Positions 1-39,140 of a stretch of 39,140 bases of DNA are shown here, piece after piece (positions within the stretch are counted from its first letter, which is position 1; the number at the start of each line of letters is the position of its first letter). The translations under genes and the position numbers were made by a program. The notes beneath the pieces are model-generated. The model had not been told where the DNA came from. It ran no database searches and saw only the letters and a program-made list of their open reading frames with translations. This stretch comes from a virus. The stretch is taken from IMG/VR virus record IMGVR_UViG_3300043431_000108, positions 1-39,140 of that record; one strand, given 5' to 3'.

Positions 1-127
1 AACGCTACCACTGGAAAATATCAAAACGCGACAATTATCTAAAGTTGCAAGATCAACAAATAATGCTAATTCAAGCACACGATTACGTTTTTCAACAGAC
101 ATTGCAAGGATTATCTCAACAGTTGGT
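1..127. repeat. Contig-end overlap, left copy (circular genome)
   Basis: These 127 bases are identical to 39014-39140. The repeat lies inside an open reading frame that continues across the junction without a frame break. An exact 127-base overlap equals a k-mer size commonly used by short-read assemblers, so it is most simply an assembly overlap of a circular molecule, not a biological terminal repeat. The phage genome is then 39013 bp, circularly closed or circularly permuted. Confidence 0.93.
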
Positions 128-775
128 ATAATTTCTCACAATTTAACGTCAAGCGCAAAATGGCGTTATCGCGTTTATTCTGATAGTGCATATACAACAC
201 TTGTTTATGATAGCGGTCAAGTAGATGTTTGGCCTCAATCGCCTTACGGCACTTATGAGTGGGAAGATGTTCATTTTTGGGATTTGACGCCAACAGACGA
301 AGAAATTAATTTTTATACAAAAACATTAATTTTATCAATTCCCGTTGTTGTTTCAGAACAATTTTATCAAATTGAATTTTTTGAAAGTGTATCAACTTAT
401 GTTGAGTTTGGGCGAATTTTTATCGGAACAAAATATCAGCCAGTTTTAAATATGAATTTAGGTGCATCTATTGGTTATGAATCACCTACCATTATTGATA
501 CCGCTATGTCAGGCGCAGAATTTTTTGATAGGCGTGAAAGTTTTAGGGTTGCACAATTTACGCTTGACCATTTAACTTATGCCGAATCAATTTTAAACAA
601 TGACATTATGAAAATCAGCGGAACAGACGCAGAAATTTTATATATTTGGGATGATGCAGACGCGTTGAATTTACAAAGACGTGCTTTTTTAGGGCGTTTG
701 CGCACATTATCGCCTATTGCTCAACCATACAATACAAGATACCAAACGACATACGAAATTAAGGAATTATTATGA
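1..775 (+). CDS. Tail protein, 3' part of a gene that starts at 38940 (282 aa in total)
   Basis: The reading frame is open from base 2. It joins in frame, through the 127-base overlap, to the ATG at 38940. The complete protein is 282 residues, starting MANTIISYQN and ending TYEIKELL. An apparent TTG start at 284 is an artefact of cutting the contig. The protein is rich in beta-type and aromatic residues, with no signal peptide or membrane segment. It lies after the tape measure and a 507-residue tail hub-like protein and just before the tail fibre, so a baseplate or tail-tip role is inferred from position. Its stop overlaps the start of the fibre gene (ATGA at 772-775). I do not recognise a named domain. 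Confidence 0.85.
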
Positions 776-1965
776 GCTCAGTCACTTTTAGCACAACAGT
801 TGGTGGAGATGGGTCAACGGTAACAGATGATGATGACGCAACAACAGGGCTAAGAAATGGCGGTTGGCGCACGCGATTTGTTCCAGCGTTATCGCAAGAG
901 GTAGCGGTTGCCGCAAACGCAGTAGCCAGTGCAACTGCGGCTCTTTCATCTAAAAATGCAGCAGCAGCAAGCGCATCAACCGCAACAACACAAGCATCTA
1001 ACGCATCTACTTCAGCAACAAACGCAGCAAATAGCGCAACGGCAGCAGCAGATAGTTACGATTCATTTGATGATCGTTATTTAGGTGTAAAAACGTCTGA
1101 TCCGACAGTTGATAATGATGGAAATGCACTGCTTGTTGGTGCGCTATATTGGAACAGCGCAACTAGCGTATTTAAAGTATGGTCTGGTAGCGCGTGGATC
1201 ACTAATTTAACATCAAATCAATTCGGCACAAACGTAGCCACATTCCTCCAAACACCATCAAGCGCTAACCTCGCAGCCGCATTAACAGACGAAACAGGTA
1301 CAGGAGCAAATGTATTTGCTAATGCGCCAACATTCCCCGCGCAAATTAACCTAACTGCAAATTCTGGCTATAATATTTATGCTTCGGGAACGGCTGATAA
1401 CTATTTGGCTGGAAACTTGGGGATTGGGGCAACGCCACCGGCTAAGTCAAAAGTGTATGTTGGAGGGACTATTAGCGGAGCAGTCGATAGCTACGCTTAT
1501 CTATTTGAAGGGACATTTGCAAGCTCAGTGACGGGGACTGGGACTGTTTATGGAACAAGTGTTGCTACCGAAAATTCCGCCACTGGTGTAGCGGGAATCT
1601 ATCATTATTCTACATTTCAAGGCACTGTTACTGGGGGTAGCCGAGTTACGCCAGCGAGCCAATATGGTTTTTCTGCTTCTACAACACTCACAGGCGCAAC
1701 GAACAACTATGGGTTTTGGGGTGGTATAGCTTCTGGTACAGGTAGATATAACCTCTATATGGCAGGGACGGCTGATAATTTTTTGGCTGGAAACTTGGGG
1801 ATAGGCGCATCCAGTTTCGGAACTAATGCAGCTAAAGTTATCGGTATTGCCAACGGAACAGCGCCCACAACATCGCCAGCAGGCATGGGTCAATTATATG
1901 TAGAAGGCGGCGCATTAAAATATCGTGGTTCTTCAGGAACCGTAACAACAATCGCGGCAGCGTAA
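772..1965 (+). CDS. Tail fibre / receptor-binding tail protein
   Basis: A 397-residue protein. Residues about 45-95 are an Ala/Ser/Thr-rich heptad-like coiled stretch typical of trimeric phage fibre stalks. It is followed by a segment with DRYLG and [19 protein letters not shown] (about 100-145), common in phage tail fibres. Two copies of a [15 protein letters not shown] unit follow (DNA 1387-1430 and 1765-1808), and the protein ends with [19 protein letters not shown], a widespread fibre C-terminal pattern. The last gene of the tail cluster is the usual place for the host-recognition fibre. The start overlaps the preceding stop by 4 bases, indicating translational coupling. The receptor cannot be read from sequence. 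Confidence 0.85.
1387..1808 (+). repeat. Two-copy internal repeat of the tail fibre gene
   Basis: About 44 bases at 1387-1430 recur with a few changes at 1765-1808. Both encode GTADN(Y/F)LAGNLGIGA. The repeat is in frame and probably marks two copies of a fibre shaft module. It could also be a site for recombination between related fibres. Confidence 0.75.
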
Positions 1966-2003
1966 TGGCAAACAAGCACATCTATCTAAATAGGAATTAA
2001 ATC

Positions 2004-2309
2004 ATGACAACAACATACACATACGAACCAACTAACTTGCAACGCGATCAACACGGTATTGTGAATCAAGTGCAATTTACAATCACCGCATCAAACGGCA
2101 CAGACAGCGTAACGGTTAACTCGATTACCGGCTTACCTGCACCTAAAGGCACAGCGAGTGATTATGATAAACTATCAAAAGAGCAAGTCATCGGCTGGAT
2201 TAAAAAACTGGTAGGTACACAGTCTGAAGCATTAGCAGATTCAGAATTAGCGGCTCATATTGAAAATAAAAAAATCGTGATTTCTAACAGCACACCTTGG
2301 AGCAAATAA
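2004..2309 (+). CDS. Conserved phage protein, 101 aa, unknown function
   Basis: Starts MTTTYTYEPT after an AGGAATT ribosome site. The N-terminal half is beta-like and polar. The C-terminal half is predicted helical, with IGWIKKLVG and EALADSELAAHIENKK. No signal peptide or membrane segment is visible. It lies between the tail fibre and the endolysin, where phages often carry small fibre-assembly or accessory proteins. It looks like a small protein seen in other phages next to tail genes, but I cannot assign a function. Confidence 0.8.
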   Translation: MTTTYTYEPTNLQRDQHGIVNQVQFTITASNGTDSVTVNSITGLPAPKGTASDYDKLSKEQVIGWIKKLVGTQSEALADSELAAHIENKKIVISNSTPWSK

Positions 2310-2449
2310 TTATTACTTGGACGATTACAGAAGAAGTGGCAAACGCGATTTTAGGTGTTTTGGGTAATCTGCCCACCTCGTCTGGCGCATTTCCAATCCT
2401 TGTAGATTTAAAACAGCAAACTGAAAAGCAGAAACAAGATGATGAGTAA
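2297..2449 (+). CDS. Small conserved-type phage protein (about 50 aa)
   Basis: An open frame shifted relative to both neighbours encodes EQIIITWTITEEVANAILG and then LPTSSGAFPILVDLKQQTE, ending at 2449. The W-T-I-T-x-E-E-x-N-x-I-L-x-x-L-x-x-L-P pattern resembles a small helical protein frequently found beside phage lysis genes. The start is uncertain: the only usual codon is TTG at 2297, which overlaps the upstream gene by 13 bases, and no strong ribosome site is seen. The end overlaps the endolysin start by 11 bases, as expected for a coupled gene. The role is unknown. Confidence 0.6.
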   Translation: MEQIIITWTITEEVANAILGVLGNLPTSSGAFPILVDLKQQTEKQKQDDE

Positions 2450-2909
2450 TTTTGATAAAGCATTTGAAGTGATTTTAGGCAGTGAGGGTGGCTATGTTAA
2501 TGACCCGCGTGATAGTGGCGGTGAAACTAAGTTCGGCATTGCGAAGAAGTTTTATCCGCATTTAGACATCAAGAATTTGACCATCGAGCAAGCCAAAGTA
2601 ATCTATGAAAAAGATTATTGGGATAAAGCCGGCTGTGATGAAATGCCCTATAAAATGGCGTTGGTGGCGTTTGACTGCGCGGTGAATCAAGGCGTGGGTA
2701 TTGCTATCAAGCTCGCACAGAAAGCCTGTGGCGTTGTTGATGATGGCGTGATTGGAAAAGGCAGTTTAGCTGCGTTCGCTAAAGCAAATGATGATAATGC
2801 CACGCTTTTTTTGACGTATCGTGCGCTGCGGTATGTTGGCACAAAAGGATTTGATATTTATGGCAAAGGTTGGATTAAACGTCTTTTCCATGTGTCGCTT
2901 GTGAGTTGA
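2439..2909 (+). CDS. Endolysin, glycoside hydrolase 108 type (N-acetylmuramidase)
   Basis: A 156-residue protein that cleaves peptidoglycan glycan strands to release progeny. The N-terminus has the family signature SEGGYVNDPRDSGGETKFGI (residues 15-34), in which Glu16 is the expected catalytic acid. Further family-like features are YEKDYWDKAGCDEMP, AVNQG and the C-terminal GWIKRLF. No signal peptide is visible, so export would depend on a holin. Length is slightly short for GH108 proteins with a C-terminal peptidoglycan-binding domain. ATG at 2442 is an equally good start. It is the last rightward gene before the bidirectional terminator. Confidence 0.92.
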   Translation: MMSNFDKAFEVILGSEGGYVNDPRDSGGETKFGIAKKFYPHLDIKNLTIEQAKVIYEKDYWDKAGCDEMPYKMALVAFDCAVNQGVGIAIKLAQKACGVVDDGVIGKGSLAAFAKANDDNATLFLTYRALRYVGTKGFDIYGKGWIKRLFHVSLVS

Positions 2910-2910
2910 T

Positions 2911-2986
2911 AAAAAAAACCGCACTATAAACAATCGTTCGCGCAGGCAAGAATTAAGCCTCGATTATTTAAAGTACGGTTTTGTTT
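2911..2986. terminator. Bidirectional terminator between convergent arms
   Basis: AAAACCGCACT (2915-2925) pairs with AGTACGGTTTT (2972-2982) with one mismatch. An A-run precedes the hairpin and T-rich sequence follows, so a hairpin with a U-tract forms on either strand. Inner pairing is AATCG/CGATT (2932-2936 and 2961-2965) and AGGC/GCCT. It lies between the rightward endolysin gene and the leftward lipoprotein gene. Confidence 0.75.
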
Positions 2987-3037
2987 AAATTCTTTATTAC
3001 ATGGCGCGAACCACAGCACCATTATAACATCAAATTA

Positions 3038-3322
3038 TTAAAAAGAATTAGGAATTATGGGTACAGTAATCACTTTATCTTCTTTTAAAATAACTGACAT
3101 ACTTTGCGTTCCAAACAACATATCCACATTAACCCATACCCAAATTTCTGTGCCGTCACTTTTTGATGATACAGAATAAGGCGATCCCATTTGAGAAGTC
3201 AATTCATATTTCGACATACCAACATGAAGTTGACGCGCATTATTCCATTTTATATTGCCACTGCCAGCCATTGAGCAAGCTGATAACATAATTGCCGCTA
3301 ACATTAAACTAATTTTTTTCAT
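3038..3322 (-). CDS. Small outer-membrane lipoprotein, BamE/SmpA-like
   Basis: A 94-residue protein with a lipoprotein signal peptide: MKK, hydrophobic stretch, then lipobox LSAC with the lipidated Cys at residue 16. The mature part contains LHVGMSKYELTSQMGSP and DGTEIWVWV, which follow the pattern of the SmpA/OmlA (BamE) fold. It is the last gene of the leftward operon, convergent with the endolysin. In phages such lipoproteins can act in superinfection exclusion or as an outer-membrane lysis partner. Which applies here is not shown by the sequence. The start overlaps the preceding small gene by 14 bases. Confidence 0.8.
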   Translation of the reverse strand: MKKISLMLAAIMLSACSMAGSGNIKWNNARQLHVGMSKYELTSQMGSPYSVSSKSDGTEIWVWVNVDMLFGTQSMSVILKEDKVITVPIIPNSF

Positions 3323-3434
3323 TTTTCGCTCTCCATTTTTGATAGGCTTCTTCAGGCGTTATGCCAACGCAGACGACAGTAGTCTGCGTGTAGCATAGCC
3401 AAAATTTACCGATTCTTTTTAATCGTGGTTTCAT
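3309..3434 (-). CDS. Small phage protein, 41 aa, unknown function
   Basis: Starts at the ATG ending at 3434 (MKPRLKRIGKFWLCYT) and contains GITPEEAYQKW. This resembles the small phage proteins with a G-x-T-P-E-E-A-Y-x-x-W ending that occur in many early operons. The start overlaps the upstream stop in an ATGA arrangement, and the end overlaps the lipoprotein gene start, so it is translationally coupled on both sides. No function is known to me. Confidence 0.7.
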   Translation of the reverse strand: MKPRLKRIGKFWLCYTQTTVVCVGITPEEAYQKWRAKNEKN

Positions 3435-3580
3435 TTACTGCGTTCACTCACAAATACCGGTTGCATTGGATTTTCTTCAAACCACTTTAACTTATCCATG
3501 TAAGCCGCCATTTCTTCAAAGCGTAGTACTTTAATTATGGGTTCATCGCTCAATTTACCGCTTTCAAAATCGTATTTCAT
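3431..3580 (-). CDS. Small hypothetical protein, 49 aa
   Basis: The open frame starts with ATG ending at 3580, encodes MKYDFESGKLSDEPIIKVLR and MDKLKWFEENPMQPVF, and stops in an ATGA overlap with the next gene. It starts within a few bases of the end of the DUF3310 gene. It is charged, mostly helical and has no membrane segment. Tight spacing in the leftward operon supports it as real. Function unknown. Confidence 0.65.
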   Translation of the reverse strand: MKYDFESGKLSDEPIIKVLRFEEMAAYMDKLKWFEENPMQPVFVSERSK

Positions 3581-3581
3581 T

Positions 3582-4106
3582 TTAAAACCCCTCTGTTGCA
3601 ATCAATCGATTTAAATACCACTGCGCCTTTTTTATATCCTCAGCACCGTTTTTGAGCTTGTATCGCCATTGATACTTTAAAATGTTTCCGCGTAAATAGC
3701 CGATAAATTCTTCTTTGGTCAGCATCGATTCAATAGCATCAATACATTCCACTTTGCCGCTGTTGTAGTGGGGTGGACTGTTTACCGCTTCACTTGTTTT
3801 AACCGGTGCGCCTGCGTTAACTAATTCTTTTTGCTTGTTTAAATGCTTGATGACATTATCAAGCCGCACTGGTGAAACCTCAACTACAGGCGCAGGCGCG
3901 GGTGAATAATCCGCTAATTTATAAAGATAAGCACCATCAATTCTATCTTCAGATTTAATAACTTCACCAGATTTAATCAATTTTTGCATTTGAAAATCAA
4001 CTTGATGCTGTTTAAGATCAGTTAAGTCTGTAATTTCACGCATAGTCATACCCGTGCGCTGGCCGTTTTGAAGTATTTGTTTAATCATATCAATGTCATC
4101 CCCCAT
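3582..4106 (-). CDS. Winged-helix N-terminus plus DUF3310 domain protein
   Basis: A 174-residue protein. Residues 1-60 look like a DNA-binding winged helix (MTMREITDLTDLKQHQVDFQ, then KLIKSGEV). A proline-rich linker (PAPAPVVEV) follows. Residues about 108-172 match DUF3310: SPPHYNSGKVECIDAIESM, FIGYLRGNILKYQWRYKLKN, DIKKAQWYLNRLI. DUF3310 is shared with the T7 gp1.7 nucleotide kinase family, so a nucleotide-related role is possible. The fusion to a DNA-binding module suggests regulation or DNA localisation instead. The start overlaps the HNH gene by 22 bases. Confidence 0.8.
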   Translation of the reverse strand: MGDDIDMIKQILQNGQRTGMTMREITDLTDLKQHQVDFQMQKLIKSGEVIKSEDRIDGAYLYKLADYSPAPAPVVEVSPVRLDNVIKHLNKQKELVNAGAPVKTSEAVNSPPHYNSGKVECIDAIESMLTKEEFIGYLRGNILKYQWRYKLKNGAEDIKKAQWYLNRLIATEGF

Positions 4107-4717
4107 CTAGTCGGCATTGTTTCTTTCGACACCCATTGCGCTAAAAAATCTCTAATCATTTTGTTTTTTCGTGGTTGACGGTCAATATTTACCGGCTTAT
4201 GAATAACGGTGTCGTTATCCTCCTCAATAAATCTTGATCTTCCAATCATGTCGCCACATTGCCTAATGAAGTCGCTTTTTTGATAAAAATAAACGTAACT
4301 GCGATAAAGCATTCGACGAACGCGAGGCATCTCCTGCATTCTCACATTGACCGTTTGGGGTGACAAACCATGCTCCATTGCAAAATCCATGATAGTTTGT
4401 TCGTTTTCGCATGGTCGAACCACAACGATGTTTTCAATCTTTAAATTGTACTTGTCACCGTCTTTAAAGATGACGCCATCGCTGTAGCTTGGATAGTAAC
4501 CGTACACAGCATGAACCGCGCACCGCCACGCGGTAAAGTATTTTTTATTCTTGCTTTGTTGAATCGGGACAGTGCCATGCACGTTTGACCAGCACAACTT
4601 CATTACGCCCATCTTTCCAAAGCGTCTATAAAACGTGCCAGTTTCCCCGTCATAGCGCACACAATCTTTGAGCATTTGCAGCTCTTTTTTTGTGATTTCT
4701 TTAAATGTTTTTTTCAT
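4085..4717 (-). CDS. HNH-type endonuclease-like protein
   Basis: A 210-residue protein. The N-terminal LKDCVRYDGETGTFYRR and the central AVHAVYGYYP followed by VIFKDGDKYNLKIENI are the pattern of phage HNH endonucleases (His, then D-G-D-x-x-N-x-x-I-x-N). The C-terminal half (from about residue 105) may be a DNA-recognition region: MDFAMEHGLSPQTVNVRMQE reads like a helix-turn-helix. It could be a free-standing homing endonuclease or a nuclease acting on host or competitor DNA. It is embedded in the small-gene part of the leftward operon, overlapping both neighbours. Confidence 0.75.
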   Translation of the reverse strand: MKKTFKEITKKELQMLKDCVRYDGETGTFYRRFGKMGVMKLCWSNVHGTVPIQQSKNKKYFTAWRCAVHAVYGYYPSYSDGVIFKDGDKYNLKIENIVVVRPCENEQTIMDFAMEHGLSPQTVNVRMQEMPRVRRMLYRSYVYFYQKSDFIRQCGDMIGRSRFIEEDNDTVIHKPVNIDRQPRKNKMIRDFLAQWVSKETMPTRWGMTLI

Positions 4718-4911
4718 CTTTGATGCCTGATGTCGTTAAAAATAGGTCGTCTTGTTTTGCACTTGTCGCACTCTCTGTAACCTAGCGACTGATACACGCG
4801 CCAATGGTCATGCTTGCAATGCGTTGCCGTTGGTGCTGGCTGTACTCGCGTTATTTTAGATATATCCACAGCCACCCCCAGCCAAATAATAAGAAGATAA
4901 AAATCAAACAC
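4714..4911 (-). CDS. Small membrane-anchored zinc-ribbon protein, 65 aa
   Basis: The N-terminal MFDFYLLIIWLGVAV is hydrophobic. The C-terminal part has CKHDHWRVYQSLGYRECDKCK, a CxH...CxxC set that would bind one zinc ion. The stop overlaps the HNH gene start by 4 bases. A later start would remove the hydrophobic segment, so the membrane anchor is uncertain. Function unknown. Confidence 0.6.
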   Translation of the reverse strand: MFDFYLLIIWLGVAVDISKITRVQPAPTATHCKHDHWRVYQSLGYRECDKCKTRRPIFNDIRHQR

Positions 4912-4931
4912 GCTATGTCATCGATTTGCAT
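4851..4931 (-). CDS. Single-span membrane peptide, 26 aa
   Basis: ATG ending at 4931 follows a good ribosome site (GGGGAGTAATAAAAATG) and gives MQIDDIACLIFIFLLF followed by GWGWLWIYLK, almost entirely one membrane helix. A longer frame from 5036 exists but lacks a ribosome site. The N-terminus resembles that of the gene just upstream (MQINEI), suggesting duplication. Function unknown; phage micro-peptides of this kind may modify the host envelope. Confidence 0.55.
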   Translation of the reverse strand: MQIDDIACLIFIFLLFGWGWLWIYLK

Positions 4932-4936
4932 TTTTA

Positions 4937-5152
4937 TTACTCCCCTAAAGATATAAAAATATGGATTAAAGCCGGCAAAGATAGCACAAAAATAGGCGTA
5001 AACACCCAAGGGCAAACCGCGATCAAATACCCCCAAAATGAAATATTACACGCTAAAAAAACAAATCTTAAAAAGTGACAGACCATAAAATATACAAGGC
5101 CAATCGCGATAAAAGCACAGGCTATCGTTGCTAATATTTCGTTAATTTGCAT
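4937..5152 (-). CDS. Small two- or three-span membrane protein, 71 aa
   Basis: Starts MQINEILATIACAFIAIGLV after AGGAGCTAG. Three hydrophobic stretches are seen at about residues 5-25, 27-47 and 49-67. The start lies inside the end of the coiled-coil gene (5142-5294), and the N-terminal MQI(N/D)(E/D)I matches the following 26-residue peptide. A holin-like role is possible from topology, but it is far from the endolysin on the other strand, so I leave it unassigned. Confidence 0.6.
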   Translation of the reverse strand: MQINEILATIACAFIAIGLVYFMVCHFLRFVFLACNISFWGYLIAVCPWVFTPIFVLSLPALIHIFISLGE

Positions 5153-5294
5153 TTTTTTCTAGCTCCTGCAAAATGTATTTAATGTCGTTGCTTTCTTTGA
5201 TGCTGCGCAACTTTTGATTTTTTAGTTGTCTGCGTTCTTCTTTAAGTTCGCGCAGACGGTTTTCTAAGTGATCCTTTAATTGAATTTGTTTCAC
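5142..5294 (-). CDS. Coiled-coil small protein, 50 aa (GTG start)
   Basis: GTG ending at 5294 is preceded by a near-perfect TAAGGAGGGTAAAA ribosome site. The protein begins MKQIQLKDHLENRLRELKEE and is charged and helical throughout (Arg/Lys/Glu with Leu spacing), so a coiled coil is likely. It overlaps the following membrane protein start by 11 bases. The strong ribosome site makes this a confident gene despite its size. Function unknown. Confidence 0.7.
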   Translation of the reverse strand: MKQIQLKDHLENRLRELKEERRQLKNQKLRSIKESNDIKYILQELEKNAN

Positions 5295-5304
5295 TTTTAC
5301 CCTC

Positions 5305-5472
5305 CTAAAAAGTTATTGTTATTGTGTCGCTAGTTTCTACAAAGCTAGCAATCTTTTTGCCTTGGTGCGTGAGATACCACCCGTCACCTTTTACCCATCT
5401 CTTTGGGACTGCTTTTACTCTCACTGTCCTACGCCTGTTGTCGGCGTAATTTTTTTTGATGAATATTTTCAT
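5305..5472 (-). CDS. Basic small protein, 55 aa
   Basis: Begins MKIFIKKNYADNRRRTVRVK and continues with VPKRWVKGDGWYLTHQGKKI. It is strongly basic and beta-like, so nucleic-acid contact is possible. The start overlaps the previous stop in ATGA form, and its stop codon sits at the edge of the next ribosome site. Function unknown. Confidence 0.65.
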   Translation of the reverse strand: MKIFIKKNYADNRRRTVRVKAVPKRWVKGDGWYLTHQGKKIASFVETSDTITITF

Positions 5473-5624
5473 TTACATAATTTCTCAACTTTATCAACAC
5501 TATAATGCTGATTAGTTGCTGATTTAATGCAGTCTGCTTTTAAGTCTTGTTCATGCCCCATTGCTAAAAACATAAATATAAAAGCGGTTATTACTGCACA
5601 CATTAAAATCAAATAATCATTCAT
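5469..5624 (-). CDS. Single-span membrane protein, 51 aa
   Basis: The N-terminal MNDYLILMCAVITAFIFMFL is a membrane helix. The C-terminal CIKSATNQHYSVDKVEKLCK carries paired cysteines in a pattern seen in many small phage proteins (TM, then C-x-K/x-A-T, Y-S, x-L-C). The arrangement is translationally coupled with ATGA overlaps on both sides. If the N-terminus stays inside, the Cys-containing tail would face the periplasm. Function unknown. Confidence 0.65.
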   Translation of the reverse strand: MNDYLILMCAVITAFIFMFLAMGHEQDLKADCIKSATNQHYSVDKVEKLCK

Positions 5625-5839
5625 TTCGTAATCCCCTTGGAAACGCCCTCATCGGTCATCATCTCAGTCAAACTGTAAATATGACCACCTTTAAAAATAA
5701 AACCACCAATGTTCGCTTGATGCACTTCGTAGTAATTAGCATGACTTACTTTGAATAAAAGGGTGGCGATAACCACCCCAGCAATCAAACCAACCACCGC
5801 AGAAATCAACGCTAGTTTTTTGATCTGTTCGTCTGTCAT
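5621..5839 (-). CDS. Single-span membrane protein, 72 aa
   Basis: MTDEQIKKLALISAVVGLIA starts a cytoplasmic head and a membrane helix (about 8-30), followed by a soluble tail of about 40 residues. The stop overlaps the next ATG. A longer overlapping frame at 5736-5966 on the same strand has no ribosome site and is rejected. Function unknown. Confidence 0.65.
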   Translation of the reverse strand: MTDEQIKKLALISAVVGLIAGVVIATLLFKVSHANYYEVHQANIGGFIFKGGHIYSLTEMMTDEGVSKGITK

Positions 5840-6261
5840 TTGTCGTCACCAATGTGGCGGTATTCACCGTCATCATAAAATCTAAGAGACTCACAGCATT
5901 TTGACCAATTATCACCAATACATCTACCTTCAAACTCAACCCACGGGTCAACCCGTCTATTGGCAACCTCAGCGTACTTGGCCATTAGTGCTGCATGATG
6001 GTGTGGTGTGACTACTATCTCAGGTCTTTCGTATGTTGCCAATCGATGCCCAAGTGACCAACTTCCATTTTCAGTTAGCCACGATATATTTATTGCTGCC
6101 AAAACAGAGTACTTAGGAGCTTTGCTCCAGTCTGGTTCAAACGGCGCGGCTTGCTTTTCGTTCCATTCACAAAGTTCGTCATGGTAACTTGTGGCGGTTG
6201 ATGTGACGCTTGCCATTTTCAATAATTGGTTTATTTGTTTTTCAGTTAATAATGCCATCAC
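5836..6261 (-). CDS. Hypothetical phage protein, 141 aa
   Basis: Starts MMALLTEKQINQLLKMASV and contains FEPDWSKAPKYSVLAAINISW, ENGSWSLGHR, a HHH stretch and WVEFEGRCIG. The spaced tryptophans (W-x-x-A-P ... W ... G-x-W) are a pattern of uncharacterised proteins in phage early regions. No membrane segment is seen. It has 4-base overlaps with both neighbours. Function unknown. Confidence 0.7.
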   Translation of the reverse strand: MMALLTEKQINQLLKMASVTSTATSYHDELCEWNEKQAAPFEPDWSKAPKYSVLAAINISWLTENGSWSLGHRLATYERPEIVVTPHHHAALMAKYAEVANRRVDPWVEFEGRCIGDNWSKCCESLRFYDDGEYRHIGDDK

Positions 6262-6509
6262 TCCATACTCCCAGTTTCAAAGTTATTGCACACCGCGCCA
6301 ATAATGCGCGTGGGTCGTTTAAATAGTTGATATGCGCCAACAGCTAGTTGATATTCCGCCTTTGCATTGTTACACGCTTGCATCGTCGCGTATGGTATCG
6401 CTACGCTTGTGTATGCGATAACTTCATGGCTTGTTGTTTTTCCGTGCTTGTCGATGTTTGTATCGACTGTTAAAAATGATAGTGTTAGTGCTAACGCTGA
6501 TGCGCTCAT
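6258..6509 (-). CDS. Small possibly exported protein, 83 aa
   Basis: MSASALALTLSFLTVDTNID has a short hydrophobic start that could be a weak signal peptide. The rest holds two Cys (in ATMQACNNAK and IIGAVCNNF) that could form a disulfide if exported. It is coupled by overlaps on both sides. Function unknown. Confidence 0.6.
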   Translation of the reverse strand: MSASALALTLSFLTVDTNIDKHGKTTSHEVIAYTSVAIPYATMQACNNAKAEYQLAVGAYQLFKRPTRIIGAVCNNFETGSME

Positions 6510-6658
6510 AAAACCGCCTTTAATTTCAAAAGTTCACGCTTAATTGTTGACAACTCGTCACGAAGTGCAACACTGCGAACATAAAAGCCAACTGCTACAG
6601 TGATAAAAATGGCATAAGCCATGCCGGTTTCATCTAAAAATTTTAATAGTTCAATCAT
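6506..6658 (-). CDS. Membrane-anchored coiled-coil protein, 50 aa
   Basis: ATG ending at 6658 follows GAGGTGATTT. The protein is MIELLKFLDETGMAYAIFIT followed by VAVGFYVRSV and a charged helix DELSTIKRELLKLKAV, giving one membrane span and then a short coiled coil. It starts only about 19 bases after an intrinsic terminator (6677-6701) on the same strand, so it depends on read-through or has its own start not obvious to me. The topology loosely resembles an inner-membrane spanin, but it is much too short. Confidence 0.65.
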   Translation of the reverse strand: MIELLKFLDETGMAYAIFITVAVGFYVRSVALRDELSTIKRELLKLKAVL

Positions 6659-6676
6659 AAATCACCTCAATTCGTT

Positions 6677-6701
6677 AAAAAATGCCCCATGGCTTTGGGG
6701 C
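6677..6701 (-). terminator. Intrinsic terminator inside the leftward operon
   Basis: On the minus strand GCCCC (6701-6697) pairs with GGGGC (6688-6684) across an 8-base loop, followed by A then six T (6682-6677). It lies right after the stop of the 6708-7028 gene. About ten further genes follow, so partial read-through or antitermination is needed. Confidence 0.8.
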
Positions 6702-6707
6702 GAATGG

Positions 6708-7028
6708 TTAGCCTAGGAGAGCTAAGTAATCGTGGTCGCTTTTAAAGTCGTCTAAATAAATCTCATCAACGCCTTTTTCTGCTTTTTCGTATATTTTCAT
6801 ATCGTTATCGTTGATATGCTCGTAAACGATTTCTGTTAATTTTTCATATACAAGATCTTTACCATCTTCATCAAACAAGTTAACCAACGTAACGTCAATT
6901 TCTCTATCGTCTTCAATGTCGTGATTAAAATCAGCTGGGATATATGAACCTGATAAAGTTGCAGTAGCACCAACGCCTGTTGTAACACCATCGTTTGAGA
7001 TGATGTCAAAGTAAATTTGTATTTCCAT
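6708..7028 (-). CDS. Acidic hypothetical protein, 106 aa
   Basis: Starts MEIQIYFDIISNDGVTTGVG after AGGAGAACAAA. It is very acidic, with HDIEDDREIDV, NLFDEDGKD and a C-terminal LDDFKSDHDYLALLG. No membrane segment is seen. Strongly acidic small early phage proteins often mimic DNA or bind host enzymes; that is only a suggestion. It is preceded by a hairpin at 7040-7067 and followed by an intrinsic terminator, and would be the second gene read from the promoter at 7339-7367. Confidence 0.7.
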   Translation of the reverse strand: MEIQIYFDIISNDGVTTGVGATATLSGSYIPADFNHDIEDDREIDVTLVNLFDEDGKDLVYEKLTEIVYEHINDNDMKIYEKAEKGVDEIYLDDFKSDHDYLALLG

Positions 7029-7039
7029 TTTGTTCTCCT

Positions 7040-7067
7040 AAAGTGCGCGGCTTTTACACCGCGCTTT
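7040..7067 (-). promoter_or_regulatory. RBS-proximal hairpin between two early genes
   Basis: On the minus strand AAAGCGCGG pairs with CCGCGC-A-CTTT (one bulged base) across an 8-base loop. AGGAGAACAAAATG follows directly. No T-run follows in the transcribed direction, so an RNA stability or processing element before the 6708-7028 gene is more likely than a terminator. Confidence 0.55.
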
Positions 7068-7075
7068 GTTTGTTG

Positions 7076-7288
7076 TTATTTATAAACCGTTACATAAAAC
7101 ATTTCAGAATCTTTTGAATATTCAATTCCTACTTTTTTTTGGCTGTAAGCGTGGGCGATTTTGTAAGCATCTAATTCTGTTTCAACAAAAAAAGAAAATC
7201 CCCAGTCTTGCATTTTTAAGTCGATTTGTTTAATAGCTTCAACTTTGTCTGTTTTTGCATTTCTAACGTGGGTTACTTGATTTTTCAT
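7076..7288 (-). CDS. Hypothetical protein, 70 aa, first gene after early promoter
   Basis: Starts MKNQVTHVRNAKTDKVEAIK after a TAGGAGATAG ribosome site. It is a mixed alpha/beta soluble protein ending YSKDSEMFYVTVYK, with no recognised domain. It is the first gene downstream of the promoter at 7339-7367, with a leader of about 45 bases. A product made first in infection would fit a host take-over or anti-defence role; the sequence itself does not show this. Confidence 0.7.
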   Translation of the reverse strand: MKNQVTHVRNAKTDKVEAIKQIDLKMQDWGFSFFVETELDAYKIAHAYSQKKVGIEYSKDSEMFYVTVYK

Positions 7289-7338
7289 CTCTATCTCCTA
7301 AGTTTTATTTTTGTTTGCGTTCTTGTGAACGTGGGTAA

Positions 7339-7367
7339 ATATTAAACCTTCCATTCTAAAAAGTAAA
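7339..7367 (-). promoter_or_regulatory. Leftward sigma-70-type promoter, second early promoter
   Basis: On the minus strand TTTACT (7367-7362) and TAATAT (7344-7339) are separated by 17 bases. The -35 box is the end of a 29-base element repeated exactly at the main leftward promoter (12312-12340), where the 17-base spacing is the same. It would drive the small-gene part of the leftward arm starting at 7288. Confidence 0.65.
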
Positions 7368-7391
7368 CATATTTTTTTAATTTTTAAACAA
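7363..7391. repeat. 29-bp promoter element, copy 1
   Basis: Identical to 12312-12340 over 29 bases. It is almost pure A/T between GTAAACA and TAAACAA. Both copies end at the -35 box of a leftward promoter, so it can act as an UP-element or an operator. This copy overlaps the last codons of the VRR-NUC gene. Confidence 0.8.
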
Positions 7392-7782
7392 TAGAATCTA
7401 AAAAAGCCTTGTAAGCCGCGTCATACCCAAGCGCAACGCAAACAAACGCGCCTGCGTCGTGGGCGGCTTTTAGATATTCTAACTGCCCTTCCTGCCATTT
7501 TGACTTGGTGTGATCTTGGCGTTTCAGCTCGCAAATAAATGCCCTGCCTGTTGGAATAATAATATCCGGTGCGCCTTTGGTCATACCCTCAGCTTTTTGA
7601 CGTGCTACCTGCTGCCAGTTGCGTTTTCCCTCATTTCTTATGTGCGTAGCAATCAATCCATACGTTTGCGGGTGATGCTTTCTGATATGCGCAAAAAACG
7701 TAATTGCTTCGAGTGTTTCGCTTGGGCATTCACCGCGAAAATTAACATCACCATAAACTTTAAGCCATTGGGGGAATTTCAT
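7384..7782 (-). CDS. VRR-NUC domain nuclease
   Basis: A 132-residue protein with the compact PD-(D/E)XK-type VRR-NUC core in its C-terminal half: GAPDIIIPTGRAFICELKRQ gives the catalytic Asp of GAPD and the E-x-K pair, and KWQEGQLEYLKAAHDAGAF follows as in the family. It is likely a structure-specific nuclease acting on branched DNA in recombination or replication. It follows the SF2 helicase gene with a 23-base overlap, matching the common phage pairing of a helicase with a VRR-NUC protein. Confidence 0.88.
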   Translation of the reverse strand: MKFPQWLKVYGDVNFRGECPSETLEAITFFAHIRKHHPQTYGLIATHIRNEGKRNWQQVARQKAEGMTKGAPDIIIPTGRAFICELKRQDHTKSKWQEGQLEYLKAAHDAGAFVCVALGYDAAYKAFLDSIV

Positions 7783-9523
7783 CTTTTAAAGGCCTCGCGT
7801 TGTAATTGTATATTCGATAAAAATCACCCACTTTTTGATAAGTGACGGTTTCGGGTGCTTTTGTTCCACCAATAGTGGCAGACATAAACCAATCGTGATC
7901 ACGCTTAAATTTAAGCGAAAAGAACACGGAAAACGTCCGCCATGCCGTTATAAATTCAACTTTTAGGCATTCGTTACCTGCTTTGCTAATGATTGGCCTA
8001 ACCTTCATATCAAGCACTTCATCAGTTTGTATTTGATACGGATCTGATTTGCGCTCGCGATATGCTCGCACTAGACGGGCGTTTGGGTCAATCAGCTCCT
8101 CTTTGCAGCTTGAACAATAACGCGCAGCAATATCGTTTTCAGCGTTGCACTCAAAACAGGGTTTAAAACTCCATTTATAATTGCAGTAATCACTTTGGCA
8201 GGCTCGCCCGTGATGCGCTGGAAAAAAACCATGCTCGGTGGCAATCCTGTTATTTTGCAAATCGACAAAATAACCATTGTCGTCAATTCCAAAACCAGCA
8301 TCGTTGTCGCGTGGTTTAAATTCGTTTTGTAAATCACATTCAGGACAACGCGCAATCAGATGCTCACCATCAAACTCTACAGCGTTACTGGCTTTAATTT
8401 CTGGATTAAAAACATCACCATCGGGGCAATGTCGCTCGATATTCTCAGCATAATCCAAGACTAGGCAATTCTCTTTTCCATCGCTTAGGCGCAAACCACG
8501 CCCTATCATTTGCTGCAAAAGTGATGCTGATTCGGTAGCGCGTAGCAGCGCAATCACATCGCAGTGAGGTGCATCAAATCCCACACAAAGCACGGCTACA
8601 TTCACCAAATATTTAATAATCTTGGCTTTAAATTTAAGCAGGATTATTTCACGCTGGCTTGCAGGTGTTGAACCTGTGACAATTGCGGATAATTCTGGCG
8701 GCAAAGATTCCATTACCTCACCCGCGTGTTGAATCGTAGCAGCAAAAAATATAACGCCTTGACGGTTTTTTGACTGGTTTATCACGTCCGCTACAATGTC
8801 AGCCGTTAACCTGCCTTTGCCGTGATATGCGCGATCAATATCCTCTTTGCCAAAATTACCCATTGCGTTAGTTTGCATATTCAGCGTTTCATAATGCTCG
8901 CTGTGGATTGCACCCACTATTGGTTGGCACAAATAGCCCTGCTGAATTAACTCCCGTGCTGTAATCTTATAAATCAACTTATTAAAATACGGCTCGCGTG
9001 TTTTGCTTTCATGCAACGCCACGCCACGCAAATCGTGTTTGTAAACATAACCCGTTGACATACGATAAGGCGTTGCAGACAAACCAATAACCCGCAAATT
9101 TTCATTAAAAACTTTCATTTGTTCAATTATTGTTTCAATAGTATTTGAAACCTTATGCGCTTCATCAATAATCACAGCACAAAACTGACTGCCAAACCGT
9201 TCAAGTTGGTTTTTTATGCTAACTGGCGTTCCAACCACCAATGGATTAGCAAGGCACGTTTCACCAACGCTTGCAGAAAACAGCGACACTTCATTTCCTG
9301 TGGCGCGTATCTTGTCGGCATTTTGCTCAAGCAGTTCTTTGCTCGGCACAATACACAAAACGTGCTTGCCTTTACTGATCTTGTTTAGCGTGCTGGCAAT
9401 CTCAGCCAAAATAATGGATTTGCCTGCACCTGTCGGCAATTCGAGAACGCATGACGCGGTGTTTCTTTTAACCCACGTCACGCAGTCATCGTGAGCCTGT
9501 TGTTGGTATGGGCGCATTTTCAT
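7760..9523 (-). CDS. Superfamily 2 DNA helicase with C-terminal zinc ribbons
   Basis: A 587-residue protein. The N-terminal RPYQQQA is a Q-motif-like start, Walker A is LPTGAGKS (29-36), the DEAH box is IIDEAHK (Asp120), GLSATPYR is motif III, and QMIGRGLRLSDG is motif VI. After the RecA-like pair come cysteine clusters (CPECDLQ, then CQSDYCNYK, CFECNAEN and CSSCKEEL) able to form zinc ribbons for DNA binding. It probably unwinds or remodels branched DNA during phage replication or recombination. The start overlaps the HTH/DUF551 gene by 4 bases. Confidence 0.9.
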   Translation of the reverse strand: MKMRPYQQQAHDDCVTWVKRNTASCVLELPTGAGKSIILAEIASTLNKISKGKHVLCIVPSKELLEQNADKIRATGNEVSLFSASVGETCLANPLVVGTPVSIKNQLERFGSQFCAVIIDEAHKVSNTIETIIEQMKVFNENLRVIGLSATPYRMSTGYVYKHDLRGVALHESKTREPYFNKLIYKITARELIQQGYLCQPIVGAIHSEHYETLNMQTNAMGNFGKEDIDRAYHGKGRLTADIVADVINQSKNRQGVIFFAATIQHAGEVMESLPPELSAIVTGSTPASQREIILLKFKAKIIKYLVNVAVLCVGFDAPHCDVIALLRATESASLLQQMIGRGLRLSDGKENCLVLDYAENIERHCPDGDVFNPEIKASNAVEFDGEHLIARCPECDLQNEFKPRDNDAGFGIDDNGYFVDLQNNRIATEHGFFPAHHGRACQSDYCNYKWSFKPCFECNAENDIAARYCSSCKEELIDPNARLVRAYRERKSDPYQIQTDEVLDMKVRPIISKAGNECLKVEFITAWRTFSVFFSLKFKRDHDWFMSATIGGTKAPETVTYQKVGDFYRIYNYNARPLKDEIPPMA

Positions 9524-10059
9524 TTGCTTGCTCCTTGCTGCACTAACAAGTGTTTAACAGCATCACGCAACGCTGGTGTGATTGCGTCAATTATGTCGAA
9601 TGTTTCGATTGCCGTTTGTTCAATTAAATATTCGTCATTAATTTCATCTTCATTTCTTGGCGCACTTGGCAAAGGAATCCAATAAACAATATTATCAATG
9701 ACTTCACCTTCTGTTCCAGCTTTAGGATTTAATAAATAAAAATTCATTGAATTTGAAGAAGTTTTAGAAAAAAAACATATAAAATAATAATTATCACGAT
9801 TTACAACTAAACAATGTTGACGGTTTTTTGGATAAGTAGTTTCATCATCTTTATTAAATTTAATCCACTTCAAAACGGTTTGTTCTGGTTTTTGCTTTAA
9901 TTCTAGTTTTGGCTTTTCTAGTGCCGACTCGATAGCAAGTTCTTTATTTAGCACCACCTCTACTAATCCCCTATATATATCAAAATGATTAGCTATTTCT
10001 ATAATGCTCATTCCTTGTTTATGCAACGCTAACATTGCTTTTTTTTGTCTTGCGTTCAT
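9520..10059 (-). CDS. Helix-turn-helix plus DUF551-like protein
   Basis: The best start is the ATG ending at 10059, preceded by GGAGGTTGTC and overlapping the exonuclease stop as ATGA. An in-frame ATG at 10071 lacks such a site. Residues 1-45 (MNARQKKAMLALHKQGMSII, then EIANHFDIYRGLVEVVL) are a resolvase-like helix-turn-helix. The middle has KWIKFNKDDETTYPKNRQHC and ends VYWIPLPSAP, the frame of DUF551 proteins (W-I at the start, W-x-P-L-P at the end). The combination suggests a DNA-binding accessory protein; its role is unknown. Confidence 0.7.
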   Translation of the reverse strand: MNARQKKAMLALHKQGMSIIEIANHFDIYRGLVEVVLNKELAIESALEKPKLELKQKPEQTVLKWIKFNKDDETTYPKNRQHCLVVNRDNYYFICFFSKTSSNSMNFYLLNPKAGTEGEVIDNIVYWIPLPSAPRNEDEINDEYLIEQTAIETFDIIDAITPALRDAVKHLLVQQGASK

Positions 10060-10922
10060 GACAACCTCCAATACTCACTCTGCTCACCCATATAAGGCGT
10101 TAAATCTGCATCGGGTAGCAACTCTTTTACAGCCTTTGCATAGCTCACCGCGCCTTTCTTGACTACCTTGGTTAATTTATGCCCGTTAATGTCGCTGTCT
10201 TTCTCGTTACAGTCTTTTACAATCTGCTCAAGTACACCTTTAGCCAATGCGTCCAGTTCGGCAATCTGCGCTTTTAGCTCAAAATAATACTCCACGCGGT
10301 ACGCTGTCGAGTTAGCATTATTGGTGGCGCGTTTGTCTTGTAAATATTGGTCGGGGAACATTCTTTGCAATAAATAATCATCATAAAACGCTTTTAAAAT
10401 CGGAACGTTTTTTTCAATCCATTTGCGATCATAAGCAACCGTTTCCAAATAATCCCCGTTTGGTGTCCACTGGTAAAAATCACACGCGCTCATGCCGGTA
10501 ACAAATAATTGAATTTGCACCTGTGCATAATAATGTGGCTGTTGCTCCAATGTTTTAAACACTGGCGGGATTTTATCCCGTTGACCATAAGGGCATTTAA
10601 TTTCTATTAGCCTATTTTTAGCAACAAAACCATCAGGACTTGCACCAATCCAATTTTCAAAATTATGAAACCCCGTTTTTTCTACCGTGTTACCTGTTTT
10701 TAGTTGATAATCAATAACCGCCATATCTTCGTGGAACGTGCCATATTCTGTGGCTTGGTTGCCTTTAAATTCACGCTCGTATTCATGAAATTCTCTAACC
10801 ATGTTACGCATAACGTCTTCGCGTTTCATATAAGGCGATAATCCTAAAATTGCGCCTACGCTTGACGCAGTCACCCTGCCTTTGCGTTGTTCAAACCATT
10901 CTTCTGTTCTTTGCTCAATCAT
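10056..10922 (-). CDS. YqaJ-type recombination exonuclease
   Basis: A 288-residue member of the lambda Exo/YqaJ family of 5'-3' double-strand DNA exonucleases. Visible motifs are WFEQRKGRVTASSVGAILGL (N-terminal substrate helix), GTFHEDMA, the catalytic GASPDGF and LIEIKCPYG (D, then E-x-K), and HYYAQVQIQLFVTG. It makes 3' single strands for annealing or strand-exchange proteins. It lies two genes downstream of a Sak4-like ATPase and next to an SSB-like gene, a known phage recombination set. Confidence 0.93.
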   Translation of the reverse strand: MIEQRTEEWFEQRKGRVTASSVGAILGLSPYMKREDVMRNMVREFHEYEREFKGNQATEYGTFHEDMAVIDYQLKTGNTVEKTGFHNFENWIGASPDGFVAKNRLIEIKCPYGQRDKIPPVFKTLEQQPHYYAQVQIQLFVTGMSACDFYQWTPNGDYLETVAYDRKWIEKNVPILKAFYDDYLLQRMFPDQYLQDKRATNNANSTAYRVEYYFELKAQIAELDALAKGVLEQIVKDCNEKDSDINGHKLTKVVKKGAVSYAKAVKELLPDADLTPYMGEQSEYWRLS

Positions 10923-10977
10923 TGTTGATTTCCTTTGGTGGTTGCACGTCCTTGTGCATTGTTTATTAAATTAAATG

Positions 10978-11484
10978 CTAAAAAGGTACGTCCGATTCAA
11001 AAGAATCATCAACTGGCTTTGCTTGTACTTGCACTGGCACAGGTTCTTCCGTGCTGCGTGGTGATACCGCTGAAACCCAGTTGCCCTTCTTGTCGTTAAA
11101 CTCCCACACCATGACTTTAATCAGCATGGGTTTTTGCATTAGATTTAAAAGCGTTTCATTTGTTGGGGCAGTGTCAGACTTGGATAATTTGCCACCCGCG
11201 TTTTTATCAATAGCCGCAAGCATATTTAATGCCTTGTCGCGTTTCTTTGTGTCTGCATCAAATATGCGCACTTTTTGAAACACTTTGCGGTTTTCATAAG
11301 CGTCTGGCTTGTTTACCGTCCATAATAAATTGATATATTCATCGCCTTGATATTCTGCAATGTTAGCTTCAGTAATCATAGCTAAACAGGTTGTATTTTC
11401 TGGTATCAATGCAACGCTACCCGCCTCAAACTTGCCTGTGGTGTCTGTTGCTGATTTACCTTCGCTTGTTTGCCAAAAACTCAT
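10978..11484 (-). CDS. Single-stranded DNA-binding protein (DUF669/SSB-like)
   Basis: A 168-residue protein with an N-terminal OB-like beta region (EYINLLWTVNKPDAYENRKV, VRIFDADTKK) and a flexible tail ending VDDSFESDVPF, the acidic D-x-x-x-D-V-P-F-type C-terminus used by SSBs to recruit partners. It sits between the Sak4-like ATPase and the YqaJ exonuclease, with a 4-base overlap to the ATPase gene. It would coat single strands and assist pairing by Sak4. Confidence 0.85.
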   Translation of the reverse strand: MSFWQTSEGKSATDTTGKFEAGSVALIPENTTCLAMITEANIAEYQGDEYINLLWTVNKPDAYENRKVFQKVRIFDADTKKRDKALNMLAAIDKNAGGKLSKSDTAPTNETLLNLMQKPMLIKVMVWEFNDKKGNWVSAVSPRSTEEPVPVQVQAKPVDDSFESDVPF

Positions 11485-12236
11485 TGTTGTTCTCCTAAAA
11501 ATTTAATAAATGGGTTAACCCCGTGTTGTACAAAAATGTCGTCAGTTATACCCATGCGGTTTTTGCTAACGCTTGACGCTGCACTGGTGCATTGGATAAT
11601 GCGTTCACCCGTGCTTTTTGCTTTTGATTTCTTTTGCTCATCTTTCATCACAAAAGTTTCAAGGCGCATATAACCCACAAAGTCTACATCGTCAATGTAG
11701 TGGCTTTGGCTTTTCTTCTCCATTTTTAAACCAAACTGTTGATATGGTTCGCTATCGGGCAGGTCAATCGTGTTTAATTCTGCATGGCTTAAAAAAATGA
11801 TGTTCATGTCTTTTTGTTCGACCAATAACTGACAGGCTTTTCTAACTCTGCCGTGCATACTGCTCAATGCCTGATAACCAGCACCATAACCACCCATTGC
11901 AAGTGCTAAGGCTTTCGCGCTGGTGTTGCCTTTGGTTACTTCTTCGGTGAACAAACGATCTAATTTGCTAATTGAGTCAATCACCAATGTTTTATATTGA
12001 TGATCTTCGTTGATAAGTGCTAAGAGTTGTTTATAAATTTCATCGCTACTGTTTAACAACGGAAAAGCGTCTGGCATTGCATTAGCAGGAACAGATGACA
12101 AGCCATCTTCTGCGCGTATAAAGATTGGTGCGGGGAATGTTGACGCTAAACTTGTTTTACCGATACCAGCTCCACCGTAAATGGTAAAAAGACGGTATTT
12201 ATTGACGGGTTTGCTAATTGTGCTTAAAAGGCTCAT
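11481..12236 (-). CDS. Sak4-like RecA-fold ATPase (single-strand annealing/recombinase)
   Basis: ATG ending at 12236 follows GGAGCAATACA. An upstream in-frame ATG at 12251 has no site. The protein (251 residues) has Walker A YGGAGIGKTSLA near residue 20, Walker B TLVIDSIS near residue 80, and NIIFLSHAE later, as in phage nucleotide-binding AAA_24/Sak4 proteins. These act as minimal RecA-like recombinases with a phage SSB. It is the first gene of the leftward operon, so it is transcribed from the promoter at 12288-12316. Confidence 0.88.
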   Translation of the reverse strand: MSLLSTISKPVNKYRLFTIYGGAGIGKTSLASTFPAPIFIRAEDGLSSVPANAMPDAFPLLNSSDEIYKQLLALINEDHQYKTLVIDSISKLDRLFTEEVTKGNTSAKALALAMGGYGAGYQALSSMHGRVRKACQLLVEQKDMNIIFLSHAELNTIDLPDSEPYQQFGLKMEKKSQSHYIDDVDFVGYMRLETFVMKDEQKKSKAKSTGERIIQCTSAASSVSKNRMGITDDIFVQHGVNPFIKFLGEQQ

Positions 12237-12283
12237 TGTATTGCTCCGCATTGGGATTAAAAAAAGTTTTTTGTTACTGCGGG

Positions 12284-12311
12284 TATAATTTTACGCAAAA
12301 TAGTTTATAAT
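12284..12311 (+). promoter_or_regulatory. Possible rightward promoter -10 boxes
   Basis: Two TATAAT hexamers occur on the plus strand (12284-12289 and 12306-12311) upstream of the HTH gene. I find no good -35 box at 16-18 bases for either, so the rightward promoter may need an activator or lie elsewhere. It overlaps the leftward promoter, so the two would compete. Confidence 0.35.
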
Positions 12312-12316
12312 GTAAA
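12288..12316 (-). promoter_or_regulatory. Main leftward early promoter
   Basis: On the minus strand TTTACA (12316-12311) and TAAAAT (12293-12288) are separated by 17 bases, a near-consensus sigma-70 promoter. The predicted start is close to 12281. The -35 box overlaps the 29-bp element 12312-12340 that is shared with the second promoter at 7339-7367. Confidence 0.75.
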
Positions 12317-12340
12317 CATATTTTTTTAATTTTTAAACAA
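12312..12340. repeat. 29-bp promoter element, copy 2
   Basis: Exact copy of 7363-7391, located in the divergent control region just upstream of the HTH gene. It is A/T-rich with TAAAC words near each end in direct orientation. It is a candidate operator for the small HTH protein encoded at 12359-12526, or an UP-element for the leftward promoter. Confidence 0.8.
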
Positions 12341-12358
12341 CAACAGGAGCAACACACA

Positions 12359-12526
12359 ATGACACCCGAAGAAATGAAAGCAAAACTGCGTTTAATGAAC
12401 CTTAGCAAAGTAGCGGAGGAGTCTGGGATTTCACGAAACAAGCTGCACCGCTTTGTTAATCAGAAGAAAAAGTCGCCTTATGAAGTTACCGTTGAACGCT
12501 TAGCGCAATACCTGGGGAAATTATGA
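12359..12526 (+). CDS. Cro-sized helix-turn-helix regulator, 55 aa
   Basis: MTPEEMKAKLRLMNLSKVAE leads into an XRE/Cro-type helix-turn-helix (about residues 15-37, SKVAEESGISRNKLHRFVNQ). The protein ends VERLAQYLGKL. A CAGGAGC site lies about 10 bases upstream. It is the first rightward gene, overlaps the primase start as ATGA, and lies next to the divergent promoters and the 29-bp element. An autoregulator or early/late switch is inferred. No larger CI-like repressor is present. Confidence 0.8.
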   Translation: MTPEEMKAKLRLMNLSKVAEESGISRNKLHRFVNQKKKSPYEVTVERLAQYLGKL

Positions 12527-14370
12527 ATGATCTAATTAACGCTATACGCGCATCAGGTATCAATCCACCATCACATGTAAAGACAGACGGCAGCATAACG
12601 CGCTTTGCCACCACAGGAAAAGAGAAGTCTGGCTGGGTATCGCTATTTATTGACGGCAAAGGCGCGTGTTATGGTGACTGGAAAAGCGGAGAGCAGCACG
12701 TTTGGTTTGCTGACGGTTTTCGCAGTACAGAAAACGATTACGAGCGAGAGCAAGCCATTGAGAAAGCCAAGGAGGAGCGCGATTTTGCCTATAGTAACGC
12801 AGCTTTTAATGCTCAGGAGCTTTATGTCAAGCTACCCCATGCGCTAGATCACGATTATCTAACCCGCAAAAACGTTAAAAGTGACGCGGGACTACGCTTA
12901 TATGATAGCAAACTTGTTATTCCTGTTTATGGCATTGATGGCGAAATCCAATCATTGCAATTTATCGCAACAGACGGCACGAAACGCTTTTACACGGGCG
13001 GTAAAATGCAGGGTGGTTATTTTACTATTGGTAAGCCTGACGACATGGTGTTAATTGCGGAAGGTTACGCCACCGCCATGACACTACATGAGGCTACAGG
13101 AAAATGCGTTGTAGTTGCTTTTAACGCTGGTAATCTTAAACCAGTGTGCGACATAGTGCGCAGCCAATACACTGGCAGGGTAATTATATGCGCTGATAAT
13201 GATGCAAGCGGTGTAGGTATCGAGAAAGCCAATAAGTGCGGTGTAGAAGTGCTGCACCCGCCTATTGTTGGTGAGGATTTTAACGACATGGCGGGCAGAG
13301 CGGGAATGGCTGCGGTGGCTGATTTTGTTATTGGTACAAAGCAAAGCCTGTTTGTATCAGTGCATGATTTGATGGCAGGAATCACCCGCGCTGACTGGGT
13401 GATTAAAAACTTGCTAGAGAAAGGTTCAAATACTTTGCTTTTTGGCGAGTCTGGCGCGTGTAAATCGCTGATCGCGATGGACTGGGCGTTCTGTATTGGT
13501 AATGGCATACCGTGGCACGGTCACAAAACCAAGAAAGGCACGGTGGTCGTGATTGCTGGGGAAGGTCATCGAGGGCTTGCAATGAGGATGCAAGCTCTCA
13601 AACAAAAATACAATATGAATCCTGACAACATCTATTTTAGCACAAAAAGCGTTAATTTGCTCGATGTAGACGCGGTTATGCGCGTGACCAGTATATTAGA
13701 TGGGTTATCGTTGGAACAGCCGCCATGCGCCATTTTTATCGACACCATGCACAGAAATATGCACGGTGACGAGAATAGCAGTGAAGACATGGCTTTATTC
13801 TTGGCTAATATGGAATTATTGGCTAAAAAATACAATGCCGCCATTGTGCCAGTGCATCACAGTGGTCATGGCGACAAGGGCAGGGCGCGTGGTAGTTCAG
13901 CCATAAAAGCGGGCATGGACGCTGAATTTTGCATGACAAAGAAATCCAAGATGGAAGTAACGTTTAGTTGCACCAAATCAAAAGATTTTAGCGCAGGCAA
14001 TAACATGGATTTCAGAATAAAAGTGGTCGATTTAGAGGGTGATTGTTTTTATGACGAGGACGAGCAAAAACAGATTGAGGGTGTTTATTTAGAATATGTT
14101 GGCAGCCAAGAAATCGTAAAAGAATTAAAAAAAGGCACAACGCAATGTTTAGAAGGTTTAAAAAATGCCATAAATGCCACTCAAAAATTGGGCGGTGGGC
14201 GTACATTAGTGGGTGAAAATGAAATGGTTGTATCACTTGAAGAATGGCGTCCATTCGCTTATGAGTACATAACAGACAAAAATAACAGACGTTCTTTTGC
14301 TGATGGTGTAAAAGATTTATTAAATCAACAGCTTATAGGAAATGATGGTGTTTATTATTGGCTTAAATAA
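12523..14370 (+). CDS. Primase-helicase (Toprim plus RecA-like ATPase)
   Basis: A 615-residue replication protein. The N-terminal 60 residues (GWVSLFIDGKGACYGDWKSG) match plasmid/phage primase leaders. The Toprim domain follows, with LIAEGYATAMTLHEATG (Glu near 180) and VIICADNDASG (near 222). The C-terminal half is a RepA/AAA_25-like hexameric ATPase: Walker A FGESGACKS (307-315), VIAGEGHRG, IFIDTMHR (Walker B-like) and VPVHHSGHG. Walker A carries Cys313 where Gly is usual. It would prime and unwind at the phage origin, using host polymerase since none is encoded here. The candidate GTAC-rich origin follows its stop immediately. Confidence 0.9.
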   Translation: MNDLINAIRASGINPPSHVKTDGSITRFATTGKEKSGWVSLFIDGKGACYGDWKSGEQHVWFADGFRSTENDYEREQAIEKAKEERDFAYSNAAFNAQELYVKLPHALDHDYLTRKNVKSDAGLRLYDSKLVIPVYGIDGEIQSLQFIATDGTKRFYTGGKMQGGYFTIGKPDDMVLIAEGYATAMTLHEATGKCVVVAFNAGNLKPVCDIVRSQYTGRVIICADNDASGVGIEKANKCGVEVLHPPIVGEDFNDMAGRAGMAAVADFVIGTKQSLFVSVHDLMAGITRADWVIKNLLEKGSNTLLFGESGACKSLIAMDWAFCIGNGIPWHGHKTKKGTVVVIAGEGHRGLAMRMQALKQKYNMNPDNIYFSTKSVNLLDVDAVMRVTSILDGLSLEQPPCAIFIDTMHRNMHGDENSSEDMALFLANMELLAKKYNAAIVPVHHSGHGDKGRARGSSAIKAGMDAEFCMTKKSKMEVTFSCTKSKDFSAGNNMDFRIKVVDLEGDCFYDEDEQKQIEGVYLEYVGSQEIVKELKKGTTQCLEGLKNAINATQKLGGGRTLVGENEMVVSLEEWRPFAYEYITDKNNRRSFADGVKDLLNQQLIGNDGVYYWLK

Positions 14371-14480
14371 GCGTACGTACGCGTACATTTTGCTAATAAT
14401 GTACGTATGTACGCATGGGTACATCTGAGCGTACGTACGCGTACACCCCCCTTTAAGGGGTGTACGCATGTACGGTGTAC
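14371..14480. repeat. GTAC-rich repeat block, candidate replication origin
   Basis: Twelve GTAC sites occur at 14373, 14377, 14383, 14401, 14409, 14419, 14431, 14435, 14441, 14462, 14470 and 14477. A 17-base word GCGTACGTACGCGTACA is present at 14371-14387 and 14429-14445, 58 bases apart. TGTACGCATG occurs twice (14408, 14461). GTACACCCC/GGGGTGTAC (14441-14449 and 14457-14465) form a perfect inverted repeat. The block starts one base after the primase-helicase stop and is followed by A/T-rich DNA. An iteron-type origin or protein-binding array fits; this is inference. Confidence 0.6.
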
Positions 14481-14520
14481 GGCATTTTAAAAAAATTCAG
14501 CATTAAAAAACTATATTTGT

Positions 14521-14526
14521 TATAAT
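14521..14526 (+). promoter_or_regulatory. Possible -10 box upstream of 14538 element
   Basis: A perfect TATAAT hexamer lies 12 bases before the structured leader. No -35 box at the normal spacing is seen (CAGCAT at 17 bases), so this is a weak candidate for a promoter of the small-gene zone. Confidence 0.3.
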
Positions 14527-14537
14527 TGTTTCGGGTT

Positions 14538-14639
14538 GTGATAAACCTAAATTAGTGAAAAGTTAACAAAAACCGAATTCAAGTTAGAGCCGCAACTTTT
14601 CACGGCAATTATCACCTAACAAAGAAGACGGTTTTTTTT
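14538..14639 (+). promoter_or_regulatory. Structured leader with mutually exclusive stems, attenuator-like
   Basis: GTGATAA (14538-14544) pairs with TTATCAC (14609-14615). Nested inside, GTGAAAAGTT (14555-14564) pairs perfectly with AACTTTTCAC (14594-14603). In addition AAAAACCG (14568-14575) in the inner loop can pair with CGGTTTTT (14629-14636), which runs into eight T (14632-14639). The last pairing crosses the other two, so it needs a pseudoknot or excludes them, as in attenuators. It lies 14 bases before the gene at 14653. No known riboswitch is recognised. Confidence 0.5.
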
Positions 14640-14652
14640 ATGGGGAAAATTT

Positions 14653-15129
14653 ATGAACGACTTACAAAAAGCTTTAGAAACCACCGAAGCAACAATCAAA
14701 GCTTTGCAATCTTACGCGGAGGATATTCGCAACAGAATGCAACCTGTTGTTGGTGTTAAGCAATGGGAGCCTAAAGGTGGTTATTTTCAGATTGACTGTG
14801 AATGTGACGTAGTTCGTGTTAACTCATTCAGTCATAAAAAAGAATTTGGTACAAAACGCATTGCCAAAGAACAAGCCGAACGCGCAGCAGTTGAAATGCG
14901 CAGGTTTAACAGGTTGTTGGCATTGCGTGATGAGTTGTGTGGTGATGAGATAGACTTTGATTGGTCAAATGCTGCTGAATTAAAATATTCGGTGTATTTT
15001 TATCACTTAGAAAAAGCGTGGCGTGTTACAGGGCATACCTGTAGCGAATATTTTGCGCCTTACTTCACAAGTAAAGAAATTGCCCAACGCGCTTGTGATA
15101 TGCTAAACAGCGGTGAGGTTTCTTTATGA
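14653..15129 (+). CDS. Hypothetical phage protein, 158 aa
   Basis: Starts MNDLQKALETTEATIKALQS, a helical N-terminus, after GGGGAAAATTT. It continues with WEPKGGYFQIDCECD, KEFGTKRIAKEQAERAAVEM and RFNRLLALRDELCG. The W-x-P-x-G-G-x-Y and F-G-x-x-R-x-x-x-E-x-A motifs are shared by uncharacterised proteins of many phages, usually between replication and packaging genes. There is no membrane segment. The gene is coupled to the next small gene by an ATGA overlap. Function unknown. Confidence 0.78.
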   Translation: MNDLQKALETTEATIKALQSYAEDIRNRMQPVVGVKQWEPKGGYFQIDCECDVVRVNSFSHKKEFGTKRIAKEQAERAAVEMRRFNRLLALRDELCGDEIDFDWSNAAELKYSVYFYHLEKAWRVTGHTCSEYFAPYFTSKEIAQRACDMLNSGEVSL

Positions 15130-15305
15130 ATAAAGAAAAAAAATTTAATACTATAGAGTACTCAAATTGGCAATGCTATATGTTTGGCAACACGCCAGGG
15201 GGGCAAGGTATGGTTTATACCCCAAACAAAGGAAATGTGCCAAACATATTTATACGGTGGATGATGAAAGTCTGCTTTGCGTGTACTTGGGTGAAAAAAT
15301 ATTAA
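15126..15305 (+). CDS. Small hypothetical protein, 59 aa
   Basis: ATG at 15126 overlaps the preceding stop. The protein is MNKEKKFNTIEYSNWQCYMF, then GNTPGGQGMVYTPNKG, ending WMMKVCFACTWVKKY. The W-x-C-x-x-F-G-x-T-P and C-F-A-C parts suggest a small metal-binding or disulfide fold. A 62-residue frame at 15167-15355 runs in another phase over the same DNA and into the terminator, and is rejected. Function unknown. Confidence 0.68.
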   Translation: MNKEKKFNTIEYSNWQCYMFGNTPGGQGMVYTPNKGNVPNIFIRWMMKVCFACTWVKKY

Positions 15306-15309
15306 TCAG

Positions 15310-15354
15310 CAACACGGCCACCACTCATGCAGTTTATGGCGGGGTGGTTTTTTA
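15310..15354 (+). repeat. 45-bp terminator repeat, copy 1
   Basis: Exact match to 16191-16235, including the terminator stem, loop and T-run. In both copies ATGAAG follows within 4 bases. A third, diverged terminator with the same end (GGGGTGGTTTTTT, then ATGAAG) is at 15634-15667. This indicates duplication of a cassette boundary. Confidence 0.9.
15318..15353 (+). terminator. Intrinsic terminator T1
   Basis: CCACC (15318-15322) pairs with GGTGG (15343-15347), followed by six T. The surrounding 45 bases (15310-15354) are repeated exactly at 16191-16235. It closes the small-gene transcript and precedes structured RNA element 1. Confidence 0.75.
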
Positions 15355-15363
15355 GTTATGAAG

Positions 15364-15558
15364 CATGATAATTGTTAATCGTCTTGTGACGGAATAAGAA
15401 AGGCTCGCAATCTTTGCGATTATCATGACTTGATAGTTAATGTGCAGGCTGATGCACAGCTCAGATACCGTAGACCTTAGTTGTTACTTGAAAGACTTAG
15501 CTAACGCGACAGTAACTTTGGCGGCTACAAGCCGGAGATCAGCACCGGCAACTATCAA
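15364..15558 (+). ncRNA. Structured RNA element 1 (two domains, loop-loop contact)
   Basis: Domain I is closed by CATGATAAT/ATTATCATG (15364-15372, 15419-15427) and contains hairpins CGTC-TTGT-GACG (15380-15391) and CGCAA-TCT-TTGCG (15406-15418). Domain II is closed by TTGATAGTT/AACTATCAA (15430-15438, 15550-15558). Inside are hairpin GTGCA-[GGCTGA]-TGCAC (15442-15457), an inner stem GTTACT/AGTAAC (15483-15488, 15511-15516) and hairpin GCCGG-[AGATCAGCA]-CCGGC (15531-15549). GCTGA (15448-15452) and TCAGC (15539-15543) of the two loops are complementary. It lies between terminators T1 and T2. No long ORF lies in the unit. I do not recognise the RNA family. Confidence 0.7.
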
Positions 15559-15592
15559 AACAGGTATTTTGTTTTTCTTAGGAACAAAAATT

Positions 15593-15619
15593 ATGGTTTA
15601 TAATCTTGCCCGATTGTGA
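15593..15619 (+). CDS. Possible 8-residue leader peptide
   Basis: After element 1, a TTAGGAACAAAAATT ribosome site precedes ATG at 15593, encoding MVYNLARL and stop. Elements 2 and 3 are also followed by a ribosome site and a gene, so this may be the remnant of a lost gene or a leader peptide. The evidence is only the good ribosome site and the parallel layout. Confidence 0.25.
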   Translation: MVYNLARL

Positions 15620-15633
15620 ACCAGTAAAAACAG

Positions 15634-15667
15634 CCACCCCGCATTATTTCTTTCGGGGTGGTTTTTT
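15634..15667 (+). terminator. Intrinsic terminator T2
   Basis: CCACCCCG (15634-15641) and CGGGGTGG (15654-15661) form a perfect 8-bp stem with a 12-base loop, followed by six T (15662-15667). It is the strongest of the three tandem terminators and ends the element 1 unit. Confidence 0.9.
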
Positions 15668-15675
15668 AATTATGA

Positions 15676-15869
15676 AGTCATAGCAGACTGGCTCTAAGGT
15701 GGTCGCGGTCATCAACATGATGACAACTGACGCTCTATGGTGTAAGTCCTTCCCCTGTTATGACTTGATAGTTAATGCGTAGGCTGATACGCTAATTCGC
15801 GTTAAGACTGCCACAAGCCGTTAAATCGATAAGACGGTCAAGCCGGAGATCAGCACCGGTAACTATCAA
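15676..15869 (+). ncRNA. Structured RNA element 2 (same fold as element 1)
   Basis: Domain I is closed by AGTCATAGCAG/CTGTTATGACT (15676-15686, 15755-15765; one G-U pair) and contains GTCATCA-ACA-TGATGAC. Domain II is closed by TTGATAGTT/AACTATCAA (15765-15773, 15861-15869), identical to element 1. Its first hairpin is GCGTA-[GGCTGA]-TACGC (15777-15792), where two base pairs differ from element 1 with both sides changed. The last hairpin is GCCGG-[AGATCAGCA]-CCGGT (15842-15860). Loop complementarity GCTGA/TCAGC is kept. It lies between T2 and the DUF2829 gene, so it may be the leader of that gene or a separate RNA. Confidence 0.7.
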
Positions 15870-15919
15870 ACTTTAGTGGTTCGTTCCATTTTGGAACATA
15901 CGATAATAAATAGGAAAAA

Positions 15920-16189
15920 ATGAGTACATTTAATTTCGGTAAAGCACTTGAAGCATTAAAAGAAGGGCAAAAGGTTGCTCGTTCTGGTTGGAATGGTAAA
16001 GCTATGTTCTTGCTTTTAGCTAACAATATTACTTTTGAAACAAAGGCTAGCTTAGAGTGCGTTTCTCACCTATCTGGCAACTTAACTGGGGAATCAATCG
16101 TCATGAAAACAGCAGATGATAAATTTGTCGTTGGCTGGCTTGCAAGTCAGACGGATATGCTCGCAGAAGATTGGAAAATTGTAGAATAA
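15920..16189 (+). CDS. DUF2829 protein, Tad2-like (Thoeris anti-defence) candidate
   Basis: A 90-residue protein: FNFGKALEALKEGQKVARSG followed by WNGKAMFLLLA at the N-terminus and VVGWLASQTDMLAEDWKIVE at the C-terminus. This is the DUF2829 signature over the full length. Phage Tad2 proteins of this family bind the cyclic signal made by Thoeris defence systems and so prevent cell suicide. Whether this member has that activity is inferred from family only. A short AGGAAAAA site precedes the ATG. The gene sits alone between element 2 and terminator T3, like an accessory cassette. Confidence 0.85.
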   Translation: MSTFNFGKALEALKEGQKVARSGWNGKAMFLLLANNITFETKASLECVSHLSGNLTGESIVMKTADDKFVVGWLASQTDMLAEDWKIVE

Positions 16190-16190
16190 A

Positions 16191-16235
16191 CAACACGGCC
16201 ACCACTCATGCAGTTTATGGCGGGGTGGTTTTTTA
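16191..16235 (+). repeat. 45-bp terminator repeat, copy 2
   Basis: Exact match to 15310-15354. It starts two bases after the DUF2829 stop. The two copies flank elements 1 and 2 and the DUF2829 gene, so recombination between them would delete that whole 0.9-kb segment. Confidence 0.9.
16199..16234 (+). terminator. Intrinsic terminator T3
   Basis: CCACC (16199-16203) pairs with GGTGG (16224-16228), followed by six T (16229-16234). It ends the DUF2829 unit. The late genes follow, so read-through or a new promoter downstream is required. Confidence 0.75.
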
Positions 16236-16245
16236 ACCATGAAGA

Positions 16246-16345
16246 ATTAAACCCTAACGCGTGTCCTCTCGCACGAAAAAAAGACGGGAGCAGTTCTACC
16301 AGCTGTTTTGCTTGCAACGCTTCTTCGGCTGGGTTAGGGTTTAAT
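16246..16345 (+). ncRNA. Structured RNA element 3 (domain I only)
   Basis: ATTAAACCCTAAC (16246-16258) and GTTAGGGTTTAAT (16333-16345) form a perfect 13-bp stem enclosing 74 bases, which contain a small CGTG/CACG hairpin and other pairing. It starts after ATGAAG, as in elements 1 and 2. It is followed at 16347 by TTGATGGTTAAT, nearly the junction seen in the other two (TTGATAGTTAAT), but domain II is missing and replaced by the ribosome site of the gene at 16380. The 13-bp stem is very unlikely by chance. Function unknown. Confidence 0.65.
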
Positions 16346-16379
16346 CTTGATGGTTAATAAACAGGAACGGAAAATAATA

Positions 16380-16604
16380 ATGAAAAACACACTTACAGAT
16401 TTAAACAATCACCTATTTGCCCAGATGGAAAGATTAAGCGAAGAATCGCTAAATCCTGAACAACTTGCTTTTGAAGCAGAACGCTCAAAAAGTTTAACCA
16501 TTATCGCCCGCACGATTGTCGATAACGCGCGTTTAGTCTTAGATGCTCAAACACGCATTAACGACATTCCAGAACGCAAAGAATTACCTGCCATTTTGAA
16601 ATGA
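16380..16604 (+). CDS. Conserved-type phage protein, 74 aa, before terminase
   Basis: ATG at 16380 is chosen because AGGAACGG lies 15 bases upstream. An in-frame TTG at 16347 lies at the edge of the RNA stem. The protein MKNTLTDLNNHLFAQMERLS continues with ARTIVDNARLVLDAQTRIND. It is all helical and like a small protein often found upstream of HNH and terminase genes in phages. The stop overlaps the HNH gene by 4 bases. The role is unknown; a packaging accessory role is suggested only by position. Confidence 0.75.
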   Translation: MKNTLTDLNNHLFAQMERLSEESLNPEQLAFEAERSKSLTIIARTIVDNARLVLDAQTRINDIPERKELPAILK

Positions 16605-17044
16605 ACACTGGGCAGTTTAAAAAAGGATTTACGCCTTGGAATAAAGGATTAAAAGGCGTAAATGGTGAATCAGAAAGCAGATTTAAAAAAGGACACACTG
16701 GTTATCGAACCAGAGAGATTGGTGAAGAAAGAATTGATATAGAAGGCTATACTTATGTTAAGGTTTCAGATACTGGTATTAAAAGCCAACGCTGGAAATT
16801 AAAACATAGATTGATTTATGCACAACATCATGGCGAAATAACAGGCGAAACGATTATCAGGTTTTATGATAATGACCTAAACAATATGAAAATCGAAAAT
16901 CTTTATGCGGTAACAAGAGCTGAAAATGCTGTTTTAAACCGTTTAAAATTTGCAAATGAACCAATCGAATTAAAGCCAACCATACTCGCTATGGTTAGAA
17001 TGTGCTTAAAAGCAAAGATTCCTTATAGGGTTTCCGCACAGTAG
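16601..17044 (+). CDS. HNH endonuclease, terminase-adjacent
   Basis: A 147-residue protein. FKKGFTPWNKGLKG and RFKKGHTGYRTREIGEERID, then GYTYVKVSD, are the N-terminal pattern of phage HNH proteins. WKLKHRLIYAQHHGEITGE gives the first His, and FYDNDLNNMKIENLYAVTR is the N-containing part. The usual third His position is replaced by Phe, as is common in this subgroup. HNH proteins beside terminase genes can assist packaging cleavage, and others are mobile homing enzymes. Position directly before the small terminase favours the former. Confidence 0.82.
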   Translation: MNTGQFKKGFTPWNKGLKGVNGESESRFKKGHTGYRTREIGEERIDIEGYTYVKVSDTGIKSQRWKLKHRLIYAQHHGEITGETIIRFYDNDLNNMKIENLYAVTRAENAVLNRLKFANEPIELKPTILAMVRMCLKAKIPYRVSAQ

Positions 17045-17052
17045 GGGGAAAT

Positions 17053-17328
17053 ATGGAAAAAAAGGCAGGAAATAGGGGAGTAGGACGCGTTAAAGGCGTG
17101 CCTAACAAAGTTACCAAAGAATTAAAAGAGATGATTCTAGGGGCATTAGATGACGCAGGAGGGCAGGCTTATTTAGCAAGGCAGGCTGAAGAAAATCCTA
17201 ATGCGTTTTTAACACTGGTTGGTAAGGTGTTGCCGCTTTCAATTAAATCAGAATCGACAGTAACCGCTGGATATTCATTTACAGTTAACCGCGCGTCAAG
17301 AGATGATGCTCAAGAAAATCAAACTTAA
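17053..17328 (+). CDS. Small terminase subunit (probable)
   Basis: A 91-residue protein: RVKGVPNKVTKELKEMILGA, then GGQAYLARQAEENPNAFLTL and VGKVLPL. This basic-helical pattern is found in many phage proteins annotated as terminase small subunits. It would recognise phage DNA and start packaging. It has a GGGGGAAAT ribosome site. It overlaps the large terminase start by about 25 bases, which supports joint function. It is short for a small terminase, so the call rests partly on context. Confidence 0.75.
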   Translation: MEKKAGNRGVGRVKGVPNKVTKELKEMILGALDDAGGQAYLARQAEENPNAFLTLVGKVLPLSIKSESTVTAGYSFTVNRASRDDAQENQT

Positions 17329-18562
17329 CCTAACAGAACCACAAGAAGATTTTATCTTTAGTGAAGCAATCCACCCTGCAATGGTGGCAGGATATGGCGC
17401 GGGAAAATCACAAGCGGCTGTAATTCGTATTGCATTGTTAGCGTTAAAGTATAAAGGCTTATCATTTGGGTTTGTTGAGCCTACTTATGACCTTATCCGC
17501 TTGATTGCCTTCCCGCGATTTGAAGAAATATTAGATTCATGGGGCGTTAAATATAATCTCAATAAAGCCGATGCGATTATCAAATTAGACAACGGTTCAC
17601 AGATTATTTTTAGATCGGCAGACAGTCCAGAAAGGCTGGTGGGTTTCGAAATTGCCGATGGATGCCTTGATGAAGCCGATACGCTACGCATTGAACAAGC
17701 GCGAACCGTTTGGATAAAAATGCTTGGTCGGTGCCGGCAAAATAAACCCGATGGAATGCCCAACACGCTAGCGGCTGTATCAACGCCTGAAGGATTCGGT
17801 TTCATGTACGAGATGTGGGGCAAGGAAAAGCGCGAAGGCTATGAGTTAATCAAAGCACCTACTTCAAGCAATCCCTATTTACCCGATGGTTATATTGCGC
17901 AATTACAGGCAACTTATAGCGGATCTCAATTATCGGCATATCTTGATGGCAATTTTGTAAACCTTAACGCAGGAAGTGTTTATCATGAATTTGACAGAAA
18001 TCTTAATGCAAGCAATCAAACAATTATGGCTGATGATGTGTTGCATTGCGGTGTTGATTACAATGTCGCCAATATGTCTGCTGTTATTCATGTATTGCGC
18101 GGTGATATTCCTCACGCAGTTTTTGAGTTTACTGGCATATTTGATACGCCAACGCTTTGCAGAATATTAAAAGAAACATATCCTTCTCATCGTATATTGA
18201 TTTACCCAGATGCTAGTGGAAACGCTCGCAAGTCAAACAACGCTAGCGAATCAGATCACAGCATTATGAGGTCATTTGGGTTGCAAGTGCTGGTTAATTC
18301 TCGAAACCCATTTGTAAAAGACCGCGTGTTATCTGTTAACGCCATGATTAATAATCAAGGAAATAGACGGTATTTTGTTAATCCGCAATATTGTCCCGCA
18401 CTAGTCGAGTCATTTGAAAAACAAGCTTATGACGTAAAAACAGGCGACCCAGATAAAAAAGGCGGGTTTGACCATGTTGTCGATGCAGCTGGATATTTCA
18501 TTGCGTATCGTTATCCGTTAGTGAATAATAGGGCGCAGTTTGCAGCAATAACAGGTATATAA
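17303..18562 (+). CDS. terL: Large terminase subunit (packaging ATPase-nuclease)
   Basis: A 419-residue protein. Walker A is VAGYGAGKSQAA (about 28-39), an adenine-binding type LTEPQEDF precedes it, and Walker B is DGCLDEAD (near 115). The C-terminal RNase-H-like nuclease has HCGVDYNV, IYPDASGNARKS and GGFDHVVDAAGYFI, supplying the acidic residues. It pumps DNA into the prohead through the portal and cuts concatemers. ATG at 17306 is an alternative start. It belongs to the Terminase_6-like group seen in siphophages and podophages. Confidence 0.95.
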   Translation: MMLKKIKLNLTEPQEDFIFSEAIHPAMVAGYGAGKSQAAVIRIALLALKYKGLSFGFVEPTYDLIRLIAFPRFEEILDSWGVKYNLNKADAIIKLDNGSQIIFRSADSPERLVGFEIADGCLDEADTLRIEQARTVWIKMLGRCRQNKPDGMPNTLAAVSTPEGFGFMYEMWGKEKREGYELIKAPTSSNPYLPDGYIAQLQATYSGSQLSAYLDGNFVNLNAGSVYHEFDRNLNASNQTIMADDVLHCGVDYNVANMSAVIHVLRGDIPHAVFEFTGIFDTPTLCRILKETYPSHRILIYPDASGNARKSNNASESDHSIMRSFGLQVLVNSRNPFVKDRVLSVNAMINNQGNRRYFVNPQYCPALVESFEKQAYDVKTGDPDKKGGFDHVVDAAGYFIAYRYPLVNNRAQFAAITGI

Positions 18563-18563
18563 A

Positions 18564-19952
18564 ATGTCAGTAGATTTTAAACACAGCGAATATAACGAGT
18601 ACAAACGGCAGTGGGACAGATGTGAAGATCTCATGGAAGGACAAGACGAGATTCACGAAGAAAGTGTCGAGTATCTTCCACGTTTGAGCGGTCAAACCGA
18701 TTTAGAATATAACGCATATAAAAAACGCGCTTTGCTGTATAACTGCATGAGTCGCACGGTGGACGGCTTGAGCGGAATGATATTTTTAAAAACCGAAACT
18801 GTCACAGCACCTGCGGCAATGGATAGCATTATTGCTGACATTAATATGGCGGGTTTATCGCTGCATCAATTAGCCGAAGAAGTAGTTGAAGAAGTGTTAT
18901 CTATCGGTCGATGTGGCATTCTTGTCGATTATCCGCCAATCGTTGACGCTGTTACAGTAGCGCAAGCACAAGCACAAGGCGCACGCCCTTACGCTCGAAT
19001 GTATGATGCAGAATCAATTATAAACTGGAAAACTGGGCGGGTGAATAACGTAGATCAGTTAACGCTGGTTGTACTTGAAGAAGAATATGAGATTCCAGTC
19101 GATGAATTTGAATCAAAATGTGAACCACAATGGCGCGTTCTTGATTTAATCAATGGCGTTTATCGTCAGCGTGTTTTCCGAAAAGACAAGCGCGGTGAGT
19201 TTATTTTAGTGGAGGAAATATTCCCGCAAATTAGCGGGCGCGTGATTAACAAAATTCCTTTTGAGTTTTTTGGCGTTCGTGATAATTCACCATGCGTCGA
19301 TAAGCCACCATTAATTGACCTCGTCGACGTTAACCTATCACATTACCGCACAACAGCAGACTACGAACACGGATTGCACTTTACGGGACTTCCAACACCG
19401 GTAGTAACTGGAGTTTATGGCGAAGATAGCAGCAACACATTCAGAATCGGCAGCGGCACAGCTTGGGTATTATCAGACCCACAAAGCAAAGCGTTTTATC
19501 TTGAATTTACTGGGCAAGGCTTAGGCGAATTGCGTGAAGCGTTGCGTTCAAAAGAGGCAATGATGGCAACACTCGGAGCGCGTATTTTAGCACCAGAAAA
19601 ACGAGCGGCCGAAGCAGCGCAAACGGCTAATATTCACCGGTCAAGTGAAAATAGTGTGCTTGCGTCAATTGCTCAATCTATTAGCGTTGGATTAACGCAC
19701 GTTATGGAGTGGTTGCGCGATTGGTCAAATATTACGGGTGAAGTTAAGGTTGAGTTAAATCGTGATTTTATACCGAATAGCATGACAGCTCAGGACGTGG
19801 ACAGTTTGGTTAAGGCTTGGCAAAGCGGTTCAATCAGCCATCAAACTTTATTCGAAAACCTTGTCGCAGGCGACATTATTGCTCAGGACACAAGTTTTGA
19901 TGATGAGATGGAGCGCATTGCAACACGACCTGCAACGGGTGGATTAGTATGA
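18564..19952 (+). CDS. Portal protein (DUF4055 type)
   Basis: A 462-residue protein. The N-terminus (EYNEYKRQWDRCEDLMEGQD, YLPRLSGQTDLEYNAYKKRA) and EEVLSIGRCGILVDYPP match DUF4055 phage portal-like proteins. The later LGARILAPEKRAAEAAQTAN is the long helix region. It forms the dodecameric ring at one head vertex through which DNA passes. It follows terL by one base and overlaps the next small gene by 4 bases. Confidence 0.88.
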   Translation: MSVDFKHSEYNEYKRQWDRCEDLMEGQDEIHEESVEYLPRLSGQTDLEYNAYKKRALLYNCMSRTVDGLSGMIFLKTETVTAPAAMDSIIADINMAGLSLHQLAEEVVEEVLSIGRCGILVDYPPIVDAVTVAQAQAQGARPYARMYDAESIINWKTGRVNNVDQLTLVVLEEEYEIPVDEFESKCEPQWRVLDLINGVYRQRVFRKDKRGEFILVEEIFPQISGRVINKIPFEFFGVRDNSPCVDKPPLIDLVDVNLSHYRTTADYEHGLHFTGLPTPVVTGVYGEDSSNTFRIGSGTAWVLSDPQSKAFYLEFTGQGLGELREALRSKEAMMATLGARILAPEKRAAEAAQTANIHRSSENSVLASIAQSISVGLTHVMEWLRDWSNITGEVKVELNRDFIPNSMTAQDVDSLVKAWQSGSISHQTLFENLVAGDIIAQDTSFDDEMERIATRPATGGLV

Positions 19953-20122
19953 GAGGTGAAGTTAGATGGTGGGTTATTTTCTTTATGATAATAATTCAGA
20001 TTGCGGCACTTTCTTTATTTTTACATTTTGTTATGAATGTAAAAAATGATGATATTTTTTTTACTACGACAGTATCAATATTACTTATTGACTTGGTAAA
20101 TAGACGTGCAGACAGCAAATGA
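19949..20122 (+). CDS. Small two-span membrane protein, 57 aa
   Basis: ATG at 19949 overlaps the portal stop. MRGEVRWWVIFFMIIIQIAA is followed by LSLFLHFV and, later, TVSILLIDLV, giving two membrane spans with a basic end NRRADSK. It overlaps the following gene start by 17 bases. A membrane protein between portal and head morphogenesis genes is unusual. A Holin-type or envelope function is possible but not shown. Confidence 0.6.
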   Translation: MRGEVRWWVIFFMIIIQIAALSLFLHFVMNVKNDDIFFTTTVSILLIDLVNRRADSK

Positions 20123-21131
20123 AATAATCCGCGATAAAACTATCGCCCACATCATATATTTACAGCGTTACTACTCGTCAACAAGTAAAAAAGTGATGGA
20201 TTTATTGCGTGAAACCGAAAAGGATTTAGTGCGTCAATTAAAAACGCTCGACCTTGATAACCAAATGACAATCCCACAGATTGATGCGCGTTTGGAGTCA
20301 GTGCGGGCAATTTTAAATGAAGGCTACGCATTAGCAGGAAAAGATTTGCTCGCACACATGAAAGACGCGGCAGAATATGAACAGGAATGGCAAATAAAAG
20401 CTATTGATAGCTCAACGCCCATTGTGCTTGATATGGTAGCTGTTGCTCCCGTGACATTATTCGCTGCGATTGAATCAAAACCATTGCAAGGAAAACTGAT
20501 TAAAGAGTGGATAGATAAACTCAATACAGACAGTTACACACGCATACAAGATGCAGTAAGAATGGGGTTAGTTGAGGGTGAATCTTATGCGGACGTGGTT
20601 AAGCGCGTCACAGGTACGAGAGCGTTGCAATACACCGATGGCGTTACGTCACTTAATGCACGGCAAGCACAAGCGTTAGTAAGCACAGCTATGTCACACG
20701 CCACCAACACAGCAACAGAAACATTTTATAAAGCCAATGATGATTTAATTAAGGGCTGGCAATTTTTATCGACGTTAGATTTTAGAACAACAACGCTTTG
20801 CAAATCACTGGATGGAAAAGTGTTTAAACTTGGCGAGGGAAGTCGCCCACCCATCCACATTAGATGCCGTTCAACGACTGTACCTGTTTTAAAATCGTGG
20901 AAAGAAATGGGCATGAAAGACCCACCGGCAGGAACGAGATCATCACTCGACGGTCAAATTAGCGACACGATAAATTATGATGAGTGGCTGCGAAAACAAT
21001 CACACGAGCATCAAAACGAGGCGTTAGGCGTTGGCAAAGCAGAAATATTTAGATCGGGTGTTAAACTGGATAGATTTGTTGAAAATGGCAAAGAGTTAAC
21101 GCTTGAGCAATTAAAAAAAATTGAAAAGTAA
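20106..21131 (+). CDS. Phage head morphogenesis protein (Mu gpF/SPP1 gp7-like)
   Basis: A 341-residue protein. The C-terminal part has the family signature: GWQFLSTLDFRTTTLCKSLD, GKVF, PPIHIRCRSTTVP. The N-terminal two-thirds are helical. Members are minor head proteins that join the prohead near the portal and may stay with the DNA. The start is GTG at 20106 within the end of the preceding membrane-protein gene. There is no strong ribosome site, so expression may be coupled. Confidence 0.9.
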   Translation: MQTANEIIRDKTIAHIIYLQRYYSSTSKKVMDLLRETEKDLVRQLKTLDLDNQMTIPQIDARLESVRAILNEGYALAGKDLLAHMKDAAEYEQEWQIKAIDSSTPIVLDMVAVAPVTLFAAIESKPLQGKLIKEWIDKLNTDSYTRIQDAVRMGLVEGESYADVVKRVTGTRALQYTDGVTSLNARQAQALVSTAMSHATNTATETFYKANDDLIKGWQFLSTLDFRTTTLCKSLDGKVFKLGEGSRPPIHIRCRSTTVPVLKSWKEMGMKDPPAGTRSSLDGQISDTINYDEWLRKQSHEHQNEALGVGKAEIFRSGVKLDRFVENGKELTLEQLKKIEK

Positions 21132-21264
21132 CTAAATATGCTGTATAAATGCGGCAAACACATCGCCATGTGTGTTTTACTCTAGTGTCGTTGGTGTTAC
21201 ACCTTTCATCAACGGCACACCTTAAACCAATAGCCGAGCTATTAAAAACAACCCAGAGGGTTAT
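21132..21264 (+). other. Structured intergenic region before scaffold gene
   Basis: A hairpin ACACAT-CGCC-ATGTGT followed by GTTTT may be a weak terminator. A second stem, GTGTCGTTG with CAACGGCAC (one G-U pair), encloses about 16 bases. A ribosome site (GAGGGTTAT) precedes the scaffold ATG. This could balance expression of scaffold and coat against the upstream packaging genes. Confidence 0.4.
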
Positions 21265-21885
21265 ATGTCAGAAGAATTAACATTAGCGGAACAAATTAAA
21301 GCCGCAGTCGATGAAGCAACAAGCGGACTTGCAAAGAAAAATAGCGAACTTTTAGCAGAGCTGAAAGAGGCACGAAAAGGAAAACAAATAGATCCAGCGG
21401 AATTGGATAAACTACAAGAGAAAATTGACGGGTTAGAAAATCAGCTAACTGTGTCACAAAAAACAATTAAAGAACAACAAAAAGCATTTGAGCAAACGAA
21501 AGCCGCGCTAGATTCTGAAAGTGGATTTACGAGTAAATTATTGTTGGATAATGGATTAACAGAAGCACTCGTGAAAGCTGGTGTCGCTGCTCCGTTTTTA
21601 CCTGCGGTGAAAGCTATGCTATCATCTCAGGCGAAAATCGCAGTTGAAGGCGATACGCGAAAAGCGTTAATCGGTGATAAAGATTTAAGCGCATTCGTAA
21701 CAGAATGGGCGACCAGTGATGACGGCAAGCATTATATTTCCGCGCCACAGAATAACGGTGGCGGTGCATTAGGCGGAAGTAATGGTGGCACTGGTCAACA
21801 AGTTGTAAACCGTTCACAGTTTGACGCAATGTCACACCCAGAACGCGCTAGTTTTGCAAAGAATGGCGGCAAAGTTACAGATTAG
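21265..21885 (+). CDS. Capsid scaffolding protein
   Basis: A 206-residue protein. Residues about 5-90 are a charged coiled coil (SELLAELKEARKGKQIDPAE, LDKLQEKIDGLENQL, KTIKEQQKAFEQTKAAL). A helical middle follows (LVKAGVAAPFLPAVKAML), then a Gly/Asn-rich linker and a short C-terminal helix (FDAMSHPERASFAK), the usual coat-contacting end of scaffolds. It lies directly before the coat gene. It would shape the prohead and leave on maturation. Confidence 0.85.
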   Translation: MSEELTLAEQIKAAVDEATSGLAKKNSELLAELKEARKGKQIDPAELDKLQEKIDGLENQLTVSQKTIKEQQKAFEQTKAALDSESGFTSKLLLDNGLTEALVKAGVAAPFLPAVKAMLSSQAKIAVEGDTRKALIGDKDLSAFVTEWATSDDGKHYISAPQNNGGGALGGSNGGTGQQVVNRSQFDAMSHPERASFAKNGGKVTD

Positions 21886-21897
21886 ATTTATCCTGTT

Positions 21898-21940
21898 TCG
21901 ATTGCCGTCTAATTATTTTTTTACTTTAGAAGGCAATCGA
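21898..21940 (+). promoter_or_regulatory. Perfect 9-bp stem next to the coat start codon
   Basis: TCGATTGCC (21898-21906) pairs exactly with GGCAATCGA (21932-21940), ending one base before the coat ATG at 21942. The 25-base loop holds a seven-T run. The presumed ribosome site AGAAGG is partly inside the 3' arm. This could restrain coat translation or serve as a terminator/processing site between scaffold and coat. Confidence 0.5.
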
Positions 21941-21941
21941 G

Positions 21942-23090
21942 ATGGCAAATTCATTATCAGCACTTGCAGCAGACATATACAAGGCGGCCGATGTAGTCGG
22001 ACGTGAGTTAGTTGGTTTTATCCCATCAGCCACCGTTAACGGTGACGCAACAACCCGAGCAGCAAAAGGCGACACAATCCGTGCCGCGTTCACTCGCACC
22101 CCAGCAGTAAACACCACATTTGCTCCAGCAATGACTATCCCAGAAGGGACAGATCAAACTGTTGACAATAAAACCATGACGCTTGATAACTTTGCATCGG
22201 TTCAGATTCCGTGGACAGGTGAGGAGATCAAGCACGTTAACAATGGTGCAGGTTACGAAACCATTTATGGCGACCAAATCGCTCAAGCTATCCGCGCATT
22301 GTGCAACAAGATCGAGCAAGATGTTGCAGTAGCAGTTAAAGCAGGTGCTTCACGCGCTATCGGCACAGCAGGAACAACCCCATTTGCATCTAACTTTGAT
22401 TTAGTAGCACAAGGCCGTCAAATCTTAGTTGATAACGGCTGCCCAATCGATAATCAGATCACATTAGTGATGAACTCATCGGCAGGTACTAAATTACGCA
22501 ACTTGGCGCAATTACAAAACGCCTATAGCGCGGGCAGTACTGATTTACTACGTCAAGGCACATTGCTTGATCTGCAGGGCGTGATGATTAAAGAATCGGC
22601 TGGTATTGTTCAGCACACTAAAGGAACAGGCGCATCTTATGTGACCAGTGGTGCGACAGCTGTTAATGGTACATCTATTGCGTTAGTGACTGGCACAGGC
22701 ACAGTATTAGCGGGTGACGTGGTGACATTCGCAGCCGATACAGGTAACGCGTATGTTGTTGGCGCGGGTGTTTCAGCACCTGGCACAATCACATTAAATG
22801 ATCCCGGTGCAAGAATCATTATTCCAACAGCTAACGCCATGACCATTGGCAACAGCTATACACCTTCACTCATGTTCCACCGTAGTGCAGTAGAATTAGG
22901 CATTCGTCCACCTGCGCAACCAAACGGCGGTGACAGCGCGGTTGACATGATGACGGTGCAAGATCCTAACAGCGGATTAGTATTTGAAATCGCAGTCTAT
23001 AAAGGTTACATGAAAACGATGCTTGAGATTCGTTGTTTGTATGGTGTTAAGGTTTGGAAACCTAACCATATCGCAACAATCATGGGTTAA
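21942..23090 (+). CDS. Major capsid protein, P22 coat-like family
   Basis: A 382-residue protein: MANSLSALAADIYKAADVVG, RELVGFIPSATVN, then the HK97-fold body (VQIPWTGEEIKHVNNG, QAIRALCNKIEQDV, SRAIGTAGTTPFAS). A beta-rich insertion (TGTGTVLAGDVVTFAADTGN, YVV) follows, and the C-terminus ends YGVKVWKPNHIATIMG. This is the pattern of phage coat proteins grouped with P22 gp5. It forms the icosahedral shell with the scaffold encoded just upstream. Overall codon use is normal for the phage, with somewhat higher GC. Confidence 0.9.
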   Translation: MANSLSALAADIYKAADVVGRELVGFIPSATVNGDATTRAAKGDTIRAAFTRTPAVNTTFAPAMTIPEGTDQTVDNKTMTLDNFASVQIPWTGEEIKHVNNGAGYETIYGDQIAQAIRALCNKIEQDVAVAVKAGASRAIGTAGTTPFASNFDLVAQGRQILVDNGCPIDNQITLVMNSSAGTKLRNLAQLQNAYSAGSTDLLRQGTLLDLQGVMIKESAGIVQHTKGTGASYVTSGATAVNGTSIALVTGTGTVLAGDVVTFAADTGNAYVVGAGVSAPGTITLNDPGARIIIPTANAMTIGNSYTPSLMFHRSAVELGIRPPAQPNGGDSAVDMMTVQDPNSGLVFEIAVYKGYMKTMLEIRCLYGVKVWKPNHIATIMG

Positions 23091-23100
23091 GATTTTTTTA

Positions 23101-23132
23101 GGGGTTCGCGTTCGTTCCTGTTCGCGTTCCCC
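23101..23132 (+). terminator. Hairpin after the coat gene, possible terminator
   Basis: GGGG-TT-CGCG (23101-23110) pairs with CGCG-TT-CCCC (23123-23132) across an internal TT/TT loop. TTCGCGTTC is also a direct repeat. There is no T-run after it, so it may act as a 3'-end stabiliser of the coat mRNA or a partial terminator. Confidence 0.45.
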
Positions 23133-23151
23133 GCCTTTATGGACTAAAACA

Positions 23152-23532
23152 ATGTCGAATTATTTACCCGATTTTCGTGTTGGTGATGATTACTCAATTA
23201 AGCTAATCGTCAAAGACGAAACAGGCGCACCACAAAACATCACAGGCTATAAGTTTTGGATAACGCTAAAGACTTCATTTGCGCTCGATGATGCAGCCGC
23301 ATCACTTCAATTTATAACTACTGTAGGCAACAACCCCAACGATAACGCGGGCGCGGGCGAGTGCTATATTTACATCAATGGCGCAACTACAAAGACAATT
23401 CCAACAGGTTCATATTATTACGACATTCAGCAAAAAACGGCTAATGGAGCAATAACAACAGTAATACCGCCTATTGAGGATTACAAAGACAAAATTACTG
23501 TTATACCTGAAATTACACGGGCGACAGCATGA
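23152..23532 (+). CDS. Structural protein with beta-sandwich (BppU-N-like) pattern, 126 aa
   Basis: The start is ATG at 23152 (MSNYLPDFRVGDDYSIKLIV). An in-frame extension up to 23023 overlaps the coat gene and is rejected. The protein continues KDETGAPQNITGYKFWITLK and YYYDIQQKTANG and is nearly all beta. The N-terminal G-D-D/D-x-x-x-I-x-L, V-x-D-x-x-G-x-P-x-x-I-T-G layout resembles phage baseplate/fibre N-terminal domains. Its place right after the coat suggests a head decoration or fibre component. It overlaps the next gene by 4 bases. Confidence 0.7.
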   Translation: MSNYLPDFRVGDDYSIKLIVKDETGAPQNITGYKFWITLKTSFALDDAAASLQFITTVGNNPNDNAGAGECYIYINGATTKTIPTGSYYYDIQQKTANGAITTVIPPIEDYKDKITVIPEITRATA

Positions 23533-23912
23533 CACAGACAACGATTACAATCACGACAGGCCGAAATGATGTTATCGTTAAAAATTCTGTTAGCCAAACG
23601 GTTGAAATTACGCCAGTGGTTAAATCCATTGTGCAAGCGTTCCCCGCTGGGTTAAAAGGCGATACAGGCGATTTACCCAATACATTCGAAACAATAAGCA
23701 AAAACTTAGCGGCAGTGGCGTTTGTTATTAATTACGATTTAAATAGCAATATATCAAAGTTAATATATGAAAACGGCATTATTAAAACGCTTTCATATAC
23801 TAGCGGGCGATTAACACAAATAACGCTCAGTGGTTCAACACCAAGCGGGATAAATTTAATTAAAACGCTTTTTTTCACCGGCGATAATTTAACGAGCGTG
23901 ACGTATGAATGA
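23529..23912 (+). CDS. Small structural protein, 127 aa
   Basis: Begins MTQTTITITTGRNDVIVKNS and contains AFPAGLKGDTGD, a short collagen-like or fibre-linker piece, followed by beta repeats (IYENGIIKTLSYTSGRLTQI, LFFTGDNLTSVTYE) that look like fibre or RHS-type strands. It overlaps both neighbours by 4-8 bases. A head or tail fibre subunit is the best guess from composition and position. Confidence 0.6.
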   Translation: MTQTTITITTGRNDVIVKNSVSQTVEITPVVKSIVQAFPAGLKGDTGDLPNTFETISKNLAAVAFVINYDLNSNISKLIYENGIIKTLSYTSGRLTQITLSGSTPSGINLIKTLFFTGDNLTSVTYE

Positions 23913-24297
23913 AGCAATCCCAACAATTACTAAATTATTTGCTTCACTGGCGGGCATGATGGGCGGAATTAGCGTGAGTATGTTTTGGATGCCTGAAAAC
24001 TTGAAAAAGAAAGGCGATTTAATAGCAGGGTGTTTGATTGGTGGTATGTCGGCTGTCACTGTTTTTTCACTTATTGGATTTGCAATTCGATATTTGGGAA
24101 TCAGTAACGACGATGCAGACGCCATCATTGGCGTTGGGTATCTCATCGGAATTCCATCCGTGACGATTCTAGGATTGATTGCAAAGACGTTTGAGAAACG
24201 CAAAGACAAAGATATTGTCGATATTGTGAAAGAAGCTCGAACCGTTCAGCAGCAAGCGTCACCACGTCAACGCAGAAAACGCGCACCCAAGCCATGA
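23905..24297 (+). CDS. Three-span membrane protein, holin-like
   Basis: A 130-residue protein with hydrophobic segments LFASLAGMMGGISVSMFWM (about 10-28), GCLIGGMSAVTVFSLIGFAI (about 41-62) and GVGYLIGIPSVTILGLIAKT (about 76-95), then a highly basic tail QQASPRQRRKRAPKP. Three spans and a basic cytoplasmic tail are typical of class I holins. The endolysin lacks a signal peptide and needs a holin, and no better candidate is seen near it. Position inside the structural genes, not beside the endolysin, lowers certainty. Confidence 0.6.
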   Translation: MNEAIPTITKLFASLAGMMGGISVSMFWMPENLKKKGDLIAGCLIGGMSAVTVFSLIGFAIRYLGISNDDADAIIGVGYLIGIPSVTILGLIAKTFEKRKDKDIVDIVKEARTVQQQASPRQRRKRAPKP

Positions 24298-24680
24298 ATG
24301 CAGATATTACATTCATTGCGTTAACGATAGTCGACACCATCGGCATGATTATCATTTTTTGCGGACTGTGTAGCGAGCGATTGCGAACGTTTCCAATCTG
24401 GCATAAAGTCGGTATGATTTTAATTATTGTCGGAATGCTCGACCAGATTTGCCGCAATGTGTCGTTTTTTATGACGGGAATATCCCCCAGTGATGCCACG
24501 TTACCTATCTGGGCATTTAAAGATATTGGTGTTGATTTAATCGCGATGACTTACGCTGTCATTGCACTCGAAAGATTCATTGATAGCAATAAAACACCAC
24601 CACCAAAGGCAGTGAGAAAACAAAATGAACCAAGTACAAGCGTGCGTCAACGAAAACCACGTAACAGAACCCCAAATTAA
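24294..24680 (+). CDS. Three-span membrane protein with basic tail, 128 aa
   Basis: Membrane segments are FIALTIVDTIGMIIIFCGLC (about 7-26), a middle span around VGMILIIVGMLDQICRNVSF (about 39-58) and DIGVDLIAMTYAVIALERFI (about 78-97). The tail is basic and proline-rich (SVRQRKPRNRTPN). It is similar in plan to the gene before it, with which it overlaps by 4 bases, so the pair may be holin and antiholin or two pore subunits. I recognise no family. Confidence 0.6.
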   Translation: MNADITFIALTIVDTIGMIIIFCGLCSERLRTFPIWHKVGMILIIVGMLDQICRNVSFFMTGISPSDATLPIWAFKDIGVDLIAMTYAVIALERFIDSNKTPPPKAVRKQNEPSTSVRQRKPRNRTPN

Positions 24681-24690
24681 GGCGGATTAA

Positions 24691-27600
24691 ATGTCAGTCA
24701 CATCAACAACCATCGGCGGTGTCAACTGCTGGCAATTTAGCGGTGCAGTGACTCAGGCTGAAATCACAACTGCATGGTCTGCTTTGCTAGTCAATGGTGA
24801 GTACACACCCGCACGAGCTTTGTACTTTGATGACACTTGCGATATGCGAGCTGTGCAAGGTGGTTTTAACGTCAACATGACTATCGGCTCAAACTGCATC
24901 ATCTTGCACACAGGGCGCAACAAAGCAAATACAGTGCTGCGGTTTTGGAACATTCGATATAGTTCCCCACTAAGCGTTGGAGCGCGGAGTACTCGCGTGA
25001 TGGGCTGGAACGGTACTGGTTTTGTAACTTTGTCCAGTAGCGTCTCAAACGATGATGGTATTGGGATGTTCGGTGGTTCTCATACATACGCAGTAATAGG
25101 GAATCCTGGTGGTGGTGACCCTCGCTACTTGGATGAATGCGCTTTTGGTTTGCTGGGTGGCGGTGTGCAGATTTCATCGTCTGCGTTCACGGAACAGGAA
25201 TTACAACCCGACGTGCGCGGCATCAAAGAAATGAACGATGTGACGTTCACACGGTGCTTTGGTTTCCCTCAACTTACGGGACTGTTCACTCGTGCGATCA
25301 TGTGGCGCTGCTACCAGAACACGATGCACCCAAGTCAAAAGCCAATTCGGCTGTATGACAGAGCAAGCGTGTGCTACGTGGACAGCACCATGCGCAGAAA
25401 CAACGTGGCTGTGACTTCAAACTTGCTAGATGCTTACGGCTCAAGCTCAGGTTTCCCTGTTTGCTTTGCTGTCTACAACAACTGGCAGGATGAAAGCTGG
25501 TTCGGTGCGAGCAAGACCACAATGCCCACTGCCAACTGGAATACTGGCGACATCGGTTATGGCGCAGTGATGAAGAAACTGCAATTCGTTGGTGTTGGTG
25601 CTGCTGGCACTGTGAAGGTGTACGACAGTCGCAGCACAACAGCCGCACAACGATCTACATTTGTCGGAACATCCGCATTCGATTACATCGACTCAGGCAC
25701 AGGAACACAAACCGATGCAAACGGCAAAGTCTGGCTGTCAATCCGTGCATGTGAGATGAATGCATCTTCACAGATCACACGGTACACAGGGCAGAAATAC
25801 ACCTTCCAAGCCTTTGGTTATCGTGTCGCTGTGACAACTGTAGATGTAACCGCTGGTGGTGACGATAACACTTCACCTTATGCGCCAGTCGTGCCTACCG
25901 TTCAAACTGGCTTGTCCCGCACTCAAGCGGCCATCAATGCCGCAACTACCATCGACAACTTTCAGCAACTGCTTGAAGAACTGCATGTCTTGGCAATCGG
26001 TTTGTCTGGCTCTGCAAGCTATGCAGGCACGTACATAGGCAATCTGTTTGCGTTTGACGGTGGGCAACTAACCACAGCGTTTACAACTGTCAGTGTTGAC
26101 GCCACAGCATCAAGCAAGATCAGCTATGACAGCACAAACAATGCGATAACGATTAAGTCATCCACACTCGCTGCGAATGGCATTGTCGGTTCGTGGGTCA
26201 ACAGCACTGGAACGATTAGCACTACAAATGGTGCAACGATCACCGGTACTTTCTCCGACAGCACCGGCACTCGCATCACGATTCAAGAGCGCACAGGGAA
26301 ACTGCTTTCCACTTATGTGACGATCAACGGCACGCCCACAGGTGGCACGGTGGTTGACGGTACGCTCCGAGCTGGTTGGGTTCCTTTGTCATCGGCTCGC
26401 ACAATCACCGTGCAGCCCACAGATCAGATTAGGATTGCGTGCGCATATTACGGAAGCAAACCAGCCGTGTTCAACTTGCTTGGCAGTGAAATCGACAAGT
26501 TCACCCTGTCATTGGATGCTGAGCCTGCTGTGGACACGACTATTTCCACGACCACACGTGACGACATCGCAGCCAGCTTTTTCACAGTCCTGAATGGTCA
26601 GGTTCTTGAGGTCACGATTAACCGCACGATGGTTCAATACACACCCGTTGAAGTGATTGCAGGGCTTGACTATTACATCGTTGCGCGTGGAGATATCCTG
26701 TTTGGTTCGATGGCTCAAATCAATACCGCCAGTCTGTATGCACTGTCCAATGGCACGATTATAAGCTACTCACCAGCGTATAAAATCCGCATGGCCGACC
26801 TAGATGCAAACGGACAGCAGATTCTACCTAGCGCGACAGGTTACGAGATTCCGTTGGTTATCTACTACCAAGACCCGTCTACAGGCGCAAAATCCAAAAT
26901 GACCATCCTAAATGCCTATGGTGCATTTGTGGGGACAGCACCGTGGACGCAGACACAGGCGAGCATTGGAGACGCTGACCAGTTGGCCATTGCAGTAAAG
27001 ACCAAGGTGCAGATTGAGGCCAGTACTATTATCGCCAGAGAGACAACCGTGGCAACCCGCGCAAGTCAAGCCAGTGTTGATGCTTTGGGCACGCCCATGC
27101 AGGCATCAAGCTACACAGCACCAGATAACACAGGTATCGCAGCTATCAAGGCGAAGACTGACAACCTACCGGCACAGCCTGCTGCTGTAAGCTCCGCAAT
27201 GACTTTGACCGCTGCTTATGACGCTGCTAAGACTGCTGCAAGTCAGACAAGTGTCAACGCTATCCCAACAAACCCTCCAACAGTAGCGCAGATTAGACAA
27301 GAGATTGACACAAATAGCACTAAGCTAGATGTAGCAGTATCAACACGGGCATCACAAACAAGCGTTAATGCAATTCCTACTGCACCAACTGCGGCTCAAA
27401 ATGCAGCAGCAGTTCGCACTGAATTGACTACAGAGCTTGGACGTATTGATGTGGCAATAAGCACACGCAGCACACTCACAGCCGGTGCAGTTATGACATT
27501 AACTACGGCATACGATTCTGCAAAGACAGCAGCAAGTCAGGAAAGTGTTACAGCTTTGGGCGCACCTTTGCAGTCTGACGCATACACCACACCAGATAAT

Positions 27601-27750
27601 ACAAGCATTACAGCGATAAAAGATAAAGTAGACACGTTAACCAATGCGCCAACAGTTGGCGACATTGAAGCATCGACTATTTTAGCGAAAGAAACCACCG
27701 CGCAATCTGCTGTAAATAATGCTAAATTAGCCGCTGCATTGAGCGCATAA
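24691..27750 (+). CDS. Large fibre-like structural protein, 1019 aa
   Basis: Begins MSVTSTTIGGVNCWQFSGAV. The N-terminal 400 residues are beta-rich. Around 410-440 is a helical segment (TIDNFQQLLEELHVLAIGLS) typical of phage/prophage fibre-like proteins. Beta domains follow up to about 760. The last 250 residues are Ala/Thr-rich repeats, with TRASQxSVxAxP units, two TxPDN(T)xIxAIKxKxD units and LTxAYDxAKTAASQ units forming a coil stalk. It lies between the putative holins and the head-tail joining genes. Head fibre or large decoration protein is the best guess. Base composition of about the first 2.4 kb is clearly GC-richer than its neighbours. Confidence 0.65.
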   Translation: MSVTSTTIGGVNCWQFSGAVTQAEITTAWSALLVNGEYTPARALYFDDTCDMRAVQGGFNVNMTIGSNCIILHTGRNKANTVLRFWNIRYSSPLSVGARSTRVMGWNGTGFVTLSSSVSNDDGIGMFGGSHTYAVIGNPGGGDPRYLDECAFGLLGGGVQISSSAFTEQELQPDVRGIKEMNDVTFTRCFGFPQLTGLFTRAIMWRCYQNTMHPSQKPIRLYDRASVCYVDSTMRRNNVAVTSNLLDAYGSSSGFPVCFAVYNNWQDESWFGASKTTMPTANWNTGDIGYGAVMKKLQFVGVGAAGTVKVYDSRSTTAAQRSTFVGTSAFDYIDSGTGTQTDANGKVWLSIRACEMNASSQITRYTGQKYTFQAFGYRVAVTTVDVTAGGDDNTSPYAPVVPTVQTGLSRTQAAINAATTIDNFQQLLEELHVLAIGLSGSASYAGTYIGNLFAFDGGQLTTAFTTVSVDATASSKISYDSTNNAITIKSSTLAANGIVGSWVNSTGTISTTNGATITGTFSDSTGTRITIQERTGKLLSTYVTINGTPTGGTVVDGTLRAGWVPLSSARTITVQPTDQIRIACAYYGSKPAVFNLLGSEIDKFTLSLDAEPAVDTTISTTTRDDIAASFFTVLNGQVLEVTINRTMVQYTPVEVIAGLDYYIVARGDILFGSMAQINTASLYALSNGTIISYSPAYKIRMADLDANGQQILPSATGYEIPLVIYYQDPSTGAKSKMTILNAYGAFVGTAPWTQTQASIGDADQLAIAVKTKVQIEASTIIARETTVATRASQASVDALGTPMQASSYTAPDNTGIAAIKAKTDNLPAQPAAVSSAMTLTAAYDAAKTAASQTSVNAIPTNPPTVAQIRQEIDTNSTKLDVAVSTRASQTSVNAIPTAPTAAQNAAAVRTELTTELGRIDVAISTRSTLTAGAVMTLTTAYDSAKTAASQESVTALGAPLQSDAYTTPDNTSITAIKDKVDTLTNAPTVGDIEASTILAKETTAQSAVNNAKLAAALSA

Positions 27751-27762
27751 AGGAGAGCAAAC

Positions 27763-28290
27763 ATGACACTAATAGTTGAAGATGGGACAGGACTCGCAAA
27801 CGCTGAAAGTTATATCAGTGTGGACGATGCGAATCTTTATCACGCGAATCGAGCCAACACCGATTGGGAGGATTTGGACACAGACGTGAAAGAAAGCCTA
27901 CTGCGCAAAGCCACTGATTATATGGTGGCGCAGTATCGCTTAAAATGGGCAGGTTATCGCGTCAAGTCTACCCAATCGCTTGATTGGCCACGTCTTTACG
28001 TCCCTGAAGTAGATACGCTTTCGGCTAACATTTTTCCGCAGTATGTGGACTTTGCAAGCGTTCCTGTTATTGTTAAAAATTCTTGCGCTGAATTAGCATT
28101 AAAAGCCTATACAGCTATATTGATGCAAGACTTAACACAAGGCGTTATTCGTGAAAAAGTAGACGTTATCGAAGTTGAGTACGATAAGTTTTCACCGCAA
28201 CAAACACGCTACGAACAAATTGATTCAATGCTATCTGTTTTCTTTAAGCAACAGGGCAATGATATGTCGAGATCGTTGGTGAGAACATGA
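27763..28290 (+). CDS. Head-tail adaptor (DnaT-like/gp6-like) protein
   Basis: A 175-residue protein starting MTLIVEDGTGLANAESYISV, with DDANLYHANRANTDW, ESLLRKATDYMVAQYRLKWA and SLDWPR. This is the pattern of the phage DnaT-like family, which in gene order takes the place of head completion/adaptor proteins. An AAAGGAGAG ribosome site precedes it. It is first in a run of head-tail joining genes and overlaps the next by 4 bases. Confidence 0.8.
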   Translation: MTLIVEDGTGLANAESYISVDDANLYHANRANTDWEDLDTDVKESLLRKATDYMVAQYRLKWAGYRVKSTQSLDWPRLYVPEVDTLSANIFPQYVDFASVPVIVKNSCAELALKAYTAILMQDLTQGVIREKVDVIEVEYDKFSPQQTRYEQIDSMLSVFFKQQGNDMSRSLVRT

Positions 28291-28646
28291 CACTCGATAC
28301 ACGCGCCCGCGCTACAGCATATAAATTGTTAGATAAGTTTGGCAAATCAATCACGCTAACGTCAATTGTTGAGGGAAGTTATGACCCTGCAACGGGTGAT
28401 ATGGGTGCAGGTACAACAACAAGCACCACGCACACGGCAATTATTAAAGATTATAACGGCATTGATTTTATTAGTGGTGTTGTGCAAGCGGGTGATAGAA
28501 AAGTAATGATTGCAGCGTTAGGCACAACAACACCACAACCAGCAGATAAAGTAACAATTAACAGTGAAGTTTATCAAGTAATCGCGGTTCGTTATGTTTG
28601 GTCTGGTGAATTACCCGCGCTTTATGAATTACAGGTGAGAAAATGA
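28287..28646 (+). CDS. Head closure (head-tail stopper) protein
   Basis: A 119-residue protein with a helical N-terminus (TRARATAYKLLDKFGKSITL) and a beta body: YDPATGDMGAG, VQAGDRKVMIAALGTTTPQP, TINSEVYQVIAV. This is characteristic of SPP1 gp16/HK97-type stopper proteins that close the portal channel before tail joining. It has 4-base overlaps on both sides within the joining-gene run. Confidence 0.8.
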   Translation: MTLDTRARATAYKLLDKFGKSITLTSIVEGSYDPATGDMGAGTTTSTTHTAIIKDYNGIDFISGVVQAGDRKVMIAALGTTTPQPADKVTINSEVYQVIAVRYVWSGELPALYELQVRK

Positions 28647-28999
28647 CAGGCTCAATGTCGCAAATTGTTGCTCGTGCAAATGGTCATGTTGATGACAGAA
28701 TTAGAGCCGCAACTATTGGTATTTTCAAAGGCATTAGAAAAGATACGCCAGTTGATACAGGAAACGCGCGTAATAATTGGCAATGCACAATAGGTGCGCC
28801 TTTTGTTGGTAAAGATGCAAGTGGTTCAGACGAGCAAATATTACGAACCATTCCACGCAGAGCTGGAAGTGTTGTGTACTTAACAAACAACGTGCAATAC
28901 ATTCAGCCATTAGAATATGGGCATAGCACAAAATCACCTAATGGCATGGTAAGAATAAACGTTGCACGATTTGAGGGATTATTAAATGGCACTGGTTGA
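28643..28999 (+). CDS. HK97 gp10-like neck/tail completion protein
   Basis: A 118-residue protein. The N-terminal helix leads to GIRKDTPVDTGNARNNWQCT, the D-T-P-V-D-T-G-x-x-x-x-x-W signature of HK97 gp10/Mu-type neck proteins, and later NNVQYIQPLEYGHSTKSPNG is typical too. It joins tail to head in siphophages. The stop overlaps the tail terminator gene by 14 bases. Confidence 0.9.
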   Translation: MTGSMSQIVARANGHVDDRIRAATIGIFKGIRKDTPVDTGNARNNWQCTIGAPFVGKDASGSDEQILRTIPRRAGSVVYLTNNVQYIQPLEYGHSTKSPNGMVRINVARFEGLLNGTG

Positions 29000-29393
29000 A
29001 ATCCGAACAGCGTTAGAAACTAAACTGAACGCGCTTACGCCTACACTTGCAACAGCATGGGAAAGTGTGCCGTTTACACCTGTAGTTGGTACAGCCTATC
29101 AGCAAGTTAATTTGATGATTGCAGATACGTTAAACCCTACACTAGGCAGAGATCATTATCGCATTAAGGGATTTATGCAGGTTTTATTGTGTTATCCACC
29201 AAACGCAGGCGCAAAAACCGCATCAACACGCGCTGATTTACTGGTTAATCATTTTAAACGCGGCACGAGTTTAACAAGTGGCGGCATAACTGTTATTATT
29301 GACAAGACACCATCAATTGCACCGGCATTGATTGACGGGGTGCTTTATAAAATTCCGGTATCAATTTATTTTTCAGCAGATATTTACTCTTAA
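28986..29393 (+). CDS. Tail terminator protein (DUF4128-like)
   Basis: A 135-residue protein: EIRTALETKLNALTPTLATA, WESVPFTPVVGTAYQQVNL, then ADTLNPTLGRDHYRIKGFMQ and VLLCYPPNAG. This fits the phage tail terminator group (DUF4128) that caps the tail tube at its final length. It follows the gp10-like gene and precedes the tail tube gene, the standard order. Confidence 0.88.
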   Translation: MALVEIRTALETKLNALTPTLATAWESVPFTPVVGTAYQQVNLMIADTLNPTLGRDHYRIKGFMQVLLCYPPNAGAKTASTRADLLVNHFKRGTSLTSGGITVIIDKTPSIAPALIDGVLYKIPVSIYFSADIYS

Positions 29394-29404
29394 GAGGTTA
29401 CAAA

Positions 29405-30616
29405 ATGACAATTGCTCAAGGCGTTAAAAAAGTCGTATCGTACAAAAAACAAACTGGTTTAGGTTCTCCAGCTTCAGGCAGTGGAGGTCAGGAATTAAGA
29501 CGTGTGACCAGCACAATCAATTTAACAAAAGATACTTATCAATCAAATGAGATTCGCTCAGACCAGCAAATTGCTGATTTTAGACACGGATCAAAACAAG
29601 TTACAGGTACATTGAGCGCAGAGTTATCGGCTGGCACTTACAAAGATTTTTTACAGTCTGTATTGCGCAAAAACTTTGTGGCTATTTCTTCATTAACAGC
29701 AGCGGCTGTGACTATTGTTGCATCAACTGGTGTGATTACATTCCAAACAGGCAATCCATTAACTGGCGGTATTAAAATTGGTAATGTGGTTCGCATTACA
29801 GCCGGCAGCGTTAACGCGGCTAACTTGAATAAAAACTTGTTGGTCACAGGCGTTACAGCAAGCACATTGACTGTTAAAACCTTAAACGGTAGCGCATTGG
29901 CTGATAATGCTACTTCAGTTACTGGTGTAACGATTGCCATTCCCGGAAAATACACTTATGTGCCAGAAACATCACAAACACAAGATTACTATACAATTGA
30001 GCATTGGTTCTCAGACGTAGCGCAATCAGAGGTTTATCAAGACGTTGTTCAAACTAATGCACAGGTTAAAATTCCCGCAAATGGCATGGCAACCATTGAT
30101 TTCCCGTTAGTTGGTTTAAATGTGTCAACAGGCACATCACAAGTGTTAACTTCACCAACAGCAATTACAACGGGTGGTGTTACTGCTGGCGTTAACGGTT
30201 TGTTATTAGTTGCAGGCTCACCTGTTGCAATTGTTACTTCAATTGATTTTGATGTTAACGGTAATGTTGCAGTTGCTGATGCTGTAGTTGGTTCATTAAC
30301 ACGCCCAGACGTATTTCAAGGCACTGTAGGCGCAACTGGTACTTTTAGTGCTTACTTTACCGATGCCACATTCCGTGATTACTTCATTAACGAAACTGAA
30401 GTATCAATCGTGGTTGCGTTGACAACAGATAGCACTGCAACAGCAGACTTTGTTGTTTTCACTATGTCACGCGTTAAAGTTGGTGGTGCTGACGTTACTG
30501 ATGGCGCGTCTGGTTTAACTCGCACATTCCCATTCACTGCGTTAAAAAACACATCTGGTGGTGCAGCATTAGCAAATTTAGCGACAACAATCATGGTTCA
30601 AGATTCACTCGCTTAA
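29405..30616 (+). CDS. Major tail tube protein
   Basis: A 403-residue protein: KKQTGLGSPASGSGGQELRR, STINLTKDTYQSNEIRSDQQ and ADFRHGSKQVTGTLSAELSA are the start common to siphophage tail tube proteins. The body is beta-rich with inserted Ig-like segments (about 90-180). It polymerises into the tail tube around the tape measure. A strong terminator lies 16 bases downstream, matching the need for high expression of this gene relative to the next ones. Confidence 0.9.
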   Translation: MTIAQGVKKVVSYKKQTGLGSPASGSGGQELRRVTSTINLTKDTYQSNEIRSDQQIADFRHGSKQVTGTLSAELSAGTYKDFLQSVLRKNFVAISSLTAAAVTIVASTGVITFQTGNPLTGGIKIGNVVRITAGSVNAANLNKNLLVTGVTASTLTVKTLNGSALADNATSVTGVTIAIPGKYTYVPETSQTQDYYTIEHWFSDVAQSEVYQDVVQTNAQVKIPANGMATIDFPLVGLNVSTGTSQVLTSPTAITTGGVTAGVNGLLLVAGSPVAIVTSIDFDVNGNVAVADAVVGSLTRPDVFQGTVGATGTFSAYFTDATFRDYFINETEVSIVVALTTDSTATADFVVFTMSRVKVGGADVTDGASGLTRTFPFTALKNTSGGAALANLATTIMVQDSLA

Positions 30617-30631
30617 AAATAGTGCTACAAT

Positions 30632-30670
30632 TACCCACGCTTGTAATTTTGCAGGCGTGGGTATTTTTTT
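30632..30670 (+). terminator. Strong intrinsic terminator after tail tube gene
   Basis: TACCCACGC (30632-30640) pairs perfectly with GCGTGGGTA (30655-30663) over a 14-base loop, followed by seven T (30664-30670). It probably lowers transcription into the chaperone and tape measure genes. Confidence 0.92.
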
Positions 30671-30694
30671 ATAAATCAACAGGAACATACGAAC

Positions 30695-31102
30695 ATGAGC
30701 AAAGAAAATAAAGGTTTATCATTAGCAGATCTCGATTTAGTCACAGCGTCGGAAAACGCTTACGAATTTGAATATCTCAGACCAGACGGCAGCGACACAG
30801 GCGTATTTATTACGGTACTTGGTTCACAAGCACCAAAGGTGCAGGACTGGGTTCGCAAAACGTTAAACCGCAGAAAAGCACAGGACACATTAGCGGCTAA
30901 ACGCGGCAAAGAAATTGAGCGCACAATCGAAGATGATGAACAATTCGGTATTGATGCAGCAGCAATTCGTATTGTCGCATGGCGTGGAATCAATGAAGAA
31001 TATACACATGAAAATGCGTTGATTTTGATGGAACGTAATAATGAATTACGCGACCAAGTCTTTGAGGCAAGTAATAACTTGGGAAACTTCAAAAAGGCTT
31101 AA
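30695..31102 (+). CDS. Tail assembly chaperone, short form (G-like)
   Basis: A 135-residue protein starting MSKENKGLSLADLDLVTASE, with ENAYEFEYLRPDGSDTGVFI. It is acidic and helical in its second half. It sits between the tail tube and tape measure genes, where lambda has G. Near its 3' end is the heptamer GGGAAAC (31081-31087), at which a fraction of ribosomes shift to -1 to make the longer G-T protein. Confidence 0.88.
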   Translation: MSKENKGLSLADLDLVTASENAYEFEYLRPDGSDTGVFITVLGSQAPKVQDWVRKTLNRRKAQDTLAAKRGKEIERTIEDDEQFGIDAAAIRIVAWRGINEEYTHENALILMERNNELRDQVFEASNNLGNFKKA

Positions 31103-31467
31103 TCGATGATGTCATTGCGTTTGGTACGCGAGAATTTGAACTAGACGTAAAAAACGACAATGGCGGAAGTTTACGCGATGAAGCTCAAGCGATTTTATCA
31201 GCTGGTTACGACATACCAGAAGAATATAAATCGCTTGCAACGCCTGAAAACTATTTCCATTGCTGGGTGTGGTTTAACGATTTAAGTCGTTCACGTTCTA
31301 GCAATGGATTTGGTAAAAATCCAATTAGTTTTAGTGAGATAGACGCATGGTCAATACTCACACACACTGAATTAAGTCCGCTTGAAATACGTTGTATCAT
31401 GGGTCTTGATAGTGCATATCTTAAAATTCAAGCAGAGCAAATCGCAAAACGGAGCAAACAAAAATGA
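30695..31467 (+). CDS. Tail assembly chaperone, frameshifted fusion (G-T-like)
   Basis: Read as 30695-31087 joined to 31087-31467 by a -1 shift, giving about 257 residues. The second part begins LQKGLIDDVIAFGTREFELD and ends QIAKRSKQK. It is open from the shift site to 31467 and has no good start codon or ribosome site of its own. The T part includes WFNDLSRSRS and SEIDAWSILTHTELSPLE. In lambda-like phages the G and G-T proteins coat the tape measure during tail assembly. Confidence 0.85.
31081..31087 (+). other. Programmed -1 ribosomal frameshift site GGGAAAC
   Basis: In the zero frame it is read TTG GGA AAC, so the heptamer has the X-XXY-YYZ form (G GGA AAC), close to the lambda G-T site (G GGA AAG). 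The zero frame ends 13 bases later (31100-31102), and the -1 frame is open to 31467. Confidence 0.88.
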
Positions 31468-34400
31468 CAACAGATACCTATTCCATTCAAGTCGCAGTCG
31501 ATTCGACCAGTGCAGTAACAGCCACGCGCAATTTAACTGCAATGGAGCAAGCAACGGGCAGAAGTGAACGTGCTTTGTTTAGTTTAGGTAACATGGCAAA
31601 AGCAGCAAGCGCGGCTTTGCTTGGCATTGGATTTAAAACCGTAATTAGTGAAATGGCATCGTTTGAAACGAAAATGCTTCAATTAAAATCGTTAACCGAT
31701 GCCACCACTCAACAAATGAAAGCAATGGAAAAACAAGCGCGTGAACTTGGCGCGACCACTGCGTTTTCAGCACAACAAGCGGCAGAGGCGCAAGGCGTTT
31801 TAGCAGCAGCAGGTTTAAAAACTAATGAAATATTAACTGCAACACCAAAAGTTTTACAACTTGCAGCAGCAGGCAGTTTAGAGCTTTCAAGAGCAGCAGA
31901 AATTTCAACAGAAACCATGAATGGTTTAGGTTTAAGTTTAAAAGATTTAGGACGTATCAATGACGTTTTAGCAAAAGCCGCAGCCGATTCAAGTACAAGC
32001 GTTGGTCAAATTGGCGATGCTATGAAAACAGCAGCACCAATAGCTAGGCTTTATAAGATTAGCTTAGAAGAAGTTGCTGCAATGCTAGAAATAGCAGCAG
32101 CAAATGGATTAAAAGGTGCTGAAGCTGGAAATAATTTAAAAACAATATTTAAAGCGTTAACAAACGATCAAAAAGATAATGTTGAAATTTTAGCTAAACA
32201 TAATTTAAAACTTAAAGACTTAAGCATTGAAACTATTGGTGCGGCAAAAGTTTTAGATAATTTAAGTAAGGCACATTTATCAGCAACAGAGGCAACAGTA
32301 ATTTATGGCGGTGATGCAACAGCGTTAGGCGCAATTTTAGCTAGTAATTCAGAAAAATTTAAAGAAAATACAAAAGATTTAGAAAAAGCCAATGGCATGG
32401 CTAAAAAAATGTCTGACGATTTAAATCAAGGATTAGCAAAAGCATTTGATTCGCTTAAAGGAACAATTAGTGAAGCAGCATTGCAATTAGGTGATTCTGG
32501 ATTAAAAGGCGCATTGACTGATGTTATACAACAAGCAACAGGCGTTATTGCAATTTATGAAGGCATGGGCGATAAATTTGCAGAATCGAATAACTATACA
32601 AAAGAACAATACGACAATTTAAAAAATGTAGCAGACGAATTAAAAATTGTTGCAGGTGCGGCTGGTGGGATTGCAAGTTTAACTGCGGTTATTTGGGGTG
32701 CTAACGCGGCTATGGTAGCGTTTAATATTGCCACCCGTGCTAATCCTTTAATTATGGGCGCAACAGTTGTAGCGGCAGCGGCAGGCGCAACATTTGCAAA
32801 GATAGCAGATAATCAAAGCACAATTGATAAACAAATCGAAACAGCAGAAAAACGCATTGCAGCAATGGAAAAATATGGCTTACCAAATTTAATTGGTACG
32901 GCAGTTGGTTTTGATACTGAAAAAGAACGCACGAAATTAACTGCGTTAAAACAATTTAAAGAGGAACAGCTTGCAGCAACAAAAGCAACTATTGATGCAA
33001 CCGCAAAAACTGAAAAACACACTGAAGCAGCTAAAACAAATACAGCCGCAACAGTAGATTCAGCAAGCAAAACAAAAACGGCATCTGAAGCAAAAAAAGA
33101 GGCAGCGCAAGCAAGCAAAGATTTAGCCGAGGCAGAACGTTATTTTAATGAACAACTTAAGGAACAGGTTACAGCCGCAGAAAACGCAGGAAAGTTATTT
33201 GCAGCACAGCAACAAACTAAACTTGCTGGCATCGATGCAGAAATAAAAGCGATTCAAGAAAAATCGGCTATTGATTACGAGAACGCAAAAACATTTGAAT
33301 CAAAAAGCGCAATTATCGCATCATCTCAAGCAGCCACTAATGCGCTATTGGCAAAAGAAAAAGAATTGCGCGATGCGGTTATCAATCAAGAACTTTCAAC
33401 TATTGATGCAAAAATAGCGTCAGACAATGCACAGCTTGACCATGCGAAAGAATATAACTTAACGCTGGCGGAACAATTGCGATTAAAAACCGATATTTCA
33501 ACGCTGCAAGTTGATAAACAAGTATTGAGCGAAACAGCAAAACAAGCAGATATTAAAGCTGCTAGTGATGCGCAATCGAAAGCAAGTCAAGACCATTTAG
33601 CCTATATTAAAGCTATTGATGATGCACAGACAGCCGCTAACACAGCCGCTACTGCGCAAATGGAAATATTAACATCTAATCTTGATGCGGCTAAAGAGGC
33701 TGCCACAGGGTTAGCCGATGCGTTTGGCAGTGTAGGCGGTGCAGTAGGTGGTTTGGGCATTGCAATGGCATCTTATGAGAAGTCACAAGCTGCAATTTCT
33801 GACGGGTTACAAAATCAATTATTTGAGATTCAAAAACTTAATGATGGCAAAGGCGACCAAGTTAAAAAAGACAAGGCTATTTCTGACGCAAATCAAAAGC
33901 AATCACAATTGCAGATTAAGTCATACGGTGATATGGCGGCAGCGGCTCAAGGCTTCTTTAAGAAAGGCACAACGGGTTATCAAGTATTAGGCGCAGCCAC
34001 TAAAGTTTTTCGAGCGTTTGAGATGGTTCAATCTGCTATGTCTATGTCAAAACAAATTGCAGATATGGGAAAAACTGTTGCCATGTATTTATTTGGTGAA
34101 ACCGCTAAAACAACTGCAAAAGTAACTTCATCAACAGTTGGAATTGCAGCGGATACGGCTGGAGCTGGAGCGTCTGCAACTAAAGCTGTTGCTGATGCGT
34201 CACAAGGCGACCCATACACAGGGTTAGCGCGTGGTGCAATGATGCTTGCATTTATGGTCGCCATTGGTGCTATGGCTGGTGGTGGAGGTGGAGGTGCTGA
34301 AGTAGCACCAATGACAGGCGCAGATTACATAACAAAAGAAACTGATAAATATAAATCGTCACAAGGCGGAACGGTTTTGGGCAGTGATGTTATGTCTAAC

Positions 34401-37400
34401 TCAATCCTTGATGCTTTAGATACCATTAGTTCAAATTCTAGTGCTGATTTGGATTACTCAAAAGGCATGGCAAGAAGTCTTGAGGTTTTATCTTATTCAA
34501 TGAAGGGCGTAGCTAATTCAATTGCTAAAAATTATGGGGTTGATACTTCATCGCTTGGACTTGGAACGTCAACAAGTGGTTTCTTTATGACAACCACAAC
34601 AACAAAAGAATTTGCGGGCAGTGGTATTAAATTTGTAAAAGATACGCTAGGAAATATTGTTGAAAGCGGAATTATTGCAGGTCGCAATTATTTACAAACA
34701 TTAGTAACCAAAACTTCAAGTGGTTTTTTAGGTATTGGCGCATCAACAAAACAATATATTTCAACAAAATGGTCGCCATTAAATGATGAAATAAGTGCCT
34801 CAATTGCTTATTCACTTGGAAAGATTCAAGAAAATGTTGTTTTATTAGCGGGAAATTTTGGTGAAGTTGCAATAGAAAAATTAAAACAGTTTGAAGTTGA
34901 TTTAGGAAAAATGCCGCTTGGAAAAGATGCCGCAGCAAATACTGAAATCATAAATGGCGCATTATCAAAACAAGCAGATTTAATGGCTATTATTGCTAAT
35001 TATGCTTATGCAGATTTTCAACAAATTGGCGAAGGATATTATCAAACATTAAACCGTGTTTCTACTGCAATAAATACTGCAAAAACAAAACTAAAAGCAA
35101 TGGGCATTACAACCATTGAATATACTGACATAATCAATAAACAAGGCGATATTGAACGTGAGATGGTCACACAATCACTTCAACTAGCATCATCATACAC
35201 AGACGTTAACGATATTTTAGGAAAATTGCCAGGAACAGCAGACGATATTATTGAAGCGTTTAATGGATTGAATGGTATTAAAGCAGGGTTATCAGATATT
35301 GGCGCAGGTGGTCTTGTATTAAATCAAGACTTAATCAATGCAGCGGGTGGCATTAGCAAATTAAACGATACAATTAACAATTATTTTGATAGTGATTATT
35401 TTACAAAATCAGAAAAAACAGCGTTTAATGTTAAAACATTAACGGATAAATTCTCTAAAATGGGTTTAATTTTACCCTCAATTGGAAGAAGTACAGAATC
35501 AGCAATGGCGTCATATAGAGCCTTGCTAGATGTATTATCTAAAGATACAACAGAAACGGGCAAATTTATTTATGTAAAAGCATTAGAAATGTCTGGCGAT
35601 TTTGCCACAGCAGCTCAAGATATTGCTGACATAGTTAAAACAGAAACAGAAACGGCAACCAAATCATTTAATGATGCAATGGATTATCGTTTATTGATTT
35701 ATAAAAAATTAGGCGAACAAGACCCAGCAGCAAAAGAAGAAGCGTTAAGGCTTGAACGTAACAAAGCAATGGAGGGTATGACTGGACTTACAGCGCTTTA
35801 TGCTGATTCATTAAATACATTAACCGATGCCAGTGCAGCGTTAACAACGTCACAAACAGCACTTGAAACCGCTTACAAAAACTTAACCGCTATGCGCGAT
35901 AAGTTTGTTTCATTAGGCACTGGTTTGCGAACTTATTACGATCAATTGACAGGCGCACAAAAGCCACAAGCAACACCACTTGATGTTTATTCAGCAGCTA
36001 AAGAATCATTTATTACAACGGCATTAGACGCAAAATTAGGAAAAGAAAGCGCATTATCAACACTTCCTGAAGTTTCAAAAGCATTTTTAGATGCGTCTTT
36101 AAAATACAACGCGACTGGAAACGCTTATCAAGCAGACTATCAATATGTTTTAACCGCACTTGAACAAGGTATGAGCGCGGCTGATAAACAAATTGAAATA
36201 ATGAACGCGCAACTGCGTGAAGCTGAAAAAGCTAATTCAAATTTATTAACTGTTAACTCGTCTACACTAACAGTTAACACAGCAACAACAAATCTAGCGA
36301 CAGCGTTAGCCGGTTATCAAACAACGCTTATTAATTACAACAGCGCAAAAGCAACAGCCGATCAAATTTTAGTCGGTATCAATTCAATTTTAAAAGCACA
36401 AGATTTAAAAACGCAAGCTGAAAAAGATGCGGCAATTGCAGCAGCAAAAGCAAATCAAGATGCGTTGATTGCTCAAGCTCAAACAGATGCAAATAAAATT
36501 GTTTCAGCAGCACAAAAAGCTGCAAATGAAGCAGCGGCAGCGGCTAAAACAGCGCAAGATGCTGCAACAAAAATAGCCAATGACGCAGCTAAAGCAAGCA
36601 CTGATGCAGCGGCAAACGCAGCAGCAGTATTAAAAGCCGCTCAAGATTTAGCCGCTAAAAATCTAGCCGATGCTAATGCAGCCGCAAAAGCAGCCGCTGA
36701 AAAAGCCGCAGCAGAATTAAAAGCGGCTCAAGAAGCGGCCGCATATCAAAAAGCTGTAAAAGATGCGATTTTAAACGTCACTAATCAATCGGGATTAAAT
36801 GCGACAACTATTGCATCATTAAGTGATAAAACGTTGCTGGGCATGAGCAAGTTGCTTAATAATGTTGACGCAGCATTTAACGCAAACGCATTATCAAAAA
36901 ATGTAACATTCACAGGCGAAGGTGTAGCAAAGGCGCTTGAAATAGCAATGTCAGGCGCAATAACTGGCGAATTAAGTAAATTGACAGACACACAATTGAT
37001 AAATTTATCATCAAAATCAGGCTACAGCAAAAGCCAATTGTTTGATATATATAGCGCATATAGCATGGGATTAAAATATGGGTCGCTTGAACAGCAAACA
37101 TTGTTTCCAAATGTTCCCGCTTATGCCAATGGCGGCATGGCAAACGGGTTATCATTGGTTGGTGAACAAGGACCAGAGTTGGTTAATTTTAGCTCACCCG
37201 CTAACGTGACAAGCCATTCACAAACAGCTGGATTATTTGATTCAATCGGAAATGCTATTGACGATCAAAGTGTGTTACTGAAAGAGCAAATTATTGAATT
37301 GAAAGCATTGGTAAATTTACAATCCAATGCAAACGTGGCGTTAATTAACGAGATGCAAGGCATGAAAGAAGAATTAAATACCATTTCACGCAAAGCTAAA

Positions 37401-37418
37401 CTTGAGGCAGCGGCATGA
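31464..37418 (+). CDS. Tail tape measure protein
   Basis: A 1984-residue protein. The N-terminal 350 residues match the TP901-type tape measure core (MEKQARELGATTAFSAQQAA, EAQGVLAAAGLKT, ISTETMNGLGLSL, KTAAPIARLYKISLEEVAAM). Hydrophobic segments occur around 395-440 and 900-940. Long helical and coiled-coil regions follow, including an almost pure Ala/Lys/Asp/Glu coil around 1650-1760. The C-terminus has AYANGGMANGLSLVGEQGPE, a conserved tape measure ending, and a last coiled coil. It sets tail length and passes into the host membrane during DNA entry. Starts and ends overlap neighbours by 4 bases. Confidence 0.95.
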   Translation: MTTDTYSIQVAVDSTSAVTATRNLTAMEQATGRSERALFSLGNMAKAASAALLGIGFKTVISEMASFETKMLQLKSLTDATTQQMKAMEKQARELGATTAFSAQQAAEAQGVLAAAGLKTNEILTATPKVLQLAAAGSLELSRAAEISTETMNGLGLSLKDLGRINDVLAKAAADSSTSVGQIGDAMKTAAPIARLYKISLEEVAAMLEIAAANGLKGAEAGNNLKTIFKALTNDQKDNVEILAKHNLKLKDLSIETIGAAKVLDNLSKAHLSATEATVIYGGDATALGAILASNSEKFKENTKDLEKANGMAKKMSDDLNQGLAKAFDSLKGTISEAALQLGDSGLKGALTDVIQQATGVIAIYEGMGDKFAESNNYTKEQYDNLKNVADELKIVAGAAGGIASLTAVIWGANAAMVAFNIATRANPLIMGATVVAAAAGATFAKIADNQSTIDKQIETAEKRIAAMEKYGLPNLIGTAVGFDTEKERTKLTALKQFKEEQLAATKATIDATAKTEKHTEAAKTNTAATVDSASKTKTASEAKKEAAQASKDLAEAERYFNEQLKEQVTAAENAGKLFAAQQQTKLAGIDAEIKAIQEKSAIDYENAKTFESKSAIIASSQAATNALLAKEKELRDAVINQELSTIDAKIASDNAQLDHAKEYNLTLAEQLRLKTDISTLQVDKQVLSETAKQADIKAASDAQSKASQDHLAYIKAIDDAQTAANTAATAQMEILTSNLDAAKEAATGLADAFGSVGGAVGGLGIAMASYEKSQAAISDGLQNQLFEIQKLNDGKGDQVKKDKAISDANQKQSQLQIKSYGDMAAAAQGFFKKGTTGYQVLGAATKVFRAFEMVQSAMSMSKQIADMGKTVAMYLFGETAKTTAKVTSSTVGIAADTAGAGASATKAVADASQGDPYTGLARGAMMLAFMVAIGAMAGGGGGGAEVAPMTGADYITKETDKYKSSQGGTVLGSDVMSNSILDALDTISSNSSADLDYSKGMARSLEVLSYSMKGVANSIAKNYGVDTSSLGLGTSTSGFFMTTTTTKEFAGSGIKFVKDTLGNIVESGIIAGRNYLQTLVTKTSSGFLGIGASTKQYISTKWSPLNDEISASIAYSLGKIQENVVLLAGNFGEVAIEKLKQFEVDLGKMPLGKDAAANTEIINGALSKQADLMAIIANYAYADFQQIGEGYYQTLNRVSTAINTAKTKLKAMGITTIEYTDIINKQGDIEREMVTQSLQLASSYTDVNDILGKLPGTADDIIEAFNGLNGIKAGLSDIGAGGLVLNQDLINAAGGISKLNDTINNYFDSDYFTKSEKTAFNVKTLTDKFSKMGLILPSIGRSTESAMASYRALLDVLSKDTTETGKFIYVKALEMSGDFATAAQDIADIVKTETETATKSFNDAMDYRLLIYKKLGEQDPAAKEEALRLERNKAMEGMTGLTALYADSLNTLTDASAALTTSQTALETAYKNLTAMRDKFVSLGTGLRTYYDQLTGAQKPQATPLDVYSAAKESFITTALDAKLGKESALSTLPEVSKAFLDASLKYNATGNAYQADYQYVLTALEQGMSAADKQIEIMNAQLREAEKANSNLLTVNSSTLTVNTATTNLATALAGYQTTLINYNSAKATADQILVGINSILKAQDLKTQAEKDAAIAAAKANQDALIAQAQTDANKIVSAAQKAANEAAAAAKTAQDAATKIANDAAKASTDAAANAAAVLKAAQDLAAKNLADANAAAKAAAEKAAAELKAAQEAAAYQKAVKDAILNVTNQSGLNATTIASLSDKTLLGMSKLLNNVDAAFNANALSKNVTFTGEGVAKALEIAMSGAITGELSKLTDTQLINLSSKSGYSKSQLFDIYSAYSMGLKYGSLEQQTLFPNVPAYANGGMANGLSLVGEQGPELVNFSSPANVTSHSQTAGLFDSIGNAIDDQSVLLKEQIIELKALVNLQSNANVALINEMQGMKEELNTISRKAKLEAAA

Positions 37419-38938
37419 TATATCTTGTTGAAATAGTCGCGGCAATTGACGCAGCAGGCACGACAACCACGTTGCGTTATTGCTCACATCCTTACACCAC
37501 AAAGCCGTCTGATACGCCTGCAAATACTTATTATGACGATAGGATTGTAAACCCTGCATCAATTAGTCGCACGCTGTATAGCAATGGCACAACAAGTGGT
37601 GCAAGCCGTGTAAACTATGGCGCGGTTGAATTGTCGAATGTTGACGGTAGTCTTGATTATATTTTGCCTTACTCGTTTGACGGACGTTCACTTGTCATTA
37701 AAATTGGAAATGAAGGTGATGCTTATTCATCATTTACTACTATTCTCAATGGCACAATGGAGCAGGTGGAGTTTACATTTTCAAAAGTAACAATTCTTGC
37801 ACGGGATAAATTAGCCATTGTTGATATGCCATTGCAGACAACGCTTTATGCCGGAAATAATTCACTGCCCAATGGCGTTGAAGGTGTAGCAGATATAGCA
37901 AAATCACCTAAGCCACTGCTTTATGGTCAGGTGTTTAATATTGCGCCAATTATGGTTAATAGTTCAAAATTAACCTATCAAATAAATGATGGCGCAATTG
38001 CGTCTGTAAGCGCAGTTTATGATCGCGGTGTTGCATTAACATTTCATGCTGACGAGCCAAATGTTGCTGACCTTGAAGCACATGACCCACCATCGGGAAA
38101 ATACACTACTTGTTTAGCACTTGGATATATTCGAGTCGGCTCAGTCCCTACAGGCATATTGACGTGTGACGCAACACAAGGCGCAAGCGCAGCAAATCGC
38201 ACAGTAGCGCAGGTTTTAAAGGAAATGGCGTTAAAAGCAGGCATTAGCTCAGGCGATATAAATGCAAGCGATGTTACATCGTTAGATATAGCAAACAATA
38301 GCGAAATTGGAATATGGATTGATGGTGCTGATAGTGCAATGGCGGCAATGGATAAGGTGGCGCAATCAATCGGTGCATATTTTGGATTTGACGCGATTGG
38401 CGCATTGCGCATGGGATTATTTACAGCGCCAACCGGCAGCGCAACACTTGAAATTGATATTCATAATATTATTTCAATTGAACATAGCCGCACTAGCGAT
38501 ACAGATAAAGGAATACCAGCGTGGCGGGTTAATTTAACTTATCAAAAAAATTATACCGTGCAAGATGTTGATTTGGCTGGTTCAGTTACCGCAGCGCGTA
38601 GAAGTGTTTTGTCATTACCTGCATTAACAAAATCGGCTGAAGATACCGCAATAAAAACACAATATACACTTGCGCCTACAATCGAAAAAGAATCATTACT
38701 TGTTAACGCAACAGCGGCTCAAACTGAAGCAACGCGGTTATTGAATTTGTACAAAGTAAGCCGTGATTTGTACACAGTCACCATTGCATTAGATTTAACT
38801 CAATCGTTGCCTGACTTAAACGATGTTGTAAATATAACAATGAATCGTTTTGGGTTAAATTCTGGTAAACTATTTAAAATTATCGGCATTGAATCCGATT
38901 ATTCACGAAACCGCGCAACGCTAACGCTTTGGGGATAG
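37415..38938 (+). CDS. Tail tip / baseplate hub-like protein, 507 aa
   Basis: Starts MIYLVEIVAAIDAAGTTTTL and contains DDRIVNPASISRTLYSNGTT, VELSNVDGSLDYILPYSFDG and TILNGTMEQVEFTFSKVTIL in the first 150 residues, a layout seen in siphophage proteins that follow the tape measure. A middle domain (IGIWIDGADSAMAAMDKVAQ, SIGAYFGFDAIGALRMGLF) and a C-terminal RATLTLWG follow. It probably connects the tube to the fibre-bearing tip. No enzymatic motif is seen. Confidence 0.78.
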   Translation: MIYLVEIVAAIDAAGTTTTLRYCSHPYTTKPSDTPANTYYDDRIVNPASISRTLYSNGTTSGASRVNYGAVELSNVDGSLDYILPYSFDGRSLVIKIGNEGDAYSSFTTILNGTMEQVEFTFSKVTILARDKLAIVDMPLQTTLYAGNNSLPNGVEGVADIAKSPKPLLYGQVFNIAPIMVNSSKLTYQINDGAIASVSAVYDRGVALTFHADEPNVADLEAHDPPSGKYTTCLALGYIRVGSVPTGILTCDATQGASAANRTVAQVLKEMALKAGISSGDINASDVTSLDIANNSEIGIWIDGADSAMAAMDKVAQSIGAYFGFDAIGALRMGLFTAPTGSATLEIDIHNIISIEHSRTSDTDKGIPAWRVNLTYQKNYTVQDVDLAGSVTAARRSVLSLPALTKSAEDTAIKTQYTLAPTIEKESLLVNATAAQTEATRLLNLYKVSRDLYTVTIALDLTQSLPDLNDVVNITMNRFGLNSGKLFKIIGIESDYSRNRATLTLWG

Positions 38939-38939
38939 C

Positions 38940-39140
38940 ATGGCTAATACCATTATCAGTTATCAAAACAGAATTGACGCAACTACCTTTGATGCTTATG
39001 GCTCATGGTCAACAACGCTACCACTGGAAAATATCAAAACGCGACAATTATCTAAAGTTGCAAGATCAACAAATAATGCTAATTCAAGCACACGATTACG
39101 TTTTTCAACAGACATTGCAAGGATTATCTCAACAGTTGGT
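38940..39140 (+). CDS. Tail protein, 5' part of the gene that continues at base 1
   Basis: ATG at 38940, one base after the previous stop, begins MANTIISYQNRIDATTFDAY. The frame is open to the contig end, and codon 39015-39017 corresponds to 2-4, so it continues to the stop at 773-775. The complete product has 282 residues. See the entry at 1-775. Confidence 0.85.
   Translation, partial: MANTIISYQNRIDATTFDAYGSWSTTLPLENIKTRQLSKVARSTNNANSSTRLRFSTDIARIISTVG
39014..39140. repeat. Contig-end overlap, right copy
   Basis: Identical to bases 1-127. It should be removed once when the circular genome is built. Confidence 0.93.

Follow-up and report, generated by a model that had tools for sequence, protein, structure and literature searches.

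The DNA analysed here (the window, 39,140 nucleotides) is a circular phage genome with a 127-bp terminal repeat. The genome has its own terminase and structural genes. The best matches of the terminase are found in Caulobacter and enterobacterial phages (approximately 42-51% identity), and a genome scan with the primase detected weak alphaproteobacterial relatives only. The gene at 12523-14370 (plus strand) encodes a primase-helicase of 615 residues, which is the proposed initiator. According to the domain search, Toprim_3 corresponds to residues 176-261 (E-value 2.5e-10), and AAA_25 corresponds to residues 278-450 (E-value 3e-31). The domain matches include no SF3 family and no DUF927 or D5/Primase_Cterm helicase domain, the helicase being AAA_25. 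Several annotated relatives are named 'repA'. A Cro/C1-type helix-turn-helix protein of 55 residues is encoded at 12359-12526 (plus strand).

Directly 3' of the TAA stop codon of the primase-helicase gene, an array of GTAC words begins (14371-14481, no strand), as the original prediction had stated. The twelve words start at 14373, 14377, 14383, 14401, 14409, 14419, 14431, 14435, 14441, 14462, 14470 and 14477, and most of them are part of CGTACG or of CGTACA/TGTACG. They are the proposed initiator binding sites. The recount confirmed 12 GTAC in the 108 bp of 14373-14480, and the remainder of the window contains 57 (63.9 expected). Every other 108-bp stretch of the window contains two or fewer. 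In first-order randomised windows (n = 300), the maximum was 5 GTAC per 108 bp. Random sequences with the dinucleotides of the block (n = 5,000) contained 3.7 GTAC on average, and none of them reached 12. The GTAC density of the block is far above chance.

By the repeat search, an 18-nt direct repeat, AGCGTACGTACGCGTACA, was detected at 14370-14387 and at 14428-14445 on the plus strand, the second copy being located 58 bp downstream of the first. The spacing is as predicted, and the repeat is one nucleotide longer than the 17 nt first reported. The inverted repeat is also longer than reported (11 bp rather than 9). It forms the hairpin GCGTACACCCC-CCTTTAA-GGGGTGTACGC (14439-14467, plus strand), with perfect arms at 14439-14449 and 14457-14467 and a 7-nt loop. 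The A/T-rich DNA predicted after the block corresponds to 14483-14532 (no strand), a possible melting region. This stretch is among the least stable 0.4% of the 50-bp windows, with several other places in the genome less stable. No phage or plasmid match to the region was obtained by blastn. The 16-mer GCGTACGTACGCGTAC was found in ten records of viral contigs which belong to the same group, and in seven unrelated records in which the word forms no array. Near the GCGTACGTACGCGTAC match of two contigs outside the group of the window, L063 (approximately 3250-3600) and L065 (approximately 1060-1420), GGTTCT/AGAACC is repeated, which is possibly another array of a similar kind.

Relatives of the primase-helicase are encoded at 52 loci of the scanned viral contigs. 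The comparison covered the window together with 42 relatives. An array is located at the stop codon in every relative with enough readable DNA after the gene. The search for arrays in related phages, suggested with the original prediction, thus found them at the same spot and with the same layout, mostly with other words. The GTAC spelling is confined to the closest relatives, namely ten loci with primases 91-96% identical in the best segment. In relatives with primases approximately 84-89% identical, nearly all GTAC are changed to ATAC or related words, and the layout is retained. Other relatives have TATACA/ATACA words, partly mixed with GTACA, and TCCCG/CGGGA words characterise a third set. 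The array represents one of approximately ten classes of word. Both repeat blocks persist among the relatives, as do the hairpin and its position. The stem sequence of the hairpin varies among the classes with the pairing retained, and the loop resembles CTTTAAG, CTTTAG, CTATAG or TTTA. Outside the array, the number of GTAC is close to the expectation in all array classes.

The 43 sequences were grouped by the body of the primase-helicase, its C-terminus, the array and the downstream DNA. In all of them (43/43), one class of array word is found per C-terminal type. The body and downstream types combine freely with the C-terminal types. The same body is found with different C-termini: body 2 with C-terminus 1 or 2, body 4 with 2 or 3, and body 5 with 4 or 6. 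According to the partial Mantel test, the array is correlated with the C-terminus given the neighbouring gene segment (r = 0.83, p = 0.0005, the smallest p possible with 2,000 permutations). The correlation of the array with the downstream DNA given the C-terminus is r = 0.13. The part of the protein which changes with the array word is the C-terminal region of approximately 95 residues (521-615; 14083-14367, plus strand). Windowed identities between L010 and the window are 77-100% up to approximately residue 510 and 37-82% after it, and the array class differs. The body of L039 is mostly 89-100% identical to that of L029, and its C-terminal part is like those of L015 and L023 (67-82%), as is its array.

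In the pairs L006/L012, L007/L013, L024/L015, L017/L002, window/L010 and L039/L041, the replacement is restricted to the C-terminus and the array, with conservation of both flanks. By pairwise DNA comparison, the boundaries of the exchange are located approximately 290 nt before the stop codon and 150-160 nt after it. The C-terminal domain and the array seem to form a specificity cassette which is inherited and exchanged together. As the C-terminus and the array adjoin, co-exchange is expected even without binding and is no proof of it. Recognition is therefore also argued from the concerted change of the words and from the exclusion of the helix-turn-helix protein.

The concerted change of approximately ten words is a stronger argument than co-exchange. 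A change of words is also found in a second phage group, which was located via the type A RNA described below. Between L160 and L168 of this group, GTCCCA/TGGGAC takes the place of AGGGCG/ACGCCC, and the linkers, e.g. GACAAAAACAGCAT and ATGTTGTGCGAACTTTT, are kept. The identity of the two proteins is mostly 62-94% in the bodies and 38-57% in the C-termini.

The original prediction had named the 12359-12526 protein, together with the primase-helicase, as a candidate binder. Copies of this helix-turn-helix protein are identical in L002/L024, in L012/L015 and in L029/L030/L039, and the array words beside them differ. The helix-turn-helix protein is thus an unlikely reader of the array. Across such word changes, the primase-helicase body likewise stays (nearly) constant. 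As both are (nearly) unchanged, the C-terminal approximately 95 residues are the remaining linked protein part that changes, and the reader of the array is probably this C-terminal domain. By eye only, the C-terminus shows a helix-turn-helix and wing pattern, 'VSLEEWRPFAYEYI...SFADGVKDLLNQQLIGNDGVYYW'. Comparison with solved structures (PDB) and Pfam gave nothing significant and no homologous fold. The match of the C-terminus to that of the Rhizobium phage 16-3 protein is good (hhalign, 91.5%, E 8.6e-7), and a weak match to the Alteromonas-type C-termini was detected.

Arrays were also found in named phages that encode distant relatives of the protein. Each has an array of its own word after the helicase stop codon, above all other stretches of the locus: GGTTCA x12 in Alteromonas phages XX1924 and PB15, GGTACA x11 in Idiomarinaceae phage 1N2-2, GGGACA x6 in Salicola phage CGphi29 and x8 in ct3Oc712 (L128), GTGACA x10 in Rhizobium phage 16-3, CGGACA x5 in Vibrio phage 1.076.O, and CTGGAA x6 in Roseobacter phage CRP-406. 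Just after the GGGACA array of ct3Oc712, two copies of the DnaA-box-like TGTGGATAA are present, a pair which would fit an origin. In a random draw of 142 alphaproteobacterial genomes, 18 AAA_25 loci were found, and a clear array after the stop codon was observed in 5 of the 15 readable loci (L142 CGTACA, L145 CCGTAC, L149 TGTGAA, L155 and L159 GGGACA), L158 being ambiguous. In L155 and L159, 10-12 GGGACA are spread over approximately 300 bp after the AAA_25 gene, and apparently enter the next reading frame. A separate search gave two further genome loci with an array (L137 TTCCAA and L138 ATGACA). In the distant phages and the alphaproteobacterial genomes, a hairpin is usual too, with the stem altered and still paired.

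The array-bearing proteins have AAA_25 in common, and its partners vary (Toprim, Prim-Pol or DnaB-N). The array thus accompanies the helicase and no particular type of primase. Among VapE-type primases, the picture is mixed: an array is present in Marinobacter phage PS3, and none was found in Mano and FoX2. No array was detected after the gene of ct76p945, related by similarity and annotation, or of 82E32.3, which has AAA_25 by Pfam. No description of such arrays after AAA_25 phage helicases was found in the open-licence literature, which is weak evidence for novelty.

From the sequence comparisons and from analogy, the block is likely the part of the phage origin to which the initiator binds; its reader would be the C-terminal domain of the primase-helicase, and replication would start there. 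As in iteron origins, a short word is present in multiple copies far above chance, and the array adjoins the gene of the putative initiator. The original reading, an iteron origin or an initiator-binding array, gains from the position kept in the readable relatives and from the concerted word change that follows the C-terminal domain. In the proposed mechanism, the C-terminal approximately 95 residues would physically bind the repeated short word, and the binding would gather the primase-helicase on the array. The hairpin and the adjacent A/T-rich stretch may help strand opening. Then the helicase would be loaded, and the fused Toprim primase would make the first primers. The C-terminal domain and the array would swap together; the word is lineage-specific and the layout is constant.

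Against the origin reading, the block is no turning point of the GC skew, and some AAA_25 loci have no array. The cumulative GC skew of the circle, which had been suggested as a check, has its minimum near 12,000, approximately 2.4 kb from the block. The minimum coincides with a switch of the transcription direction. Thus, the GC skew is uninformative on an origin at the block and speaks neither for nor against it.

Several known systems resemble the arrangement in the window. In the case of SaPI/PICI Rep and SCCmec Cch2, the initiator is a helicase, sometimes with a fused primase, the repeats are located right after the gene, and a C-terminal domain reads the repeats (PMC7581432; PMC6092414). 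The PICI origin directly follows the 3' end of rep, and autonomous replication of pri-rep-ori segments is described (PMC6092414). The window shares the helicase initiator and the repeats directly after the gene, and a C-terminal specificity is suggested here by covariation. However, the SaPI/SCC initiators have DUF927 or D5-type helicase domains (PMC7581432), whereas the window helicase is AAA_25 (RecA-like) with a Toprim primase and is encoded in a phage genome. In PICI, two iteron sets flank an A/T-rich region, whereas the window has the two 18-nt copies, the hairpin and further words, with most of the A/T-rich DNA after the array.

The helicase of the phage P4 alpha protein is of the SF3 type, unlike the AAA_25 helicase of the window. 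At residues 180-185 of the window primase-helicase, EGYATA is present, a motif of P4 alpha. No sequence link was found between the P4 winged-helix domain and the C-terminus of the window protein. As the helicase domain differs, we do not assign the window protein to the SaPI family or to the P4 family. P4 alpha binds its origin repeats via the winged helix, and it combines a Toprim-type primase, a helicase and a C-terminal origin-binding domain in one protein (PMC4234260), as proposed for the window.

In pRN1-type elements, a stem-loop origin is located 3' of the replication gene. For pRN1 ORF904 and the Bordetella phages BPP-1/BIP-1, the origin is proposed directly 3' of the primase-helicase gene, and the structure of the stem-loop is kept and not its sequence, as in the window hairpin (PMC4234260). 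These systems have no iterons, and have an archaeo-eukaryotic primase and an SF3 helicase, whereas the window combines a small hairpin with an iteron-like array. RSF1010 has a RecA-fold RepA-like helicase, and its origin has iterons and hairpins (PMC4234260). In RSF1010, a separate RepC reads the iterons; in the window, the reading is tentatively assigned to the C-terminus of the helicase itself. A separate reader of the RSF1010 type was not found in the linked helix-turn-helix protein, which does not covary with the word. By analogy with SaPI Rep, PICI, P4 alpha and pRN1, the window block is read as an initiator-binding origin part.

The DNA after the array differs among the relatives. Inside the A/T-rich stretch, TATAAT (14521-14526), which is -10-like by eye, is located approximately 40 bp past the last repeat. 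The strict promoter scan did not report it; the sequence and its conservation in relatives suggest a promoter. A predicted pseudoknotted RNA (type A) follows at 14533-14639 (plus strand), and its T8 end is located before an ATG. The type A RNA is approximately 105 nt long and is preceded by TATAAT, and its five interleaved helices (P1-P5) all show compensatory changes among the relatives. It is present in part of the group only. By pattern scan, the RNA was detected in 29 contigs. In 13 contigs of the second phage group (L160, L168 and 11 others), its position is likewise after a primase-helicase gene and an array, the word of which is yet another one. The matches in L164 and L174, which have no array and no structure, look like chance.

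In further members of the group (L003, L006, L007, L009, L012-L015, L022-L025, L042 and L051), the same site is occupied by a type B element, the structure of which is unrelated to type A. It is found from approximately 167-188 nt after the primase gene onwards and has the hairpin AACCAACCAACCCAG...CTGGGTTGGTTGG, which in many members is followed by ACTATCAA...TTGATAGT around a variable insert. The insert of L051 is tRNA-like, yet ARAGORN finds no tRNA in the type B region. Rfam gave no match for the type A RNA or the type B element.

The type A RNA is possibly part of the origin region. The origin might then be an exchangeable compound of the word array, the hairpin and a promoter-driven pseudoknotted RNA which helps to start or control replication, and matched swaps of reader and word would prevent the use of an origin by a related phage in a co-infection. 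We regard this extended scheme as conceivable but rather improbable.

As the array is located just upstream of the promoter-like element, a regulatory role is possible. The array would then be an operator bound by the C-terminal domain or another phage protein, which switches the promoter-like element at 14521 and thereby the downstream RNA and genes. The short distance between TATAAT and the last repeat, and the end of the exchanged block near this site, are consistent with an operator. However, the word follows a part of the helicase and not a repressor, and the genes after the array vary widely while the array stays. Analogous arrays are found after AAA_25 helicases with unrelated downstream genes, and ten or more sites with a hairpin exceed the usual operator. 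Thus, we consider it unlikely that the block is an operator in place of an origin; the array could be both at once.

The block may instead act as RNA, giving the primase message a structured 3' end for termination, stabilisation or processing; in favour, the stem varies in sequence with the pairing preserved and the GTAC words are self-complementary. However, the hairpin is not followed by a T-run, and the terminator scan marks just weak stems of 5-6 pairs elsewhere in the block. The block matches no Rfam family. What each class conserves outside the hairpin is a short word repeated in both orientations, a pattern typical of sites for DNA-binding proteins, and the repeated word follows the C-terminal protein sequence. 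A function as RNA is thus very unlikely.

Just as improbable is that the array and the C-terminal domain are mere neighbours which recombine as one piece, the array having another reader. The two touch, and since identical flanks are needed for recombination, exchange as one unit is expected regardless of binding. However, approximately ten words which change in concert need a trans-acting reader, the linked candidates that were compared, namely the primase-helicase body and the helix-turn-helix protein, stay (nearly) unchanged across the changes, and the words of L160/L168 change inside conserved linkers. The remaining proposal, that the twelve copies of one palindromic 4-base word attract a methylase, nuclease or restriction enzyme specific for GTAC, as target or as decoy, is hardly credible, because relatives with primases approximately 84-89% identical rewrite nearly all GTAC within the same layout, and GTAC elsewhere is near the expected number in all classes.

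If the initiator-binding reading is true, the array marks the replication origin in many phages with AAA_25 primase-helicases, whose origins are mostly left unassigned; a look right after the helicase stop codon would then be a simple way to locate it. The approximately ten natural pairs of C-terminal domain and word, some of them in near-identical proteins, would make a recognition code testable by domain and array swaps. The initiator-binding reading would also suggest that phages change the initiator-origin specificity as a unit, like plasmids and pathogenicity islands, with consequences for co-infection and satellites.

The window is depleted in GGCC (18 observed, 67.5 expected), GATC (57 observed, 133.8 expected) and CCGG. 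GATC and CCGG are also depleted in the loci of array classes 1 and 2, and hardly in those of class 3. The differing depletion of GATC and CCGG among the array classes suggests different host restriction pressure.

Follow-up and report, generated by a model that had tools for sequence, protein, structure and literature searches.

Two RNA elements of a phage contig belong to a widespread family of structured phage RNAs with a constant frame and replaceable arms

Results

Organisation of the locus

The window analysed here is the entire contig IMGVR_UViG_3300043431_000108, which is 39,140 bases long. Its RNA region is bordered by the packaging genes on one side and, on the other, by a helicase-like gene whose product has Toprim and AAA domains. 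Here, a terminator-like repeat, a first unit, a terminator, a second unit, a Tad2-like gene and a second terminator-like repeat follow each other on the + strand, succeeded by a third structured unit of a different kind, a small gene, an HNH gene and the terminase. The first two units, termed copy 1 (15364-15558) and copy 2 (15675-15869), consist of an upstream domain I and a frame composed of an outer stem, two hairpins (H1 and H2) and a variable middle:

15318-15353, + strand: terminator-like hairpin (CCACC..GGTGG, long loop) with T-run TTTTTT, before copy 1
15364-15427, + strand: copy 1, domain I, long stem CATGATAAT../..ATTATCATG with T-arm-like inner hairpin AAAGGCTCGCAATCTTT
15430-15438, + strand: copy 1, outer stem, 5' strand, TTGATAGTT
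15441-15458, + strand: copy 1, hairpin H1, loop GGCTGA (15447-15452), putative kissing letters GCTGA (15448-15452)
15459-15530, + strand: copy 1, variable middle, 72 nt
15531-15549, + strand: copy 1, hairpin H2, loop AGATCAGCA (15536-15544), putative kissing letters TCAGC (15539-15543)
15550-15558, + strand: copy 1, outer stem, 3' strand, AACTATCAA, directly abutting H2
15634-15667, + strand: intrinsic terminator between copies 1 and 2, CCACCCCG/CGGGGTGG, T6
15675-15766, + strand: copy 2, domain I, AAGTCATAGCAG (15675-15686) with CTGTTATGACTT (15755-15766), its final two bases shared with the outer stem
15765-15773, + strand: copy 2, outer stem, 5' strand, TTGATAGTT
15777-15792, + strand: copy 2, hairpin H1, GCGTA/TACGC, loop GGCTGA (15782-15787)
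15793-15841, + strand: copy 2, variable middle, 49 nt
15842-15860, + strand: copy 2, hairpin H2, loop AGATCAGCA (15847-15855), putative kissing letters TCAGC (15850-15854)
15861-15869, + strand: copy 2, outer stem, 3' strand, AACTATCAA
15920-16189, + strand: Tad2-like gene (Thoeris anti-defence 2; PF11195, E = 9e-25), a neighbour outside the RNA
16236-16350, + strand: third structured unit, domain-I-like only, ATTAAACCCTAAC/GTTAGGGTTTAAT, following the same terminator-like repeat

The hairpin at 15318-15353 was missed by a simple terminator scan due to its long loop. It is part of a 63-nt repeat (15304-15366) that recurs with 90% identity at 16185-16247, each version carrying a terminator-like hairpin and a T-run, and the two repeats flank the stretch from copy 1 to the Tad2-like gene, which starts 50 nt 3' of copy 2. 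The RNA units and the anti-defence gene thus look like exchangeable cassettes between the repeats. The third unit, which resembles a domain I without a domain II, folds more strongly than any other part of the region (16236-16360, z -5.63) and contains an inverted repeat of 13 bp without mismatches. The small protein encoded at 16380-16604 matches phrog_2044, labelled as RNA polymerase beta subunit (E 3e-24), and the start of its gene is similar in Staphylococcus phages. In a promoter scan, the number of sites was not above chance.

The original prediction had described two elements with a shared fold, and all sequences it named are present at their places in both copies. The stem of H1 is GTGCA/TGCAC in one case and GCGTA/TACGC in the other, with two base pairs changed on both sides, and the stems of domain I differ in sequence while pairing in each copy. 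Folding of single sequences is unremarkable for copy 1 (z -1.38, with 18 of 200 shuffles folding equally well) and modest for copy 2 (z -2.44), whose H1 has a probability of only 0.01 in the unconstrained ensemble and is absent from the unconstrained single-sequence fold. The two copies alone are therefore weak evidence for a structure, and the proof comes from their relatives. An additional pairing is possible between the outer stem's 5' strand (ATAGTT) and bases located just 5' of domain I (AATTAT or AGTTAT; 15354-15363 with 15430-15438 and 15668-15674 with 15768-15773), and the two domains could thus exchange partners.

The copies are members of a large RNA family

Copies 1 and 2 are members of a large family of structured phage RNAs that has no name so far; phages of Proteobacteria contain at least 141 distinct relatives. 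A scan of viral contigs with the 17 letters of the last hairpin yielded at least 120 stretches, nearly all of which show the same frame, and a scan by H1 instead led to the same frame, with H2 loops varying mostly outside UCAG[C/U]. This constant frame comprises an outer stem of 6 bp or more, the dinucleotide AA, H1 with the loop GGCUGA, a variable middle and H2 with the loop AGAUCAGCA, which abuts the outer stem. The letters of the outer stem are GATAGTT/AACTATC in the window and GTGGTG/CACCAC, GGTCTG/CAGACC, GATTGGATG/CATCCAATC or AGAAGCGG/CCGCTTCT elsewhere. The 141 distinct units were gathered with a structural descriptor that requires pairing of the outer stem and that had no match in 0.58 Mb of shuffled loci; their middles extend over 12-177 nt, with a median of 73. 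Frequently, a second stem-closed domain (domain I) is found 5' of the frame, and some phages contain several tandem units. A covariance model built from 57 copies (R1) recovers both copies of the window with 78.8 and 74.6 bits, both being rows of its training set, on a background of up to about 17 bits.

Covariation and complementarity of the hairpin loops

The assumed selection on RNA structure is borne out by the relatives. Among 57 diverse copies, 98.1% of cells pair, compared to 86.8% after shuffling and at most 47% after sliding, every helix covaries, and 16 of 23 pairs show changes on both sides. Since alignment A1 and most of A2 were picked by the descriptor requiring pairing, the fairer count for the outer stem is provided by 82 copies found by the letters of H1 and H2 only, in which outer pairs 1-7 are Watson-Crick in 93-96%. 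Within pairs 1-6 of this set, 11 G-U stand against a single A-C, an excess that favours an RNA read from the given strand.

The helix between the loops of H1 and H2 is paired in 98.8% of cases across 34 aligned sequences, with a covariation score of 0.283 compared to 0.130 after shuffling and at most 0.019 after sliding. Alternative loops were sought by loop-free scanning near known units and by scans for altered H2 loops, and the alternative pairs come from loci picked by H2 letters only. They include GUCGA/UCGAC (loci L392, L410 and L361), GGUGA/UCACC (L045, L531, L568, L581 and L602) and GCCGA/UCGGC (L447), with GCUGA facing UCGGC through a wobble in five others; near-misses were found in L419, L475, L477 and L481. 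These compensatory changes support the suggestion that GCTGA and TCAGC can kiss and argue for a probable kissing interaction between H1 and H2 throughout the family.

Search for known RNA families

The original prediction could not assign the RNA to a known family, and searches of the window against Rfam 15 at gathering and permissive thresholds gave no credible family match, and C4 antisense RNA was likewise without an Rfam match in the window. Weak matches to RNAI, snoR41, mir-190, PyrR and a rydB fragment on H2 (13.7 bits) were discarded as chance or terminator matches. A literature search covering open-licence papers found no match to a phage RNA with these features.

Distribution

The original prediction had noted two copies of an element that is in fact very widespread: it occurs in hundreds of proteobacterial phages and prophages, among them P1 and numerous prophages of E. 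coli. Annotated carriers include P1, HK620, HK629, mEp460, PAJU2, Alcaligenes CASP1, swi2, Bas79 and Ackermannviridae. In HK620, the unit is flanked by qut and tQ, and in HK629 it is placed between the pR' region and the holin, while in mEp460 and related E. coli prophages it lies between the repressor and yfdP. In P1, the covariance model identifies two copies (65636-65766 and 66065-66162) adjoining tRNA-Asn and tRNA-Thr. The stretch between tRNA-Thr and tciA (L124:2817-3710, corresponding to about 65554-66447 of P1) holds an array of about four units, two of them family members, one STnc100-like and one degenerate.

Of 5426 complete E. coli genomes, 1522 contain a whole or partial match to a 251-nt version from E. 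coli, and in 423 of these the match covers at least 80% of this version; at the best 15 of the matches, no annotated feature underlies it. A 19-letter core pattern was detected in 5 of 399 species genomes of Pseudomonadota, two of which are already known carriers, and in none of 300 Bacillota genomes, and the covariance model finds no copy in lambda or the CPS-53 region of K-12. Matches of the 17-mer H2 pattern in genome contigs are mostly chance events in GC-rich coding DNA, with few real ones (e.g. L178, L187, L201 and L239).

Variable arms and resemblance to tRNA

An upstream domain I with a closing stem is common, the stem being, for example, GGTAAGAGCATT/AGTGCTCTTACC in enterobacterial phages and GCATGGGGATTG/CAGTCCCCAGCCG in others. 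The interior of domain I and the middle of domain II vary independently between phages, as illustrated by swi2 and HK620, which have the middle in common and differ in domain I, and by P1 and mEp460, where the same is observed. Hairpins with a T-loop (TTCRANN) occur seven times in the middles, compared to an expectation of 0.2, and 12 times upstream, compared to 0.6, where at least one resides inside a genuine tRNA gene. They are confined to a minority, and most arms contain no T-arm. Degenerate tRNA folds were obtained with ARAGORN at 90% in seven units, one of them on the opposite strand, and in none of the shuffled sequences. The sole unit reaching the full ARAGORN score has a tRNA-Pro inside its variable middle (L106, 581-666), a call without an Rfam tRNA match. 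For the copies of the window, both Rfam (RF00005) and ARAGORN were without a tRNA match, as was the Rfam tRNA model on the T-arm-bearing domain I of loci L294 and L248; the T-arm of L294 alone matches a sub-segment of tmRNA. Some domain I units hold GGGCTCATAACCC, which we take to be the anticodon arm of initiator tRNA, or its variants GGGCCCATAACCC and GGGGTCATATCCC; segments of this type are found at L252:3820-3860, L034:6890-6960 and L124:3250-3290 and 3540-3580.

Gene context

Long ORFs flank 79 units on either side. Of these units, 41 point in the same direction as both ORFs, 13 are antisense to both and 15 and 10 are mixed, and in 23 the downstream ORF resides on the opposite strand. No Pfam family appears more than three times among 119 downstream proteins, and the RNA is thus not the leader of one gene. 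In swi2, a unit, a tRNA-Met and a terminator are opposed to the tail operon in what looks like a transcription unit of its own, and the unit of Bas79 is free-standing and antisense to tail genes, with a terminator. An intrinsic terminator is found within 200 nt downstream of 31 of the 141 units (compared to 8 on the other strand and 0-3 in shuffles), leaving 110 units without a nearby terminator. A tRNA gene is found no more than 600 nt away from 16 of 127 units and in all 16 cases shares the strand of the unit, compared to 4.2% of random places in the same loci that were not matched for intergenic location; this proximity is about three times chance and concerns about one unit in eight. Directly 3' of one unit, we observed a sub-threshold match to isrJ (L301:2009-2083; 34.5 bits with a cut-off of 37).

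Three candidate roles were dropped: a homing intron, as no intron family matched, a Tad2 leader, as among the 119 downstream proteins Tad2 is found only beside the copies of the window, and an attachment site, as units occupy many genome positions.

Discussion

The constant frame of the family, its exchangeable arms, the presence of several units in one phage and the company of tRNA genes fit an RNA that acts in trans and is read as a tRNA shape. We thus tentatively favour the view that the units are trans-acting non-coding RNAs of phages whose tRNA-like shape would occupy a host protein that reads the shape of tRNA. In such a mechanism, the frame would hold a replaceable domain I and middle, some with T-arm hairpins of tRNA, and the RNA might, for instance, serve as a decoy, countering the cleavage of tRNA or other forms of defence or regulation that are directed at it. 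Specificity would reside in the variable arms, as the fast-changing part in an arms race with the host. Action in trans, which among the functions offered by the original prediction fits best, is supported by free-standing units antisense to tail genes and the lack of a single downstream gene family. Several points speak against this view: the resemblance to tRNA is topological, most arms contain no T-arm, the proximity to tRNA genes concerns about one unit in eight, the 41 of 79 units placed between co-directional genes would also suit an mRNA leader, and STnc100 and PasD, to which the family bears a likeness outlined below, have been classed as Hfq-type sRNAs (PMC13192938), a class that points to base pairing instead.

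The latter consideration leads to the best-surviving alternative, a regulatory sRNA of the STnc100/PasD kind, where the frame would act as stabiliser and the arms as seeds that pair with host or phage mRNAs aided by Hfq or ProQ. The frame shared with STnc100, the tandem sub-threshold matches in P1, L060 and L093, the detected expression of STnc100 (PMC5331693), the binding of the related PasD to Hfq (PMC13192938) and the terminators downstream of 31 of 141 units are all consistent with this possibility. However, the strongest conservation is found in two paired kissing loops rather than in a single-stranded seed, 110 units are without a nearby terminator, and arms that are unrelated between phages imply no common target, which together make such an sRNA a somewhat unlikely explanation.

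Less likely is a cis-acting element of a phage transcript, either a put-like antiterminator or an mRNA leader with a controlling or stabilising effect on the gene that follows; an antiterminator and a cis leader had both been offered by the original prediction. Units do occupy leader regions: those of mEp460-like prophages and PAJU2 separate the repressor from the next operon, and that of HK620 separates qut from tQ. Both neighbours run in the same direction as the unit in 41 of 79 cases, and in the window copy 2 lies 50 nt 5' of Tad2 with terminator-like hairpins ahead of the copies. A general cis leader is nevertheless hard to reconcile with the 23 of 79 cases in which the downstream gene is encoded on the other strand, the absence of a common downstream gene and the units of swi2 and Bas79, which oppose tail genes and have a terminator at their end. 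An antiterminator is disfavoured by the intrinsic terminators within 200 nt downstream of 31 of 141 units, and the covariance model has no match in positions 25000-33000 of HK022, a stretch not confirmed to contain both put sites. Moreover, the unit of HK620 precedes tQ, and in lambdoid late control constitutive antitermination at this place would bypass Q. We thus consider a role in cis improbable. It appears very unlikely that the units are processing or stability elements of phage tRNA and moron transcripts, whose stems would set cuts by RNase III, RNase P or RNase E and protect neighbouring ends, since the same-strand tRNA genes found up to 600 nt away from 16 of 127 units and the small genes often found nearby are outweighed by the majority of units without a nearby tRNA and by kissing loops that keep pairing with several sets of letters, which a mere cleavage stem would not need.

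The presence of the family in P1, HK620 and other classic phages renders its function directly testable in laboratory strains. A wider proposal, which we regard as doubtful, views the family as a general RNA platform of phages, in which a tRNA-elbow-like scaffold with an exchangeable kissing-loop lock would carry recombining arms as baits against tRNA-directed host defences. The same doubt attaches to its corollary that some of these baits might be copied from arms of host tRNAs. A structured RNA that is so common and combines a kissing contact, backed by compensatory changes, with a tRNA-like layout would constitute a new tool in the interplay between phage and host.

Comparison with known systems

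The likeness to tRNA concerns the order of helices, the two-base linker following the outer stem, the last arm abutting this stem, with zero nucleotides at the junction between H2 and the outer stem, and the putative contact between first and last loops. By analogy, the frame might fold like a tRNA elbow, with the outer stem and H2 corresponding to the stack of acceptor and T-arm and H1 to the D-arm, and the RNA would have a coaxial stack and an L shape. In contrast to tRNA, the putative kiss consists of five Watson-Crick pairs instead of contacts between D- and T-loops, there is no CCA, the outer stem is longer and the middle is arbitrary. The resemblance is topological and does not make tRNAs of the units.

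In HK022, the put antiterminator is a phage leader RNA with two hairpins in the PL and PR regions, whereas units of the family are often free-standing.

Of the known families, STnc100 (RF02076) comes closest; it is also phage-borne, and its positions 31-147 share the frame of the family, including an outer stem GGUG/CACC, an AA linker, a first hairpin, a long variable middle and a GC last hairpin abutting the outer stem. Its sub-threshold matches are found in tandem with family units in P1 (66326-66446), L060 and L093, although none of 19 records exceeds the gathering score of 47 bits, the best reaching 38. STnc100 differs in the letters of loops and stems (H2 being CCGGG AGGCA CCCGG) and shows no clear 5-bp kiss, with GCC/GGC in L093 and none in L318 or L004. 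Since the RF02076 model has no match in the window at E up to 10 and our covariance model has none on the STnc100-like unit of P1, STnc100 is a sister by architecture and not the family itself. It is a prophage sRNA of Gammaproteobacteria, reported to be expressed and Northern-positive in EDL933 (PMC5331693), and the Hfq-bound PasD is structurally related to it (PMC13192938).

Finally, the RNAs rnaC and rnaD of T4 (species 1 and 2) are small stable RNAs that adjoin the phage tRNA cluster. They are distinguished from the family by the lack of an H1/H2 pair, and the covariance model scores at best 6 bits in their region with filters off, at a place other than rnaC or rnaD. At its end, inside the closing stem, rnaC (L614:1909-2047) contains a T-arm hairpin (CCGGGTTCGAATCCCGG), as do some domain I units; that of rnaC is a perfect T-arm of tRNA. 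Within the wider proposal made above, the T4 RNAs could be an independent version of the bait strategy. The family described here may help to explain stable RNAs in the tRNA clusters of phages.
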